From the NCBI RefSeq assembly GCF_030812675.1, contig NZ_JAUSTE010000004.1, forward strand, positions 62,001 to 126,000: a stretch of 64,000 nucleotides of DNA, given 5' to 3'. This DNA comes from Sinomonas atrocyanea. Its GTDB lineage: Bacteria > Actinomycetota > Actinomycetes > Actinomycetales > Micrococcaceae. Every line of letters begins with the position of its first letter. The stretch's first letter is position 1. The notes under the pieces are model-generated. The model was not told where the DNA came from, ran no database searches, and was given only the letters and a program-made list of their open reading frames with translations. The translations under genes and the position numbers were made by a program. Shown here one piece after another: positions 1 to 64,000 of this stretch.

Positions 1-256
1 GCTTGTCCGCGATCGGGTCGGCGATCTTGCCGAAGTCGGTGATGAGGTTGCGCCGGCGGGCGATCGAGCCGTCCAGCTGGTCGGTGTAGATCGCGACGGC
101 GAACAGGGCGAAGGCGACCCAGCGCAAGGGCCCGTGCGCCGTGCCGTCGGCCAGCAGCGACCAGATGAAGAAGGGCACGAGGACGATCCGCGCCATCGTG
201 AGGATGTTCGGGAGGTTCCACAGCTGGGAGGGGGACGCCGACGGCGGGGTGGTCAC
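1..256 (-). CDS. pgsA: CDP-diacylglycerol-glycerol-3-phosphate 3-phosphatidyltransferase, C-terminus cut off
   Basis: This enzyme makes phosphatidylglycerophosphate from CDP-diacylglycerol and glycerol-3-phosphate at the membrane, the first step to phosphatidylglycerol and cardiolipin. About 85 N-terminal residues are visible. They start from a GTG and include the family opening LWNLPNILTMARI, a first membrane helix, and the CDP-alcohol phosphotransferase signature D-G-x2-A-R-x8-G-x3-D-x3-D (DGSIARR ... GKIADPIAD). The gene starts 9 nt after the ftsK stop and is probably co-transcribed with it. The rest lies beyond the left edge. CDP-alcohol phosphotransferase identity is certain. PgsA rather than a paralogue is inferred from the NLPNILT opening and the ftsK neighbour. 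Confidence 0.9.
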   Translation of the reverse strand, partial: MTTPPSASPSQLWNLPNILTMARIVLVPFFIWSLLADGTAHGPLRWVAFALFAVAIYTDQLDGSIARRRNLITDFGKIADPIADK

Positions 257-265
257 CGTCTCAGC

Positions 266-3157
266 CTAGCGTCCGGTCAGCGACCATGCGTCTTCGCCGC
301 CCTCGTCGTCGCCGTCGTGGTAGTCGACCGCCTGCGGACGCCCCTCCAGGTCCTTGGCGACGAGGTCCTCCGCGTACGGCGAGTCGTTCTCGTACTGCCC
401 TAGGTGGTGGTTGGCGCTGGCGTTGTCGGCGAGGGCCTCGTCCGCGGCTGCCGTCCCGGAGGACGGCGAGTCCTGCCCGCGGAGCGCAGCGAGGACGGCC
501 GGCAGGTCGTCCGGCTTGACGAGCACGTCGCGGGCCTTGGACCCCTCGGAGGGGCCGACCACCCCGCGGCTCTCGAGCAGGTCCATGAGCCGGCCGGCCT
601 TCGCGAAGCCGACCCGCAGCTTCCGCTGGAGCATGGACGTGGACCCGAACTGGGTCGTGACCACCAGCTCCGTGGCCTGCAGGAGCACCTCGAGGTCGTC
701 CCCGATCTCCTCGTCGATCTGCTTCTTCTCGGGCTCCGCCGCGACGTCGTTGCGGTAGGTGACCTGGAGCTGGCCCTTCACATGCTCGACGACCTTGTGG
801 ATCTCCGACTCGGAGACCCAGGCGCCCTGGACGCGCATGGGCTTCGACGCGCCCATCGGCAGGAACAGCGCATCGCCCTGGCCGATCAGCTTCTCGGCGC
901 CGGGCTGGTCGAGGACCACGCGGGAGTCGGTGACCGACGAGGTCGCGAACGCCATGCGGGAAGGCACGTTGGCCTTGATGAGGCCGGTGACGACGTCGAC
1001 CGAGGGCCGCTGGGTCGCGAGGACGAGGTGGATGCCCGCGGCACGTGCGAGCTGGGTGATGCGCACGATCGAGTCCTCGACGTCCCGCGGCGCGACCATC
1101 ATGAGGTCGGCCAGCTCGTCGACGATGACGAGGAGGTACGGGTAGGCGCGGATCTTCCGCTCGGATCCCGCCGGCGGGACGACCTTGCCCGCCCGGACCG
1201 CCTTGTTGAAGTCGTCGATGTGCTTGAACCCGTAGTTGGCCAGGTCGTCGTAGCGGGCGTCCATCTCGCGGACCACCCACTGGAGGGCCTCGGCGGCCTT
1301 CTTGGGGTTCGTGATGATCGGGGTGATGAGGTGCGGGACCCCCTCGTAGGCCGTGAGCTCCACGCGTTTCGGGTCGACCATGACCATGCGCACCTCGTCG
1401 GGGGTCGAGCGCATGAGGATCGAGGTGATCATCGAGTTCACGAACGAGGACTTGCCTGCGCCGGTCGCTCCCGCGACGAGCAGGTGCGGCATCTTGGCCA
1501 GGTTCGCGACCACGAACCCGCCCTCGACGTCCTTGCCCACGCCCATGACCATCGGGTGGTCGGTGCGGCGCGCGTTCTGGCTCCGCAGGACGTCGCCGAG
1601 CGAGACCGTCTCGCGGTCGGTGTTCGGGATCTCGATGCCGATGGCGCTCTTGCCGGGGATCGGGCTCAGGATCCGCACGTCCGAGCTCGCCACCGCGTAG
1701 GCGATGTTCTTCGACAGGGCCGTGACCTTCTCGACCTTGGTCCCCGGGGCGAGCTCGATCTCGTAGCGGGTCACCGTAGGGCCGCGGGAGAAGCCAGTGA
1801 CCTCGGCGTCCACGTTGAACTGGGTGAGCGTGCTGGTCAGCGCTGCGACGACCGCGTCGTTGGCCTCCGTCCGCTCCTTGGGAGCGGAGCCCTGGACGAG
1901 GAAGTCCGAGGACGGCAGCGTGTAGGCCACGTCGCCCGAGAGCTGGAGCTGCTCGGTGCGCTGGGGAATGGGCGTGGGCGGCGGCGCGGGCGCCACCGGG
2001 GTGGAGGGGACGTGGACGGCCGGGGCCGCGGCGGGGGCAGGAAGCCCGACCGTCGGGATGGCCTCGGTGGCTCCCTCCACGGGCTTGGCGTCGGCGCCCT
2101 GCTCGCTCCCCCGGCCCTGGGCGGCGCGGATCTTCTGGATCGCCGCCTCCGCCTGGGACCGGCCGGGCGCCGGTGCGGCCATGGCCGCCGTCGCCTCGGG
2201 GTCGTCCACGACCGCGCGCTCGTAGGGCTCGTCTCCGGCAAAGCCGTCTCCGGGCTCGGGGGCCTCCTCGGCATCCTTGCCGAACAGGCGCCGCTTCTTG
2301 GTCCGGCGCTGGCGTGCCGCCTCCTGGGCGCGCCGCTCCGAGTCGTACAGGTAGCTGCGGTCGTGGGCCTCCTGCTCCTCGGGGGTCAGGTCGAGGCCCA
2401 TGAGGTGCTCCCAGCCGGCACGGATCCGGCGCGGGATGGCGGCGAACGGCGTGGCCGTGACGATGAGGACGGAGATGAACGCGAGCGCGGAGTAGACGAT
2501 GACCGGGATCGCCGGGTGGACCGCTGCAAGCAGGGAGGCGGCGAGGAAGCCGAGCATGCCCCCGGCGGCACGGAGCCCGTCGAAGCCCGCCGCGGCGGAG
2601 GGCAGCCCCCCGAGGACATCGGCGAGCCCGGTCGCGGCGAACGTCATGACGAGGAAGCCGATGCCCACCCGGTTGTTGCCGCGGTGGTCCGCGGGCTTGC
2701 GGAAGAGGCGGAACGCGCAGACGCCGAGCATGAGGGGCAGCAGGAGCGAGACCCAGCCGAACGTGCCGTTGACGACCGCGTAGACGGCGTCCGGGAACCA
2801 GCCCTTCCAGCCCCACCAGGCGAAGGTCGCGATGAAGACGGCCAGGACCAGGTTGAACAGCGCGGCGCCGTCGCGGCGCTCCTCGGGGTCGATGCCGCTG
2901 ACGTCGGTGCCGACGCGGCGGACCCCTCCGCCGACGGTGTGGGCGAGGGCGCCCCAGGTACCGCCGATGAGGCGCGCGGGCCACGGCTGGCCGGCGTCGG
3001 TCGCGGTCACGCCCCGTGGCGACGTGGTCCCCTTGCCGGACGCCTTGGCCCGGGACGCGCCCGCGCCCGACCGGCCCCGGGCCGCGGGCGCGGAGGTCCG
3101 GGTGGGTCTGGTCTTGGACGTGCCGGCCTTTGGCGTGGAAGAGGTACGAGTCGCCAT
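266..3157 (-). CDS. ftsK: FtsK/SpoIIIE DNA translocase
   Basis: This is a septum-located, ATP-driven DNA pump that clears chromosome termini at division. The 963-residue product has an Ala/Thr-rich basic N-terminus, about four membrane helices (roughly residues 110-240), a Pro/Ala-rich linker (to about 410), then the motor. Walker A is GATGAGKSS near residue 561 and Walker B is [10 protein letters not shown] near 681. The C-terminal gamma winged helix ([19 protein letters not shown]) lies near 850 and would bind KOPS-type sites. I chose ATG 3157 because a TACCGT hexamer lies exactly 7 nt upstream. A GTG three codons earlier (3166) is also open but has no ribosome site. The start is uncertain by three codons; the function is clear. 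Confidence 0.95.
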
Positions 3158-3164
3158 ATCCGCC

Positions 3165-3170
3165 ACGGTA
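3165..3170 (-). promoter_or_regulatory. -10-like hexamer for leaderless ftsK
   Basis: TACCGT on the minus strand lies 7 nt before ATG 3157, and no Shine-Dalgarno sequence precedes the ATG. It is the weakest of the TAnnnT-N6/7-start cases in this window. Confidence 0.4.
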
Positions 3171-3176
3171 CCGCGA

Positions 3177-3218
3177 AAGGCCGCCGCCCCCGCGGATTTC
3201 CACGGGAGCGGCGGCCTT
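3177..3218 (-). terminator. hairpin terminator of rnj
   Basis: Perfect 11-bp arms (3177-3187 and 3208-3218, AAGGCCGCCGC and its complement) enclose a second 7-bp stem with one G-T pair and an AAAT loop. On the minus strand the stem is followed by TTTCG. It lies between the rnj stop and the ftsK start, so ftsK is likely transcribed separately. Confidence 0.75.
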
Positions 3219-3240
3219 GGGCGGCGGAAGGGCCGGGGCG

Positions 3241-4932
3241 TCAGGCCTCCAGGACCACCGGGATGATCATGGGCTTGCGCCGGAGCTTGCGGCTAACCCA
3301 GGTGCCGATGACCCGCCGGATCACCTGCTGGAGCTGGTGTGCCGTGTGGTCCGGCTTGGCGAGGATCGCCTCCTCGAGGGCGGCATTGATCTTGGGGATG
3401 ATGTCGTCGAACACGGCGTCGTCCTCGGCGACGCCGCGGGCGTGGATCTCCGGGCCGGTCACGACCTTGCCGGTCGAGCGGTTCACCACGGTGATGACCG
3501 AGATGAAGCCCTCCTCGCCGAGGATCCTGCGGTCCTTGAGGTCGACGTCCGTGATCTCCCCGACGCTGCTGCCGTCGACGTAGACGAAGCCGACCTCGAC
3601 CTGCCCGACGATCTTCGCCACGCCGCCCTTGAGGTCGACCACGGTTCCGTTGTCGCCGAGGATGACGCTGTCCGGCTCCATGCCGGTCTCGAGGGCCAGG
3701 TTGCCGTTGGCGATGAGGTGGCGGGTCTCCCCGTGCACCGGCATCGCGTTGAGCGGCTCGACGATGTTGTAGCAGTAGAGGAGCTCGCCGGCGGCCGCGT
3801 GGCCGGAGACGTGGACCTTCGCCATGCCCTTGTGGATCACGTTCGCGCCGAGCTTGAGCAGGCCGTTGATGACGCGGAAGACGGCGTTCTCGTTGCCCGG
3901 GATGAGGGAGGACGCGAGGATCACCGTGTCGCCGTCGCCGACCTGCACCCGGTGGTCGCCGTTCGCCATGCGCGAGAGCGCGGCCATGGGCTCGCCCTGG
4001 GATCCGGTGGACATCAGCACGAGGCGGTGGTCCGGGATGTCGTCGATGGCCTTCATGTCCACGAGGATGCCCGGCGGCACGTCGAGGTAGCCCAGTTTGG
4101 CCGCGATCCCCATGTTGCGCACCATGGAACGGCCCACGAAGGCGACCTTGCGGCCGTGCTGGTGGGCGGCGTCGAGCACCTGCTGGACGCGGTGGACGTG
4201 CGAGGAGAAGCTGGCCACGATGATCCGCTTGCGCGCCTGGCCGAAGAGCCGGTCCAGCGTGGGGCCGATCTCCTTCTCCGCGGTGGTGAACCCGGGGACG
4301 TCCGCGTTGGTGGAGTCGGCCATGAACAGGTCCACGCCCTCCTCGCCCAGCCGGGCGAAGTGGCGGAGGTCGGTGATGCGGCCGTCGAGCGGGAGCTGGT
4401 CCATCTTGAAGTCGCCCGTATGGAGGACCGTGCCCCCGGCGGTGCGGATGAAGACGGCCAGGGCGTCCGGAATCGAGTGGTTGACGGCCACGAACTCGGT
4501 CTGGAACGGACCGAAGTCCAGCACCTGGCCCTCCTCCACGACCCGCAGCACCGGGGTGATGCGGTGCTCGGCGAGCTTGGCCTCCACGAGGGCCAGCGTG
4601 AGCTGCGATCCCACGAGGGGGATGTCCCGGCGGTGGCGGAGGAGGTACGGGACGGCGCCGATGTGGTCCTCGTGGCCGTGCGTGAGCACGACGGCGAGGA
4701 TGTCCTGGATGCGGCCTTCGAGGTAGGAGAAGTCGGGCAGGATCAGGTCCACGCCCGGCTGGGTCTCTTCGGGGAAGAGGACGCCGCAGTCGACGACGAG
4801 GAGCTTGCCCTCGATCTCGAAGACGGCCATGTTCCGTCCGACCTCGCCGAGCCCGCCGAGCGGGACGATCCGCAGGGTCCCCGTCGGGAGCGGGGGCGGA
4901 GTGGTGAGGACGGACAGGGCTCGTTGGGTCAT
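3241..4932 (-). CDS. rnj: Ribonuclease J
   Basis: This metallo-beta-lactamase ribonuclease has 5'-3' exo- and endonuclease activity in mRNA decay and rRNA processing. The 563-residue protein is the usual length. The zinc motif HGHEDHIGA is near residue 88, the beta-CASP domain follows ([24 protein letters not shown]), then [11 protein letters not shown] near 385, and a C-terminal RNase J domain ending [12 protein letters not shown]. The ATG has an AGGAG 10 nt upstream. The gene follows dapA by 12 nt, an order conserved in actinobacteria, so it is probably transcribed from the dapA promoter. The call is secure. Confidence 0.97.
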
Positions 4933-4944
4933 GCTGGGCTGCTC

Positions 4945-5853
4945 CTAGGCGCCGAAGTCCATTCCGGCTTCGGCGAGATCGTTGCGGATGAGGGCGAGCT
5001 CCGCGTCGCCGGGCTCCACAAGCGGGAGCCGGACCACGGAGTTGGGCAGGACACCCTGCCACTTGAGAACCTGCTTGGCGGCGACCGCGCCCTGGACCCG
5101 GGTCATGATCCCGCGGATCACCGGGTCGAGGTCGAAATGGACCTGGCGGGCAGCCGCGAAGTCGCCCGCGAGCGCCGCGTCGACGAGTGTGCGGAACTGC
5201 TTCGTCGCGACGTGCGCGGTGACGGAGACGACGCCGAGCGCTCCCGCGGCCATCCACGGCAGGGTCAGGCCGTCGTCGCCCGAGTAGACGGCGAGGTCGG
5301 TCTTGGCGAGCACCCGCGTCACCGAGGCGAAGTCGGCCTTGGCGTCCTTGAGGCCGAGGATCCGGGGGTGCTCGGCCAGCCTGAGGATCGTCTCGGGGGC
5401 GATCGGGATGCCCGACCGGCCCGGGATGTCGTAGAGCATGACGGGCAGCTCGGTGGCCGAGGCGACCGTCTCGAAGTGGGCCTGGACGCCGGCCTGGCTG
5501 GGCTTGTTGTAGTAGGGCGTGACGAGGAGGAGGCCGTCCACGCCGAGGGCCTCGGCCCGGCGCGAGAGGCCCACCGAGTGGCGGGTGTCGTTCGTGCCCG
5601 TCCCGGCGATGACCTTGGCGCGGCCGCCGACCGCCTCGAGGACGGCCTTGAACATGCCGAGGTTCTCCTCGTCCGTCAGGGTGGACGTCTCCCCCGTGGT
5701 GCCGGTGACGACGAGCCCGTCGCAGCCGTCGTCGACGAGCTTGGCCGCGAGGGACGCCGCCGCATCGTAGTCGACGTCGCCGTCGGCGGTGAACGGGGTC
5801 ACCATTGCCGTGAGGAGCGTGCCGAAAGTGCGCGTGCGGTTCTCGTCTGCCAT
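4945..5853 (-). CDS. dapA: 4-hydroxy-tetrahydrodipicolinate synthase
   Basis: DapA condenses pyruvate with aspartate semialdehyde, the first committed step to diaminopimelate and lysine. The 302-residue TIM-barrel protein shows the GTTGETSTL phosphate/substrate loop near residue 51, the YYNKPSQAG motif, the catalytic Tyr in LYDIPGRSG near 138 and the Schiff-base Lys in ILGLKDAKAD near 169. The pathway partner dapB lies 3.5 kb away on the same strand. Its ATG lacks a ribosome site but has TAACGT 7 nt upstream, so the mRNA is predicted leaderless. rnj follows in the same transcript. Confidence 0.97.
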   Translation of the reverse strand: MADENRTRTFGTLLTAMVTPFTADGDVDYDAAASLAAKLVDDGCDGLVVTGTTGETSTLTDEENLGMFKAVLEAVGGRAKVIAGTGTNDTRHSVGLSRRAEALGVDGLLLVTPYYNKPSQAGVQAHFETVASATELPVMLYDIPGRSGIPIAPETILRLAEHPRILGLKDAKADFASVTRVLAKTDLAVYSGDDGLTLPWMAAGALGVVSVTAHVATKQFRTLVDAALAGDFAAARQVHFDLDPVIRGIMTRVQGAVAAKQVLKWQGVLPNSVVRLPLVEPGDAELALIRNDLAEAGMDFGA

Positions 5854-5860
5854 ATACAGA

Positions 5861-5866
5861 ACGTTA
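5861..5866 (-). promoter_or_regulatory. -10 hexamer of leaderless dapA promoter
   Basis: TAACGT on the minus strand ends exactly 7 nt before the dapA ATG, and no Shine-Dalgarno sequence is present. The predicted start of transcription coincides with the start codon. Confidence 0.55.
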
Positions 5867-5895
5867 CCGTGGACGCCGCCCCTTTGGGCAACGCG

Positions 5896-6651
5896 TCAGG
5901 ACGGGCGGGCGTAGCGTTCGAGCGCCGAACGGAACAGGACCGCCGTGACGACCTCGGTCCCGGTCCCGGCCGCGGACGCCATCCGGTGCCCGTCCGGCCC
6001 CCACACCCCGCTCTGGCCGCACGAGTCGCCCAGTGCGCTAGTTCCGCCGGCGTTGGCGAGCAGGGCGAAGAACCGGCTGTCCATGGCGCGGGCCCCGAAG
6101 TGGAGGTCCAGCCGGCGCTCCTCCCCCGCCACATAGACGGCCGGCGCCGCGTACAGGTCGGTTCCGGCGGCCGCGGCCTCCGCGGCGTGGCCGGGCTGCG
6201 CGACGTCGAAGCAGACGGCGAGGGCCACCTTCCAGCCGTCGACGTCGACGACGGTGAGTCGGGACCCGGGCTCGAAGATCTCCCGCTCCCTGCCGTGCAG
6301 GTGCATCTTGGGCGCGATCACGGCCGGCGCCCCGGGGCGCACGAGGACGGAGGCGAGGTGCGGCGTGCGGTCCGGCTCGCGGACGGCCGCCCCCACGACG
6401 GCGGAGATGCCCATGTCCTCGCAGGCCGCCTGGAGCTCGGAGAGCTGCGCCGAGGGACGGGTGAGCCACGCGGACTCGTCGGAGAAGAGGTCGAGGTCGT
6501 AGCCCGTGAGCGAGAGCTCGGGGAAGACCGCGAGCCTGGCTCCATGGGCGTCCGCGTCCTCGAGGAGGCGCACGTGCTCGTCGATGTTCGCGGCCAGCCC
6601 GCCCGGGAGCGCCACGGACTGCACGGCAGAGACGGTCAGCTCGGCGGACAT
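5896..6651 (-). CDS. Carbon-nitrogen hydrolase (nitrilase superfamily)
   Basis: This is an amidase-type hydrolase of the nitrilase superfamily, cytosolic, substrate unknown. The 251-residue protein carries the family's catalytic triad: Glu in VFPELSLTGYDL (near 44), Lys in APKMHLHGRE (near 112) and Cys in AVCFDVAQPGHA (near 145). The usual CYD/CFE segment is here CFDVAQP. The neighbouring dapA does not identify the substrate. Omega-amidase-like activity is possible but not shown. The ATG lies 6 nt after TAGGAT, so it is predicted to be leaderless. The gene is divergent from the membrane protein at 6756. Confidence 0.88.
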   Translation of the reverse strand: MSAELTVSAVQSVALPGGLAANIDEHVRLLEDADAHGARLAVFPELSLTGYDLDLFSDESAWLTRPSAQLSELQAACEDMGISAVVGAAVREPDRTPHLASVLVRPGAPAVIAPKMHLHGREREIFEPGSRLTVVDVDGWKVALAVCFDVAQPGHAAEAAAAGTDLYAAPAVYVAGEERRLDLHFGARAMDSRFFALLANAGGTSALGDSCGQSGVWGPDGHRMASAAGTGTEVVTAVLFRSALERYARPS

Positions 6652-6657
6652 AGGCCC

Positions 6658-6663
6658 ATCCTA
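6658..6663 (-). promoter_or_regulatory. -10 hexamer of leaderless nitrilase-family gene
   Basis: TAGGAT on the minus strand, a good -10 for a high-GC actinobacterium, ends 6 nt before the ATG at 6651. No ribosome site is present. Confidence 0.55.
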
Positions 6664-6755
6664 GGGCACCCGGATGCGCGGCCCCGGCGCCTGGCACCTC
6701 CCGCCGCAGGCCCGGCCGCGGGGCGCGGGCATCCCGCCGTGAGAGCATCGGGAGC

Positions 6756-8015
6756 ATGGGCGGACAATCGGGGGTGGCCGGCACCCGGGGCTTGTCGGCG
6801 GGCCGGGCGCGCGGGGGCGGGCCGGCCAGGCTCGCGGGGCTCGACATGGCGCGCGGGGCGGCGCTGCTGGCCATGATGGCCACGCACATCCTGCCGACGG
6901 TGGCGCAGGATCCGGACACGGGTGCCTTCGCCGCCACGTGGGTCGGATCGGTGCTCTCGGGCCGGGCGGCGGCCCTGTTCGCCGTGCTCGCCGGCGTCTC
7001 GCTCACCCTGGGACGGGTCCCAGCGGAGCGGAACCGGCTCGGGCTCGCGCTGCGCGCGGCGGTGATCGCCGCCGTCGGGCTCACCCTCGGCCTCGCGCGC
7101 GTGGGCGTCGCGGTGATCCTCGTGGACTACGCGGTGCTGTTCTGGTGCGCGCTCGGCGTGCTCAGGCTCCGCCGCCAGACCCTCGGGCTGCTGGCCGTCG
7201 TCTGGATCCTCCTCGCCCCCGTCGCGGCGTACCTGCTCCGGCCGCTCCTGCTCGCGTCCGTGCCCCCGCTCCGGCTGGGCCACAGCCCGTCCTGGCCGGA
7301 CCTTGCCGATCCGGTGCGCCTCGTCGCGGACCTCGCCGTCACCGGCTACTACCCGGCCCTCCAGTGGTTCGCCTACCTCCTGGTCGGCCTGTGGATCGGC
7401 CGCGCGGACCTCACCCGGACCGCGACGCAGGTGTGGCTCGTCCTTGCGGGTGCCGCGGCGGCCGTGCTCGCGAAGGCCTGCGCCTGGGCCTTCCTCGGCC
7501 CGCTCGGGGGCCTCAACGTCCTCCTGGCCACCCCTCAGGCGAAGGTGTGGCCGCTGCGCGCCATGCTCGAGGGGAACCTCACGGGGGTCGACCAGACCGG
7601 CACGTGGTGGTGGCTGACTTCTGCCGCCCCGCACGCCGGCACGCCGCTCGATCTCCTGCACACGGCCGGGACCTCGGCCGCCGCGATCGGAGCCTTCCTC
7701 CTCCTCGCCCGGATCGCGCCGCTGGCGCGGACGGGGCTGCTCGCACCGCTCGCGGGCGCCGGGGCGATGACGCTGACCCTCTACTCGGCCCACGTCGCGG
7801 CGCTCACGCTCCCGCTCGCGGACTGGGCGCATCTCACCCGTGAGGCGCTGTTGGCCGTCCACGTCGTTGCCGCCCTCGCGCTCGGCCTCTTCGTCCGGGC
7901 CAACGGCTGGCGGGGGCCGCTGGAGGCCGTGGCACATGCTGCGGCCCAGCTCGGCCTCGCCGGCAGGACCGCCGCCCGCGGCCCGGCACGCCGCAGCGCG
8001 TCCTCGCACCGGTAG
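6756..8015 (+). CDS. YeiB/DUF418-type multi-pass membrane protein
   Basis: This 419-residue integral membrane protein has about ten hydrophobic segments. The N-terminus holds the heparan-alpha-glucosaminide-acetyltransferase/DUF1624-like motif GLDMARGAALLAMMATHILP. The C-terminal part has the DUF418-type segment GAMTLTLYSAHVAAL followed by a last helix. Families with this opening include membrane acyltransferases and YeiB proteins of unknown role, so no reaction can be assigned. The ATG has GGGAGC just upstream. A strong hairpin follows the stop. The gene stands alone, divergent from the nitrilase gene and convergent with the dapB operon. Confidence 0.8.
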   Translation: MGGQSGVAGTRGLSAGRARGGGPARLAGLDMARGAALLAMMATHILPTVAQDPDTGAFAATWVGSVLSGRAAALFAVLAGVSLTLGRVPAERNRLGLALRAAVIAAVGLTLGLARVGVAVILVDYAVLFWCALGVLRLRRQTLGLLAVVWILLAPVAAYLLRPLLLASVPPLRLGHSPSWPDLADPVRLVADLAVTGYYPALQWFAYLLVGLWIGRADLTRTATQVWLVLAGAAAAVLAKACAWAFLGPLGGLNVLLATPQAKVWPLRAMLEGNLTGVDQTGTWWWLTSAAPHAGTPLDLLHTAGTSAAAIGAFLLLARIAPLARTGLLAPLAGAGAMTLTLYSAHVAALTLPLADWAHLTREALLAVHVVAALALGLFVRANGWRGPLEAVAHAAAQLGLAGRTAARGPARRSASSHR

Positions 8016-8033
8016 GGCTGCCGTCGGCAGCCC
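8015..8033 (+). terminator. hairpin between convergent genes
   Basis: Perfect 8-bp arms (GGGCTGCC, 8015-8022, and GGCAGCCC, 8026-8033) enclose a 3-nt loop. The hairpin begins at the last base of the upstream stop codon. It has a weak T-run (GTTT) about 11 nt later and may work in both directions. Confidence 0.6.
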
Positions 8034-8049
8034 GGCCGGCTGGCCTGTT

Positions 8050-8589
8050 TCAGCGGGCGCGGTGGAGGGCGATCGCCTGCCGCATGGCGGAGCGTGCCTG
8101 CTTGCGGTCGCCCGCGGCGTCGTAGGCGAGCCCGAGGCGGTACCAGGACCGCCAGTCCTCGGGCGCCGCCTCCGCCTCGTGGCGGTACTGAGCGAACTCG
8201 GCGTCGGCGGCCGACCGGACGATCCTTCCGCCGGCCGTGCGCGGGAGCGTGTCCTCCGGCAGGCCGCCCTCGGCCTCGAGTTCCCTGCCCATGCGCTCGA
8301 GCCGCGTGCCGAAGGCGAGCTCGCGCAGGAGCGCCCACACCCCCACGACCGGGAGCAGGAGGTAGCCGGCGCCGATTGCCTTGGCGACCGGCGCCGGGTC
8401 GAGCAGGAGGATCCGGGCGCGGTCGAAGGTGAGGATGAGGTAGAACACCAGCAGCACGGTGATGGCGACGACGCCGATCTTGGTCTTGTTCGCCACCACC
8501 CATGCCCACGCGCCGCCCGACCGCGGCGGGCGCTGTGGGTCCTGGGAGCTGTTCCGGTTCTGGCGATCCGCGGGGTCCATGGCGCTCAC
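8050..8589 (-). CDS. Membrane protein with a C-terminal TPR-like segment
   Basis: The protein has about 179 residues. A polar N-terminus (DPADRQNRNSS) precedes two membrane helices (VGVVAITVLLVFYLILTF, then a segment around YLLLPVVGVWALLREL). A helical soluble tail reads YRHEAEAAPEDWRSWYRLGLAY and then AGDRKQARSAMRQAI, the spacing of one tetratricopeptide-like helix pair. The GTG at 8589 overlaps the dapB stop as GTGA, implying translational coupling. An ATG three codons in (8580) is the alternative. The role is unknown. Conservation next to dapB is common in this group, but I infer no part in lysine synthesis. Confidence 0.75.
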   Translation of the reverse strand: MSAMDPADRQNRNSSQDPQRPPRSGGAWAWVVANKTKIGVVAITVLLVFYLILTFDRARILLLDPAPVAKAIGAGYLLLPVVGVWALLRELAFGTRLERMGRELEAEGGLPEDTLPRTAGGRIVRSAADAEFAQYRHEAEAAPEDWRSWYRLGLAYDAAGDRKQARSAMRQAIALHRAR

Positions 8590-9344
8590 AGCCCGAGGTC
8601 CAGATAGCCGTCGAGGCCGACGGTGAGGCCCGGGTGCGCGGCGACCTCGCGCAGCCCCACGAGCACCCCGGGCATGAAGGACGCGCGGTCGAACGAGTCG
8701 TGGCGGAGGGTCAGCTGCTCCCCCGGTCCGCCCAGGAGGACCTCCTGGTGGGCGACGAGGCCGCGGAGGCGCACGGCATGGACGCGGACGCCGTCGACGT
8801 CGGCGCCCCGTGCGCCGTCGAGCTGCTTGGTGGTCGCGTCCGGGGACGGGCCGAGCCCGGCCTCGCTGCGGGCGGCGGAGATGAGCTGGGCCGTCCGGAC
8901 GGCCGTGCCGGAGGGGGCGTCGACCTTGTCGGGATGGTGCAGCTCGACGATCTCGACCGATTCGAAGTAGCGGGCGGCCTTGGCTGCGAAGGCCGAGGCG
9001 AGCACGGACCCGAGGGCGAAGTTCGGCGCGATGAGGACGCCGGTCCCGGGATGGGCGGCGAGCAGGTCGCGCAGCGACCCGAGCCGCTCCTCGTTCCACC
9101 CGGTGGTCCCCACGACGGAGTGGAGGCCGTGTTCGACGGCGAACCGGACGTTGGCCTCGGTGGCGTCGGGGACGGTGAGGTCGACGACGTACCGGGCGCC
9201 GGCGTCGAGGAGGCCCTCGAGGGAGTCGCCCCGGCCGAGCGCTGCGACGAGGTCCATGTCCTCGGCCGCGCCGACTGCCCTGACGGCCTCGGAACCCATG
9301 CGCCCGTTCGCGCCCAGCACTGCCACGGGAAGTCGTTCTGCCAT
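8586..9344 (-). CDS. dapB: 4-hydroxy-tetrahydrodipicolinate reductase
   Basis: DapB reduces the DapA product to tetrahydrodipicolinate with NAD(P)H in the diaminopimelate/lysine pathway. The 252-residue protein has the nucleotide motif LGANGRMG at residues 9-16, the APNFALGS segment and the substrate/catalytic block ELHHPDKVDAPSGTA near 135-148. Length and motifs are typical. The start lies 7 nt after TAGGCT with no ribosome site, so it is predicted leaderless. The downstream membrane-protein gene overlaps by 4 nt. Confidence 0.97.
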   Translation of the reverse strand: MAERLPVAVLGANGRMGSEAVRAVGAAEDMDLVAALGRGDSLEGLLDAGARYVVDLTVPDATEANVRFAVEHGLHSVVGTTGWNEERLGSLRDLLAAHPGTGVLIAPNFALGSVLASAFAAKAARYFESVEIVELHHPDKVDAPSGTAVRTAQLISAARSEAGLGPSPDATTKQLDGARGADVDGVRVHAVRLRGLVAHQEVLLGGPGEQLTLRHDSFDRASFMPGVLVGLREVAAHPGLTVGLDGYLDLGL

Positions 9345-9351
9345 GCGGCCC

Positions 9352-9357
9352 AGCCTA
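9352..9357 (-). promoter_or_regulatory. -10 hexamer of leaderless dapB
   Basis: TAGGCT on the minus strand ends 7 nt before the dapB ATG. The intergenic space to moaE is only about 60 nt. Confidence 0.5.
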
Positions 9358-9401
9358 CTGGCGCGGGCAGCGGTGGTCAGAATCGTGGCGCGGGAGGCCG
9401 C

Positions 9402-9881
9402 TCAGCCCAGCGCCGCGACCCACTCGCTCCCGCCGTCGGCGAAGAACTGCTCCTTCCAGATGGGTACCTCGCCCTTGACCCGGTCCACGAGCTCGGAGCA
9501 CAGCCGGAAGGCCTCGCCCCGGTGGGCCGCGGAGACCGCGCAGACGAACGCCGCGTCGCCGACCGCGAGCTCGCCGACGCGGTGCGCGATCCACACCCGC
9601 AGGGGACGTTCCGGCGCGCCGGCCGTCCCGCCGTCGGCCGCCGCCAGCACGTCGCCGATGGTCGCCTCGACGACGGAGCGCAGGGTCGCCTCGGCGCTCG
9701 GATGCGCGCTGTAGGAGAGGCGGGCGACGCCGCGGCCGTCGTCGTGGTCGCGGACCACGCCGGAGAAGAGCACGACGGCGCCCGCGTCCGGGGCGTCGAC
9801 GGCGGCCCGGGCGGCGGCCTCGTCGAGCGGGGCGGTGGTCACGGCGGCGTGCAGGACCTCGACGGGCTCAGTGGTGGTCAT
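9402..9881 (-). CDS. moaE: Molybdopterin synthase catalytic subunit
   Basis: MoaE, with MoaD, inserts two sulfurs into cyclic pyranopterin monophosphate to make molybdopterin. The 159-residue protein has the family blocks AVVLFSGVVRDHDDGRGV, WIAHRVGELAVGD and AAHRGEAF, and the lysine-rich active site VKGEVPIWKEQFF near the C-terminus. The ATG at 9881 has GGGGAGGAT 9 nt upstream. It overlaps the end of mogA by 14 nt and is the last gene of the minus-strand Moco operon. Its partner moaD is at 15033-15311 in the divergent unit. Confidence 0.95.
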   Translation of the reverse strand: MTTTEPVEVLHAAVTTAPLDEAAARAAVDAPDAGAVVLFSGVVRDHDDGRGVARLSYSAHPSAEATLRSVVEATIGDVLAAADGGTAGAPERPLRVWIAHRVGELAVGDAAFVCAVSAAHRGEAFRLCSELVDRVKGEVPIWKEQFFADGGSEWVAALG

Positions 9882-10392
9882 GGCTGGATCCTCCCCGGCC
9901 GGCGGCCTGGTCGCAGATGTGGCCGATGATCGGGTCGAGGACGGCGAGGCCATCCATGACGCCGGACGGCGAGCCGGGCAGGTTGACGATGAAGGTCCGC
10001 CCAGAGAGGCCGGCATGCCCCCGCGAGAGCGCCGCGAGGGGGGTCTTGGCGGCGCCGGCCGCGCGCAGGGCCTCCATGATGCCGGGCACGTCGCGGTCGA
10101 GCAGGGGGCGCGTCTCCTCGGGGGTCACATCGTCGGGGCTCAGGCCGGTGCCGCCGCTCGTGATGATCGCGGCCGGCCCGAGCGCGAGGAGGGCGCGCAG
10201 GGCAGCCCCGACGCTGGGGCCGTCCGGGACCACCGCCGGCGGGATGACCTCGAAGCCGTGGTCGGAGAGCCAGTCGGCGACCACGGGGCCCGTGCGGTCC
10301 TCGTACACCCCGGTGGCCGCGCGCGTGGAGGCGATCACGATGCCCGCCCGGCGCCCCCCGTCGGGGGCGTGCGCAGCGTCATGCCCGCTCAT
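9868..10392 (-). CDS. mogA: Molybdopterin adenylyltransferase, MogA/MoaB family
   Basis: The protein adenylylates molybdopterin before metal insertion. The 174-residue product shows the nucleotide/pterin motif [18 protein letters not shown] (about residues 80-97), IMEALRAAG, and the NLPGSPSGV signature near 143. The C-terminus ends in a His-containing tail, SSHDHH. The ATG overlaps the moaC stop as ATGA. MogA and MoaB are close paralogues and the sequence alone does not settle the symbol; the function is the same. Confidence 0.92.
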
Positions 10393-10901
10393 GCCGCGCC
10401 TCCAGTGCGGGCATCCCAGTCCCCGCTCTTGCCGCCGGACTTGGCGAGCACCCTGACGTCGGTGATGACGGCGTGCTTGTCCACGGCCTTGACCATGTCG
10501 TACACGCCCAGGGCGGCCACGGACGCCGCGGTGAGGGCCTCCATCTCCACCCCCGTCACGCCGCGGGTCTTCACGGTGGCGAACACGGTGACGGCCGCGG
10601 GGCCGAGCTCGAAGTCGACCGTGACCTTGGCGATGGGGAGCGGGTGGCACAGCGGGATGAGCTCAGGGGTCTTCTTCGCGGCCATGATGCCGGCCACCCG
10701 GGCCACGGCGAGCGCGTCGCCCTTGGGCAGGCCGCCTTCCGCCAGGAGGGCGATGACCTCCCGGGTGGTGTTCAGGACCGCCTGGGCCGTCGCCTCCCGG
10801 GTGGACTCGGGCTTGGCGCTCACGTCGACCATGTGCGCGCTGCCGTCGGCGCGGACGTGGGTCAGGCCCGGGCCGGGTGCGGGGTGGGGGGTCTCAGTCA
10901 C
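10389..10901 (-). CDS. moaC: Cyclic pyranopterin monophosphate synthase
   Basis: MoaC converts the MoaA product 3',8-cyclo-GTP into cyclic pyranopterin monophosphate. The 170-residue protein has the family's [14 protein letters not shown] near residue 25, [16 protein letters not shown] (catalytic His/Lys region) near 80-95, and [20 protein letters not shown] followed by KAVDK near 130-150. The GTG at 10901 overlaps the moeA stop as GTGA and has GGAAG 10 nt upstream. An ATG three codons earlier (10910) is possible, but its SD-like sequence is too close. Confidence 0.95.
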
Positions 10902-12250
10902 GTGAGCCATACTTCCACGTCGGCCCCGGCGGCGAGCGCGGTGACGTCCTCGGGCACCATGACGAGGGCGTCCGAGGCTGCGAGGGCGCCGAGGAGGTGG
11001 GAGCCGGGGCCGCCCGCGAGTCCGACCGCGCCGTCGGGCCGCAGCCGGGCGCGGCGGACCTGGAGGGTGCCGGCGGGCGATTCGAGCGGTTCGGCGAGGG
11101 GGGCGCGGACGCGGCGGCGGGCGCGGGGCGCACCGAGGAGCGCCGAGAGCACGGGCCGGAGGAGGACCTCCCAGGAGATCCAGCAGCTGACGGGGTTGCC
11201 GGGGAACGCGATGAGCGGCAGCCCCGCGAACGTGCCCAGTCCCTGGGGTCCGCCGGGCTGCAGCGCGAGGTGGGCGAATTCGACGTCGTGCCCGTCCAGG
11301 GCGAGCTTGGTCGCCTCGAAGGCGCCCTTCGAGACGCCGCCGGTGGTGATGAGGAGGTCGGGCCGCTCGGGTCCGCGGGCGAGCCGTTCGAGGGTGCCGC
11401 GCAGCTCGGCCGGCTCGTCGCTTCGCACCGCGACCGCGCGCGCCTCCACCCCGCCCTCCCGCAGCGCGGCGCGCAGGAGCGCCCCGTTCGCGTCGTGGAT
11501 CTGGCCGGGTCCCAGCGGCCGCCCGGGGGCCGCGAGCTCGGCGCCGGTGCTCACGAGCACGGCGCGCAGCGGCGGCCGCACCCGCAGCAGGGCCAGTCCG
11601 AGCCCGGCGGCGAGCCCGAGCTGGGCCGGGCCGAGAGCTGTGCCGGCGGGGAGCACGACGGCGCCCGCCGCCACGTCGCTCCCGGCCCGCCGCACGTAGG
11701 TCCCGGCCTCGACCGCGGGAAGGTCCACGGTGCCGCCCTCGGGCGGGTAGCCGGACGGGACGGCCAGCTCGACCCGCACGACGGCGTCGGCGCCGGCGGG
11801 GAGCATGGCCCCGGTCATGATCGGCGCCGCGTGGCCGGGGCGCAGCGGCGGCGCGGGGGCGCCCGCCGGGATCGGCGCTGCCACCGTGAACCGGCGCAGG
11901 GCCGGCCCCGCCCCGTCCCCGGCCCCGGCGTCCGAGCCGGGGTCCGACGAGCACACCGCGAAGCCGTCCATCTGGGAGTTGTCGAACGGCGGGAGGCTGC
12001 CCGGGGCCACGAGGTCGGCGGCGAGGGCGGCGCCGAGGGCAGCATCGAGCGAGCGGTCCTGGGCGGCCCTGTCGGCGAGCGGGGCGAGGAGCCGGGCCAT
12101 CAGCTCCCGGTGCTCCTCGACGCTGCGGTGCCGGTGGCTGTGGGCCGGCCGGTGCCCGCGGCTGTGATCGTGCCCCGGGCCGTGCGCGCCGTCGTGCGGG
12201 CGGGCCTCGGCCGGCGCCGCAGGCGCTGCGCCGGAGTCGGAATGCGTCAT
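10898..12250 (-). CDS. moeA: Molybdopterin molybdenumtransferase with His-rich N-terminus
   Basis: MoeA inserts molybdate into adenylylated molybdopterin. The 450-residue protein has the family order: [14 protein letters not shown] near residue 86, [15 protein letters not shown] near 148, VSTGAEL near 235, [14 protein letters not shown] near 305, [15 protein letters not shown] near 340, then a C-terminal beta-barrel. The first 45 residues are an extra, His-rich, low-complexity stretch ([11 protein letters not shown], then [10 protein letters not shown]) not typical of MoeA. The ATG overlaps the upstream molybdoenzyme stop as ATGA, so synthesis of cofactor and enzyme is coupled. Confidence 0.95.
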
Positions 12251-13830
12251 GTGGCCTCCACCTCGATGATGTCGTACCCCGTGGCCCCGTCGGGCGCGGG
12301 CGGGGCGACCGCTGCTGTCTGGACCTGGCCGTCGCCGTCGGTCGCGCGGACCGCGATGCGGTGCCGTCCCGCGGCCAGGCGCACCGGCGCGGCCCACTGG
12401 TACCAGGTGTCGCGCGAGATGCCGGTGCCGAGCCGCGCCTGCTGCCACGCGCCGTCGTCCACCCTGACCTCCACGCGCGAGATTCCGCGGTGCTGGGCCC
12501 ACGCGACGCCCGCCACCACGACCTGCCCTGCGGCGACCCGGCTGCCGCGGCGGGGCACGTCGATCCGCGAGGCGGTCTTGATCGGGCCCTTCTCGCTCCA
12601 GCCGCGGGTGCTCCAGTAGGCCTGGTCGGCGGCGAACGTGGTGACCTTGAGCTCGGTGACCCACTTGGTCGCGGAGACGTAGCCGTACAGGCCCGGGACC
12701 ACGAGCCGCACGGGGAACCCGTGCTCGGGCGGGAGGGGCGCCCCGTTCATGCCGATCGCGAGGAGGGCGTCCCGGCCGGGATCAGTGAGGGCCTCGAGCG
12801 GAGTGCCGGCGGTGAACCCGTCGACGCTGCGTGAGAGGACCATGTCCGCCCCGGCTGCGGGGCGCGCGCGGGCGAGCAGCTCCCGCACGGGCCAGCCGAG
12901 CCAGCGGGCATTGCCCACGAGGTCTCCGCCCACCTCGTTGGAGACGCAGGTGAGGGTGATGTACCGCTCCACGAGGGGCTGGGCGAGGAGGTCGGCCCAG
13001 GTCAGAGTCACCGGCTGGCCGACGAGTCCGGTGACCGCGAGGCGCCAGCTGCCGGGGTCGACGGAGGGGACGACGAACGCGGTGTCGATCCGGTAGAACT
13101 CCGTGCTCGGAGTGACGAGGGCGCTCACGCCCGCAACGCCGACCTCGGCCGCGGCGGGGAGGGGCGGGGCCGGCTGGGCGGGGGTGGGGAGCCGGAGGGC
13201 GGCGCGGGCCGCGTCCGCCGCGAGCGAGGCGCTGCGCACGACGCCGGTCAGCACCCCGCCGAGGGCAACCGCGGCCGCCGTGCCGGTCAGGGCCCGCAGG
13301 AAGCCCCGGCGGGGCAGCCCCGCCGGCAGCCGGCCCGGCGCGCCGGCCTCCCGCCGGAGTCGGCCCACGAGCCAGCGGACCAGGGATACGGCCACCGCGC
13401 CGGCAAGGAGCGCGCAGGTCCACGCGGCCGGCGCGCCGAGCGAGCGGGTGGCCACGGCCGCGAGCCCCGCGAGGCCCACGGCGCCGGCGAGCGCGGCCCC
13501 GGCCCCGGGCCGGCGGAGTTCGAGGAGGCCGGCGGCGGCGCCGAGGAGCGCGAGGACGACGCCGATGGCGGTGACGAGGAACGCCTTGTCCCCGGTGCCG
13601 AAGGTCTGGATGGCCCAGTCCTTCGCCGCGGGCGGGGCGAGGTCGGTGACGGCGCCGCCCACCGCGGAGACCGGGCTCAGGGACGGGCTGAGCAGGCCGG
13701 CGGCGAGTTCCCCGGAGAGCACCCCTGCCGCGGCCGCGACCACGCCTGCCCCGGCGGCGGCCGCGCCCCGGACCCGGCTGGCGCGCCGCTGCCCCGGCGG
13801 CGCGGTGAGGGGCTCGGGTCCTGCGCTCAT
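12247..13830 (-). CDS. Membrane-anchored sulfite-oxidase-type molybdoenzyme
   Basis: The 527-residue protein has two parts. Residues 1 to about 165 contain five or so hydrophobic helices ([45 protein letters not shown]). A twin-arginine-like motif [10 protein letters not shown] (near 173) follows, with another hydrophobic stretch. Residues about 240-527 are the sulfite-oxidase-family molybdopterin domain, with the Mo-ligand Cys in [12 protein letters not shown] near 295, and a C-terminal Ig-like dimerisation domain ([14 protein letters not shown] region). The active site probably faces outside. Substrate could be sulfite or another oxo-acceptor and is not determined. The gene heads the Moco operon and looks leaderless. 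Confidence 0.9.
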
Positions 13831-13836
13831 GGCACC

Positions 13837-13842
13837 AGAATA
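13837..13842 (-). promoter_or_regulatory. -10 hexamer of leaderless molybdoenzyme operon
   Basis: TATTCT on the minus strand ends 6 nt before ATG 13830 and there is no ribosome site. It shares a 66-nt intergenic region with the moaA promoter. Confidence 0.6.
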
Positions 13843-13884
13843 GGTCCCCTGCGCCCGGCCGGCCCGTGGCGGGCACCACTCGCG

Positions 13885-13890
13885 TACTGT
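13885..13890 (+). promoter_or_regulatory. -10 hexamer of leaderless moaA
   Basis: TACTGT ends 6 nt before the moaA ATG at 13897, and no Shine-Dalgarno sequence is present. Transcription is predicted to begin at the A of the start codon. No Moco-riboswitch-sized leader fits in this 66-nt gap. Confidence 0.6.
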
Positions 13891-13896
13891 AGATGC

Positions 13897-15000
13897 ATGG
13901 GTGTTGAGCTCGGGATGCCGCAGGTGCGCGCGTCGGAGCCCTCGGTGGGGGCGCTGGCGGCGGACCGGCCCGCGGGGCTGCCGGGGCTCCAGGACCGGTA
14001 CGGCCGGGTCGCGACGGACATGCGCCTCTCGCTCACCGACAAGTGCAACCTGCGCTGCTCCTACTGCATGCCGGCCGAGGGCCTGCCGTGGCTGGCGAAG
14101 GACGCGCTCCTGTCCGCCGCGGAGGTCGTCCGGGTCGTGGGGATCGGCGTCCGCGTGCTCGGCGTGCGGGAGCTGCGGCTCACGGGCGGCGAGCCGCTCG
14201 TGCGGGCGGACCTGGTGGACATCGTCGCGGCGCTGCGCGCGGCGCACCCGGACCTGCCGATCGCCCTCACGACCAACGCCGTGGGCCTGGATGCCAAGGC
14301 CGCCGCACTCAAGGCCGCCGGACTGACGCGCATCAACGTCTCGCTCGACACCCTGCACCCGGAGACGTTCGCCCAGCTGGCCCGCCGCCCGTTCTTCGAC
14401 CGGGTCCTGGCCGGGATCGAGGCCGCGGACGCGGCCGGGCTCGGCCCGATCAAGATCAACTCCGTGCTCATGCGCGGGATCAACGACGCCGACGGTCCCG
14501 ACCTGCTCGCATGGTGCCTCGAGCGCGGCTACGAGCTGCGGTTCATCGAGCAGATGCCCCTCGACGCCGACCACGGGTGGACCCGCGACGGCATGGTCAC
14601 CGCCGGGGAGGTCCGCGGGCTGCTCTCGGAGCGCTTCCGCCTCTCCCCCGATCCCCGGGACCGCGACGGTGCGCCCGCCGAGCGGTTCGAGGTGCGGGGC
14701 AAGGACGACGGCGCGCTGCTCGGCACCGTCGGGATCATCGCCTCGGTGACCGAGCCGTTCTGCGCGGACTGCAAGCGCACCCGCATCACGGCCGAGGGGA
14801 AGGTCATGAGCTGCCTCTTCTCCCACGAGGAGGTGGACCTGCGCGGGCTCCTGCGCTCGGGGGCGTCCGATGAGCAGGTGGCGCTGCGGTGGCAGGAGGC
14901 GATGTGGCTCAAGCCGCGCGCCCACGGCATGGACCACACGGGCCTCGGCGCGGACGGCTTCGTGCAGCCGGACCGCTCGATGTCCGCCATCGGCGGCTGA
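13897..15000 (+). CDS. moaA: GTP 3',8-cyclase (radical SAM)
   Basis: MoaA cyclises GTP, the first step of molybdenum cofactor synthesis. The 367-residue protein has the radical-SAM cluster KCNLRCSYC (Cys50, Cys54, Cys57), the GGEPLVR motif and a second Fe-S site with Cys289, Cys292 and Cys306 (FCADCKRTRITAEGKVMSC). It ends in the conserved Gly-Gly tail SAIGG needed for activity in this family. It is divergent from the minus-strand Moco operon and followed 32 nt later by moaD. Confidence 0.97.
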   Translation: MGVELGMPQVRASEPSVGALAADRPAGLPGLQDRYGRVATDMRLSLTDKCNLRCSYCMPAEGLPWLAKDALLSAAEVVRVVGIGVRVLGVRELRLTGGEPLVRADLVDIVAALRAAHPDLPIALTTNAVGLDAKAAALKAAGLTRINVSLDTLHPETFAQLARRPFFDRVLAGIEAADAAGLGPIKINSVLMRGINDADGPDLLAWCLERGYELRFIEQMPLDADHGWTRDGMVTAGEVRGLLSERFRLSPDPRDRDGAPAERFEVRGKDDGALLGTVGIIASVTEPFCADCKRTRITAEGKVMSCLFSHEEVDLRGLLRSGASDEQVALRWQEAMWLKPRAHGMDHTGLGADGFVQPDRSMSAIGG

Positions 15001-15032
15001 CCCGCAGCCTCCGAGCGACCCTAGGAGAGCCC

Positions 15033-15311
15033 TTGCAGATCACGCTGCGGTACTACGCCGCGGCCCAGGCCGCCGCCGGCAGGGCCGAGGAGTCGCTGTC
15101 GGCGCCCGACGGCGCGAGCCTGGCCGAGGCGCTCGAGGCCGCCCTCGCCGTCGTCCGCGTCCCCGCCTCCTCCGGCACGGGCGCCCCGCCGTTGGCCGAG
15201 GTGCTGCGCCGGTGCTCGTTCCTGGTGAACGAGGTTGCCGTGCGGGACCGTGCGCGCGTGCTCGCGGACGGCGATGTGGTGGATGTGCTGCCCCCGTTCG
15301 CGGGCGGCTGA
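15033..15311 (+). CDS. moaD: Molybdopterin synthase sulfur carrier subunit
   Basis: MoaD is the ubiquitin-like sulfur carrier that works with MoaE. The 92-residue protein starts at TTG 15033 with AGGAG 5 nt upstream and begins QITLRYYAAAQAAAG. It contains the LVNEVAVRD strand and ends in PPFAGG, the Gly-Gly terminus that is adenylylated and thiocarboxylated. It is longer than many MoaD proteins because of an Ala/Ser/Pro loop (RVPASSGTGAPPLAEV). It probably shares a transcript with moaA. The activating enzyme (MoeB-like) is not in this window. Confidence 0.9.
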   Translation: MQITLRYYAAAQAAAGRAEESLSAPDGASLAEALEAALAVVRVPASSGTGAPPLAEVLRRCSFLVNEVAVRDRARVLADGDVVDVLPPFAGG

Positions 15312-15401
15312 GCCCCCGCACCGGGATCCGTCCCAGGGATGACGACAGGTGGCCGGGACCGGCGTAGCGTTGAGGCAAAGGTTCCTTCCCCGGAGGTCTC
15401 G

Positions 15402-16472
15402 ATGAACGCCGACACCCAGCGCCGCTGGCTCCGCTGGATCCCCGCCGCGGCGGTCCCGGCCGTCGTGGCCGTGGGCCTGTTCGCCTCCGGGGCGACGGCC
15501 GGATCCCCGCCCCCGCCCGCGACCCCCGAGCAGGTCCTCGCCCTCGCGGCCGGCCACAGTGCCCGGCAGTTCTCCGGCACGGTCGAGCAGAGCTCCGACC
15601 TCGGGCTGCCCTCGATCCCGGGCCAGGCGCTTGGCGCCGCGAAGGGCAGCACCTCCTTCGGCTCCGAGGCGGCGATGCTGGAGCTGCTCACGAGCGCGCA
15701 CACCGCGAAGGTCTACGCCGACGGTCCCACGCGCGAGCGGGTGCAGGTCCTCGACCAGCTCGCCGAGCGCGACGCCGTCCGCAACGGCAGCGACCTGTGG
15801 ACCTACGATTCCTCGGCCCACGCGGTCACCCACGCCGCCCTGCCCTCGGCGGCTGCGGCCGCCGTGCCCAGCGCGGCCGCCGTGTCCCCGGACCAGCTCG
15901 CGCAGCGGCTCCTGGCCGCCGCCGGGCCGAGCACCGCCGTCTCCCTCGCCCAGCCCGCCACGGTCGCCGGCCACAGCGCCTACACGCTCGTGCTGACCCC
16001 GAAGGCCGCCGGCACCCTCGTCGCCTCCGTGCGGATCGCGGTCGAGGCACAGACCGGGCTGCCGCTCGCCGTGGACGTGTACGCGAAGGGGCAGGACGCC
16101 GCCGCCTTCCACGCCGCCTTCACCCAGCTGACCCTGGCGGCACCGGATGCCTCCGTCTTCGCCTTCACCCCGCCCGCCGGCGCGAAGGTGACCCAGCAGC
16201 AGCTCCCCGCCCCCGCGCAGCACCGGCAGGCCAAGGCCCAGCACGCCCCGGCCGCGGCCGCGCCACGGGGCTGGGATGCCATCACCGTCATCCCCGCGGA
16301 CAAGGTGCCTGCGGGCCTGAAGGACCAGCCGCTCATGAAGCAGCTCGCCGCGCCGGCCGCGGGCGGCCGGGTGATCAGCACCTCGCTGTTCACCGTCCTG
16401 CTCCTGGACGACGGCCGCGTGCTGGCGGGGGCCGTCCCCGCGACGGCCCTCGAGGCAGCGGCCGCCAGGTGA
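15402..16472 (+). CDS. Exported LolA-like protein linked to an ABC exporter
   Basis: The 356-residue product has a signal-type N-terminus (MNADTQRRWLRWIPAAAVPAVVAVG, then an Ala-Gly-Ser cleavage-type region). The mature part has the layout of LolA/DUF2092-like envelope proteins: TPEQVLALAAGHSARQFSGTVEQ, a middle region on substrate-state readout (SDLWTYDSSAHAVTH), and TGLPLAVDVYAKGQ. The match is by pattern only. GGAGG lies 5 nt before the ATG. Its stop overlaps the ABC ATPase start (GTGA), so the three genes form one operon. Actinobacteria lack the Lol system, so the role is probably sensing or delivering a substrate of the exporter. Confidence 0.7.
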   Translation: MNADTQRRWLRWIPAAAVPAVVAVGLFASGATAGSPPPPATPEQVLALAAGHSARQFSGTVEQSSDLGLPSIPGQALGAAKGSTSFGSEAAMLELLTSAHTAKVYADGPTRERVQVLDQLAERDAVRNGSDLWTYDSSAHAVTHAALPSAAAAAVPSAAAVSPDQLAQRLLAAAGPSTAVSLAQPATVAGHSAYTLVLTPKAAGTLVASVRIAVEAQTGLPLAVDVYAKGQDAAAFHAAFTQLTLAAPDASVFAFTPPAGAKVTQQQLPAPAQHRQAKAQHAPAAAAPRGWDAITVIPADKVPAGLKDQPLMKQLAAPAAGGRVISTSLFTVLLLDDGRVLAGAVPATALEAAAAR

Positions 16473-17536
16473 CGGCGGGGCCCGACGCTGCGCGGACCCG
16501 CCCCGGCGCCGGGGATGCCGCCCTCCGCACCCACGCCCTCACGAAGCGCTTCGGCGCCCACACCGCCGTCGACTCCCTCGCGCTCGAGGTGCCGCGCGGC
16601 GCCGTGTTCGGGTTCCTCGGCCCCAACGGATCGGGGAAGACGACCACCATCCGGATGCTGCTGGGGCTCGTGGCCCCCACGTCGGGGCATGCCGAGGTGC
16701 TCGGCGAGCCGATGCCGCGGGCGGCGCGCAGCGTGCTGCCGCGGGTCGGGGCCCTCGTGGAGGGGCCCGCGTTCTACCCCTTCCTCACCGGGGCCGCCAA
16801 TCTGTCGCGGTTCGACGCCGCCGATCCCCTCACTGCCCGGGCCACCCGTCGCGCGCGCGTGGGGGCGGCACTCGAGCGGGTGGGGCTCTCGCACGCCGCG
16901 GGCAAGAAGGTGCACGCCTACTCGCTGGGCATGAAGCAGCGTCTCGGGCTGGCCGCGGCCCTGCTCGCCCCGCGCGACCTCCTCGTCCTCGACGAGCCCA
17001 CCAACGGCCTCGACCCGCAGGGCACGCGCGAGGTCCGGGGCCTGATCCGATCGCTCGCCGAGGACGGCACCACGGTCTTCGTCTCGAGCCACCTGCTGGC
17101 AGAGGTCGAGCAGATCTGCACGCACGCCGCCGTGCTGCGCACCGGGCGCCTCGTGGCCCAGGGGACCCTCGACGCGCTGCGCGCGGGGGCGAGTCCGCGG
17201 ATCGAGGTCCGCACTCCCGACGCCGTCGCGGCGGCCGACGTCCTGCGGCGCCTCGGCCTGCACGTCGAGCCTGCCGGGCCGGGCACGGTCGTTGCCGCCG
17301 CGGCCGCCGCCTCGGCCGCCGACGACGGGGCCGGCCCTGCGCACGACGCCGGGGACCCGCCGCCCGCAGGCCGCGCGCCTGCGGCTGCTGCCGGGGCGGG
17401 TGCACCGCCGCCGGAGGACCTGGTGGCGGCGCTCGTGGCGGCCGGTGTGCGCGTGCGCGGGTTCAGTGCCGAGGCCGCCACGCTCGAGGAGCGCTTCGTG
17501 GAGCTGACCGGGGAGGGCTTCGATGTCGCAGGCTGA
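16469..17536 (+). CDS. ABC exporter ATP-binding protein
   Basis: The 355-residue ATPase energises the permease that follows. Motifs are: Walker A GPNGSGKTT near residue 52, an atypical signature YSLGMKQRL near 152 (usual for this bacitracin/lantibiotic and multidrug-export class), Walker B LLVLDEPTNGLDP near 172 and the H-loop SSHLL near 208. The C-terminal quarter contains a long Ala/Pro/Gly-rich low-complexity insertion (about residues 275-315) inside the usual ABC-2 accessory region. The GTG overlaps the upstream stop, and the 3' end overlaps the permease start by 14 nt. The substrate is unknown. Confidence 0.92.
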   Translation: MTAGPDAARTRPGAGDAALRTHALTKRFGAHTAVDSLALEVPRGAVFGFLGPNGSGKTTTIRMLLGLVAPTSGHAEVLGEPMPRAARSVLPRVGALVEGPAFYPFLTGAANLSRFDAADPLTARATRRARVGAALERVGLSHAAGKKVHAYSLGMKQRLGLAAALLAPRDLLVLDEPTNGLDPQGTREVRGLIRSLAEDGTTVFVSSHLLAEVEQICTHAAVLRTGRLVAQGTLDALRAGASPRIEVRTPDAVAAADVLRRLGLHVEPAGPGTVVAAAAAASAADDGAGPAHDAGDPPPAGRAPAAAAGAGAPPPEDLVAALVAAGVRVRGFSAEAATLEERFVELTGEGFDVAG

Positions 17537-18386
17537 AGTGTCCCGCGCGGTGGACGCCCACGGGGGCAGCCACACGGCCAAGCTCCTCGCCTCCGAGCTG
17601 CGGGTCCTGTTCGGGCGGTGGCGGACCTGGGCCATGCTCGCGGCCCTCGCGGCGGTGCCCGTGCTCATCGGGCTCGCCGTGAAGTTCTCCCCCGGGCGCC
17701 CGCCGAGCGGCCGCGGGCCCGCCTTCCTCGACCAGATCACCGACAACGGGCTCTTCGCCGGGGTCGTGGGGCTCGTGGTCTGCACCCCGCTGTTCCTGCC
17801 GCTGACCATCAGCGTCGTGGCCGGGGATGCGATTGCGGGCGAGGCGAGCCTGGGGACGCTGCGCTACCTGCTCCTCGCCCCCGCGGGGCGCGTGCGGCTG
17901 CTCGCGGTGAAGTACCTCAGCTCTGCCGTCTTCTGCGCGGCGGCGGGGATCGCCGTCGTCCTCGGGGGAACGGCGGTGGGGCTGGCCCTGTTCCCGCTCG
18001 GCCACGCGACGCTCCTGTCCGGCACGCAGATCGGGCCGGCGGAGTCCTTCGGGCGGCTGCTGCTCATGGCCGCGTACGCGACGGTGTCGCTGCTCGGGCT
18101 CGCCGCGATCGGGCTGTTCGCCTCGACCCTGACCGGGGTGCCGGTCGGGGCGATGGCCGCGACGGCGGTGCTCGCCGTCGTCTCCCAGATCCTCGACGCG
18201 CTCGACCAGCTCGACTGGCTGCACCCGTGGCTCTTCACGGACCACTGGCTGGGCCTCGCGGACTTCCTGCGCGACCCGGTCTCGTGGGACTCGTTCGCCG
18301 CGAATGCGTGGCTGCAGGCCGGGTACATCGCGCTCTTCGGCGCCCTCGCCTACGGCCGCTTCACCACCAAGGACATCCTCGCCTGA
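17523..18386 (+). CDS. ABC-2 type exporter permease
   Basis: This 287-residue membrane protein has about six transmembrane segments. It has the ABC-2 features of a soluble N-terminal stretch, a large first loop, and the motif VVAGDAIAGEASLGTLRYLLLAP, which marks permeases paired with CcmA/NatA-like ATPases. It starts inside the ATPase gene, so it forms its transporter. The operon ends here, followed by the repeat array and hairpin at 18391-18500. Confidence 0.9.
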   Translation: MSQAEVSRAVDAHGGSHTAKLLASELRVLFGRWRTWAMLAALAAVPVLIGLAVKFSPGRPPSGRGPAFLDQITDNGLFAGVVGLVVCTPLFLPLTISVVAGDAIAGEASLGTLRYLLLAPAGRVRLLAVKYLSSAVFCAAAGIAVVLGGTAVGLALFPLGHATLLSGTQIGPAESFGRLLLMAAYATVSLLGLAAIGLFASTLTGVPVGAMAATAVLAVVSQILDALDQLDWLHPWLFTDHWLGLADFLRDPVSWDSFAANAWLQAGYIALFGALAYGRFTTKDILA

Positions 18387-18390
18387 GCCC

Positions 18391-18470
18391 GGGACATGAC
18401 CCCTCAAGGTAGGGACATGACCCCACAAGGTAGGGACATGACCTCACAACATAGGGACATGACCCCTCAC
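18391..18470. repeat. four tandem copies of a 21-bp unit (last one partial)
   Basis: Units begin GGGACATGACC and lie at 18391-18411, 18412-18432, 18433-18453 and 18454-18470 (17 bp). They differ at a few bases (CCCTCAAGGTA, CCCACAAGGTA, TCACAACATA). They are intergenic, 5 nt after the permease stop, in the gap between two convergent genes. They have no coding role. A fifth copy is inverted and makes the hairpin at 18453-18500. Confidence 0.9.
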
Positions 18471-18500
18471 CGAGGGCTCTCGATGAGGGGTCATGTCCCT
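18453..18500. terminator. 17-bp-stem hairpin between convergent operons
   Basis: The arms AGGGACATGACCCCTCA (18453-18469) and its exact complement (18484-18500) form a perfect 17-bp stem. Inside, CGAG/CTCG (18471-18474 / 18479-18482) adds four more pairs round a GGCT loop. There is no T-run. The position between convergent 3' ends suggests bidirectional termination or mRNA 3'-end protection; this is inference. Confidence 0.7.
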
Positions 18501-18515
18501 GTGGTCTGCTCGGCC

Positions 18516-19877
18516 TCAGGTGAGGCCGAAGGTCTCGCTCTCCTCGAACGGGCCCACCACCGTGGTGGTGCGCGGGGCGGTCGCGAGCACGCGGGCGAGG
18601 TCCTGGACCTCCGCCGCGGTGACCGCGCCGATCTGCGCGAGGGTCTCCTCGATGTCCTGGAACTCTCCCGAGACGAGCTCGGCGCGGCCCAGCCGGGACA
18701 TGCGCGAGCCGGTGTCCTCGAGCGCGAGGACGATCCCGCCCGAGAGCTGGCCCACGGCCTTGCGCAGCTCCTCGTCCGTGATGCCGTGCTCGGCGAGCTT
18801 CTCGAGCTCGGCCGCCATGAGCGCCAGGACCTGCGGGACCTTGGCCGGCGCGCAGCCGCCGTAGATGCCGAAGTACCCGGCGTCCGCGTAGGCGGAGGCG
18901 AACGAGTACGTCGAGTAGACGAGCCCGCGCTTCTCGCGGATCTCCTGGAACAGGCGCGAGGACATGCCCCCGCCGAGGACCGCGTTGAGCACGCTCATGA
19001 CGTACCGGCGCGGGTCCGTGGCGGTGATCGAGGGGCAGCCCATGATGACGTTGGCCTGCTCGACCTGCCGCTTGACCACGGACAGGCCCGGCTGGCCCGT
19101 GATGGCCGCGGGCGCCGCCGAGCGGCGGGCCACCGGGGCGGCCTCCGACCCGAGGTCCCAGCCGGCGCCCTGGAGCGCGTCGAGCACGAGCGAGCACACG
19201 GCGTCGTGCTCGAGGCCGCCCGCCGCGGTGATCACGAGCTCCTCGGGACGGTAGTAGCGGCGGTAGTGCTCCCACACCGAGTCCCGCGGCACCGCCCGGA
19301 TGGCCTCCGGGGTGCCGCCGATCGGACGGCCGAGCGGGTGGCCGCCCAGCACGGCCGCGACGAAGTGCTCGTGCGCCACGTCCGTCGGGTCGTCGCCGTC
19401 CATGGCGATCTCCTCGAGGATGACGTCCCGCTCCTGCTCGAGCTCGTCGGGGTCGAGCACCGCCGAGGTGATCATGTCCGCGATGACGTCGATGGCCATG
19501 GGGAGGTCGGTGTCGAGCACCCGCGCGTAGTAGCACGTGCTCTCCTTGGCCGTCGCGGCGTTGGACTCGCCGCCCACCTCGTCGAACGCCGAGGCGATCT
19601 CGAGGGCGGTGCGGCGCTGGGTGCCCTTGAACAGCAGGTGCTCGAGGAAGTGGGTGGCCCCGTGCTGGCCCGAAGCCTCGTCACGGGAGCCCACGCCCAC
19701 CCAGAAGCCGATCGACGCCGACCTCTGGCCCGGCATCGCCTCCGTGAGGACACGTACGCCCCCGGGAAGGATGGACCGGCGCACGACGGCGCCGCCATCC
19801 TTCCCGAAGATCGTGGTCGACGCCGGAGCGCCGTCCACGAGCTGGCCCGAGGTCAGCGGCAGTTCGACTGTTGCCAT
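18516..19877 (-). CDS. M16-family zinc peptidase
   Basis: This 453-residue insulinase/processing-peptidase-like protein has the inverted zinc motif HFLEH (HxxEH) near residue 60 and the downstream Glu ligand in the GGESNAATAKEST stretch near 128. The second, inactive-type half shows the R/Y pair region (MVMSVLNAVLGGGMSSRLFQEIREKRGL without the first residues) near 290-310. Its start lies 4 nt after the pnp stop, a gene pair conserved in actinobacteria. The substrate is unknown. Confidence 0.93.
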   Translation of the reverse strand: MATVELPLTSGQLVDGAPASTTIFGKDGGAVVRRSILPGGVRVLTEAMPGQRSASIGFWVGVGSRDEASGQHGATHFLEHLLFKGTQRRTALEIASAFDEVGGESNAATAKESTCYYARVLDTDLPMAIDVIADMITSAVLDPDELEQERDVILEEIAMDGDDPTDVAHEHFVAAVLGGHPLGRPIGGTPEAIRAVPRDSVWEHYRRYYRPEELVITAAGGLEHDAVCSLVLDALQGAGWDLGSEAAPVARRSAAPAAITGQPGLSVVKRQVEQANVIMGCPSITATDPRRYVMSVLNAVLGGGMSSRLFQEIREKRGLVYSTYSFASAYADAGYFGIYGGCAPAKVPQVLALMAAELEKLAEHGITDEELRKAVGQLSGGIVLALEDTGSRMSRLGRAELVSGEFQDIEETLAQIGAVTAAEVQDLARVLATAPRTTTVVGPFEESETFGLT

Positions 19878-19881
19878 GCGG

Positions 19882-22122
19882 CTACGCTTCGACCTCCGCC
19901 GAGGCCTCGCCCTGGTCCGCGGCGTCGGCGTCGGCCACGACGGGCGCGAGCGAGAGCTTGCCGCGGTCATCGATCTTGGTGATCTCGACCTGGACCTTCT
20001 GGCCCACGGAGACGACGTCCTCGACGTTGTCCACGCGCTTGCCGCCGGCGAGCTTGCGCAGCTCGGAGATGTGCAGCAGGCCGTCCTTGCCCGGCGTGAG
20101 CGAGACGAACGCGCCGAACGTGGTCGTCTTGACGACGGTGCCGAGGTAGCGCTCGCCGACCTCGGGCATCTGCGGGTTCGCGATCGCGTTCACCGCGGCG
20201 CGGGCGGCCTCGGCCGAGGAGCCGTCGGTCGCGCCGATGAGCACGGTGCCGTCGTCCTCGATCGAGATGTCGGCGCCCGTGTCCTCCTGGATCTGGTTGA
20301 TCATCTTGCCCTTGGGGCCGATGACCTCGCCGATCTTGTCCACGGGGATCTTGATCGCGATGATCCGCGGCGCGAACTCGGAGAGCTCGTCCGGGCGGTC
20401 GATCGCGGCGTTGATCACCGAGAGGATGTGCAGGCGCGCCTCGCGGGCCTGCTTGAGGGCGGCGGCCAGGACCGAGGCGGGGATGCCGTCGAGCTTGGTG
20501 TCGAGCTGGATCGCCGTGACGAACTCGGAGGTGCCGGCGACCTTGAAGTCCATGTCGCCGAAGGCGTCCTCGGCACCGAGGATGTCGGTGAGGGCGGCGT
20601 AGCGGGTCTGGCCGTCGACCTCGTCGGAGACGAGGCCCATGGCGATGCCCGCGACCGGGGCCTTGAGCGGCACGCCGGCGTTGAGCAGCGACAGGGTCGA
20701 GGCGCACACGGAGCCCATCGACGTCGAGCCGTTGGAGCCGAGGGCCTCGGACACCTGGCGGATCGCGTACGGGAACTCCTCGCGCGAGGGCAGCACGGGC
20801 ACGAGCGCACGCTCGGCCAGGGCGCCGTGGCCGATCTCGCGGCGCTTCGGGGAGCCGACGCGGCCGGTCTCGCCCGTGGAGTACGGCGGGAAGTTGTAGT
20901 TGTGCATGTACCGCTTGTGCGTCTCGGGCGAGAGCGAGTCGATCTGCTGCTCCATCTTGAGCATGTTCAGCGTCGTGACGCCCATGATCTGGGTCTCGCC
21001 GCGCTCGAAGATCGCCGAGCCGTGGACCCGCGGGAGCACCTCGACCTCGGCCGTGAGCTGGCGGATGTCCGTCAGGCCGCGGCCGTCGATGCGGACCTGC
21101 TCGGTGAGGATGCGCTGGCGGACGACCTTCTTGGTCACCGAGCGGAACGCCGCGGAGAGCTCCTTCTCGCGGCCCTCGAACTGGCCCGCGAGCTGGGCGA
21201 GCACCTCGGCCTTGAGCGCGTCGGACGCGGCCTCGCGCTCCTGCTTGTCGGCGATCTGGAAGACCTCGGCGAGCTTGGCAGCGGCGGCGGCCTCGACGGC
21301 GTCGTACGCGTCGGCCTCGTAGTCGAGGAAGACGGGGAACTCGGCGGTGGGCTTGGCGGCACGGTCGGCCAGGTCCTGCTGGGCCTCGCAGAGCGCGCGG
21401 ATGAACGGCTTGGCGGCCTCGAGGCCCTCGGCGACGACCTCCTCGGTGGGGGCCGTGGCGCCCTCGTCCTTGATGAGGCTCCAGGAGTGGTCGGTGGCCT
21501 CGGCCTCGACCATCATGATCGCCACGTCGTCGCCGGCGATGCGCCCGGCGACGACCATGTCGAAGGTCGCCTTCTGCAGCTGCGAGTGCTTCGGGAACGC
21601 GACCCACTGGGCGCCCTGCTCGTCGTGGACGAGGGCCACGCGCACGCCGCCGATGGGGCCGGAGAAGGGCAGGCCGGCGAGCTGGGTGGACATCGAGGCG
21701 GCGTTGATCGCGACGACGTCGTAGAGCTCGTCCGGGTTGATCGCCAGGACCGTCACCACGACCTGGACCTCGTTGCGCAGGCCCTTGACGAAGGCCGGGC
21801 GCAGCGGGCGGTCCATGAGGCGGCACGCGAGGATGGCGTCCGTCGAGGGGCGGCCCTCGCGGCGGAAGAACGAGCCGGGGATGCGGCCCGCGGCGTACAT
21901 GCGCTCCTCGACGTCGACCGTGAGCGGGAAGAAGTCGAAGCCCTCGCGAGGGGTCTTGCCCGCCGTGGTGGCGGAAAGCAGGGCGGTGTCATCGTCGATG
22001 TAGGCCATCGCCGCGCCGGCGGCCTGCTTGGCGAGGCGGCCGGTCTCGAAGCGGACGACGCGCTGGCCGTGGCGGCCGTTGTCGATGACGGCCTCAGAGA
22101 ACTGGATCTCGGGACCCTCCAT
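19882..22122 (-). CDS. pnp: Polyribonucleotide nucleotidyltransferase
   Basis: PNPase is a 3'-5' phosphorolytic exoribonuclease in RNA turnover; in actinobacteria it can also make or remove 3' tails. The 746-residue protein has two RNase PH domains ([16 protein letters not shown] onward; [19 protein letters not shown] near 330), the second with the active-site region [10 protein letters not shown] near 490. A KH domain ([20 protein letters not shown]) lies near 590-615, and an S1 domain is at the C-terminus before an acidic tail. The ATG has GGAGG 9-10 nt upstream. It follows rpsO, the usual order. Confidence 0.98.
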
Positions 22123-22275
22123 AGGAGAGCACCTCCGTTTCCTTGTGTGGCGGAGGCTGTCCGGAACCCGGTCTTCGATCGAGGCCCTTGGCGCGTCCGT
22201 GTCCCGGACGCCCTCAAGAGCCACTACCGAGGACCGCAGGCAGCCGGTGCCTCCTGATGGTGGTTCAGTTGTCGT

Positions 22276-22294
22276 GCCCCGCCGACGGCGGGGC
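22276..22294 (-). terminator. GC hairpin in pnp leader
   Basis: Perfect 8-bp arms (22276-22283, GCCCCGCC, and 22287-22294) enclose a 3-nt loop, about 60 nt downstream of the rpsO stop. It could attenuate read-through to pnp. There is no T-run. Confidence 0.45.
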
Positions 22295-22309
22295 GATGGG
22301 GGAAGCTGG

Positions 22310-22341
22310 CCGCCCGCCCGCGCCTGGACGCGGACGGGCGG
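22310..22341 (-). terminator. hairpin after rpsO
   Basis: 13-nt arms (22310-22322 and 22329-22341, one G-T pair) enclose a 6-nt loop, 12 nt after the rpsO stop on the minus strand. It is very stable but has no T-run, so it may be a processing site as much as a terminator. Confidence 0.55.
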
Positions 22342-22353
22342 ACTGCTCCCAGA

Positions 22354-22623
22354 CTACCGGCGCAGGCCGAGACGCTCGATGAGCGAGCGGTAGCGCGCGA
22401 TGTCGGTGTCGTGCAGGTAGGCGAGCATGCGCTTGCGGCGACCCACGAGCGCGAGCAGGCCGCGCTGGGTGTGGAAGTCGTGCTTGTGCTGCTTCATGTG
22501 CTCAGTCAAGTCCTTGATGCGCTTGGTCAGGACGGCGATCTGGACCTCGGGAGACCCGGTGTCGCCTTCCTTCGTCGCGTATTCCTTGATGATCTCCTGC
22601 TTGACGGCGGGATCCAAAGCCAT
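22354..22623 (-). CDS. rpsO: 30S ribosomal protein S15
   Basis: S15 binds 16S rRNA helices 20-22 early in 30S assembly. The 89-residue protein is exactly the family length, with [15 protein letters not shown] near residue 22, [19 protein letters not shown] near 45 and [20 protein letters not shown] at the C-terminus. The ATG follows GAGGAGCT. It lies between ribF and pnp. Confidence 0.99.
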
Positions 22624-22752
22624 TGGAGCTCCTCGTTTCGTGCCGTGCGGCCCGCTGGACGCTGCGTCCCCGGGGAACACCGGCAGGGTGTCCCGCGGTG
22701 ACGGGGCCGGTGCGGCCCAGGCCGCCACGGACTGCAGCGAGGGCCACCGAGG

Positions 22753-22782
22753 ATTCTATCGGTTCAGGCCTCACCGTGTCGA
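22753..22782 (-). promoter_or_regulatory. possible rpsO promoter
   Basis: On the minus strand TCGACA (22777-22782) and TAGAAT (22753-22758) are 18 bp apart, about 130 nt before the rpsO start. It resembles a housekeeping-sigma promoter but is unproven. Confidence 0.4.
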
Positions 22783-22794
22783 AACGCGGCTGCT

Positions 22795-23832
22795 TCAGCG
22801 GGGGGAGGCACCGCCCTGTCCGGAGGCGGCGAGCACGTCCCGCGCGGCATCGACGTCGAGCTTCATCTGCTCCACGAGCGCCGCGGGCCCGCGGTAGGCG
22901 ACCATGCCGCGCAGCCGGTCGACGAACTCGACGACGACGTTCTGGCCGTAGAGGTCGAAGTCCTCGGGGGCCTCGTCCGGCCGGTCGATGACGTGGGCCT
23001 CGACCTGGCGGGCCACGCCCTCGAACGTCGGGTTCGAGCCCACGGAGATCGCCGCCGGCCAGCGGGTCCCGGCCTGGTCGAGGAGCCAGCCGGCGTAGAT
23101 CCCGTCGGCGGGGACGTGGCCGGCGGCGTCATGGGAGAGGTTCGCGGTCGGGAACCCGAGGGCCCGCCCGCGGGAGGCGCCGTGGACCACGGTGCCGTGC
23201 ATCGCGTGGGGCCGGCCGAGGATCTCGGCCGCGGTCCGCACGTCGCCCGACTCCAGAGCCTCCCGCACCCACGTCGAGGAGCAGCGGCGCTCGTCGGCGT
23301 CGTCCTCGGCCGCGGCGGCGGGCTGCGGCTCTGCGGCGCGGTGCCGGGGGGCGTGCTCGGTGAACTCGTCGACGACCACGACGCCGAAGCCGAACCGCTC
23401 CCCCAGGTGCTGCATCGCGGCGAGGTCGCCGGCGTTCCCGCGCCCGAAGCGGACGTCGTGGCCCACGACCACGTGCGAGGCGCGGAGGGCGTCGACGAAG
23501 ATGCCGCGGACGAAGTCCTCGGCGCTCTGCTGCGCGAATTCCAGGGTGTAGTGCAGGACCAGGATCGCGTCGAGCCCGTAGCCGGACAGCGCGGCGAGCC
23601 GGTCCTCGATCCCCATGATGAGGTGCGGAGCGGTGTCGGGCCGGTGGACCTGGGCCGGGTGCGGGTCGAACGTCACGGCGACGGCGCGGCTGCCGCTGTC
23701 CCTCGCCGTGGCCAGCAGGCGCGCGAGCACCTGCTGGTGGCCGCGGTGGACGCCGTCGAAGTTGCCGATGGTGACGGCCGTCGGGCCGAAATCCCCGGGA
23801 ATCTCGTCCACTCCGTGCCAGATCAAGACCAT
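22795..23832 (-). CDS. ribF: Bifunctional riboflavin kinase / FAD synthetase
   Basis: RibF phosphorylates riboflavin to FMN and adenylylates FMN to FAD. The 345-residue protein has the FAD-synthetase nucleotidyltransferase motif VTIGNFDGVHRGHQ near residue 21, VGHDVRFGRGNAGD near 120 and CSSTWVREAL near 185. The C-terminal kinase domain follows with HGTVVHGASRGRALGFPTANL near 208. An Ala/Glu/Asp-rich insertion (EPQPAAAAEDDADERR) separates the strands before CSST. The ATG has GAGGACG upstream. A TAGTCT -10-like hexamer at 23867-23872 would give a leader of about 30 nt. Confidence 0.96.
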   Translation of the reverse strand: MVLIWHGVDEIPGDFGPTAVTIGNFDGVHRGHQQVLARLLATARDSGSRAVAVTFDPHPAQVHRPDTAPHLIMGIEDRLAALSGYGLDAILVLHYTLEFAQQSAEDFVRGIFVDALRASHVVVGHDVRFGRGNAGDLAAMQHLGERFGFGVVVVDEFTEHAPRHRAAEPQPAAAAEDDADERRCSSTWVREALESGDVRTAAEILGRPHAMHGTVVHGASRGRALGFPTANLSHDAAGHVPADGIYAGWLLDQAGTRWPAAISVGSNPTFEGVARQVEAHVIDRPDEAPEDFDLYGQNVVVEFVDRLRGMVAYRGPAALVEQMKLDVDAARDVLAASGQGGASPR

Positions 23833-23869
23833 CGTCCTCGCCTCGTCGCCCTGTGTGTGCCTGACAAGA

Positions 23870-24349
23870 CTACCGGCCGCCATCCGCATCCACGGCAGCG
23901 GCCGTCCGGGGGCGGTGGTAGAGGAGCCACGCGAGGCCGAGGAAGGGCAGCACGAGCGGGACGTACCCATAGCCCCGCCCGAACCCGCTCCAGACGGTGT
24001 CGTGGGGGAACGCCGAGGCGTCCACCACGCTGGCCGTCCCGACCGCCAGGATGCCGACGAGCTCGAGCAGGATGGCCCCGAGGGTCACGTACCAGCTCGT
24101 GACGCCGCGGCGGGCGAGCGAGACGGTCGCGACGATGTAGACGACGGCCGCGACGGCGCTGAGCAGGTAGGCCAGCGGCGCCTCGGAGAACTTGGTGGCG
24201 ATCTGGTACCCGGCGCGGGCCGTCGCCGACAGCGCGAAGACGCCGTACACGGCCACGAGGATGCGGCCCAGGCCCACGTTGCGGGTCCGGGGAGAGTGCT
24301 CGGGCCCGGTCGGGCCCCCAGGGGTGGGGGACGGCTCGGCAGAGGTCAT
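23870..24349 (-). CDS. Four-helix membrane protein of unknown function
   Basis: This 159-residue protein has a polar N-terminus (TSAEPSPTPGGPTGPEHS) and four hydrophobic segments, the last ending in VLPFLGLAWLLYHRPR. I do not recognise a family with certainty. It overlaps the upstream membrane-protein gene as ATGA (24346-24349), and the two probably form a pair. The pair sits between truB and ribF in a cluster otherwise devoted to translation, so it is likely an inserted neutral gene pair. Confidence 0.7.
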   Translation of the reverse strand: MTSAEPSPTPGGPTGPEHSPRTRNVGLGRILVAVYGVFALSATARAGYQIATKFSEAPLAYLLSAVAAVVYIVATVSLARRGVTSWYVTLGAILLELVGILAVGTASVVDASAFPHDTVWSGFGRGYGYVPLVLPFLGLAWLLYHRPRTAAAVDADGGR

Positions 24350-24714
24350 GAGAAGGGTGCTCCGTTCCAGATCTGCTCCATGCGGAACAGCATCACAAAG
24401 ATCGTCACCGGCACGGCGGCCAGCACTGCGTTGCTCCACCGGGTGCGGTCAGCGATCGCCCACCAGAACGCGGCGATCGGCACGATCAGCGCCGTCGCGA
24501 GGTAGCCCCAGAACTCCCATGGCTCCCCCCGCACGGCCTCTCCCCCGGCCTGCCGGATCCCTGCGCCGATGCCGAAGACGACGAGGAAGAGCTCGACGAC
24601 GGCCACGGACACGATCGCCGCGTCCCCCGGATAGGTCTTGGTGACCACGGCGGCCACGCACAGGATCAGCGAGAGCGCGCACAGGACCGCGCCGACGACG
24701 AAGAACGGGTCCAC
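24346..24714 (-). CDS. Four-helix membrane protein of unknown function
   Basis: This 122-residue protein is almost entirely membrane segments: FVVGAVLCALSLILCVAAVV, IVSVAVVELFLVVFGIGAGI, YLATALIVPIAAFWWAIA and a last helix to VTIFVMLF. The GTG starts one base after the truB stop. I cannot assign a function. The tight coupling upstream (truB) and downstream (ATGA overlap) implies a common transcript. Confidence 0.72.
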   Translation of the reverse strand: MDPFFVVGAVLCALSLILCVAAVVTKTYPGDAAIVSVAVVELFLVVFGIGAGIRQAGGEAVRGEPWEFWGYLATALIVPIAAFWWAIADRTRWSNAVLAAVPVTIFVMLFRMEQIWNGAPFS

Positions 24715-24715
24715 C

Positions 24716-25603
24716 TCAGGCGCCCTCGCCGTGGGCGGCGAACACGAGTTCGGGCTTGGCCTGCCCGCCCACGTCCTTCAGGAGGGCGACCAGCTCGCCG
24801 TCGGGCGCGAACGCCGCGGTGAGCTCCGCCGATCCCGTCGCGGGGATGCGGCGCCCGTAGGAGAGCTCGACGGTCTCGCCGTCGCTGAGCTCGCGGACCG
24901 GCAGGAGCGTCCGTGCGGCGTCCGCGAGCGGCAGGACGGCGAGCGAGCCGGCCAGCTCCTCGAGCGTGTGCGCCTGCTCGATCCGGTAGGGGCCCACCTG
25001 GGTGCGGCGGAGCGCCGTGAGGTGCCCGCCCACGCCGAGGTCGGCGCCGAGGTCGCGGGCGAGGGCCCGGATGTACGTGCCGGAGGAGCAGCGCACCGTG
25101 ACGTCGACGTCCTGGAGCCTGCCCCCGCGCTCCCGGCGGACGCCGTGGATGTCGAAGGAGTGGATCGTCACGGGCCGGGCCTCGAGCTCGACCTCCTTGC
25201 CGGCGCGGACGCGGGCGTACGACCGCTCGCCGGCGACCTTGATGGCGCTGACGCTGCTGGGGACCTGCAGGATGTCCCCGGTGAGCTTCGCTGCCGCATC
25301 ACGGATCTGCTGCTCGGTGACGGCCGCGGCGATGCGCTCCTCGAGGACCTCGCCCTCGGCGTCGTCCGTCACCGTGCGCTGGCCGAGCCGGATGGTGGCG
25401 CTGTAGGTCTTCTCGGTGCCGACGATGTGGGAGAGCAGGCGGGTCGCCTTGTTGATCCCGACGACGAGCACGCCCGTGGCCATGGGATCGAGGGTCCCCG
25501 CATGCCCCACCTTGCGGGTCCCTGCGAGCCGGCGGACCTTGCCCACCACGTCATGGCTCGTCCACCCGCGTGGCTTGTCCACGATCACCAGTCCAGAAAG
25601 CAC
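24716..25603 (-). CDS. truB: tRNA pseudouridine-55 synthase
   Basis: TruB makes pseudouridine 55 in the T-loop of tRNAs. The 295-residue protein begins VLSGLVIVDKPRGWTSHD, has the catalytic motif GHAGTLDPMATGVL (Asp near residue 42), then VPSSVSAIKV and the SSGTYIRALARDLG motif near 180, and a C-terminal PUA-like domain. The start is GTG 25603: related proteins begin MLSGLVIVDKP, and TATACT lies 7 nt upstream, so the mRNA is predicted leaderless. Immediately upstream is the abnormal poly-C tract. Confidence 0.96.
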   Translation of the reverse strand: MLSGLVIVDKPRGWTSHDVVGKVRRLAGTRKVGHAGTLDPMATGVLVVGINKATRLLSHIVGTEKTYSATIRLGQRTVTDDAEGEVLEERIAAAVTEQQIRDAAAKLTGDILQVPSSVSAIKVAGERSYARVRAGKEVELEARPVTIHSFDIHGVRRERGGRLQDVDVTVRCSSGTYIRALARDLGADLGVGGHLTALRRTQVGPYRIEQAHTLEELAGSLAVLPLADAARTLLPVRELSDGETVELSYGRRIPATGSAELTAAFAPDGELVALLKDVGGQAKPELVFAAHGEGA

Positions 25604-25610
25604 GCCTCCC

Positions 25611-25616
25611 AGTATA
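25611..25616 (-). promoter_or_regulatory. -10 hexamer of leaderless truB
   Basis: TATACT on the minus strand, close to consensus, ends 7 nt before GTG 25603. GGGAGG sits 1 nt before the GTG, too close to act as a ribosome site. The promoter borders the low-complexity tract. Confidence 0.6.
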
Positions 25617-25639
25617 TGGAGCGCCGGGGGCGCTCCCGC

Positions 25640-25835
25640 CCGCAGGCGCCGACGGGGCGGGGGCGCCCCCCGGGGGGGGCGCCCCCCCCCCCCCCCCCCC
25701 CCGCCCGGAAACTGACAACCCGCCCGGCGCCCAACACCCCCCCGCCGCCCCCCGCCCCCCCCCCCCCCCCCCCCCCCCCCCCGCGGGGGGGGGGGGCGCC
25801 CCCCCCCCGGGCCCCCCCCCCCCCCCCGCCCCCCA
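25640..25835. repeat. extreme poly-C/poly-G low-complexity tract
   Basis: The truB-rbfA gap consists almost only of C and G. It includes runs of 21 C (25682-25702), 28 C (25755-25782), 12 G (25785-25796), 10 C and 16 C. A and T occur only in short islands around 25709-25718 and 25733-25737. It holds no plausible gene; the open frames crossing it are side effects. Nothing else in the window looks like this. An assembly or base-calling artefact is the simplest explanation. Real slippage-prone DNA is the alternative. Confidence 0.9.
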
Positions 25836-25866
25836 CGGCTGCCTGAAGCGTCAGTCCTGGCGAGCG

Positions 25867-26343
25867 TCAGTCCTCGCGCGGCTCGACGTCGTCGAACCCG
25901 TCGTCGTACGAGTCGTCGCCGGCCTCGTCCGCCTTGCGGTACGGATCGGCGTCCCCGGCGGGGCGCGCCCCCTCGGCGAGGCGTGCCACCTCGGCGTCGC
26001 GCTCGCGGGCCTGCCGGAGCAGGTCCTCGACGTGCGAGGCGTTCACGGGGACCTCGTCCGCCACGAATTCGAGGGTCGGCGTGAGGCGGATGGTGAGGTT
26101 GCGCCCCACTTCGCGCCGGAGCACGCCCTTCTTGGTCTCGAGGATCTCGCGCGCGCCTGCCGTGGCTGCGGCGTCGCCGAGGACCGTGTAGTACACCGTG
26201 GCGTGCTGGAGGTCGTTCGTGACGCGGGCGTCGGTGATCGTGATCGCCTCGGCGCGCTCGTCCTTCACGGCCCTGCGCAGGGCCTCTGCCACGACCACCT
26301 TGATGCGCTGCGCGAGCCGCGCGGCGCGGGCCGGATCGGCCAT
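25867..26343 (-). CDS. rbfA: 30S ribosome-binding factor A
   Basis: RbfA is a KH-fold protein that assists 16S 5'-end maturation and 30S assembly. The 158-residue protein has the family opening ARLAQRIKVVVAEALRR, ITDARVTNDLQHATVYYTV in the middle and LRREVGRNLTIRLTPTLEF near 85-103. It ends in an acidic tail (DDSYDDGFDDVEPRED) common in actinobacterial RbfA. AGGAGG precedes the ATG by about 5 nt. It lies between infB and truB, the usual place. Confidence 0.95.
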   Translation of the reverse strand: MADPARAARLAQRIKVVVAEALRRAVKDERAEAITITDARVTNDLQHATVYYTVLGDAAATAGAREILETKKGVLRREVGRNLTIRLTPTLEFVADEVPVNASHVEDLLRQARERDAEVARLAEGARPAGDADPYRKADEAGDDSYDDGFDDVEPRED

Positions 26344-26463
26344 GGTCCCTCCTATCGTCTGGGGTGCTTGTTCGTCTCGGCAGGCAGCGGCCCGCGGGGG
26401 AACCACTGCCTGCCGACGTGCGAACGGGGCCCCGGCAACCCGGGGCCCCGCCCATCAGGCGCG

Positions 26464-29322
26464 TCAGACGCGCGGCTTCTCGCGCATCTCGAAGGTCTCG
26501 ATGACGTCCTCGAGCTGGAGGTCGTTGAACGACCCGAGCCCGATACCGCACTCGTAGCCCTCGCGGACCTCGGTCGCGTCGTCCTTGAACCGCTTGAGCG
26601 ACTCGATGCTGAGGCGGTCGCCCACCACGACGCCCTTGCGGAGCACGCGGGCCTTCGCGTTGCGGCGGATGATGCCGCTGCGGACGATCGAGCCGGCGAT
26701 GTTGCCGAACTTGGAGGACTTGAAGATCTCCCGGACCTCGGCGGTGCCGAGCTGGACCTCCTCGTACTCCGGCTTGAGCATGCCCTTGAGCGCGAGCTCG
26801 ATGTCCTCGATCGCCGCGTAGATGACCGAGTAGAAGCGCATGTCCACGCCCTCCCGGTCCGCGAGCTCGGCAACGCGCTCAGCCGGCTTGACGTTGAAGC
26901 CGATGATGATCGCGTTGTCGACCGTGGCGAGGTTGACATCGTTCTGGGTGATCGCGCCGACGCCGCGGTGGATGACGCGGAGCTGGACTTCCTCGCCCAC
27001 ATCGATCTTGAGCAGCGAGTCCTCGAGCGCCTCGACGGCACCGGACACGTCGCCCTTGAGGATGAGGTTGAGGGTGTCGATCTTGCCCTCGGCCACAGCC
27101 TGGTCGAAGTCCTCGAGGCTGATCCGCTTGCGGCGCTTGGCCAGCTGGGCGTTGCGATCGGCGGCCTCGCGCTTCTCGGCGATCTGCCGCGCGGTGCGCT
27201 CGTCCTCGGTCACGAGGAACGTGTCGCCGGCGCGCGGCACCGAGGACAGGCCCAGCACCTGGACCGGCCGGGACGGCAGCGCGGCCTCGACCGCCTCGCC
27301 GTCCTCGTCGAACATGGCCCGGACGCGGCCGTGGGCCGTGCCCGCAACGATGGTGTCGCCGACGTGGAGCGTTCCGGACTGCACGAGGACGGTCGCGACG
27401 GCGCCGCGGCCCTTGTCGAGGTTGGCCTCGATGGCCACGCCGCGGGCATCCTTGTTCGGGTTGGCCCGCAGGTCCAGCGCAGCGTCCGCCGTGAGCAGGA
27501 CCGCCGAGAGCAGGTCGTCGATGTTCAGGTTCTGGCGCGCCGAGACGTCCACGAACATGGTGTCGCCGCCGTACTCCTCGGGGACGAGACCGTACTCGGT
27601 GAGCTGGCCGCGGATCTTCTCCGGGTTGGCGCCCTCCTTGTCGATCTTGTTCACCGCGACCACGATCGGCACACCGGCCGCCTGGGCGTGGTTGAGCGCC
27701 TCGACGGTCTGCGGCATCACGCCGTCGTCCGCGGCCACGACGAGCACCGCGATGTCGGTGACCTGGGCACCACGGGCACGCATGGCGGTGAACGCCTCGT
27801 GGCCCGGGGTGTCGATGAAGGTCAGCTTGCGCTCGCGCCCATCGTGTTCGAAGGCGATCTGGTAGGCACCGATGTGCTGCGTGATCCCGCCGTGCTCGCC
27901 CTCCACCACGTTGGTGTTGCGGATGGCGTCGAGGAGGCGGGTCTTGCCGTGGTCGACGTGGCCCATGACGGTCACGACGGCCGGGCGGGCCTCGAGCTCC
28001 TCGTCGGTCTCCGCCTCGAGCTCTGCCTCGAGGTCGATGTCGAAGGACTCGAGCAGCTCGCGCTCCTCGTCCTCCGGCGAGACGACCTGGATCTTGTAGC
28101 CGAGCTCCTCGCCGAGGACGGAGAAGGTCTCCTCATCCAGGGACTGGGTGGCGGTGGCCATCTCACCGAGGTGGAACAGCACCGTGACGAGCGAGGCGGG
28201 GTTCGCATCGATCTTCTCGGCGAAGTCCGTGATGGACGCGCCGCGGCGCAGGCGCACGATCGTGCTGCCGTCGCCACGGGGCACCGAGACGCCGCCGAGC
28301 GACGGTGCGCTCATCTGCTCCAGTTCCTGGCGCTTGGCACGCTTCGACTTGCGCTGCTTGCCGCGTCCGGCGCCGCCCTTGCCGAAGGCGCCCTGGGTGC
28401 CGCCGCGACCGCGGCCGCCCTTGCCGAAGCCGCCGCCGGCAGGACCGCCGCCGCCGGGACGGCCAGGGCCGCCCGGACCGCGACCGCCGGTGCCCGCAGG
28501 CCGGGCACCCGGCTGGGGGCGCTCGGTGCGCGGGGGCATCATGCCGGGGTTCGGGCGGGGTCCGCCGGTGCCGCCGGGACGCGGGGCACCACCGGGACGG
28601 GGCGCACCGGGACGCGGGGCACCACCCGGACGGGGCGCACCCGGACGGGGCGCACCGGGACGCGGGATGCCGGAGGTGCCGCCGGGGCGCGGCGCCGACG
28701 GACGCGGGCCGCCGGGGCGGTCACCGTCGCGGCCACCGCCGGGACGGGGCATGCCCTGGGAGGACGCGAACGGGTTGTTGCCCGGACGGGGCGCGCGGTC
28801 GCCGTCACGCCCGGGACGCTGCATGCCCTGGGAGGACGAGAACGGGTTGTTGCCCGGGCGCGGGCCGCTGGGACGCGGGCCCGGGGTCGCTCCGCGGCCG
28901 CCGGCCGCGGGACGGGGCGCCGGACGGGCGCCGGGACGCGGGGCTTCGGCGGCGGGACGGGGGGCCTCCGCAGCGGGACGCTCGGCCTCGGGGGCCGGGC
29001 GCTGGCTCGCCGCGGGTGCCTCGGCCTTGGGTGCAGGGGCGGGCGACGGCGCAGCGGCCGGGCGCGGGGACGGCGCCGGACGCGACGGTCCCGGCGTCGG
29101 GGCACCGGCGGACGGACGGGCGGCGGGACGGGCCGGCCTGTCGCTGGCCTTCGCCTTCGCGCCGTCGGCGGGGTAGGCGTCGCGAAGCTTCTTCACGACG
29201 GGCGCCTCGATCGTCGAGGACGCGGAACGCACGAACTCGCCCAGCTCTGCGAGCTTGGCAACGGCGTCCTTAGAGGTGATACCGAGCTCCTTGGCGAGCT
29301 CGTGTACGCGGACCTTGGCCAC
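26464..29322 (-). CDS. infB: Translation initiation factor IF-2
   Basis: IF-2 is the GTPase that brings initiator tRNA to the 30S subunit. The 952-residue protein starts [19 protein letters not shown] (IF2_N). About 300 residues of Pro/Arg/Gly/Ala repeats follow, including two NPFxSSQGMxRPG blocks. A second IF2_N segment lies near 330-380. The G domain has G1 GHVDHGKT near 450, G3 DTPGH and G4 NKID. The beta-barrel and C-terminal domains end in MREKPRV. The GTG has AGGAG 5 nt upstream. Length is normal for actinobacteria, because of the long linker. Confidence 0.98.
28560..28990 (-). repeat. in-frame [10 protein letters not shown] repeats in infB
   Basis: The infB linker is built from iterated G-A-P-R-P-G units, with two near-identical blocks around 28751-28780 and 28823-28853. 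At DNA level these are short GGGxCGxGGxGC direct repeats. Length variation between strains would be expected. Confidence 0.7.
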
Positions 29323-29478
29323 ATTTCTCCTGTCTCGGTCCGCGCCGAGCCAGGCACGGACCGTCTACTGCTTGCTGCAGGCTCCCTCTGCACCGGTGTG
29401 CATCAGGAAGCCCTCGGCGGTGCGCAACGAGAAGTTCATTGCTACGCACTCATCGGTCGGGGACTCATCGGGTGTCCA

Positions 29479-29799
29479 TCAGATTTCTGACCCGCTTTCA
29501 GCTTGGACGGTGTCCGGCCCGGCGGCAGCCGAGACGGAGGACCTGAAGAAGTCGTCGACGCCGCTGATGTCCACCGGGCCCCGGAAGGCTCGGTGGAACG
29601 CGCGCCGCCTGACGGCTTGCTTCAGGCATGCCTGGTCGGGATGCAGCCACGCGCCGCGACCGGGCAGCCGGCGGCGGGGGTCCGCGACGACGCGCTGGGC
29701 GTCTCCACGGTCCATCACCAGCCGGAGCAGTTCCGACCGGGCTGCCGTCCGGCGGCAGCCGATGCAGGTGCGCAGAGGCTGGGCGGTTGTCCGTTCCAT
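29479..29799 (-). CDS. ylxR: YlxR-family RNA-binding protein
   Basis: The 106-residue protein belongs to the YlxR (DUF448) family. It has RTCIGCRRTAARSELLRLV at residues 10-28 and GRGAWLH near 47, with basic residues all along for nucleic acid binding. In other bacteria YlxR acts as a nucleoid-associated or RNase P-related factor; the role here is inferred from family only. It lies between nusA and infB, its classic site. A short Ser/Ala tail follows the domain. Confidence 0.92.
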   Translation of the reverse strand: MERTTAQPLRTCIGCRRTAARSELLRLVMDRGDAQRVVADPRRRLPGRGAWLHPDQACLKQAVRRRAFHRAFRGPVDISGVDDFFRSSVSAAAGPDTVQAESGSEI

Positions 29800-29936
29800 C
29801 CTTGCTCTCCCACATCGAAGGGGCCGAGCTCCCGAGCTGCCTGCCCGGTGCCCTGCCCTGCCGCCGGGCACAGGCCCGGACCTATCTATTCTAGACCCTT
29901 CGGACCCGGATCCCGGAATGCCTCGGCCCCGACGCC

Positions 29937-30905
29937 TCAGGCCTGGGCGTCCGAGCCGATGTCGATCCGCCAGCCGGTCAGCTTCGCGGCGAGGCGGGCG
30001 TTCTGGCCCTCCTTGCCGATCGCGAGCGAGAGCTGGTAGTCAGGGACGAGGACCCGCGCCGAGCGCGTGGCGTCGTCGACGATCGACACGCTCGTGACCT
30101 TCGAGGGCGAGAGGGCGTTCGCGATGAACGTCGCCGGGTCGTCGCTGTAGTCGACGATGTCGATCTTCTCGTCGTTCAGCTCCGTCATGACGGCGCGCAC
30201 CCGCGACCCCATCTCGCCGATGCAGGCGCCCTTGGCGTTGACGCCGGGGACGAGCGCGCGCACGGCGATCTTGGTGCGGTGACCGGCCTCGCGGGCGATC
30301 GCCACGATCTCGACGCTGCGGTCGGCGATCTCGGGAACCTCCAGCTCGAACAGCTTCTTGACCAGACCGGGGTGGGAGCGCGAGAGCGTGATCGAGGGAC
30401 CCTTGAGGCCGCGATGCACGTCCACGACGTAGGCGCGGATGCGGGCCCCGTGCAGGTACTTCTCCCCCGGCACCTGCTCGGGGGGAGGCAGGACGGCCTC
30501 GATGGTGCCGAGGCTGACCTGGACCATGTTCGGGTTGTGGCCCTGCTGGATGAGGCCCGCGATGAGCTCGCCCTCGCGGCCCTTGAACTCGCCCAGGACG
30601 TTGTCGTCCTCCACGTCGCGCAGCCGCTGGAGGATCACCTGGCGGGCCGTCGTGGCGGCGATGCGGCCGAAGCCCTCCGGGGTGTCGTCGAACTCGCCGA
30701 CGGCGTTGCCCTCGTCGTCGAGCTCGGTGGCCCAGATGGTCACGTGGCCGCTCCGGCGGTCCACCTCCGCCCGGGCCGTCTCGATCGCGCCCGGCGACTT
30801 GTGGTAGGCGAGCAGGAGGGCCTGCTCGATCGTCGGGATGAGCTTCTCCACGGGGATGTCCCGCTCACGCTCCAGCAGGCGGAGCGCGCTCATGTCGATG
30901 TCCAC
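29937..30905 (-). CDS. nusA: Transcription termination/antitermination protein NusA
   Basis: NusA binds RNA polymerase and nascent RNA and modulates pausing and termination. The 322-residue protein has the NusA N-domain ([19 protein letters not shown]), an S1 domain near 110-180 and two KH domains ([21 protein letters not shown] near 220; [20 protein letters not shown] near 300). It lacks the C-terminal acidic repeats of proteobacterial NusA, as is normal in actinobacteria. The GTG shares one base with the rimP stop (TAGTG). An ATG at 30893 is the alternative start. Confidence 0.97.
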
Positions 30906-31534
30906 TAGGCCTCCTCGGTCTCGTCGGTGTCGTCGTTCTCGGGCCCGTCCGCGGCGGGGCCCAGGTCGGCATCCTCGAGGTGCGAGAACTCGACCTCGAC
31001 CTTGCCGCTGCGGATGGCGTCAAAGGCCAGCTCGAGCGGGGCACCCGGCTTCGGCTTGACGCCCTTCTTGGCGGGGAGGTCCGGGACGAGGACGATGCCG
31101 TCCTCGGTCACCTCGCGCAGGCGGCCCGTGACGTTCTCCTCGCCGATGACGTTGACCCTGACGAGCCGGCCGACGGCCCGGCGCCAGTGGCGCAGCTGGG
31201 TGAGGGGACGCGAGACGCCCGGGGAGGAGACCTCGAGGTCGTACGGCCGGGTGTCCGCTGCGGGGTCCGCGTCGAGGGCGTCGGAGAGCTCGCGGGAGAG
31301 CTCGGCGATGACGTCGAGGCCCACCCCGCCGGTCTGGTCGTCCTGCAGGTCGACGACCACGCCCACCGTCCGGTGGTTCCCGGCGGCCTTGACGGAGACG
31401 CCCTCGAGGACCAGCTGGCGTGCCTGCACGATGGGCTCGAGCAGCGCGTGGAGACGGGCTTCCTCCCCACCCGCCTGCGGATCCTGCCCTGCCGGCGTCG
31501 GGGCGCCCCGCGAGGGCAGATCGGGCTCGGACAT
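30905..31534 (-). CDS. rimP: Ribosome maturation factor RimP
   Basis: RimP is needed for 30S subunit maturation. The 209-residue protein has RimP_N features ([33 protein letters not shown]), the signature [14 protein letters not shown] near 100 and the SH3-like C-domain ([16 protein letters not shown]). It ends in a long acidic tail of about 25 residues ([15 protein letters not shown]). AGGAGG lies about 8 nt before the ATG. It is the first gene of the rimP-nusA-ylxR unit. A TAGGCT hexamer at 31569-31574 may be its -10. Confidence 0.96.
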
Positions 31535-31568
31535 GGGGGTCCGCCTCCTTTTGCTCAGTTGTCCTCCT

Positions 31569-31574
31569 AGCCTA
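31569..31574 (-). promoter_or_regulatory. possible -10 of the rimP-nusA operon
   Basis: TAGGCT on the minus strand lies 34 nt before the rimP ATG, allowing a leader of about 28 nt with an AGGAGG ribosome site. I see no clear -35. Confidence 0.4.
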
Positions 31575-31629
31575 TCTGCTCGGCGCCCCGCCGCGTGACC
31601 GGGCCCGGACGCGTGGCATCATCGAGACC

Positions 31630-32913
31630 GTGAAATCCACCACTGCGCCCCAGGGCCCGTCCGCGCGCCGACGGGGAAGCAGGAGCCGCCGGACGGTGCC
31701 GCCATGGGCCTGGGCCGCCGTCCTGGTCCTCGCCCTCGCCGTCGGAGCGGGCGGCGCCCTGCTGGCCGCGCCGGGGCCGCCGGCAAGGGTGCCCTCCGCC
31801 AACGAGGCTGCGCTGGTGCGGGCGCACGACGGCGCCGCGCGCCTCGCTGCTGCAGCCCGTCGGGTCGCGTCCGGGGGGCAGGACGGCACCCCGTCGGCGG
31901 CCGCCGCCCCCACCCCGCCCGCCGCGGCCCCCGCTCCCGTCCGGCAGGCCGCCGGGGGAATCGCAGAGGTGCTCGATCTCCAGGCCCGGGTCCTGGGCGC
32001 GTCGGCGCCGGAGGCAGCGGGGACATCGGGTGCAACGGCAGCGGCAACGCCGACCGCGACGGCCCCGGGCTCCGCCGTGGTCTCCCCTGCGGCCCTCACC
32101 GCGCAGCTCTCGGGAAGCGCCGCCGCGCTGCGCGGGGACCTTGCCGGGGTCGACGGGCCGACGGCGTCGCTCCTGGCCGCGGTTGCGGCCGGCCAGCAGC
32201 TCCAGTCCGAGCGCCTCGGCGCGGCCACCGGCGTCCCATCCCCTGACGCGGCCGCAGCACCGTCCTCCTCGGCGTCCCCGGCGGCGAGCACGTGCCCGCC
32301 GGCGTCCGGCCCCTCCGGCGCCGGCACAGCGGGAGGTGCGCCCACGCCGTCGTCCACGGCGGCGTCCAGCGGTTCCCGGTCCCCCGCTGCGACGGCGCCG
32401 GCGGCGCGCGGACCGGCCGCGGGGCTTGCTGCCGTCCAGTCCGCGGAGGAGGCTGCGGTCTGGACCTATACGGTCCTCGCGGCGCGCGCCGGCGCCGCGG
32501 AGCGGCCGGGCCTCCTCGCGGCCGTCGGAGTGCACCGCGCGCAGCTCGACGCGCTCGAAGAGGCCGCCGGGGCAGCGTGCGTGGCCCTCCCGGCGGCGCA
32601 GGCCGGCTTCGCGCTCCCCGCGGATGCCGGCAGCCCGGCTCAGGTGGCCGCCCTGGAAACCTCGGCGACCTCCGCATGGTCGGACCTCGTCGGCGTCGTG
32701 GCGGTCCGGACCCGGTCGGCGGCCGCCGATGGCCTCGAACGGGCGGCCCGGCGCGCCGCCGCGGCCGGGGCGCTCGGCTCCCCTGCCGCCTCCGCCTTCC
32801 CGGGCCACCGCGCCGCCCAGTCTGCCGCCCAGTCTGCTGCGGCCTCCCCCGCCGCGGCGTCCCCGGCGTCCCCCACCGCCGCCTCCGGGCCCCGGGTGGG
32901 CGACGCGCCGTAA
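31630..32913 (+). CDS. Exported DUF4439/ferritin-like protein
   Basis: The 427-residue protein begins with a basic stretch and one hydrophobic helix (WAWAAVLVLALAVGAGGALLAAP) but no lipobox. The middle is Ala/Pro/Ser/Thr-rich low complexity. The region around residue 275-410 resembles the DUF4439 ferritin-like fold: LAAVQSAEEAAVWTYTVLAA, then VGVHRAQLDALEEA, then WSDLVGVVAVRTRSAA. Start is GTG 31630. It is divergent from rimP and 52 nt upstream of the VIT-family transporter gene. Metal binding is suggested by family and neighbour but not shown. Confidence 0.7.
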   Translation: MKSTTAPQGPSARRRGSRSRRTVPPWAWAAVLVLALAVGAGGALLAAPGPPARVPSANEAALVRAHDGAARLAAAARRVASGGQDGTPSAAAAPTPPAAAPAPVRQAAGGIAEVLDLQARVLGASAPEAAGTSGATAAATPTATAPGSAVVSPAALTAQLSGSAAALRGDLAGVDGPTASLLAAVAAGQQLQSERLGAATGVPSPDAAAAPSSSASPAASTCPPASGPSGAGTAGGAPTPSSTAASSGSRSPAATAPAARGPAAGLAAVQSAEEAAVWTYTVLAARAGAAERPGLLAAVGVHRAQLDALEEAAGAACVALPAAQAGFALPADAGSPAQVAALETSATSAWSDLVGVVAVRTRSAAADGLERAARRAAAAGALGSPAASAFPGHRAAQSAAQSAAASPAAASPASPTAASGPRVGDAP

Positions 32914-32965
32914 GGAAAGCCTTCTCTCGCTGGAAGGCCGGGGCCGCCGGTGTCACAGTGGTGCC

Positions 32966-33685
32966 ATGAGCAGCGACACCCAACTCCACCCCGAGCCCCA
33001 GGGCACTGACCTCGCGGCGAAGCTCAACTGGCTCCGCGCCGGCGTGCTCGGCGCGAACGACGGCATCGTCTCCGTCGCCGCCGTCGTCGTCGGCGTTGCC
33101 GGCGTCACCACGGAGAACGGCCCGATCCTCGCAGCCGGCATGGCCGCCGTGGTCGGCGGGGCCATCTCGATGGCGCTCGGCGAGTACGTCTCGGTCAGCA
33201 GCCAGAGCGACAGCCAGAAGTCCCTCATCGCCAAGGAGACCGCCGAGCTGAGGGACCAGCCGGAGGAGGAGTTCGCCGAACTCGTCTCCCTCTACCGGCA
33301 CAAGGGCCTCTCCGAACAGACGGCCACGACGGTGGCCAGGGAGCTCACGGCCAAGGACGCCCTCCGCGCCCACCTCGACATCGAGCTCGGCATCGACCCG
33401 GATGAGATCGTCAGCCCCTGGCACGCCGCCCTGGCCTCGGCCATCGCCTTCCTCGCCGGCGCCGTGCTGCCCATGCTGACCATCCTGCTGGCGCCTCCTG
33501 CGCTGCGCGTGCCGCTGACGTTCGTGGTCGTCTTGGTCGCCCTCGCGGTCACGGGCTGGGTCGGCGCGTGGATCGGCGGCGGCTCGCGCTCGCGCGCGTC
33601 CACCCGGGTGGTGATCGGCGGGGCGATCGCCCTCGCTGCCACTTTCGGGCTCGGCAGTCTGCTGGGAACCACCGGCATCGCATGA
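32966..33685 (+). CDS. VIT1/CCC1-family Fe2+/Mn2+ transporter
   Basis: This 239-residue membrane protein has the CCC1/VIT opening LNWLRAGVLGANDGIVSVAAVVVGVAG and the AAGMAAVVGGAISMALGEYVSVSSQ signature (TM2 plus metal-facing Met/Gly/Glu). A cytoplasmic helical domain holds acidic metal-binding candidates (EEEFAELVSLYRHKGLS, DIELGIDPDEI), and three C-terminal membrane helices follow. It probably moves iron or manganese across the membrane. The ferritin-like gene lies upstream, and the stop overlaps the kinase gene as ATGA. Confidence 0.92.
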   Translation: MSSDTQLHPEPQGTDLAAKLNWLRAGVLGANDGIVSVAAVVVGVAGVTTENGPILAAGMAAVVGGAISMALGEYVSVSSQSDSQKSLIAKETAELRDQPEEEFAELVSLYRHKGLSEQTATTVARELTAKDALRAHLDIELGIDPDEIVSPWHAALASAIAFLAGAVLPMLTILLAPPALRVPLTFVVVLVALAVTGWVGAWIGGGSRSRASTRVVIGGAIALAATFGLGSLLGTTGIA

Positions 33686-34689
33686 CGCCCTCCGGAATCA
33701 TTCCGGAGGCGCTGCTCGCACGCTGCCGGCGCAGCGCCGGAGGCCGGGCATGGCTTGAGGCCGTGCCCGGCCTCCTTGCTGCCCGGCTCGCGGCATGGAA
33801 TCTGACCCTCGACCTGCCCCCGGGAGGCGCCGCGCACGCCGGGATGTGGGCCATCGTGGTCCCCGTCCGTCGCGGCGGCGAACGGCTTGCCCTCAAGCTC
33901 TCCCGGCCGTTCCCCGAGACCGCATCGGAGGCACCCGCCCTGCGGCTCTGGGACGGGCGCGGCGCGGTGCGCCTGCTCGAGGACGACCCTGCCTCCTCCG
34001 CGCTCCTGCTCGAGCGGCTCGACGCGGGCCGGCGCCTGCAGGACGCGCCGTTCCCCGAGGCCGCGAGGGTGTGGGGCGCCCTCGTGCGCGAGCTCTCGAT
34101 CGCCCCGGACGAGCGGCCCGGCTGGGGCCGGTTCGAGCGCATCGACGCCGTGGCCGAGCGCTGGAGCGACGAGCTGCCCGAACGCTGGGAGCGTCTGGGC
34201 CGCCCGTTCCCGCGATGGCTGCTGGAAGCCGGCCTCGACGTGGCGGCCACCCGCGGCGCGGTGGGCCGGCGGGGCGGCCGGGACGTCCTCGTGCACACCG
34301 ACCTGCACGGCATGAACGTGCTCGCGGCGCCCGGGGCCGTGGCGCACGACGGCGGTCCCTCCTTCCGCGCGATCGATCCGCAGGCGTCGGTCGGCGAGGC
34401 CGAGTTCGCGGTGGCCCCGATGCTCTGGAACCGCCTCCCCGAGCTGGCCGGGCCGGACGCTCCCGCCGCCCTCCTCGAGCGCTGCGCGCTGCTGGCCCGC
34501 GAGGGCAGGCTGGACGCGGAGGCCGCCCGGGCGTGGGCGGTGCTGCGCGAGGTCGAGAACGCGCTCTGGTACGCGGAGCGGCCCCGGCACGAGGGCGAGC
34601 TTGCGCGCTCCCTCTGGGTCGCGAGTTCGCTGTGCTCGCGGCCGCTGCCCGGGCTCCCGGCGGTCGAGGACCTCGAGCGCCTCGACTGA
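33682..34689 (+). CDS. Aminoglycoside/hydroxyurea phosphotransferase family protein
   Basis: This 335-residue kinase-like protein fits the streptomycin 6-phosphotransferase (APH(6), PF04655) group. It has LALKLSRPFPETASEAPALRLW (ATP-lysine region), LLLERLDAGRRL, the Brenner-type catalytic HTDLHGMNVL (H-x-D-x4-N) near 210 and the metal-binding IDPQASVGEAEF near 232. Family members inactivate streptomycin, but chromosomal homologues are common and often of unknown substrate, so resistance should not be assumed. The ATG overlaps the transporter stop. It is convergent with the decarboxylase gene, with one base between stops. Confidence 0.85.
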   Translation: MTPSGIIPEALLARCRRSAGGRAWLEAVPGLLAARLAAWNLTLDLPPGGAAHAGMWAIVVPVRRGGERLALKLSRPFPETASEAPALRLWDGRGAVRLLEDDPASSALLLERLDAGRRLQDAPFPEAARVWGALVRELSIAPDERPGWGRFERIDAVAERWSDELPERWERLGRPFPRWLLEAGLDVAATRGAVGRRGGRDVLVHTDLHGMNVLAAPGAVAHDGGPSFRAIDPQASVGEAEFAVAPMLWNRLPELAGPDAPAALLERCALLAREGRLDAEAARAWAVLREVENALWYAERPRHEGELARSLWVASSLCSRPLPGLPAVEDLERLD

Positions 34690-34690
34690 T

Positions 34691-36088
34691 TCAGAGGCCC
34701 TCGGTGGCCGCGAGCGCGTCGCGGACGGCGCCCACGGAGGCCTCGACGTCCTCGGGGCCGGAGGACCAGTTCGCCACGGAGATGCGCAGCACCGACCGGC
34801 CACGCCAGCGCGAGCCGCTCATCCAGGCCCGCCCGTCCTCCGCCAGGAAGGCCGCGACGGCCTCCGTCCGCGCGTCGGAACCGAACGCCAGGCATACCTG
34901 GCTGAACACCACGTCGTTGAGCACCTCGGCGTCAGGGAGCTGCCCGATGCGCCGCGCGAGCTGCTGGGCATGGTCCACGAGGCCCTCGATGAGGGATTCC
35001 ACGCCGCTGCGGCCGAGCGAGCGGAGCACTGCCCACACCGGCATCCCGCGGGCCCGGCGGGAGAGCTCCGGGACCTTCTCGAGGGGGTCGCCGGGCCCGT
35101 GGTCGCCGTGCGGATCGTGGACGAGGTAGTCGGCATGCATGCCGAGGGCCGTGCGCAGGGCCGGGACGTCGCGGCAGACGACGATCCCGCAGTCGTACGG
35201 AACGTTGAGGTTCTTGTGCGCATCCGTGCCCCACGAGTCCGCGGCGTCCATGCCGCGCACGAGCGGACGGGTCGCACCGGCCGCGGCAGCCCACAGCCCG
35301 AAGGCCCCGTCGACGTGGACCCACGCCCCGTGCTCCCGGGCGGCGGTTATGGCCTCGGCGAAGGGGTCGAACGCGCCGGAGTGGATGTTGCCCGCCTGCA
35401 GCACCACGATGGCCGGGCCCGTCCCGGCCTCGAGCGCACGGCCGAGGGCTTCTGGACGCATCCTGCCCTGGCTGTCCGCCGCCACGGCCTCTGGGGCGCC
35501 GAGGCCCAGCAGCCGCAGCGCCATGTCCACCGTGTCGTGGCGCTCGGCGCCGACGAGCACGCGCACGCGCGGTGCGCCGGAGAGGCCCCGCTGGTTGACG
35601 TCCCAGCCGGCGCGTTCGAGCACCCGCCAGCGCGCCGCGGCGAGCCCGGAGAAGTTGGCCATGCTCGCGCCGGTGGCGAAGCCGACGTCCGCGCCTGCGG
35701 GCAGCCCGAGCAGGTCGATGATCCAGCGGCCGGCGGCCTCCTCGGCCGCGGCCGCCGCGGGCGTGGCGAACCTCAGGCCGGCGTTCTGGTCCCACGCCGA
35801 CACGAGCCAATCGGCGGCGAGGCCGGCGGGCAGGGTGCCCCCGATCACCCACCCGTAGAAGCGCCCGGAGCCCATCGCCATGAGCCCGGGCTCGGCCAGC
35901 CCGGCCAGCAGGTCCACCGTCTCGGCGGCATCGAGGCCGGTCTCGGGCAGGGCGCCGCCGAACGCCTCGGCGGCCTCATCCGCGCTCGCCCGCGGGCCGA
36001 CGTCCCGGGAGGGGACACTGCCCAGCCAGCGCCGGGCATGGTGGTCGGCGCGGGCGAGCGCCTCGGAGTAGTCCTCGGGGCGGAGCAT
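34691..36088 (-). CDS. Group II PLP-dependent decarboxylase
   Basis: This 465-residue fold-type I PLP enzyme resembles aromatic-L-amino-acid / 2,4-diaminobutyrate / glutamate decarboxylases. It has FATGASMANFSGLAAARW (cofactor phosphate region, near 145), HVDGAFGLWAAA (Asp to the pyridine nitrogen, near 250) and the Schiff-base lysine motif SWGTDAHKNLNVP (near 280). The substrate cannot be told from sequence. The start lies 6 nt after TAGCAT without a ribosome site, so it is predicted leaderless. Confidence 0.88.
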   Translation of the reverse strand: MLRPEDYSEALARADHHARRWLGSVPSRDVGPRASADEAAEAFGGALPETGLDAAETVDLLAGLAEPGLMAMGSGRFYGWVIGGTLPAGLAADWLVSAWDQNAGLRFATPAAAAAEEAAGRWIIDLLGLPAGADVGFATGASMANFSGLAAARWRVLERAGWDVNQRGLSGAPRVRVLVGAERHDTVDMALRLLGLGAPEAVAADSQGRMRPEALGRALEAGTGPAIVVLQAGNIHSGAFDPFAEAITAAREHGAWVHVDGAFGLWAAAAGATRPLVRGMDAADSWGTDAHKNLNVPYDCGIVVCRDVPALRTALGMHADYLVHDPHGDHGPGDPLEKVPELSRRARGMPVWAVLRSLGRSGVESLIEGLVDHAQQLARRIGQLPDAEVLNDVVFSQVCLAFGSDARTEAVAAFLAEDGRAWMSGSRWRGRSVLRISVANWSSGPEDVEASVGAVRDALAATEGL

Positions 36089-36094
36089 GGCGTG

Positions 36095-36100
36095 ATGCTA
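36095..36100 (-). promoter_or_regulatory. -10 hexamer of leaderless PLP decarboxylase gene
   Basis: TAGCAT on the minus strand ends 6 nt before ATG 36088. No Shine-Dalgarno sequence is present. The gap to the TSUP gene is 52 nt. Confidence 0.55.
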
Positions 36101-36140
36101 CGCCGCGCGGCGGCGGCCCGACAGGTGCGGCCCGGTGGCC

Positions 36141-36935
36141 TCAGGCGAAGTTCTCGTTCCACACGTCGATGCCGAGCTTGACCGCGAGGGCCGCGACGAC
36201 GGCCAGGAACACCCACCGGATGAACCCGTTGCCCCGGGAGACGGCCATGCGGGCCCCGGTGTACCCGCCGAGCATGTTGGCGGCACCGAGAACGAGCCCG
36301 AGCCCCCACAGCAGGACGCCGGAGGGGGCGAAGAGCAGCAGGGCGCCGATGTTCGTGGCCATGTTGACGATCTTGGCCTTCGCACTCGCCTCCAGGAAGG
36401 CGTACCCCATCCCGGAGACGAGCGCGATCACGAGGAACGAGCCCGTGCCGGGGCCGATGAGGCCGTCGTAGAACCCGATCACGGCGCCGAGGCCGCAGGC
36501 CGCCGCGAGGTGACGGCCGCCCTTGAGCCGGAGCTGGGTGTACTGGCCCATCTGCGGGCGGAGCACCGTGAAGAGGGCGACGGCGATGATCGCAGCGAGG
36601 ATGATCGGCTTGAAGACCCGTGCGGGCAGGGCGGTGGCCAGGGCCGCGCCGCCGAACGCCCCGCCGAGCGCCACGAGCGCCATGGGGACGGCGGTACGCA
36701 AGTCGGGCCGCACGCGCCGCGCATAGGTGACGGCGCTCGTCGTCGTGCCGAAGACCGAGCCCATCTTGTTCGTCGCGAGCGCCTGGACCGGGGTGATGCC
36801 GGGGACGGCGAGGAGGGCCGGGAGCTGGATGAGGCCGCCGCCGCCCACGACGGCGTCGACCCAGCCCGCGCAGAACCCCGCCACGACCACGAGGGCCACG
36901 GTCAGGGGGTCGACGGCCTCGAAGCCGCTCAGCAC
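36141..36935 (-). CDS. TSUP/TauE-SafE family permease
   Basis: This 264-residue membrane protein has about eight helices. It has the TSUP repeats VDAVVGGGGLIQLPALLAVPG with TPVQALATNKMGSVFGTTTSA near the N-terminus, and GFYDGLIGPGTGSFLVIALV in the second half, the pair that defines the family. Members export sulfite, sulfoacetate or related anions. A sulfite role would fit the sulfite-oxidase-type enzyme 22 kb away, but there is no direct link. The GTG begins 10 nt after the proS stop, so the two are probably co-transcribed. Confidence 0.9.
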   Translation of the reverse strand: MLSGFEAVDPLTVALVVVAGFCAGWVDAVVGGGGLIQLPALLAVPGITPVQALATNKMGSVFGTTTSAVTYARRVRPDLRTAVPMALVALGGAFGGAALATALPARVFKPIILAAIIAVALFTVLRPQMGQYTQLRLKGGRHLAAACGLGAVIGFYDGLIGPGTGSFLVIALVSGMGYAFLEASAKAKIVNMATNIGALLLFAPSGVLLWGLGLVLGAANMLGGYTGARMAVSRGNGFIRWVFLAVVAALAVKLGIDVWNENFA

Positions 36936-36945
36936 GCCGGCGCGC

Positions 36946-38748
36946 TCAGGCGCCGCGGACGGCGGCGACGACGCGGTCGACGACCTCGCCCACCGGCACG
37001 TCTTCGGCGGTCCCCGAGCGGCGGTCCTTGACCTCGAGCACGCCGGAGGCGAGGCCCTTGCCGACGGCCACGATGGTCGGAACGCCGATGAGCTCCGCGT
37101 CGCCGAACTTCACGCCCGGCGAGACCTTGGGCCGGTCGTCCAGCATGACGGTCAGGCCGCGGGCCTCGAGCTCGGCCGTGATCCGCTCGGCCTCGGCGAA
37201 GATCTCCTCGCCGCGGCCGACGGCCACGACATGGACGTCCGCCGGCGCCACGGCGCGCGGCCAGATGAGGCCGCGGTCGTCGTGGTTGGACTCGGCGAGG
37301 GCGGCGACCGCGCGGGTGACGCCCACGCCGTACGAGCCCATCGTGACGGTGACCTGCTTGCCGTTCGCGTCGAGGACCTTGAGCCCGAGTGCCTCGGCGT
37401 ACTTGCGGCCCAGCTGGAAGATGTGGCCCATCTCGATCCCGCGCGCCGTCTCGAGCGGGCCCGAGCCATCGGGGGCGGGGTCGCCGGCGCGCACCTCGGT
37501 GCACTCGATGACGCCGTCCCAGCCGAAGTCACGCCCGGCCACGAGGCCGTAGACGTGCTTGCCGAGCTCGTTCGCGCCCGTGATCCAGCGCGTGCCTGCC
37601 ACGACGCGCGGGTCGACGAGGTAGAGCACCTTGGCCGCTCCCTCGAGGCCCAGCACCGGCTTGTCCAGCGCGAGGCCCGGGCCGATGTAGCCCTTGACGA
37701 GGGCGGTGTTCGCGCGGAGCTCCTCGTCGCTCGCCGGGTCCAGGCCGATCTCGCCGGCGACCGGCAGGAAGGCGCCGATGTTGGCCTCGACGCGCTTGAG
37801 GTCCACGGCGCGGTCTCCGGGCACGCCGATGGCCACGAGCTGCTTCTCGCCCGTGGGGAGCGTGACGGTGAGGACCACGTTCTTCAGGGTGTCCGCGGCG
37901 GTCCAGGGACGCTCGGGGTTGGGGAAGATCGTCTGGGACGCCGCGACGAGCGTCTCGATGGTCGGGGTGTCCGGGGTGTCGAGCACCTGCGCCGCGGGCG
38001 CGCCGCTGTAGTCGGCCGCCTCGGGCACCACGGTCGCGACGGCCTCGACGTTGGCCGCATAGCCGCCCGGCGAGCGGACGAACGTGTCCTCGCCGATCTC
38101 GGTCGGGTGCAGGAACTCCTCGCTCCGGGAGCCCCCCATGGCTCCGGCGGTCGCCCTGACCGGGACCACCTCGAGGCCGAGGCGGGCGAAGATCTTCAGG
38201 TACGCCTCGCGGTGCCGCGCATAGCTCGCGTCGAGGCCCGCGTCGTCGACGTCGAACGAGTAGGAGTCCTTCATGATGAACTCGCGCCCACGCAGCAGGC
38301 CGGCGCGCGGGCGGGCCTCGTCGCGGTACTTGTTCTGGATCTGGTACAGCGAGAGCGGCAGGTCCTTGTACGAGGAGTACAGGTCCTTCACCAGGAGGGT
38401 GAACATCTCCTCGTGCGTGGGGGCGAGGAGGTAGTCGGCGTCCTTGCGGTCCTTGAGCCGGAAGATCCCCTCGCCGTACTCGGTCCAGCGGTTCGTGGCC
38501 TCGTAGGGCTCCTTGGGCAGCAGCGCGGGGAAGTGCACTTCCTGCGCGCCGATCGCGGCCATCTCCTCGCGGATGACCTGCTCGACCTTCCGCAGGACCG
38601 CCAGCCCGAGCGGGAGCCAGGTGTAGATGCCCGGCGCGGCGCGGCGGATGTAGCCGGCGCGGACCAGGAGCCGGTGGCTCGCGACCTCGGCGTCGGCGGG
38701 ATCCTCGCGCAGGGTGCGCAGGAACAGGGTGGAGAGTCGCAGGACCAC
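36946..38748 (-). CDS. proS: Prolyl-tRNA synthetase
   Basis: ProS charges tRNA-Pro. The 600-residue protein is the bacterial type with an editing insertion. Motif 1 region is [25 protein letters not shown] near 25-50, motif 2 is [18 protein letters not shown] near 140-160, the INS editing domain spans about 225-400 and motif 3 lies near 445 ([17 protein letters not shown]). An anticodon-binding domain follows, ending in [12 protein letters not shown]. Start is GTG 38748. I see no T-box in the 207-nt upstream gap. Confidence 0.97.
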
Positions 38749-38955
38749 GCGGGCATCCGTTCTCGTATCTGGGCCCGTCGGGCAGGCGGCCGGGACGGGC
38801 GAAGAGGGCTGGAAAGTCAGCTACCAATGTATCCCAGCGGCGCAGCCCGCACGCCCCCTCCCCCATGTCCGGGACCTGACCTTCAGGAGGTGACTCCCAG
38901 GAGGTGAGTCCCAGGAGGTGAGTCCCAGGAGGTGAGTCCCAGGAGGAGCGGCGGC
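38749..38955. other. proS upstream region with repeats
   Basis: This gap between the nitrite-reductase stop and proS start holds the 14-bp repeat array and an AT-richer patch (38819-38834, GCTACCAATGTATCCC) in which a proS promoter could lie. I find no T-box, tRNA or ORF. Confidence 0.6.
38885..38946. repeat. 14-bp tandem repeat, 4.4 copies
   Basis: The unit AGGAGGTGAGTCCC occurs at 38885-38898 (with GACTCCC), 38899-38912, 38913-38926 and 38927-38940, and a partial AGGAGG at 38941-38946. Each plus-strand copy contains GGAGGTGA, the full anti-anti-SD sequence, though no gene follows in that direction. The array starts 10 nt from the nitrite-reductase stop. Confidence 0.92.
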
Positions 38956-41664
38956 TCACTTCGCGGCAGCGACGTCGAACACTCCGTGCGCGCCGCGCTC
39001 CGCGTCCACCGTGTAGTGGCTCACGAACGGATAGTGCCCCGCTTCGGGGAACGTGAGGTCCACGAAGCCGCCCTGGGCGGGTAAGAGGTCGAGGGCCTGG
39101 GACGCGCCCGCCTGTGTTCCGCCCGGCCCCGGGGCAAGCCGGTACGCGCCCTCCGCCCAGACCGCGCCGAACTGGGCCCCCACCACATGGAACGACGTCG
39201 CGCGGCCGGGGCCGGCGTCGAGCACCCACACGCGCACCCGCTCGCCCGCGCGCACGGCGAGCGGCGCGGCGTCGTACTGGTTCGGGTACCCGTTGAACAC
39301 CACTGCGTCCGGGGTGCCCGCGGTGATCTTCGCCGAGTCGGCGATCCCCGGCGCGCCGTTGGACGCCGCGCCGCGGTACTGCTCGCTCTGGACGAGCACG
39401 AACTCGTGGTCCACCGGAGGCGCATCCGGCGGGTCGACCACCATCGCGCCGAACATCCCGTTCGCGATGTGCAGGGACATCGGCATGGTGGAACAGTGGT
39501 ACATCCAGATCCCCGCCTCCGTGGCCCTGAACGTGTACGTGAGCCGCTGGCCGGGGTCAATGGTCCGCATCGGCCCGTCGGGGGCGAGCGCGCCGGCGTG
39601 GAAGTCGATCGAGTGGCCGGCGGAGGCGTCGTTGACGAGCGTCACCTCGAACGTGTCCCCCACCCTGCCGTGCAGCACGGGCCCGGGCGCCGTGCCGTTG
39701 TAGGTCCACAGGGTCTGGGTGACGCCGGGGGCGACCTCGGCGACTGTGTCGCGCACCGTCAGCGTCACGCGGTGCACCGTGCCCGGGGGCACCGCGGGGA
39801 GGTCCGCCGGGTAGGGGGTGTGCGCGGCCGCCGGGGCGCCGGAGGAGGCGGGCTGCATGCCCGGCATGTCCATGCTCCCCGGCGCGGGGGCGGCCGCCGC
39901 GGAGGGCTGCGGGGCGCCGGTCACGCTGACCCGGAACACCATACCCATCTGCCGGTGGCCCACCACGGAGCACCAGCCGTCCACGGACTGCGCCATGACA
40001 CCGGCGTCGAGCTCTCCGCTCCTGCCGGGGTAGATCCGGGAGGAGTCCTGGCCGGTGGCGAGGACCAGGTCGTGGGCGGTCTGGTCCTTGTTCGCCAGGC
40101 GGATGACGAGGCGGTCTCCGGCCGGGACGCTGACCGTGCCGGGCACGAAGCGCATCCCGGACATCGCGACGTCCACCGTCGTGGTGTGCCCGGTGGGCGC
40201 GACCGCGGACCCTCCGGCGGCGGCCGCGGGGCTCCCGCCGCCGGCGACGGGGAGGACGGAGGGGTCGGCGGCCACGCCGGCGACCACCGCCGCGAGCAGC
40301 ACCGCGAGTCCCACCGCACCCGAGCCGAGGCGGCTGCGCACGGAGGCGCCCGCCTCGACCGGCCCGGAGCCGCCGGGGCGGCGCTCCCGCTCCCCCCGGG
40401 CGCCGGGGTCGCGCCCGGGGCGGCCCAGGAAGGCGCGCCCGGCGAGCCACACGAATCCCACGAGGGCCGCAAGGCCCGCCACCGCGGCCGCGACGCGGAC
40501 AGCGCTGGGCACGGGCAGGAGGTAGAGGGCGAGTGCGCCGTTGGCGAGGGCCACGCGGAGCCAGGCGCCGGCGTCGAGCGTCTCGGTGCGCCGACGGACC
40601 GCCGCGGGGCCGCCGCCGAGCACCACGGGCAGCAGGTAGGACAGGGCGCCCGCGAGCACCTGGGCGGCGAACCCGGCCGCGAGCGCCGGCGTGAGGCCTC
40701 CGAGGGCCACGTGGAGCGCGTCCCAGTCGGGAGCCGCCAGGCACAGCCACGCGAGGCGGGCCAGGGCGCCCACGAGCCAGACGAGCGAGGCGACGGCCGA
40801 CAGCGGGGCGAACGCCACCGGCGCCTTGCGCCGCACCGCCCGGGCGAGCGGGACCGCGGAGACGAGCACCCCGGCGAGGAAGAGCACGACGCCGGCCCCG
40901 GCCGCCGCGCGGACCCCCGCGAGGGCGCCTCCCGCGGCGAGGCCGACGCCCGCGAGGAGGACCCAGAGCGCCCGGCGGGCGATGGGCTCGGCGGAGTCGT
41001 CGGCCCGCGTGCGCAGCATCGTCGGAAGGAGGGTCACGAGCGTGCCGAGGACGCTCAGGCCAACCCACCCGAGGAGGTTGAGGGACTCGTGCGCGAGCAG
41101 GAGCCGGGCGTGCAGGTCCCCGCCGTCGTCAGTCCCCGGGAGCGCGAGCAGTGCCCCCGCCGCGGCGCCGAACGGCAGGATCGCGCACGCAGCGAGGTAG
41201 TAGCGCAGGGTGGACCGGAAGCGCGAGGCCAGGGCCCGGCGGAGCCTGACCAGCAGCGCGGCCCCGTGCCATCCCGCCGCCGCGCCCACGGCGGCGGCGC
41301 CGGACACCGCCAGCGGCCACACCCCGGCCACGACTCCCGCCATCGCGGCGGCAGCACCCACGTTGAGGAGCACGAGCCGCGCCGCGAGCGCCCGTCGCGA
41401 CGGCACCGGCAGCCGCAGCAGCGCCTCGGCGAAGTGCCACGAGTAGACGAGGATCGCGTTCGTCGCCGCGCCCAGGAGCGCGAGGTGCACCAGCAGCCAC
41501 CCCGAGGCCGGGATGCCTCGGTGGATGCCCGAGAGGACCGCGATGGCGAGCAGCCACACGAGCGTGGGCGCGTTGGCCCAGCGGTGCCACTGCGCCCGCC
41601 CGGTGCGCGCCTGGCGGCCGGGAGCCGCGGGATCGGCGGCTGCGGGAGGGACGGTGGGCATCAT
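38956..41664 (-). CDS. Membrane-cupredoxin-copper nitrite reductase fusion
   Basis: The 902-residue protein has three parts. Residues 1 to about 465 have around ten to twelve membrane helices, with His in LVHLALLGAATNAILVYSWHF and in AHESLNLLGWVGLSVLGTL. Residues about 490-580 are a cupredoxin with type-1 copper ligands (AHDLVLATG His near 530; GWCSVVGHRQMGM Cys/His/Met near 566). Residues about 620-902 are a two-domain copper nitrite reductase: GHSIDFHAGAL (His, Asp98-type, His) near 687, MYHCSTMPMSLHIANGM near 725, FHVVGAQFG (His255-type) near 828 and SHY near 882. It probably reduces nitrite to NO on the outer face. It overlaps the next gene upstream as ATGA. Confidence 0.88.
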   Translation of the reverse strand: MMPTVPPAAADPAAPGRQARTGRAQWHRWANAPTLVWLLAIAVLSGIHRGIPASGWLLVHLALLGAATNAILVYSWHFAEALLRLPVPSRRALAARLVLLNVGAAAAMAGVVAGVWPLAVSGAAAVGAAAGWHGAALLVRLRRALASRFRSTLRYYLAACAILPFGAAAGALLALPGTDDGGDLHARLLLAHESLNLLGWVGLSVLGTLVTLLPTMLRTRADDSAEPIARRALWVLLAGVGLAAGGALAGVRAAAGAGVVLFLAGVLVSAVPLARAVRRKAPVAFAPLSAVASLVWLVGALARLAWLCLAAPDWDALHVALGGLTPALAAGFAAQVLAGALSYLLPVVLGGGPAAVRRRTETLDAGAWLRVALANGALALYLLPVPSAVRVAAAVAGLAALVGFVWLAGRAFLGRPGRDPGARGERERRPGGSGPVEAGASVRSRLGSGAVGLAVLLAAVVAGVAADPSVLPVAGGGSPAAAAGGSAVAPTGHTTTVDVAMSGMRFVPGTVSVPAGDRLVIRLANKDQTAHDLVLATGQDSSRIYPGRSGELDAGVMAQSVDGWCSVVGHRQMGMVFRVSVTGAPQPSAAAAPAPGSMDMPGMQPASSGAPAAAHTPYPADLPAVPPGTVHRVTLTVRDTVAEVAPGVTQTLWTYNGTAPGPVLHGRVGDTFEVTLVNDASAGHSIDFHAGALAPDGPMRTIDPGQRLTYTFRATEAGIWMYHCSTMPMSLHIANGMFGAMVVDPPDAPPVDHEFVLVQSEQYRGAASNGAPGIADSAKITAGTPDAVVFNGYPNQYDAAPLAVRAGERVRVWVLDAGPGRATSFHVVGAQFGAVWAEGAYRLAPGPGGTQAGASQALDLLPAQGGFVDLTFPEAGHYPFVSHYTVDAERGAHGVFDVAAAK

Positions 41665-42926
41665 GGCCGGGGCTCCCCTGCGGTCCTGGGCCCGCTGGCC
41701 GTTCGCGGCTCGGTGGAGGTTCGGGGCCCTTCGGTGCTTCTGGGCCCGTCGATGCTCCTGGGTTGGCCCGGGCGGGCCGCCGACCAGGCCGCGAGCAGCA
41801 CGAATGCCAGGACGGCGAGGACGTTCCCGGCCCCGCCCCACTGCCAGGCCACCGTGTCTCCCCGCGCGTCGCCGAGGCCGAGCCGCAGCAGCAGCGTCGC
41901 GTGCAGGAGCACCGCCGGGAGCCACATCGCCGGTCGGTACGGGAGCGGGCGGCGCAGCACGGCGGGGAGGATGACGGGCGCGTGGGCCATGACCATGGAC
42001 ATGACGAACCCGAGGAAGACCGCGTGCAGGAACGCGTCGTACGCCGCTCCCGAGGGACTGCCCGGGACGAGGAGGCATACGCCGGCGGCCACCGCGAGCC
42101 ACGCGTAGCCCGCGAGGAGGCACGCGGCGACGTACCGCGGCAGGCCGGACGAACGGACCGTGGCGCGGGCGACGTCGTACCGCACGAGCCACGCGGCGAG
42201 CGCGAGCACGGCGAGGCCGAAGAGCGGATACCCGGCGGCCGGCCACAGCGTCGCTGCGGGGCACAGGGCCACGAGCGCGGCGTTCGCCGCGACGAGGAGC
42301 GGTTCGGCCCAACGGCCGCGGATCCGCAGGCGGGCCAGCTCGAGCCGCTCCCCGGCGATGGTGGCGAGGAGGAACGCGGCGAGCCAGGGCACGACGGCCG
42401 GAACCGCCACCCCGGCGGCCAGGAGCCCGGCGGCTCCGGCGGCCGCCACGGCCCCGAGCGCCTGGACGAGCACCGCCGGGTCCCGCTGCCGGCGCCACAG
42501 CGGCACGTATACGAGGGCGAAGGCGATCGCGCCCGCCAGCAGCGCGAGGCGTGCGGGCCACGCCGGACCCCAGGGCGCGAGCTGGGCGAGGGCCCCGCCT
42601 CCGAGGAGGGCGGGGGCCGCATAGCCCCAGGCCCGGCGGAGCGCGACCGCCCGTTCGAGCGCGATGAGCGTGCCCACGAAGCCGAGCACCATGAGGGTCC
42701 CATGGTCTGCCGGCAGCAGGGGCGCCGTGTGGCCGCCCACCGGGGCCGGGAACTCGAGCAGCACCAGGGCCGCGTCGAGTCCCGCGACGAGCGAGGCGCC
42801 ACCCACCGCGAGGAGCAGCGCCCGGTGCCAGACCACCGTTCCGGGGCGAGGGCTGCGCGCGGCGGCCGGGACGCGGGGACCGGCCTTGCGCGATCCGGCG
42901 TCCCGGGCACCGGCATCCCGGCTCAT
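41661..42926 (-). CDS. NnrS-like multi-pass membrane protein
   Basis: This 421-residue membrane protein has about twelve helices and His-bearing helices ADHGTLMVLGFVGTLIALERAV (near 80) and AFLHAVFLGFVMSMVMAHAPVILPAV (near 300). These resemble NnrS haem/copper membrane proteins tied to NO stress and denitrification. The first motif also resembles the membrane part of the neighbouring reductase. The C-terminal 35 residues are a degenerate repeat (SIDGPRSTEGPRT-type). It overlaps the regulator gene upstream and the reductase gene downstream by 4 nt each, so the three are one operon. NO handling is inferred. Confidence 0.78.
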   Translation of the reverse strand: MSRDAGARDAGSRKAGPRVPAAARSPRPGTVVWHRALLLAVGGASLVAGLDAALVLLEFPAPVGGHTAPLLPADHGTLMVLGFVGTLIALERAVALRRAWGYAAPALLGGGALAQLAPWGPAWPARLALLAGAIAFALVYVPLWRRQRDPAVLVQALGAVAAAGAAGLLAAGVAVPAVVPWLAAFLLATIAGERLELARLRIRGRWAEPLLVAANAALVALCPAATLWPAAGYPLFGLAVLALAAWLVRYDVARATVRSSGLPRYVAACLLAGYAWLAVAAGVCLLVPGSPSGAAYDAFLHAVFLGFVMSMVMAHAPVILPAVLRRPLPYRPAMWLPAVLLHATLLLRLGLGDARGDTVAWQWGGAGNVLAVLAFVLLAAWSAARPGQPRSIDGPRSTEGPRTSTEPRTASGPRTAGEPRP

Positions 42927-43633
42927 GCCGGGCCGATCGTGAGCAGGCACGCGCCCGGCTCGGCGAAGGGCTCGAGCCGGGCCCGCAGGCCGGGCTGGCC
43001 GAGCAGCAGCAGGGACTCGTCGACGAGCCCCGCGTGGACCGAGCAGACGACCCGTGGTTCGTCCCTCGCGGCGGCCAGGAGCGGGCACGCGACGAGCCGG
43101 ACCCGCTCCCCGGAGTCAGCGGCATCTGCCGGGGCTCCAGGTGCGGGTGCCGGGGCGATCGCGAAGCCGAGCTCGTCGAGCTCGGTGAGGACGCGGCGTC
43201 GGGCGTCCTTCGCCGAGACCGGGCCCGCGGCCGGCGCGAGGGCACGCCGTGCCCAGCTCCGGCCCGCCTCGGCACCGGCCGCCGCAGGGTCGGGGGCGAG
43301 CCGTGCCACCTCCGCGGCGAGCACCCCGGCGAGGGCGGCGTAGCCCGGGGCCTGGGGAGCCAGCTCGGCGGGACGGTACCGCTTCGCCGGCCGCCCCCGG
43401 CGGCCCTGTCCTGCGGGGGCACCCGCGGCGGCCTCGAGGAGCCCCACTGCCACGAGGGCCTCGAGGTGCTCGCGGACGGTGTTGGGGTGCTGCCCCGTCT
43501 CGCCGGCGAGTTCCTCGACGGTGCACGGGCTGCGCCGTGCCCTGACGAGGTCGAGCACTGCCGCGCGGGCGCCCGAGAGCGGCAGGGCGGGACCGGGGGC
43601 GGCGGGCTGGGGACCGAGCGGACTATTTTCCAC
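42923..43633 (-). CDS. Winged-helix regulator with conserved-type cysteines
   Basis: This 236-residue regulator has an N-terminal ArsR/MarR-like winged helix (GARAAVLDLVRARRSPCTVEELAGETGQHPNTVREHLEALVAVG without the ends) and a basic wing (GRRGRPAKRY). The C-terminal domain carries CPLLAAARDEPRVVC (Cys-x13-Cys) and a later Cys in GACLLTI, like the sensor half of Fe-S or thiol regulators such as SufR. A response to NO or oxygen fits its operon but is inferred. Its GTG lies 7 nt after TACAAT, and that -10 is inside a palindrome, so it probably represses itself. Confidence 0.82.
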   Translation of the reverse strand: MENSPLGPQPAAPGPALPLSGARAAVLDLVRARRSPCTVEELAGETGQHPNTVREHLEALVAVGLLEAAAGAPAGQGRRGRPAKRYRPAELAPQAPGYAALAGVLAAEVARLAPDPAAAGAEAGRSWARRALAPAAGPVSAKDARRRVLTELDELGFAIAPAPAPGAPADAADSGERVRLVACPLLAAARDEPRVVCSVHAGLVDESLLLLGQPGLRARLEPFAEPGACLLTIGPA

Positions 43634-43637
43634 GGGA

Positions 43638-43651
43638 TTTATTGTAGTAAA
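43638..43651. promoter_or_regulatory. AT-rich dyad operator over divergent promoters
   Basis: TTTATTGTAGTAAA has TTTA/TAAA ends and inner T/A symmetry. On the minus strand it contains TACAAT (43641-43646), the -10 of the leaderless regulator gene. On the plus strand it contains TATTGT, a -10 that would give the DUF2249 gene a leader of about 40 nt. It is one of the few AT-rich words in this window and a likely operator of the winged-helix regulator. Confidence 0.6.
43641..43646 (-). promoter_or_regulatory. -10 hexamer of leaderless regulator gene
   Basis: TACAAT on the minus strand ends 7 nt before GTG 43633. It lies inside the 14-bp dyad, so binding of the regulator would directly block its own promoter. 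Confidence 0.6.
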
Positions 43652-43686
43652 GTTTCGGCCAGCAGAACCGATCGGAAGGACGTGCC

Positions 43687-43992
43687 GTGGAATACACCGC
43701 AGAGAACCCCCTCACCCTGACCCAGAAGTCCTCGTGCGCCTGCGGGGAGCACGACGGCGAGGGGTTCCCCGAGCTCGACGTGCGGGTCATCCCCCACGCG
43801 ATCCGCCACGCGACGATCTTCGGCGCCCTGGACTCCCTCGCCGTGGGCGCCGGTCTCGTGATCGTCGCCAACCACGCGCCGCTGCCGCTCCTGGCCCAGG
43901 TTGACCAGCGCTACCGCGAGGGCGCCTTCGACGTCTCCTACCTCTCCGAGGGTCCCGAGGAATGGAAGGTCCAGTTCCGCCGGGAGGCGTGA
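43687..43992 (+). CDS. DUF2249 protein
   Basis: This 101-residue protein has a short N-terminus with a CACGEHDGEG motif and then the DUF2249 domain (ELDVRVIPHAIRHATIFGAL; ANHAPLPLLAQVDQRY; LSEGPEEWKVQFRRE). DUF2249 proteins often accompany haemerythrins, nitrite reductases and other anaerobic or NO genes. The biochemical role is unknown. GTG start with AAGGA about 8 nt upstream. It is divergent from the regulator and shares its operator. The His/Cys cluster before the domain could bind metal. Confidence 0.85.
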   Translation: MEYTAENPLTLTQKSSCACGEHDGEGFPELDVRVIPHAIRHATIFGALDSLAVGAGLVIVANHAPLPLLAQVDQRYREGAFDVSYLSEGPEEWKVQFRREA

Positions 43993-44002
43993 GCACGTCC
44001 TC

Positions 44003-44031
44003 TTGACGGCACGCCGGGGCGGGCCTAGCCT
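44003..44031 (+). promoter_or_regulatory. promoter of the ABC-TetR operon
   Basis: TTGACG (44003-44008) and TAGCCT (44026-44031) are separated by exactly 17 bp, a strong housekeeping-type promoter. The operator palindrome begins 4 nt after the -10. Confidence 0.75.
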
Positions 44032-44034
44032 CCG

Positions 44035-44052
44035 ATTCACCACGTGATGAAT
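44035..44052. promoter_or_regulatory. 18-bp operator palindrome, likely TetR site
   Basis: ATTCACCACGTGATGAAT is symmetric round CACGTG except for one base pair position. It sits over the expected transcription start of the promoter at 44003-44031, where a bound repressor would block transcription. The operon's last gene encodes a TetR protein, so autorepression is the likely control. Confidence 0.75.
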
Positions 44053-44078
44053 TGGCATCCCAGCCCTGGAGCAATCCC

Positions 44079-44867
44079 ATGCCGCACACCCCAGCCCATG
44101 CCGCCGCGACCGCCCCGGCGATCGAGGCGGACGCCCTGTCCGTCCGCATCCGGCGCAGGCCCATCCTCCACGAGCTGGGCTTCACGGTCCCGGCCGGCCG
44201 GGTCACTGGGCTGCTCGGCCCATCGGGAAGCGGCAAGAGCACGCTCATGCGTTCCATCGTGGGAGTCCAGAAGCTCTGGAGGGGATCCCTGACCGTCCTC
44301 GGCAGGCCGGCCGGCTCGGCGCCCCTGCGCCACGTGATCGGCTACATGACGCAGGAGCCCAGCGTCTACCGGGACCTCACCGTGCTCGACAACGTCAAGT
44401 ACTTCGGGGCCCTCCACGGCAAGTCCGCCGCGGAGGCCCGCGCGGCAGTCGCCGCCGTCGGCCTCGCAGACCTCGCCCGGAGGCGCGCCGCGGACCTCTC
44501 CGGCGGCCAGTTCAGCAGGGTCTCGCTCGCCTGCGCCCTCGTCGGGGAGCCCCAGCTCCTCGTCCTCGACGAGCCCACAGTGGGACTCGACCCCGTGCTG
44601 CGTGTGGACCTGTGGGACCGGTTCAGGGCGCTCGCCGACAGCGGCGCGACCCTGCTGGTCTCCAGCCACGTCATGGAGGAGGCGGCGCGCTGCGACTCGC
44701 TCCTCCTGCTGCGGGAAGGGCGCCTCCTCGGCCAGCTCACCCCGGACGCCCTCCGCGGGCGCGGTGGGAGCAGCGACCTCGAGCAGGCGTTCCTCGGCAT
44801 CATCCGGGCCGACCTCGACCGGCAGGCGGCGGGCCTGCCGGTCCCGGCCAGGGAGCATGCGGCGTGA
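44079..44867 (+). CDS. ABC exporter ATP-binding protein
   Basis: This 262-residue ATPase is of the drug/ABC-2 export class. Walker A is GPSGSGKST near residue 50, the Q-loop region is GYMTQEPSVYRDLTV near 90, the signature is LSGGQFSRV near 143, Walker B is LLVLDEPTVGLDP near 162 and the H-loop is SSHVMEEA near 200. The ATG at 44079 has TGGAG 7 nt upstream. It overlaps the permease gene as GTGA. Confidence 0.93.
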   Translation: MPHTPAHAAATAPAIEADALSVRIRRRPILHELGFTVPAGRVTGLLGPSGSGKSTLMRSIVGVQKLWRGSLTVLGRPAGSAPLRHVIGYMTQEPSVYRDLTVLDNVKYFGALHGKSAAEARAAVAAVGLADLARRRAADLSGGQFSRVSLACALVGEPQLLVLDEPTVGLDPVLRVDLWDRFRALADSGATLLVSSHVMEEAARCDSLLLLREGRLLGQLTPDALRGRGGSSDLEQAFLGIIRADLDRQAAGLPVPAREHAA

Positions 44868-45619
44868 ACCCGCGGATGCTGTGGGCCACCACCGCGCGCG
44901 TGCTCAGGCAGCTCGGGCACGACCACCGCAGCCTCGCCATGATCGTCGTCGTCCCCTCGGCACTGCTCGCGATCGTGTACTGGCTCTACGAGAACGAGGC
45001 CCTCCCGCCCGGCGCGCCCCGCACATTCGACCGCGTGGGACTGATCATGCTCGCGATCTTCCCGTTCATCGTGATGTTCCTCATCACCTCCATCACGATG
45101 CTGCGGGAGCGCACCACCGGCACGCTCGAGCGGCTCATGACCACGCCGATCCACACGGGCGACCTCCTCTTCGGCTACGGGATCGCGTTCTCGCTCATGG
45201 CCGCCCTCCAGTCCGCGATCGCCACGGGGGTGGCCTACTGGGTGTTCCACCTGGACATCAGGGGCAACGGCGGCTTCGTGGTGCTCGTCGCCGTGGTCAA
45301 CGCCGTCCTCGGGGTGGCCCTCGGCCTGTTCTGCAGCGCCTTCGCCCGCACGGAGTTCCAGGCCGTCCAGTTCATGCCCGTCGTGGTGATCCCCCAGATC
45401 CTCCTGTGCGGGCTCTTCGTGCCGCGCGACCGCATGAACGACGTGTTCGAGGCCGTCTCCGACTGGATGCCGCTGACCTACTCGGTCAATGCGCTCCAGG
45501 AGATCGCCAAGAACACCGACCCCACCGGCACCATGTGGCGCGACTTCGGCATCATGGCCGCCATCGTGGTGGGACTGCTCGTCCTGGCCTCGTTCACGCT
45601 GCCCCGGAAGAGCTCGTGA
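44864..45619 (+). CDS. ABC-2 type exporter permease
   Basis: This 251-residue membrane protein has six helices. It has the ABC-2 (DrrB/YhhJ-like) signature MLRERTTGTLERLMTTPI near residue 75 and the conserved block QFMPVVVIPQILLCGLFVPRDRM near 165, with MPLTYSVNALQEI after it. It overlaps the ATPase gene (GTGA) and the TetR gene (GTGA), so three products are made in step. It likely exports a toxic hydrophobic compound. The substrate is unknown. Confidence 0.93.
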   Translation: MNPRMLWATTARVLRQLGHDHRSLAMIVVVPSALLAIVYWLYENEALPPGAPRTFDRVGLIMLAIFPFIVMFLITSITMLRERTTGTLERLMTTPIHTGDLLFGYGIAFSLMAALQSAIATGVAYWVFHLDIRGNGGFVVLVAVVNAVLGVALGLFCSAFARTEFQAVQFMPVVVIPQILLCGLFVPRDRMNDVFEAVSDWMPLTYSVNALQEIAKNTDPTGTMWRDFGIMAAIVVGLLVLASFTLPRKSS

Positions 45620-46236
45620 GCACCCAGCGCCGCGGCCGGCCGGACGACGGCGGCGACCGCCGCACGCGGATCGTCGCCGCGGCCGGACGGCTCTTCGCCG
45701 AGCAGGGGTTCGATGCCGTGAGCCTGCGCCAGATCGCGCGGGAGGCCAACGTCGACCCCGCGCTCGTGCACCACTACTTCGACGGGAAGGAGGCGCTCTT
45801 CTCGGCCGCGGTGGCGCTGCCGGCAGACCCCGGAGACCTCCTCGCCGGGCTGTCCGCCTCCACGTCCGAGGGGCGCGGTCGGTACGTGGCGCACGCCGTC
45901 CTGACCCTCTGGGAAGGCCCGCAGCGCCGCGTGCTCGCGGCGTTCTTCCGCGCGACGATCGGCTCGGCCGCGCGGACACGGCTGCTCCGCGAGGTCGTGC
46001 GCCGCAGGATCCTCGTCCGGGTGGCCGAGGGCCTGCCGTATGACGAGGCCGAGCGGTCGCTGCGCGCGTCGCTGGCCGCGACCCAGGTGGTCGGGTTCCT
46101 CCTCGCCCGGTACATCGTCGAGCTCGAGCCGATCGCCTCACTGCCGGCCGAGCGTGCAGAGGAACTCCTCGCCCCGGCGCTCGAGCGCCACCTCACCGGC
46201 CCGCTGCCCGCGCCCAGGGGCGCGGCCTCGGCCTAG
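45616..46236 (+). CDS. TetR-family regulator of the ABC exporter
   Basis: This 206-residue protein has the TetR DNA-binding domain (RIVAAAGRLFAEQGFDAVSLRQIAREANVDPALVHHYF in parts, helix-turn-helix at about 35-60) and a helical C-terminal ligand domain (VVGFLLARYIVELEPIASL near 165-185). Start is GTG 45616, overlapping the permease stop. It probably binds the palindrome at 44035-44052 and is released by an exporter substrate. Its stop codon shares the CTAG at 46233-46236 with the opposing gene. Confidence 0.92.
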   Translation: MSTQRRGRPDDGGDRRTRIVAAAGRLFAEQGFDAVSLRQIAREANVDPALVHHYFDGKEALFSAAVALPADPGDLLAGLSASTSEGRGRYVAHAVLTLWEGPQRRVLAAFFRATIGSAARTRLLREVVRRRILVRVAEGLPYDEAERSLRASLAATQVVGFLLARYIVELEPIASLPAERAEELLAPALERHLTGPLPAPRGAASA

Positions 46237-46988
46237 AGCGGTAGCCGGGCCAGCGCCATGTCGATGTAGCCGCGGACCGTGGCCCCGGCGTCGTCCGCCT
46301 GCGCGTCGACGAGGAGGACCTCCACCACCACGGTCCCCTTGGCCGCGAGCGCCCGGACGACCCTGCGCTCCTGGGGCGTGCCGCCGCCGCTGTCCGGGAC
46401 CTGCGCCGTGGAGGTGACCATGACCGCGTCCTGGGCGTCGGCGCCCGGGTCCGCCGCGGCCGCCGCGACGGGCACCCGCCGGCCCCCCAGCGACGCCTGG
46501 AAGCGCCCGCACGCTGCGGCGGCCTTCTTCAGGGCGGCGACTTCTGCCACGGCATCCTCGGGCGTCGCCCGGCTCTTCAGCCCCACTGCGGTGTGCTGGG
46601 CGTGGCTGTCCGAGGGGGCGACCACGAGCGCGGCGGCGGCGCGGTCGAGGCCCGCGGGCGTGGACGGAGCGGTGAGGGCTGCGCACGCAGCCGGGGCAGC
46701 GTCCGCGAGCAGCCCGGGGACGGCGGCCTCCTTCTGGGCCGTGAGCTGCGGGGCGTCCAGGACCGAGCCGCCGAGCCTGAGCGCCGTCTTGGCCGCCGCG
46801 GCCGTCCCGACGAGTTCCTCCCCGGTGAAGCTGCGTTGCTCGCCGGAGGCGTTGAGCCCGGGGCCGCCCTGGCCCGAGGAGGGCGGGACCTGCACGCCGG
46901 CGCGGCAGGCCGCCAGGGCGCCGACGGCGAGGGCCGCGGAGACTGCCGCGAGCGCGCTGCGCCGCCACGGCGCTGACAGTGGACGCAC
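46233..46988 (-). CDS. Putative lipoprotein of unknown function
   Basis: This 251-residue protein starts at GTG 46988 (GGGGGAAG upstream). It has a basic start, one hydrophobic segment and a lipobox LAAC (AVGALAACRAG), so it is probably a lipoprotein. The mature part has SFTGEELVGTAAAAKTALRLGG, three further cysteines, and a C-terminal domain ending RGYIDMALARLPL. Its composition recalls PknH-sensor-like or LpqN-like exported proteins, but I cannot assign a family. Confidence 0.75.
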   Translation of the reverse strand: MRPLSAPWRRSALAAVSAALAVGALAACRAGVQVPPSSGQGGPGLNASGEQRSFTGEELVGTAAAAKTALRLGGSVLDAPQLTAQKEAAVPGLLADAAPAACAALTAPSTPAGLDRAAAALVVAPSDSHAQHTAVGLKSRATPEDAVAEVAALKKAAAACGRFQASLGGRRVPVAAAAADPGADAQDAVMVTSTAQVPDSGGGTPQERRVVRALAAKGTVVVEVLLVDAQADDAGATVRGYIDMALARLPL

Positions 46989-47020
46989 GTCTTCCCCCAA
47001 TGTCCGTTGCAGTGCGTGGT

Positions 47021-47908
47021 CTAGAACAGGACGGTCGCGAACGTGCCGACCTGCTCGAAGCCGACCCGGCGGTAGCTGGCCCGGGCGCGGTGGTTGTAGT
47101 CGTTGACGTAGAGGCTCACAATCGGGGCGGCGCGCCGGGCATGCTCGACGACGGCGGCCATGCCCCCGGGGCTGAGTCCCTCGCCGCGGTGCGCGGGCGC
47201 GACCCAGACTCCCTGGACCTGCGAGGCCGCCGGCGAGACGGAGCCGAGCTCGGCCTTGAACACGACCTCTCCGTCCGCCCCGAAGCGGGCGAACGAGTGG
47301 CCCTCCGCGATGAGCTGGCGCACCCGGCGGTAGTAGTTGTCGCTGCCGCCGGCCACCGGCGAGTAGCCCACCTCCTCCTCGAACATGGACACGCAGGCGG
47401 GCGCGAGGGCGTCGAAGTCCTCGAGGGTCGTGACCCGCACGAGCGGGTCGGCCGGGACGGCGGGCGCGCCGTCGATGGCCAGGAGGGGCTGGGCCCGGCG
47501 CACGTCCCGCGCCGGAGGCCCGGACAGCTCGGCGAAGATGGCAAGGGTGGCCTCGGCGGGGCCGAAGATGGAGGCGAACCGGCGGCGGGAGTGCCGGATC
47601 ACGTCGGCGTAGCCCCTGGCATGCTCGGCCGGGACCTGGACGGGGACGATGTTGGCGCCGAGCCAGCACGCGCTGGCAAGCCGCCCGTCACCGTCGAACG
47701 TCCCGACGATCTCCGCGCCGGTGCCCGTCTCGGCGGCGGTGCCGTACGCCTCGACGTGCGCGGCGACGAACACGTTCGCGACCGGGTCCACGGCCGCGAG
47801 CGCGGCGAGGGCCGGCGTGTCCTCGTCCGTGAGCCGGCGCACCGCCCTCGCGGCGGGGCGGCTACGAGACGGTGACCACGGGGCCGCCTTCGACAGCATC
47901 TTCGCCAC
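47021..47908 (-). CDS. DUF4081/GNAT-family N-acetyltransferase
   Basis: This protein of up to 295 residues has a DUF4081-type N-terminal domain ([32 protein letters not shown] in parts) and a C-terminal GNAT domain with the acetyl-CoA loop [19 protein letters not shown] near 232-250 and [19 protein letters not shown] near 270. Actinobacteria keep this gene after ispG. The first start (ATG 47908) overlaps ispG by 47 nt. GTG 47843 would avoid overlap and begin at VRRLTDED, but has a ribosome site only 2 nt away. The substrate is unknown. Confidence 0.85.
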
Positions 47909-49028
47909 CGGCCTCCCCCATCTCCTCGGCGATCTTCATCGCCTCTTCGATCAGAGTCTCCACGATCTGGCTCTCCGGGACGGTCTTGATGACCTCGCCC
48001 TTGACGAAGATCTGGCCCTTGCCGTTCCCGGAGGCGACCCCGAGGTCCGCCTCGCGCGCCTCACCGGGCCCGTTCACCACGCAGCCCATGACGGCGACGC
48101 GGAGCGGGACCTCCATGCCCTCCAGCCCGGCGGTGACCTCCTCGGCGAGCGTGTACACGTCCACCTGGGCGCGGCCGCACGAGGGGCAGGAGACGATCTC
48201 GAGCTTGCGGGGCCGCAGGTTCAGCGACTGCAGGATCTGGATCCCGACCTTGACCTCCTCCACGGGCGGGGCCGAGAGGGAGACGCGGATCGTGTCCCCG
48301 ATGCCCTGGGAGAGCAGGGCCCCGAACGCGGTGGCGGACTTGATGGTGCCCTGGAACGCCGGGCCGGCCTCAGTCACGCCGAGGTGCAGCGGCCAGTCGC
48401 CCCGCTCGGCGAGCAGCTCGTAGGCGCGGACCATGACCACGGGGTCGTTGTGCTTGACGGAGATCTTGAAGTCGTGGAAGTCGTGCTCCTCGAAGAGGCT
48501 GGCCTCCCACAGGGCGCTCTCCACGAGGGCCTCCGGGGTGGCCTTGCCGTACTTCTGCAGCAGGCGGGGATCCAGCGAACCGGCGTTGACGCCGATCCGG
48601 AGCGAGGTGCCGTGGTCCTTGGCGGCCTGGGCGATCTCCTTGACCTGGTCGTCGAACTTGCGGATGTTGCCGGGGTTCACGCGGACGGCGGCGCACCCGG
48701 CCTCGATGGCGGCGAAGACGTACTTGGGCTGGAAGTGGATGTCCGCAATCACGGGGATCTGGGACTTCTTCGCGATGATCGGCAGGGCCTCGGCATCGTC
48801 CGCGGACGGGCACGCAACGCGGACGATGTCGCAGCCGGCGGCCGTGAGCTCCGCGATCTGCTGGAGCGTGGCATTGATGTCCGTGGTCGGAGTGGTGGTC
48901 ATCGACTGGACGCTGATCGGCGAGTCGGAGCCGACGCCGACCGAGCCCACCCTGATCTGCCGGGTCTTGCGCCGGGGCGCGAGGACTGGCGGCGGGGCTG
49001 CTGGCATTCCGAGGCTGACCGAGGTCAC
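47862..49028 (-). CDS. ispG: 4-hydroxy-3-methylbut-2-enyl-diphosphate synthase
   Basis: IspG reduces methylerythritol cyclodiphosphate to HMBPP in the MEP isoprenoid pathway, using a 4Fe-4S cluster. The 388-residue protein begins with [22 protein letters not shown] and a TIM-barrel ([19 protein letters not shown]). The cluster ligands are Cys in SCPSCGR (near 280) and [12 protein letters not shown] (near 315), with a conserved Glu after. GTG start with AGGAG 8 nt upstream. dxr, an earlier MEP enzyme, lies two genes upstream. Confidence 0.97.
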
Positions 49029-49084
49029 TGGTGCTCCTTTGGGTACTGCTGGGTGGTTTCAGGGCCGGCGGGGCCGGCGGCCGG

Positions 49085-49387
49085 TCAGACCGTTGCGGCG
49101 TCGGCGAGGCGGCCGATGATCGGGTTCCACGGCGTGGCGACCGTTTCCGCGATGAGGGACGCGTGGGCGAACGGATCGTCGGCGAGCACGGCGTCCAAGG
49201 CGGCGCGGTCCTCGGCCCGGAAGATGAGCAGGGCCTTCGCGCCGCCCTCGTAGGGGCCGCTCGCGAGGAGGTCGCCGGACTCGGCCCGCTCGCGCAGCCA
49301 CGCGCGGTGGTCGGGGCGCACCTCGTCGAGGCGGGCGGCCCCCTCCGGCGCGGACACGTAGCGGTATTCGACGGCGAAGACAGTCAT
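49085..49387 (-). CDS. YciI-family protein
   Basis: This 100-residue YciI-like ferredoxin-fold protein has the conserved His-Asp type site in DEVRPDHRAWL near residue 25 and SGPYEGGAKALLIFRAED near 43. The fold often forms dimers with a small active pocket, and its reaction here is unknown. TAGTCT 6 nt before the ATG predicts a leaderless start, so it is transcribed apart from rseP although only about 40 nt separate them. Confidence 0.88.
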   Translation of the reverse strand: MTVFAVEYRYVSAPEGAARLDEVRPDHRAWLRERAESGDLLASGPYEGGAKALLIFRAEDRAALDAVLADDPFAHASLIAETVATPWNPIIGRLADAATV

Positions 49388-49393
49388 GGGTCC

Positions 49394-49399
49394 AGACTA
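49394..49399 (-). promoter_or_regulatory. -10 hexamer of leaderless yciI-like gene
   Basis: TAGTCT on the minus strand ends 6 nt before ATG 49387, with no ribosome site in between. Confidence 0.55.
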
Positions 49400-49427
49400 T
49401 CTCCCTCGCGGCCGGTGCCGCTGAACG

Positions 49428-50762
49428 TCATCCGAAGAGGTTGACGGGCTTGACGATGTCCGCATAGATCAGCAGCGCGCTCATGACGAGCAGGACGCTG
49501 GCCACCACATAGGTCAGGGGCAGGAGCTTGGCGATGTCGAACGGGCCGGGGTCCGGGCGCCGGCGCCAGGCCGCCACGCGGCGCCGGACGCCCTCGTAGA
49601 GCGCGCCCGCCACGTGCCCGCCGTCGAGCGGCAGGAGCGGGACGAGGTTGAAGACGGCGAGGGCGAGGTTGACGCCGGCGAGGATGCCCACGAGCGTCGC
49701 GATCCGCGCCTGGAGCGGGACGTCCTCCATCGAGGCTACCTCGCCGGCGACCCGGCCGACGCCGACGACGCTGATGGGGCCGTTCGGGTCGCGGGGGGCG
49801 CTGCTGAACGCCGCCTGCCCCACCGCGACGACCCGGGCGGGCAGGTTGACGACGACGCCGGTCACCTGGGCGATGTTCTCGCCCACCGCGGGGAGGACGC
49901 TCGAGGCGGGCTGGGGCACGAGGCCCTGGCGCGGCCCGATGCCGAGGAAGCCTGCCTGGGTGGTCTGGTAGGTGCCGTCCGCGTTCTTCACCGGCTGGCC
50001 GTCGGCGCCGAGGACCGGCCGCTGGCTCAGCACCGGGGTGACCTTCGTGGTGACCTCGGCGTCGCCGCGCCTGACCGTCACCTGGACCTCGTGTCCGGCG
50101 GAGGCGCGGATCCAGGCGGTGAGCTGGTCCCAGCCGGTCACGGGCCTGCCGTCGAACGCCACGATGGTGTCCCCCGGCTGGAACCCGGCCGCCGCGGCCG
50201 GCGTCTTGGTGCACGTCGCCGGATCCGTGTTCTGGCTCCCGCTGCCCGGGGTGACCATGCACGCGGAGACGCTGGCGATCTGGGTGGTGGGCTGCGGCGT
50301 CCCGAACCCCATGAGCAGGATCGCGGTGCAGAGGATCCCGAGGATGATGTTCATCGCGGGGCCGCCGAGCATGATCACGGCCTTCTTCCAGACGGGCAGC
50401 TGGTAGAACAGCCGCCCATGGTCCTCGGGCCGGACCTCCTCGTGCGCCTGGTCGCGGGCCGCCTCGGCGAGGCTCTGGAACATGCCGGTGCTCGACTGCC
50501 GCACCGAGCCGTCCGTCGCGTTGGGCGGGTACATCCCCACCATCGCGACGTAGCCGCCGAGCGGGAGTGCCTTGACGCCGTACTCGGTCTCGCCGCGCCG
50601 GAACGAGAACAGGGTGGGCCCGAAGCCGATCATGTACCGGGTGACCCGGACCTTGAACAGCTTGGCCGGCAGGAGGTGGCCCACCTCGTGCAGGGCGATG
50701 GATACGGCGATGCCGACGGCGACGAAGACGACGCCGAGGACGAACAGGACAGTGGGGTTCAC
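49428..50762 (-). CDS. rseP: Site-2 intramembrane zinc protease, RseP type
   Basis: This membrane metalloprotease cleaves anti-sigma factors or other transmembrane proteins. The 444-residue protein has HEVGH (HExxH) in the first helix near residue 26, a helix with FGPTLFSFRRGETEYG after it, and a PDZ domain at about 185-290 (AGFQPGDTIVAFDGRPV). The C-terminal helix has NLVPLLPLDGGHVAGALYEG, whose Asp is the third zinc ligand. The GTG has AGGAGA upstream and lies just after dxr. The dxr-rseP-ispG order is standard in actinobacteria. Confidence 0.95.
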   Translation of the reverse strand: MNPTVLFVLGVVFVAVGIAVSIALHEVGHLLPAKLFKVRVTRYMIGFGPTLFSFRRGETEYGVKALPLGGYVAMVGMYPPNATDGSVRQSSTGMFQSLAEAARDQAHEEVRPEDHGRLFYQLPVWKKAVIMLGGPAMNIILGILCTAILLMGFGTPQPTTQIASVSACMVTPGSGSQNTDPATCTKTPAAAAGFQPGDTIVAFDGRPVTGWDQLTAWIRASAGHEVQVTVRRGDAEVTTKVTPVLSQRPVLGADGQPVKNADGTYQTTQAGFLGIGPRQGLVPQPASSVLPAVGENIAQVTGVVVNLPARVVAVGQAAFSSAPRDPNGPISVVGVGRVAGEVASMEDVPLQARIATLVGILAGVNLALAVFNLVPLLPLDGGHVAGALYEGVRRRVAAWRRRPDPGPFDIAKLLPLTYVVASVLLVMSALLIYADIVKPVNLFG

Positions 50763-50774
50763 GCTGGAGATCTC

Positions 50775-52004
50775 CTAAGGCTTCTGCGTTCCCAAACGCT
50801 CACCGGCCCGCGCACGTGCCCACTCCTCGGCGGCGAGCACGGAATCCACAGAGAGTTCCGAGGAACCGGCATGCTCCGCGAGCACTGCCTCTACCGTGTC
50901 GACGATGTCCAGGAACCCGATCCTGCCGGCATGGAAGGCCTCGACGGCCTCCTCGTTCGCGGCGTTGAACACGGCCGGGAAGGTCGTGCCCTGCTTCGCG
51001 GCGTCGCGGGCGATCTCCACGGCCGGGAAGGCACGGACGTCGAGCGGCTCGAACGTCCACGCCGCCGCCTGGGTGAAGTCGCAGGGGCGTGCCGCCCGCG
51101 GGACGCGGTCGGGCCAGCCGAGGCCCAGGGCGATCGGCAGCCGCATGTCCGGCGGGCTCGCCTGGGCGATGACCGAGCCGTCGGTGAACTGGACCATGGA
51201 GTGCACCACGGACTGGGGATGGACCACGACGTCGATCGCCTCGAGCGGGACGTCGAAGAGCAGGTGCGCCTCGATGAGCTCGAGGCCCTTGTTCACGAGC
51301 GTGGCGGAGTTGGTGGTGACTACCTTGCCCATGTCCCACGTGGGGTGGTTGAGCGCCTCGGCAGGGGTGACGCCCGCAAGCGAGGCCCGGTCCCGCCCGC
51401 GGAACGGGCCGCCGGAGGCGGTGAGGATGAGCTTCTCGACCTCGTTGGCGCGGCCGGCCCGCAGGCACTGGGCGATCGCGGAGTGCTCCGAGTCCACCGG
51501 GACGATCTGGCCGGGCCGGGCCGCGCCTGTCACGAGGGAGCCGCCCACGATCAGGCTCTCCTTGTTCGCGAGCGCGAGCGTGGCGCCGGAGGCGAGGGCG
51601 GCGAGGGTCGGCGCGAGTCCGATGCTCCCCGTGATGCCGTTGAGCACCACATCGGCGGGGCCGCCGGCCCCGCTCCACGCCGCGATGCGGGCCGAAGCGT
51701 CGGGGCCGGCGAGGAGCTCCGGCTCGTAGCCGGCCACGCCCTCGGCGGCCGCGGCCGAGCTGATCAGGGACCGCAGCTCGTCGACGCTCCCGGAGGCGAT
51801 GCCCACGGCCTCGGCGCGGGTGCGCACGGCCTGGCGGGCGAGGAGGCCGAGGTTGCCTCCGCCGGCGCTGAGGGCCAGGACGCGGAAGCGGTGGGGGGCG
51901 CCGTCGACCACCTCCAGCGCCTGGGTGCCGATGCTGCCGGTCGATCCGAGGATGACGACGGAGCGCTGGGCCTGCGGGTCCCTCTCGGTGCCGGAAGTGT
52001 GCAT
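50775..52004 (-). CDS. dxr: 1-deoxy-D-xylulose 5-phosphate reductoisomerase
   Basis: Dxr converts DXP to MEP with NADPH, the committed step of the MEP pathway. The 409-residue protein has the NADPH loop ILGSTGSIGTQALEVV near residue 20, LANKESLIVGG near 150, the metal site ASGGPFRGRDR near 195 and PTWDMGKVVTTNSATLVNKGLE near 220, then VVHPQSVVHSMVQF. The ATG has GGAGGG close upstream. It is likely co-transcribed with rseP. Confidence 0.97.
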   Translation of the reverse strand: MHTSGTERDPQAQRSVVILGSTGSIGTQALEVVDGAPHRFRVLALSAGGGNLGLLARQAVRTRAEAVGIASGSVDELRSLISSAAAAEGVAGYEPELLAGPDASARIAAWSGAGGPADVVLNGITGSIGLAPTLAALASGATLALANKESLIVGGSLVTGAARPGQIVPVDSEHSAIAQCLRAGRANEVEKLILTASGGPFRGRDRASLAGVTPAEALNHPTWDMGKVVTTNSATLVNKGLELIEAHLLFDVPLEAIDVVVHPQSVVHSMVQFTDGSVIAQASPPDMRLPIALGLGWPDRVPRAARPCDFTQAAAWTFEPLDVRAFPAVEIARDAAKQGTTFPAVFNAANEEAVEAFHAGRIGFLDIVDTVEAVLAEHAGSSELSVDSVLAAEEWARARAGERLGTQKP

Positions 52005-52134
52005 GCCCTCCAGTATTCCCTACGGCGCAGCCTCCCCTCTGCGGAAGGAGCAGGGCTCCGGCGCGGGCGAGGGGCGCAGGACCGGGGGCTCCCGGCACTC
52101 GCGCCGGCGGGGGCCGATGGGCGAGCATGGGACC

Positions 52135-52593
52135 ATGACTGAGATCAGCGTCAGCGACCTGCCCGAGCAGCCGACCGCCGTGGTGCGCGCCACCGTGAAG
52201 ATGGACGAGCTGCGGAGCTTCTTCGACGGAGTGTTCGGCACGGTGGTCGCGGCCGTCCAGGACCAGGGCGGCCGCGTCGCCGGACCGCCGTTCGCGATGT
52301 ACCACGGCATGCCGGGCGAGACCATCGACGTCGAGGCGGGCTTCCCGGTGGCGGGGACGTTCTCCGGCACCGGCGAGGTCACGGCCAGCGTCCTGCCGGG
52401 CGGGCGGACGGTGCACGCCCTGCACGTGGGCCCCTACGAGTCCCTGCCGGAGACGTACCAGCAGGTGACCGGGTGGATGCGGGAGCAGGGCCTCGCCCCG
52501 GGGGCGAGCATGTGGGAGGTCTACATGAGCGACCCGAACGCCGAGCCGGACCCGGCGACGTGGCGGACCGAGCTGTTCTGGCCCGCAAGCTAG
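52135..52593 (+). CDS. GyrI-like small-molecule-binding protein
   Basis: This 152-residue protein is a stand-alone GyrI-like / AraC effector-binding domain: ISVSDLPEQPTAVVRATVKMDEL, PPFAMYHGMPGETIDVEAGFPV, and GGRTVHALHVGPYESLPETYQQV near 85-105, with the conserved Glu before TELFWP at the end. Such domains bind small hydrophobic or cationic ligands, and some hydrolyse them. The ATG follows GAGCAT by 6 nt, with no ribosome site. It is divergent from dxr and convergent with the acyl-CoA operon. Confidence 0.85.
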   Translation: MTEISVSDLPEQPTAVVRATVKMDELRSFFDGVFGTVVAAVQDQGGRVAGPPFAMYHGMPGETIDVEAGFPVAGTFSGTGEVTASVLPGGRTVHALHVGPYESLPETYQQVTGWMREQGLAPGASMWEVYMSDPNAEPDPATWRTELFWPAS

Positions 52594-52607
52594 GGTTTCG
52601 GCTCCGC

Positions 52608-53456
52608 TCAGGCGAGCCCGGCCCGGCGCAGCACCGCCTCGGCGTGGCGCAGGATCGGGCCGTCGATCATCTTGCCCTCGTACTGGAACACGCCCGTGCC
52701 GGCGGCCTCCGCCGCGGCGAGGAGAGCCTGGGCGGCGGCGACCGCCTCGGCTGACGGCGCGTACGCGGAACGCACGGCGGCGACCTGGCCCGGATGGATG
52801 CAGGCCTTCGCCGCGAACCCGGAGGCGACGGCGTCCGCGGCCTCGGCGGAGAGCCCGTCGAGATCCGGGATGTCGGTGTAGACGGCGTCGACCGCCGCCT
52901 TCCCGTGGGCGCCGGCGGCGAGGAGCACGCTGGAGCGGGCGTGGAGGGCGACGGCCCGGTACGCGCCGTCTGCGGCACGGCTCGACGTCCCGCCGAGGGA
53001 GGCCACGAGGTCCTCGGCCCCCCACATGAGGCCCACGGTGTTCGGCTCGGCGGCGATCGACGGCGCCGCGAGGATGCCCGCGGCGGTCTCGCAGAGGGCG
53101 ATGACCCGGTAGGCGCGCAAGAGCGCGAGCTGCTCGGGCGCCTCGGCCTTGGCGAGCATGACGGTGCGGTACGGCGTGGCCTCGAGCGCCTCGAGGTCCG
53201 CGTCGAAGTGGACCGAGCCGGCGGAGTTGACGCGCACGATGGTCCGCTCCGGGTCCAGCGGTGTCTCGGCGAGGTTCCTGCGGGCCTCCGCCTTCGCGTC
53301 CGGCGCCACCGCGTCCTCGAGGTCGAGGATCACGGCGTCGGACCGCTCGGCGGCCTTGGCGAAGCGCTCGGGACGGTCGGCGGGGCAGAAGAGCAGCGCT
53401 GGCCCCATGGCGAAGGGCGCTCCGTGGGCGTGGGGCTGGGCGGTCATCTCGGTCAC
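52608..53456 (-). CDS. HpcH/HpaI-type (CitE-like) CoA ester lyase
   Basis: This 282-residue TIM-barrel protein is of the citrate lyase beta / malyl-CoA lyase family: LLFCPADRPERFAKA, AVILDLEDAVAPDAKAEAR (metal-binding region), VRVNSAGSVHF, ALCETAAGIL (Glu metal ligand near 145) and MWGAEDLVASLGG. Its likely substrate is a 3-hydroxyacyl-CoA. The GTG at 53456 overlaps the MaoC stop (GTGA). An ATG three codons in is the alternative. It is the last gene of the acyl-CoA operon. Confidence 0.88.
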   Translation of the reverse strand: MTEMTAQPHAHGAPFAMGPALLFCPADRPERFAKAAERSDAVILDLEDAVAPDAKAEARRNLAETPLDPERTIVRVNSAGSVHFDADLEALEATPYRTVMLAKAEAPEQLALLRAYRVIALCETAAGILAAPSIAAEPNTVGLMWGAEDLVASLGGTSSRAADGAYRAVALHARSSVLLAAGAHGKAAVDAVYTDIPDLDGLSAEAADAVASGFAAKACIHPGQVAAVRSAYAPSAEAVAAAQALLAAAEAAGTGVFQYEGKMIDGPILRHAEAVLRRAGLA

Positions 53457-53956
53457 CGGGTATGCGCTTCCTTGGTCCACATGAGGCACGAGCGGCGGGC
53501 CCGGGCCACGACGGTGCCGTCCTGGTTGCGCCCGGTGTGCTCGAAGGTCACGATCCCCTGTCCGGGACGCGAGGCCGAGAGGCGCTTCTCCACGACGACG
53601 GTTTCGGTGTAGAGCGTATCGCCGTGGAAGAGCGGGTGGGGGAAGGCCACGTCGGTGAGGCCCAGCTGCGCGACGATCGTCCCCTGCGTCAGCTGGGCCA
53701 CGGACTGCCCCACCATCGTGGAGAGCGTGAACATCGAGTTCATGAGCCGCTGCCCGAAGGGCTGGCCCGCGCTCCACGCCGCGTCGAGGTGGAGCGCCTG
53801 GGTGTTCATGGTGAGCGTGGTGAACAGGACGTTGTCCGCCTCGGTCACGGTGCGCCCGGGGCGGTGGGCGTAGGCCACGCCCTCCTCGAGCTCGTCGAAG
53901 TAGAGGCCGCGCTGCTCGATCACGCGGAGCGGGGCCGGCTCAGGGCTCGTTGTCAT
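53453..53956 (-). CDS. MaoC-family (R)-hydratase
   Basis: This 167-residue hot-dog-fold protein fits the mesaconyl-CoA-hydratase-like MaoC group. It has the family's [26 protein letters not shown] in parts near residue 18-45, the active-site Asp/His region [13 protein letters not shown] near 52, and [20 protein letters not shown] near 105. In this operon it would hydrate an unsaturated acyl-CoA. It overlaps the CoA-transferase B gene by 17 nt. The substrate is inferred from neighbours only. Confidence 0.9.
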
Positions 53957-54626
53957 GGATCTCCACCTCGAGCTCGGCCGCGGTCGCGGCGACGACCTGC
54001 TCCTCGGTGACCCCCGGCGCGAGCTCCCTCAGCACGAGCACCGGCCCCGGTCCCGGTTCCATCCCGGCGCCCACCCCGCTGCGCTGCACGTCGATCACGC
54101 CCAGGTCCGTGATGATCCGGTCGACGCACGCCCGGCCCGTGAGCGGCAGCGTGCACTCGGGCAGGATCTTGGGGTTCCCGTTCCGGTCCGTGTGCTCCAT
54201 CATGACGATGAGCCGCTTGGCGCCGAAGACGAGGTCCATGGCGCCCCCCATGCCCTTGACCATCTTCCCGGGGATCATCCAGTTGGCGAGGTCGCCGTGG
54301 GCGGAGACCTCCATGGCCCCGAGCACGGCGACGTCCACGTGGCCGCCCCGGACCATGCCGAACGAGGTCGCCGAGTCGAAGAACGCCGCGCCGCGGTTGA
54401 CGGTCACGGTCTCCTTGCCGGCGTTGATGAGGTCCGGGTCGACTTCGTCCTCGCGCGGGTACCGGCCCGTGCCGAGGATGCCGTTCTCGGAGTGGAGGAC
54501 CACCTCGACCCCGTCCGGGATGTAGTTGGGGATCAGGGTGGGCATGCCGATGCCCAGATTGACGTACTGTCCGTTCTCGAGCTCCCGGGCCACTCGCGCG
54601 GCGAGCTCATTGCGGGTCCACGGCAT
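53940..54626 (-). CDS. 3-oxoacid CoA-transferase subunit B
   Basis: This 228-residue subunit carries the catalytic Glu in [11 protein letters not shown] near residue 47 and the family's [17 protein letters not shown] near 22, [23 protein letters not shown] near 95 and [14 protein letters not shown] near 130. With subunit A it transfers CoA between succinyl-CoA and acetoacetate. It follows subunit A by 2 nt. Its ATG is preceded by GAGGGGGCCTGAAG. Confidence 0.95.
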
Positions 54627-54628
54627 CT

Positions 54629-55402
54629 TCAGGCCCCCTCGGTGGTCGACACGGTCCGCTTCTCGATGCGCTTCTCGGCGTGCGGGCTGCCCGGCGGGAC
54701 GTGGACGACGCGCTGGACGAAGATGCCGGGCAGGTCGATGTTCTCGGGGTCGAGCTCCCCCGGCTCGACGAGCTCCTCGACCTCGGCGATCGTGACCCGG
54801 CCGGCCATCGCGCACAGCGGGTTGAAGTTCATGGCCGTCGCGTGGAACACCAGGTTCCCGTGGCGGTCCGCCTTCTGGGCGTGCACGAGCGCGAAGTCCG
54901 GGGTGAGGGACTCCTCGAGCACGTACTCGGCGCCGTTGAAGGTGCGCACCTCCTTCGGCGAGGACGCGAGCACCACGTTCCCGTCGGCGTCGTACTTCTG
55001 CGGCAGGCCGCCCTCGGCGACGAGGGTCCCCACCCCGGCCGCCGTGTAGAAGGCGGGGATGCCGGCCCCGCCGGCGCGGAGCTTCTCGGCGAGGGTGCCC
55101 TGCGGGGTCAGGACCACCTCGAGCTCGCCCGCGAGGAACTGCCGCGCGAACTCCTTGTTCTCGCCCACATAGGAGCTGATGGTGCGGGTGATCCGGCCGT
55201 CCGCGAGGAGGATCCCGAGGCCCCAGTCGTCCACCCCGCAGTTGTTGCTGATGGTGGTCAGGCCGCCAGTGCCCTGGGCGTGCAGGGCGTCGATGAGCGC
55301 CACGGGGATGCCGCACAGCCCGAACCCGCCGACGGCGAGCGATGCACCGTCCCCGATGTCCGCGACCGCCTCCTCGGCGCTCGCCACCACTTTGTCGATC
55401 AC
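54629..55402 (-). CDS. 3-oxoacid CoA-transferase subunit A
   Basis: This 257-residue subunit has the CoA-transferase A pattern [21 protein letters not shown] near residue 20-40, [20 protein letters not shown] near 52, [20 protein letters not shown] near 76 and [20 protein letters not shown] near 185. It pairs with the downstream subunit B. GTG start with GAGGAGG upstream. Its place after the acyl-CoA dehydrogenase suggests handling of acetoacetate made by the pathway. Confidence 0.95.
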
Positions 55403-55478
55403 GTGCCCCTCCTCGTTGCGTTGCTGCCGGGCCTGCCCTCATCCAACGTCAGGGCCGGCCCCTTTGGCTAGAGCCGGG

Positions 55479-56651
55479 TCACAGCCCCAGTTCGCGGGCG
55501 ATGAGCATGAGCTGGACCTCCGTGGTGCCCTCGCCGATCTCGAGGATCTTCGAGTCGCGGTAGTGCCGGGCCACGGTCGACTCGTTGATGAACCCGTAGC
55601 CGCCGAACACCTGCGTGGCGTCGCGGGCGTTGTCCATCGCGGCCTCCCCCGCCACCATCTTGGCGATCGCGGCCTCGGTCTTGAAGGGCTTGCCGGCGAG
55701 CATGCGCGCGGCCGCGTCGTAGTAGGCGAGCCTGGCGGTGTGGGCGCGGGCCTGCATGCGGGCGATCTTGAACTGGATGGCCTGGTACTTGCCGATGTTC
55801 GTCCCGAACGCGGTGCGCTCCTTGGCGTACTTCACAGACAGGTCGACGCAGCCCTGGGCTGCGCCCGTGGCGAGGGCGGCGATCGCGATGCGGCCCTCGT
55901 CGAGGATGGAGAGGAAGTTGGCGTAGCCGCGGCCGCGCACGCCGAGGAGGTTCTCCTCGGGGACGCGCGCGTCCTTGAAGGAGAGCGGGTGGGTGTCCGA
56001 GGCGTTCCAGCCCACCTTGTTGTAGGGCTTCTCGGCGCGGAACCCCGGAGTGCCCGAGGGCACGATGATCGTGGAGATCTCCTTGCGGGCGGTCCCGTCG
56101 GCCCGCTCTTCCGTGCCGGTCACCGCCGTGACGGTCACGAAGCTCGTGATGTCCGTGCCGGAGTTCGTGATGAACTCCTTCGACCCGCTGATGACCCACT
56201 CGCGCCCGTCGGCCCCGTCCTCGAGCCGCGCGGTCGTCTTGGTCCCCCCTGCGTCCGACCCGGCTCCGGGCTCCGTCAGGCCGAAGCCGGCGAGCGCCCG
56301 GCCCGCGGCGAGGTCCGGCAGGAGCGCCTCCTTCTGCTTCTCGGTGCCGAAGCGGTGGATCGGCATGGCCCCCAGCGAGACGCCGGCCTCGAGCGTGATC
56401 GCGACCGACTGGTCGACGCGGCCGAGCTGCTCGAGCGAGAGGGCGAGCGCGAAGTAGTCCCCGCCCATCCCGCCGTACTCCTCCGGGAAGGGCAGGCCGA
56501 ACAGGCCCATCTCGCCCATCTGGGCGATGACCTCGTAGGGGAAGCTGTGCTCCTCGTCGTGCCGGGCGGACACGGGCGCGACGACCTCGTCGGCGAACTC
56601 GCGCACCGTGTCGGACAGCTCCTGGTACTCGTCGCTGAGCTGGAAGTCCAT
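55479..56651 (-). CDS. Acyl-CoA dehydrogenase, isovaleryl-CoA-type
   Basis: This 390-residue FAD enzyme oxidises an acyl-CoA to the 2,3-enoyl-CoA. It shows FGLPFPEEYGGMGGDYFALA near residue 53, FGLTEPGAGSDAGGTKTTA near 125, FITNSGTDITSFVTV near 155 and the C-terminal QVFGGYGFINESTVARHYRD with ILEIGEGTTEVQ. The match to short branched-chain (isovaleryl) enzymes fits the adjacent methylcrotonyl-CoA-type carboxylase. Chain specificity is inferred. It follows the carboxylase alpha gene by 4 nt. Confidence 0.93.
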   Translation of the reverse strand: MDFQLSDEYQELSDTVREFADEVVAPVSARHDEEHSFPYEVIAQMGEMGLFGLPFPEEYGGMGGDYFALALSLEQLGRVDQSVAITLEAGVSLGAMPIHRFGTEKQKEALLPDLAAGRALAGFGLTEPGAGSDAGGTKTTARLEDGADGREWVISGSKEFITNSGTDITSFVTVTAVTGTEERADGTARKEISTIIVPSGTPGFRAEKPYNKVGWNASDTHPLSFKDARVPEENLLGVRGRGYANFLSILDEGRIAIAALATGAAQGCVDLSVKYAKERTAFGTNIGKYQAIQFKIARMQARAHTARLAYYDAAARMLAGKPFKTEAAIAKMVAGEAAMDNARDATQVFGGYGFINESTVARHYRDSKILEIGEGTTEVQLMLIARELGL

Positions 56652-56655
56652 GGAT

Positions 56656-58773
56656 TCAGGCTCCTTCGTGCGCGTCGCGCTGTGGGGCTTCGTGGTGGGG
56701 GGTGACGGTGGCGACGACCTGGTCGGCCTTGACGAGGGCGCCGGGGGTGACGTGCAGCGCCACGGTCCCGGCGAAGGCGGCGACGAGCTGGTGCTCCATC
56801 TTCATGGCCTCGACCGAGACGAGGGGCTGGCCGGCCTCGACGGCCTGGCCGTGGTCGACGGCGACGGAGACGACGGTGCCAGGCATGGGCGTGCGGACCT
56901 CGGGCGCCGCCTCGCCCTCGTGGCGGTGGACGGCGGCGCGGAGCCGCTCGAGCCGCTCCGCGCGGCCGAGGACGGGGAGGGCGGTGGACCAGCCCGCCTC
57001 GCCGAGGTGCACGGTGCTCTCCCCCGCCGGGCCCTCCGCGAGCGCCCAGGAGTAGCGGTGCTCCTCGCCGTCGAGGGTGAGGACGACGCCGGCCTGCCCC
57101 ACCCGCTCGAGGCCCGCCCCGCGTGGGGCTCCCCGCTCGGAGCCGACGTCCACGCGGACCGTCCCGGCGCCGTCGGCCGCGCCGGCCGGGGGCGCGTGCA
57201 CGGCGACGGTCACGACGCCGCCGTCCGGGCCGCCGAGGCTCATGCGGCGGGCGGCGGGGGCTCCGAGGCGCCAGCCGTCCGCGGCCCACGGCCCTGTGGC
57301 GGCCGCGTCGACTGCATCGGCTGCGGTCCCGGCGGCGAGGAGCGCCGCCGCCGCGTAGTCGGCCTCTCCGGGCGTCCGGAAGGCGAGGCCGTCGAGCCGG
57401 CGCTCGATCAGGGTGGTGTCGAGGTGTCCGGCGCGCACGTCCGGGTCGGCGAGCAGGAGCCTGAGGTACTCGATGTTGGTCTCGACGCCGAGCACGGTGT
57501 ACCGGGAGAGCGCGGCGTCCAGCGTCTCGAGGGCCTCGCCCCGGGTGGGGCCCCACGCGATGCACTTGGCGAGCATCGGGTCGTAGTCCGAGCCGATGGC
57601 CAGGCCCGGCTCGAGGGAGCTGTCCACGCGCACGCGATCCCCGGCTGGCTCGTCGAGGACCTCGATCCGGCCGGTGGCGGGGAGGAAGCCCCGGGCGGGG
57701 ACCTCGGCGTAGACGCGGGCCTCGATGGCGTGGCCGTCGAGGCGGAGGTCCTCCTGGCGCAGGGCCAGGGGCTCGCCGGCCGCGACCCGGAGCTGCTGCT
57801 CGACGAGGTCGATGCCCGTGACCATCTCCGTCACCGGGTGCTCGACCTGGAGGCGGGTGTTCATCTCCATGAAGAAGAAGTCGTCCGGCGCCTCGTCGGA
57901 GACGAGGAACTCGACCGTGCCGGCGCCGACGTAGCCGACGGAGCGCGCGGCCTCGCACGCGGCTGCGCCGATGCGGGCGCGGGTGTCCGGGCCCTGCTCG
58001 GTGTCGAACAGCGGCGAGGGGGCCTCCTCGATGACCTTCTGGTGCCGTCGCTGGAGGGAGCACTCGCGCTCGCCGAGGTGGATGGTGGTGCCGCGGGTGT
58101 CCGCGAGGACCTGGACCTCGATGTGCCGGGGGGCGCGGACGAGCCGCTCGAGGAGCAGCGTCCCGTCGCCGAAGGCGGCGGTCGCGACCCTGCGGGCTGT
58201 CGCGAGGGCGCCCGGCAGGTCTGCCGCGGACTCGACGACGGTCATGCCCTTGCCGCCGCCGCCGGCCGAGGGCTTGATGAGCAGCGGATAGCCCACGCCC
58301 TCGGCGCGCCCGATGAGCTCGGCGTCCGTGAGGCCCGGCTCGGGGACGCCCGGGATGACCGGGACGCCGTGGCCCGCGACGTGGTTCTTGGCCCGGATCT
58401 TGTCCCCCATGACCGCGAGGGCCTCGGGCCCGGGGCCCACGAACACGATGCCGGCGTCGGCGAGGGAGCGGGCGAGTGCGGCGTTCTCGCTCAGGAAGCC
58501 GTAGCCCGGGTGGACGGCCTCCGCCCCGGTGGCGCGGGCCGCCTCGACGATCGCGGGGATGCTCAGGTAGCTCTGCGCTGCAGGGGCGGGGCCGATGCGG
58601 ACGGCCTCGTCGGCCTCGTGGACGTGGCGCGCCCCGGCGTCGGCGTCGCTGTACACCGCGACGGAGGCGACGCCGAGCCGGCGAAGGGTCCGGATCACGC
58701 GGCACGCGATCTCGCCGCGGTTGGCCACGAGGACCTTGGCGAAGGGCCGGGCGGAAGCAGTGGTGGCGGTCAT
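56656..58773 (-). CDS. Biotin-dependent acyl-CoA carboxylase alpha subunit
   Basis: This 705-residue subunit combines a biotin carboxylase (KVLVANRGEIACRVIRTLRR; ATP-grasp loop KPSAGGGGKGMTVV near 163; FMEMNTRLQVEHPVTEMV near 295) and a C-terminal biotin carrier with VEAMKMEHQ (Lys658). Partner carboxyltransferase and the acyl-CoA dehydrogenase suggest methylcrotonyl-CoA as substrate. I use ATG 58773, 10 nt after AGGA. GTG 58782 would overlap the upstream stop as GTGA. Confidence 0.94.
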   Translation of the reverse strand: MTATTASARPFAKVLVANRGEIACRVIRTLRRLGVASVAVYSDADAGARHVHEADEAVRIGPAPAAQSYLSIPAIVEAARATGAEAVHPGYGFLSENAALARSLADAGIVFVGPGPEALAVMGDKIRAKNHVAGHGVPVIPGVPEPGLTDAELIGRAEGVGYPLLIKPSAGGGGKGMTVVESAADLPGALATARRVATAAFGDGTLLLERLVRAPRHIEVQVLADTRGTTIHLGERECSLQRRHQKVIEEAPSPLFDTEQGPDTRARIGAAACEAARSVGYVGAGTVEFLVSDEAPDDFFFMEMNTRLQVEHPVTEMVTGIDLVEQQLRVAAGEPLALRQEDLRLDGHAIEARVYAEVPARGFLPATGRIEVLDEPAGDRVRVDSSLEPGLAIGSDYDPMLAKCIAWGPTRGEALETLDAALSRYTVLGVETNIEYLRLLLADPDVRAGHLDTTLIERRLDGLAFRTPGEADYAAAALLAAGTAADAVDAAATGPWAADGWRLGAPAARRMSLGGPDGGVVTVAVHAPPAGAADGAGTVRVDVGSERGAPRGAGLERVGQAGVVLTLDGEEHRYSWALAEGPAGESTVHLGEAGWSTALPVLGRAERLERLRAAVHRHEGEAAPEVRTPMPGTVVSVAVDHGQAVEAGQPLVSVEAMKMEHQLVAAFAGTVALHVTPGALVKADQVVATVTPHHEAPQRDAHEGA

Positions 58774-58778
58774 GCGGC

Positions 58779-60386
58779 TCACATCCTGAAGATGCCGAAG
58801 GACGTCTCCGGCAGGGGGGACTGGGCAACGACGGCGAGGGCCATTCCGAGCACCCGGCGCGTGTCGGCCGGGTCGATGACGCCGTCGTCCCAGAGCCTCG
58901 CGGTCGAGTAGTAGGGGCTCCCCTGGGCCTCGTACTGCGCGCGGATCGGGGCCTTGAAGGCGTCCTCCTCGGCCGCGGCCCACTCCTCGCCGCGGGCCTC
59001 GAACTGGTCGCGCTTGACGGTCGCGAGCACCGACGCGGCCTGGTTGCCGCCCATCACCGAGATGCGGCTCGCCGGCCACATCCACAGGAACCGCGGCGAG
59101 TAGGCACGCCCGCACATCGAGTAGTTGCCGGCGCCGAAGGACCCGCCGATCACCACCGTGAGCTTGGGGACCCGGGTCGTGGCGACGGCGGTGACCATCT
59201 TCGCGCCGTGCTTGGCGATCCCGCCGTGCTCGTAGTCGCGGCCCACCATGAAGCCGGAGATGTTCTGCAGGAACACGAGCGGGATGCCGCGCTGGTCGCA
59301 CAGCTCGATGAAGTGCGCGCCCTTCATCGCCGACTCGGAGAACAGCACCCCGTTGTTCGCCACGATCCCGACCGGATGCCCGTCCAGGTGCGCGAAGCCC
59401 GTGACGAGCGTGGGGCCGTAGTCCTTCTTGAACTCGTGGAACTCGCTGCCGTCCACGAGCCGGGCGATGACCTCGTGGACGTCGTACTGGGCGTTGACGT
59501 CGACGGGCACCACGCCGTACAGCTCGGACGGGTCGGCCTGGGGCTCGACGGGGGTGCGCACCGCCCAGGGCGCCGCGGCCGGGGACGGGAGGGTCTCGAC
59601 GATGCTGCGGACGATCTCGAGGGCGTGCTCGTCGTTGTCGGCGAGGTGGTCCGCCACGCCGGAGACCTTGGCGTGGACCTCTCCCCCGCCCAGCTCCTCC
59701 GCGGTGACCACCTCGCCGATCGCGGCCTTCACGAGCGGCGGGCCGCCGAGGAAGATCGTGCCCTGGTTCCGCACGATCACCGTCTCGTCACTCATCGCCG
59801 GCACATAGGCGCCGCCGGCGGTGCACGAGCCGAGGACCGCGGCGATCTGGGGGATCTTGGCTGCGGAGAGGCGGGCCTGGTTGTAGAAGATCCGGCCGAA
59901 GTGGTCGCGGTCGGGGAACACCTCGTCCTGCTTGGGCAGGAACGCCCCGCCCGAGTCGACGAGGTAGATGCAGGGAAGCCGGTTCTCGAGCGCGATCTCC
60001 TGGGCGCGCAGGTGCTTCTTGACCGTCATGGGGTAGTAGGTGCCGCCCTTGACCGTCGCGTCGTTGGACACGACCATGACGTGGCGGCCGTGGACCAGGC
60101 CGATGCCGGCGATCACGCCCGCGGCCGGGCACTCGCCGTCGTACATGCCGTCCGCGGCGAGCGGGGAGACCTCCAGGAACGGCGAGCCCTCGTCCAGCAG
60201 GACGTCGATGCGCTCGCGCGGCAGCAGCTTGCCGCGGGCCACGTGGCGCTCGCGGGAGCGCTCGGGGCCGCCGAGGGCCGCCGCGGCGAGGCGCGCCCGC
60301 AGCCCGTCGGCGAGGGCGCGCTGGGCAGCGCGGTTCTCGGCGAAGGCGGGGCCTGCCGGGTCGATCCGGCTGGTCAGGGTCTCCAT
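58779..60386 (-). CDS. Acyl-CoA carboxylase carboxyltransferase, methylcrotonyl-CoA type
   Basis: This 535-residue beta subunit has the crotonase-like carboxyltransferase halves. Blocks [40 protein letters not shown] and MGSC-type [20 protein letters not shown] (residues about 105-200) match methylcrotonyl-CoA carboxylase better than propionyl-CoA carboxylase by memory. Later come [16 protein letters not shown] and [19 protein letters not shown] with GGAGGA upstream. It is the first gene of the operon, divergent from the TetR gene across the paired operators. Confidence 0.94.
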
Positions 60387-60422
60387 CGGTCCTCCGGGAC
60401 GGGCGGGGCCCGCATCAACTCG

Positions 60423-60438
60423 GTTAGTGACGGCTAAC
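60423..60438. promoter_or_regulatory. operator 1 of acyl-CoA operon
   Basis: GTTAGTGACGGCTAAC is a perfect 5-bp inverted repeat with a 6-nt spacer, 37 nt upstream of the carboxylase start. It has the same spacing and half-site (GTTAR) as operator 2, centred 26 bp away. Confidence 0.7.
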
Positions 60439-60447
60439 TGGAATCTA

Positions 60448-60465
60448 AGTTAATGTGGATTAACT
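60448..60465. promoter_or_regulatory. operator 2 of acyl-CoA operon
   Basis: AGTTAATGTGGATTAACT is a perfect 6-bp inverted repeat with a 6-nt spacer, between the divergent TetR and carboxylase genes. It is the best candidate for the TetR binding site. On the minus strand TTAACTTAGATTCC alongside gives AT-rich -10-like words. Confidence 0.75.
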
Positions 60466-60507
60466 GTGATGTCCAGCACAGGGGTTTCCGCCGGACCGGG
60501 GAGGGAC

Positions 60508-61122
60508 ATGGGCGAGAGCACGAGCCCGCGCGTGCAGGCCAAGGCCGAGCGGCGGCGGGCCATCCTCGACGCGGCTGCAGGGCTGTTCGCGGCGCAGGGC
60601 TATGCGGGGGCCTCGCTCGAGGACCTCGGCGCGGCCGCGGGCGTGAGCGGGCCTGCGATCTACCGCCACTTCCCCGGCAAGCAGGCGGTGCTCGGGGCGC
60701 TGCTGGTCGGCGTCAGCGAGGATCTGCTCGAGGGCGGGCGCCGGGTGGCGCAGGAGGCGGCATTCGGCGCGGACGACGACGGCGCTCCCGTCCGCGCGCT
60801 CGTTGCCTTCCACGTGGACTTCGCCCTGGCCCAGCCGGACGTGATCCGGGTCCAGGACCGCGACTTCGGCTCCCTCGCGGAGGCGGACCGCCGGCGGGTG
60901 CGTTCGCTGCAGCTCGCCTATGTCGACGTGTGGTGCGATGCCCTGCGGCCGGTGCATCCCGCGGCGAGCGCGGCGGAGCTGCGGATGCGGGCGCAGGCCG
61001 TGTTCGGCCTCATCAACTCCACGCCGCACTCGGTGCGCAGGCCGGGCGGGCGGGTGAGGGCCTCGTCGGCCAGGGCGACGCTCGCCCTCATGGCGGAAGC
61101 GGCGCTCACGGCCAGGCCGTGA
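60508..61122 (+). CDS. TetR-family regulator of the acyl-CoA operon
   Basis: This 204-residue protein has a TetR DNA-binding domain (AERRRAILDAAAGLFAAQGY, SLEDLGAAAGVSGPAIYRHF) and an all-helical effector domain (LVAFHVDFALAQPDVIRVQDRDFGSLAEA in parts). I start it at ATG 60508, with GGGGAGGG 3-4 nt upstream. Earlier in-frame starts (GTG 60466, ATG 60469) touch operator 2 and lack a ribosome site. It is expected to repress the divergent degradation operon and itself, with an acyl-CoA or acid as inducer. Its stop is convergent with the LGFP gene. Confidence 0.9.
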   Translation: MGESTSPRVQAKAERRRAILDAAAGLFAAQGYAGASLEDLGAAAGVSGPAIYRHFPGKQAVLGALLVGVSEDLLEGGRRVAQEAAFGADDDGAPVRALVAFHVDFALAQPDVIRVQDRDFGSLAEADRRRVRSLQLAYVDVWCDALRPVHPAASAAELRMRAQAVFGLINSTPHSVRRPGGRVRASSARATLALMAEAALTARP

Positions 61123-61138
61123 GCGCCGCTCCCCCGGC

Positions 61139-61168
61139 GGGCCAGCAGACGGGACAGGTCGCTGGCCC
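61139..61168. terminator. hairpin between convergent genes
   Basis: Perfect 8-bp arms (GGGCCAGC 61139-61146 and GCTGGCCC 61161-61168) enclose a 14-nt loop in the 57-nt gap after the TetR gene and the LGFP gene. It has no T-run. Confidence 0.5.
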
Positions 61169-61179
61169 AGGTCCTCACC

Positions 61180-64000
61180 TCACCCCGCGTTCACCATCCC
61201 GGTGGAGGCGCTCCACGTCAGGGTGCCGTTCTCGAAGTCCTCGGCCCGGCCTACGGTGACCGAGTACTCGTCGGAGGTCGGGTAGCCGAGCCAGCTGCGC
61301 TCCCAGCCCATCGAGGCCCACGTGGCCCGGATCGCGCCGAGCACCGAGTGCGCGCCGGTCCACGGGGTCCAGTAGATCGAGGCCGCCTTGGAGAAGTGGT
61401 TGTACCGGCCGGAGCCGTCCGGCGTCCCCTTCTCGTCGGTCGTGGGGTAGCCCAGGGGCCCCTTCTCCCAGCCGCTCGCAGCCCACTCCGCCCGGATCGC
61501 GCCGCGGATCGAGTGTGCGCCGGTGGTCGGGGACCAGTAGATCGAGGAGCCGCTCGAGCCGTTGAAGTGGTTGTACCGGCCGATGCCGTCCGGGGTGCCC
61601 AGCTCATCGGTGGTCGGGTAGCCCAGCGGGCCGCGCTCCCAGCCCGAGGCTGCCCAGTTGGCCCGGATCGCGCCGCGCACCGAGTGGGCGCCGGTCTTCG
61701 ACGTCCAGTAGATCGACGCGCCGCCGGAGCCGTTGAAGTGGTTGTACCGGCCGAGGCCGTCCGGGGTGCCCAGCTCGTCCGTGGTCGGGTAGCCCAGCGG
61801 TCCGCGCTCCCACCCGGATGCCGCCCAATTGGACCGGATGGCTCCCTGGACCGAGTGCGCCCCCGTAGTGGACGTCCAGTAGATCGAGGCGCCGCCGGAG
61901 CCGGAGAAGTGGTTGTAGGCGCCGATGCCGTCCGGGGTCTTGGTCTCGTCCGTGGTCGGGAACCCGAGGAAGCCCCTTGGACCGCCGGCCGCCGCGTAGC
62001 GCGAATAGATGGACCCGTGGACCTCGTGCACCCCGGTGGTCGGGGACCAGCAGATGATGCCAGAGGTGTAGTCCTGGCACGTGCCGGTGCCCACGGCGTA
62101 CTCAGTGGAGAGGGCCTGGCCGAGCGGGGACGCCCACGTTCCTGCACCGATCTTCTGTGCGTAGGCGGCGACCGGATCGTTGACTCCGTACCCGGTGAGC
62201 ATGACCTCCTGGGCGCTGGAGCCGTCGTCGGCCGTGATCAGGTAGTACGTGTCCGCGGTGCCGGCCTGCCCGACCGCCGTCGGGGCGAACGTCACGCTCT
62301 GGAACACGGAGTCCCCGGGCGGGATGCTCAGGCCCTCGGAGACCGGGGTCGTGGTGCTGAAGACGCCCTGCGGGGCCTTCGCCTTGGTGATCGTCATCGG
62401 GATGTTGCCGGTGTTCTGGATCTGGAATGAGCGGGTCGAGGACGCCCCCACCGCGACGTTGCCGAAGTCGAGCGATGCGGGCACCTGCAGGTGCGAGGCG
62501 CCGGAGATGGAGGTGGCGCTGATCGGAACCGTCACTCCCCCGAGGTTGCTCGTCACGGTCAGCGAGTCGCTGACGGTGGCCGCGGCCGTCGGGCTGAACG
62601 CGATCGACACGGGCACGGAGGCGAGGGGCTGGATGGTCGCCCCCACGGCAGGCACGGTGGCGGGGTCCGCGACGAGGCTCGCGGTGGCGGGCAGGGTCAC
62701 CCCGGTCACGGAGACCGCCGTCGTGCCGGTGTTGACGATGTTGACGGTCTGGCGGCTGATCGTCCCGGTCGGGACGTTGGCGAAGGCGAGCGACGTCGGG
62801 GTGGCGCCGAGGCCGTCCTTCGTGCCGATCCCGTGGACGCCCAGCAGGTCCGTCTCACCGTCGGAGGTCTTCACCGTCAGCGAGCCGTCCGATTCCCCGG
62901 TCGCCGTGGGGGCGAAGGTCACGGGGAGGGAGAGGCTCGCGCCGGAGGCCAGGGCCTTCGGGAGTGCCACCGACCCGATCCCGAACGGAGCGGCCGTGGT
63001 GATCGAGCTGATCGTCACCGCACGCGTCGCCGTCATGGTCACCGTGGCGGTCCCGCTCGCGCCGACGGCCACCTGGCCCAGGTCGCCGCCGGTCGAGCCC
63101 ACCGCGGCCGACGTCGGGATGCCGAACGCGAGCACGTTGCCGTCGCGGGTGCCCACGTACACCTTGCCGCCGTTGGTGGCGACCGAGGTGAACTTCGCCG
63201 CCGTCCCGATCGGGGCGCTGAAGACCTGGGCGAGCTTGCCCGTGCTGTCCGGGATGGCCCGGTAGGCGCGCAGCTGCCCGTTGGTGCCCGTCCCGTTGTC
63301 GGTGTAGACGACCCACACGAGCGCCGTGGACGGGTCGGTGCCGGAGGAGGTCACCACCGGGGACCCGGACGAGAACCCGAAGGTCCCGCTGGACGTCCCG
63401 ACCGAGGCGAGCTGGACCCCGCCGGTGCTCGTGGGCACGAGCTTCGAGGCGCGCAGGTAGCCGCTGTTCTCGACCTGGTAGACGTAGCCGCCCTGGGTGG
63501 TGCCGAGGAACGCGGACCTCCCCCAGACCCCGTTGTACGGGCCGGCCGTGTTCACCACGGCGTCCGTGCCGCCGGCGCCCTGGGCCATGCCGCCCAGATT
63601 GTCCCGGTCGAGGAGGTAGATGTGGCCGTCCTTGCCCGTCTGCACCATCAGGTGCGGGTGCGCCGAGGTGCCGTACCCGTCGGGGACCGCCATGGGGCTG
63701 CCGGAGCCGAGGTCGGCGTCGTTCTGGTTCAGCTTGACGTTGGCGGCGGGGCTGAAGAAGTCCTTCGCCGTCAGGTTCCCGTCGGTGCCGACCTGCAGCC
63801 GGACCACGGACTCGGCCAGGGTCGAGGGCGGGGAGGACCCCGCAGACGCCTGCGGGGCGATGCCGTTGCCGGTCGTGAACAGGATCCGTCCCGGGCCGTC
63901 GGAGACGAGGCCGCCGCCGGACTGCCAGATGCCGCCCTCGGCGTTGCTGACCCCGGTCTCGGTGGCCCACATGGTGGTCTGCTTCCCCGCCGTGGAGACC
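61180..64000 (-). CDS. Giant secreted LGFP-repeat protein, N-terminus beyond the edge
   Basis: At least 939 residues are visible and the frame is open to the right edge. From the N side there is a beta-propeller-like part with LFTTGNGIAPQASAGSS and GKDGHIYLLDRDNLGG. Three to four 'choice-of-anchor D' Ig-like domains follow (LAFANVPTGTISRQTVNIVNTG; LDFGNVAVGASSTRSFQIQN). The C-terminal third consists of six LGFP repeats (GYPTTDELGTPDGLGRYNHF). LGFP repeats are linked to cell-envelope attachment in actinobacteria. The protein is probably extracellular and may bind polymer or cell wall. I infer no enzyme. Confidence 0.85.
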   Translation of the reverse strand, partial: VSTAGKQTTMWATETGVSNAEGGIWQSGGGLVSDGPGRILFTTGNGIAPQASAGSSPPSTLAESVVRLQVGTDGNLTAKDFFSPAANVKLNQNDADLGSGSPMAVPDGYGTSAHPHLMVQTGKDGHIYLLDRDNLGGMAQGAGGTDAVVNTAGPYNGVWGRSAFLGTTQGGYVYQVENSGYLRASKLVPTSTGGVQLASVGTSSGTFGFSSGSPVVTSSGTDPSTALVWVVYTDNGTGTNGQLRAYRAIPDSTGKLAQVFSAPIGTAAKFTSVATNGGKVYVGTRDGNVLAFGIPTSAAVGSTGGDLGQVAVGASGTATVTMTATRAVTISSITTAAPFGIGSVALPKALASGASLSLPVTFAPTATGESDGSLTVKTSDGETDLLGVHGIGTKDGLGATPTSLAFANVPTGTISRQTVNIVNTGTTAVSVTGVTLPATASLVADPATVPAVGATIQPLASVPVSIAFSPTAAATVSDSLTVTSNLGGVTVPISATSISGASHLQVPASLDFGNVAVGASSTRSFQIQNTGNIPMTITKAKAPQGVFSTTTPVSEGLSIPPGDSVFQSVTFAPTAVGQAGTADTYYLITADDGSSAQEVMLTGYGVNDPVAAYAQKIGAGTWASPLGQALSTEYAVGTGTCQDYTSGIICWSPTTGVHEVHGSIYSRYAAAGGPRGFLGFPTTDETKTPDGIGAYNHFSGSGGASIYWTSTTGAHSVQGAIRSNWAASGWERGPLGYPTTDELGTPDGLGRYNHFNGSGGASIYWTSKTGAHSVRGAIRANWAASGWERGPLGYPTTDELGTPDGIGRYNHFNGSSGSSIYWSPTTGAHSIRGAIRAEWAASGWEKGPLGYPTTDEKGTPDGSGRYNHFSKAASIYWTPWTGAHSVLGAIRATWASMGWERSWLGYPTSDEYSVTVGRAEDFENGTLTWSASTGMVNAG
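61230..62060 (-). repeat. 171-bp tandem repeats encoding LGFP units
   Basis: The marker GGTAGCC (or GGAACCC) recurs at 61281, 61446, 61617, 61788 and 61959. The last three steps are exactly 171 bp (57 codons) and the first is 165 bp, a two-codon deletion in the last unit. The units are highly similar in DNA, which suggests recent duplication or conversion. Confidence 0.9.

Follow-up and report, generated by a model that had tools for sequence, protein, structure and literature searches.

A predicted oxidase-fold membrane domain fused to a cupredoxin and a copper nitrite reductase, an architecture widespread in Actinomycetota

How does a copper nitrite reductase (CuNIR, NirK) acting outside a Gram-positive cell receive its electrons? 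For Bacillus azotoformans, the part of PMC3475470 dealing with this point cites the choice between a direct and an indirect menaquinol route to the extracellular NirK as unresolved. The question is raised by a locus of Sinomonas atrocyanea, carried by a stretch of 64,000 nucleotides that was analyzed as a whole (the window), in which the enzyme itself seems to include its donor module; the question of electron supply thus becomes testable on one purified protein. The fused architecture is already in print, since PMC5338063 reports a membrane-fused NirK in Corynebacterium: that of C. pseudotuberculosis has 882 residues, with 13 predicted helices in the ~500 N-terminal ones and conserved CuNIR residues in the C-terminal part, as in the present protein, and NirKs of similar size occur in C. 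durum and C. vitaeruminis. Section 3.6 of that account is a sequence analysis and names no cupredoxin, oxidase fold or operon. Other fusions exist, e.g. that of cytochrome C1 with a cupredoxin-NirK mentioned for Chloroflexi in PMC8756737. Our searches of open-licence papers turned up no account of the oxidase fold, operon or operator.

Table 1. Features of the locus, with positions in the window
Feature	Positions	Strand	Basis
Fusion gene, 902 aa: membrane domain, cupredoxin and copper nitrite reductase (NirK type)	38956..41664	-	Pfam, NCBIfam, PDB searches, AlphaFold
Fusion residues 1-418, 12-helix membrane domain, invariant H60 (helix 2) and H192 (helix 6)	40411..41664	-	predicted heme-copper oxidase subunit I fold
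Fusion residues 441-466, 13th predicted membrane helix	40267..40344	-	AlphaFold secondary structure
Fusion residues 494-582, type-1 cupredoxin, ligands H531, C565, H570, M575	39919..40185	-	
Fusion residues 618-902, two-domain copper nitrite reductase	38959..39813	-	
421-aa 12-helix membrane protein, invariant H75, H301, H315	41661..42926	-	predicted heme-copper oxidase subunit I fold
236-aa winged-helix regulator, GTG start, conserved C183, C197, C229	42923..43633	-	
TTTACTACAATAAA element; imperfect palindrome over -10-like TACAAT, 7 nt before regulator GTG	43638..43651	-	
Divergent 101-aa DUF2249 protein (PF10006)	43687..43992	+	Pfam; homologue in 66/80 relative loci

The fusion gene is a single open frame of 902 codons without internal stop. 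Searches of Pfam, NCBIfam and PDB delimit a cupredoxin (residues ~488-582) and a copper nitrite reductase (~614-898): Cupredoxin_1 matches at 488-552 (E 1.5e-7), Cu-oxidase_3 at 638-746 (E 4.8e-17) and TIGR02376, the NCBIfam model of Cu nitrite reductase, at 626-898 (E 2.7e-46, 158.4 bits), and the three-domain CuNIR of Hyphomicrobium (2dv6) aligns to residues 474-898 (E 2.7e-44). The AlphaFold model, built from a 54-sequence alignment (mean pLDDT 88.1, pTM 0.69), has 12+1 membrane helices followed by beta regions, with pLDDT below 50 in the linkers 474-485 and 588-606. The 13th helix would carry the chain to the outside, if it is oriented as we suppose. The open frame, the database matches and the model thus bear out the preliminary description of a membrane part, a cupredoxin and a CuNIR joined in one chain. 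A frameshift between the membrane and reductase parts, which it had envisaged, is very unlikely because the same fusion is present at 80 other loci.

The conservation of the copper ligands was determined in 81 fused sequences, i.e. the window protein and 80 near-full-length relatives kept of at least 364 found; 78 of these 80 are labelled Actinomycetota. The four cupredoxin ligands (Table 1) are each present in 81/81 sequences, and so are H684, D687, H689, H723, C724, H732, H826 and H883 of the CuNIR part. There H684, C724, H732 and M737 are assigned to the type-1 (T1) site, H689, H723 and H883 to the type-2 (T2) site, and D687 and H826 are the catalytic pair, which we take to be equivalent to Asp98 and His255. 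The set of copper and catalytic residues announced earlier is complete in the window protein. The axial M737 is a Met in 74/81 sequences, the window protein among them, and a Leu in 7/81. This natural change is found at L068, L082, L096, L097, L102, L106 and L107 (Nocardioides and Humibacillus loci). The Val reported at the position of Ile257 is indeed present (V828; Val in 69 and Ile in 12 of the 81 sequences), but it is not unusual, since the CuNIR of Geobacillus (3wia, 3x1e), a two-domain enzyme, carries the same FHVVG. The latter is a predicted lipoprotein according to the relevant part of PMC3475470.

The reductase part has the predicted fold of a two-cupredoxin CuNIR, preceded by an N-terminal cupredoxin with complete T1 ligands, and its closest neighbours in structure and in sequence are CuNIRs. 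That the copper ligands converge in space, a point on which the preliminary description made its claim depend, is predicted from this fold match and from the residue alignment. The best sequence and Foldseek match is the CuNIR of Hyphomicrobium denitrificans (2dv6, 6tfd, 6tfo), which shares the N-terminal type-1 cupredoxin and the two-domain CuNIR, whereas its matched chains have no membrane domain. Could the C-terminal part nevertheless be a two-domain copper oxidase that catalyzes a different reaction? Its 158.4 bits fall far short of the curated equivalog cut-off of TIGR02376 (296.3 bits), which is a naming threshold and not a chemical feature, and public records label some matches (Pseudomonas) just “multicopper oxidase domain-containing”. 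But no exception occurs among the T1 His-Cys-His, the T2 His triad or the catalytic Asp and His, and the nearest structures and sequences are CuNIRs, so that we hold another activity to be very unlikely. TIGR02376 matches 54/54 aligned members of the fusion at E <0.001; the best E among these 54, 3.1e-53, suggests that the relatives are also below the cut-off. The C-terminal part is thus strongly predicted to be a copper nitrite reductase forming NO.

What is the membrane domain? Its predicted fold is the 12-helix fold of heme-copper oxidase subunit I, as taken from a list of fold matches in which the absence of a structural family does not amount to its exclusion. The domain had been credited with His-rich helices of its own; His are present, but only H60 and H192 are invariant (81/81), with H48 (80/81) and H133 (78/81) nearly so, and most of the oxidase ligands are missing. 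The His pair of oxidase helix 7 and the HxH of helix 10, a pattern taken here from a NorB-like protein, are absent: neither predicted helix has a conserved His in the 81 fused rows, and at any column a His occurs in at most 8/81 rows in helix 7 and 14/81 in helix 10. In this the fusion differs from cbb3 CcoN and cNOR NorB (8smr, 3mk7, 4xyd), with which it shares at most 13% identity. The prediction of an oxidase subunit I fold lacking the helix-7 His pair, made here for the membrane part as well as for the neighbouring 12-helix protein, is new; in the membrane domain this fold would be reused for a purpose other than the reduction of oxygen or NO.

The alignment of the membrane domain yielded nothing useful when searched against Pfam and the sequences of the PDB. 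The sequence similarity to CcoN is weak (E 0.0039 in 1/14) and points to helix 10, not helix 6; hhalign placed helix 6 of the membrane domain on CcoN helix 10 (P 0.0055) and found nothing with the NorB set (P 0.15-0.2), “CcoN” and “NorB” being labels assigned here from PF00115 matches, motifs and gene context. A permutation of the whole helix order relative to CcoN is unsupported: the hhalign score is 30.1 for the natural order and likewise for CcoN cut before helix 5 (29.3 when cut before helix 9), so only the helix-6 motif is supported.

How would such a domain serve nitrite reduction? We favour, with slightly better than even confidence, a membrane-anchored NO-forming CuNIR with a built-in electron supply via the oxidase-fold domain and the cupredoxin. 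The 12 N-terminal helices would make up a domain of heme-copper-oxidase fold whose metal site for reducing oxygen or NO has been lost, and in which H60 and H192 probably ligate a b-type heme close to the outer face. This domain would take electrons from menaquinol directly or from a neighbouring respiratory complex; they would pass to the T1 copper of the tethered cupredoxin, then to the T1 copper of NirK and to its T2 site, where nitrite would be converted to NO outside the cell. An electron route through the oxidase-fold domain is the most economical reading of the predicted fold and of the two invariant His. The transfer of electrons within one chain, as proposed in the preliminary description, is plausible. 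Against the favoured reading count the low pLDDT of the linkers, which leaves the docking of the domains uncertain, the score below the TIGR02376 cut-off, the weak similarity to CcoN, and the dispersed standalone membrane genes and sister NirKs described below. A narrower version would make the protein a self-contained menaquinol:nitrite oxidoreductase: a degenerate domain derived from an oxidase would bind a single heme by His60 and His192 and, through the tethered cupredoxin, supply an extracellular NirK with electrons. The order of its helices might be displaced by four from that of cbb3 (helix 6 bearing the helix-10 motif), and the enzyme would be a widespread actinobacterial source of NO lying below the NCBIfam NirK threshold. 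We put this version forward tentatively and consider it rather doubtful. The membrane domain might also deliver copper or heme to the reductase, rather than electrons. The linker contains three Met (M598, M600, M603), and membrane chaperones exist for some copper enzymes; this role nevertheless appears most improbable to us, given the oxidase-like fold with invariant His within helices and the fact that a covalent one-to-one chaperone would be unusual.

The fusion is not an oddity of one genome, as which it could at first be taken. Its uniqueness is rejected by the relatives, at least 80 of them near-full-length, and by its presence in 7/26 sampled genomes of its own class, one of the seven being the own genome. 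The 80 loci kept represent at least 16 actinobacterial families. When 296 genomes of the phylum were sampled, with at most three candidates scored per genome, 68 had a match at E 1e-20 or better, and the 270 outside the class had no match spanning the fusion. The membrane part lies apart from the reductase part in 13 genomes; a NirK-part match exists in 11/13 of these vs 48/276 of the remaining ones, counts that ignore kinship and may include, as weak NirK matches, copper oxidases of other kinds. Among PLSDB plasmids 477 records match the fusion, none covering >80% of the query. The fusion is a genuine and widely distributed form of copper nitrite reductase; in actinobacteria this fused enzyme is common yet little-studied.

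In a tree of the NirK domain the fused form is one clade (100/99); the tree has 65 rows, i.e. 43 sampled of 87 fused rows and 22 others scoring >150 bits; L029 and duplicate copies of loci had been omitted beforehand. For the membrane domain a quick tree (37 fused, 14 alone) needs two changes in a free search, but the likelihood is higher when the fused rows are kept together (p-AU 0.63), so one origin of the fused membrane domain is not rejected. Two members, L040 (labelled Sporosarcina, 67% G+C) and L064 (Bacillus, 73% G+C), nest beside Arthrobacter and Blastococcus; these assemblies are probably mislabelled or contaminated.

That the fused form is one clade and that the membrane part also exists alone are both new here. 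Of the 14 standalone membrane-domain genes examined, three are directly beside a nirK-like gene (L018, L116, L120). In L116 the NirK match is half-length only; in L120 the membrane gene is followed, after a stop, by a NirK whose C-terminal part reads by eye as cupredoxin-like. The other 11 are not so placed, and the close sister cupredoxin-NirKs L113, L114 and L115 are likewise without a membrane-domain gene over 5-6 kb; the partnership of membrane domain and NirK is therefore not obligatory. These two observations also suit another explanation, in which the membrane domain would above all anchor the real reductase and act as a protective module that binds NO or heme, a role of NnrS, with electrons coming from elsewhere, e.g. 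from the cytochrome bcc complex to the cupredoxin. Two of the 11 dispersed genes lie near a COX1-like gene (L126, L128; by eye), and the operon of the fusion contains a second oxidase-fold membrane protein. Against it, the direct fusion to the cupredoxin is kept in one clade and the adjacency to nirK-like genes recurs separately in L018, L116 and L120; we judge this explanation possible but unlikely. In L126 and L128 a homologue of the Cys-regulator lies near the membrane gene, as does an ORF with a COX1-like start (by eye), and the stretch examined has no nirK match.

The fusion is the last gene of an overlapping operon, after the regulator and the 12-helix membrane protein. The stop of the latter overlaps the start codon of the fusion (ATGA). 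Among the 80 relative loci, 5 of which carry <2 kb of upstream DNA, the 12-helix gene is directly upstream of the fusion in 72, with the same 4-base overlap in 60 of these, and the regulator precedes it on the same strand in 56. The membrane domain and the neighbouring protein are unsupported as recent duplicates (BLASTP E 0.16, profile P 0.012).

The operon was initially described as associating the fusion with an NnrS-like protein and a Cys-bearing regulator. The regulator and a 12-helix membrane protein stand, but the NnrS identity of the latter fails the sequence tests: PF05940 does not match this 12-helix protein, matches 4/48 of its relatives weakly (best E 0.15), and the comparison of profiles gives P 0.16. 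The neighbour and NnrS are both polytopic proteins of NO-related gene sets, to judge from the part of PMC1274295 that treats NnrS. The NnrS model matched neither the own genome nor any control genome, which is uninformative by itself; it does work, because it matched 2/6 plasmid records.

A PHROGs search with the divergent DUF2249 protein found nothing. On a Maritalea plasmid (L141, 7555-11909) nirK and a pseudoazurin gene are flanked on either side by a DUF2249 gene and adjoined by an Rrf2 regulator, an arrangement that recalls the DUF2249 gene accompanying the actinobacterial operon.

The three regulator cysteines, newly described here, are present in 67/68 rows, the remaining row having a gap, and would form an Fe-S, SufR-like pattern. 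SufR_cyano weakly matches 30/39 relatives of the regulator and is not among the four matches of the window's own regulator. Upstream, the pattern TTTAYTACA was chosen after inspection, the element having first been noticed in Sinomonas; it is present in 29/60 regulator upstream regions (24/55 without the five Sinomonas) vs a background of 2/12,000 windows, the exact string being absent from the other 31/60. In the 80 loci (1.09 Mb) 29/31 occurrences sit in regulator upstream regions. TACAnT ends exactly 7 nt before the GTG in 28/29 cases (L065 also has a nearer ATG), a near-constant spacing that is expected of a leaderless regulator start. The TTTAYTACAnT-N7-GTG element, also new, thus marks the start of the regulator, and its spacing points to a leaderless mRNA and a promoter-overlapping operator; the 14-mer of the window is a probable, putative operator and leaderless promoter. 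This 14-mer occurs in the own genome at this site only, even with up to 2 mismatches allowed. Besides the window, 29 relative loci within L033-L100 carry the element. The regulator probably controls the operon through it, and the likely signal would be a NO- or redox-labile Fe-S cluster.

If the favoured reading of a built-in electron supply is right, these bacteria probably make NO outside the cell without separate electron carriers. The NO-forming capacity of soil actinobacteria may be under-counted, because the window protein and, as suggested above, its relatives are below the NCBI NirK threshold. A classical NO reductase is unlikely in the own genome, since only one COX1-type gene was found in it, while the model used does pick up NorB-like genes in plasmid records. 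In two Azospirillum plasmids the NorB-like gene (our interpretation) has a NorQ-family gene next to it and is recorded as “cbb3-type cytochrome c oxidase subunit I”. The own genome also has two globin matches, in frames of 411 and 425 aa, which from their length could be flavohemoglobins; the NO is likely to be oxidized or released. NarG is present as well: its matches on contig C1 (727751-731426) fall into two pieces that overlap but lie in different open frames, which may reflect a frameshift or an assembly error.
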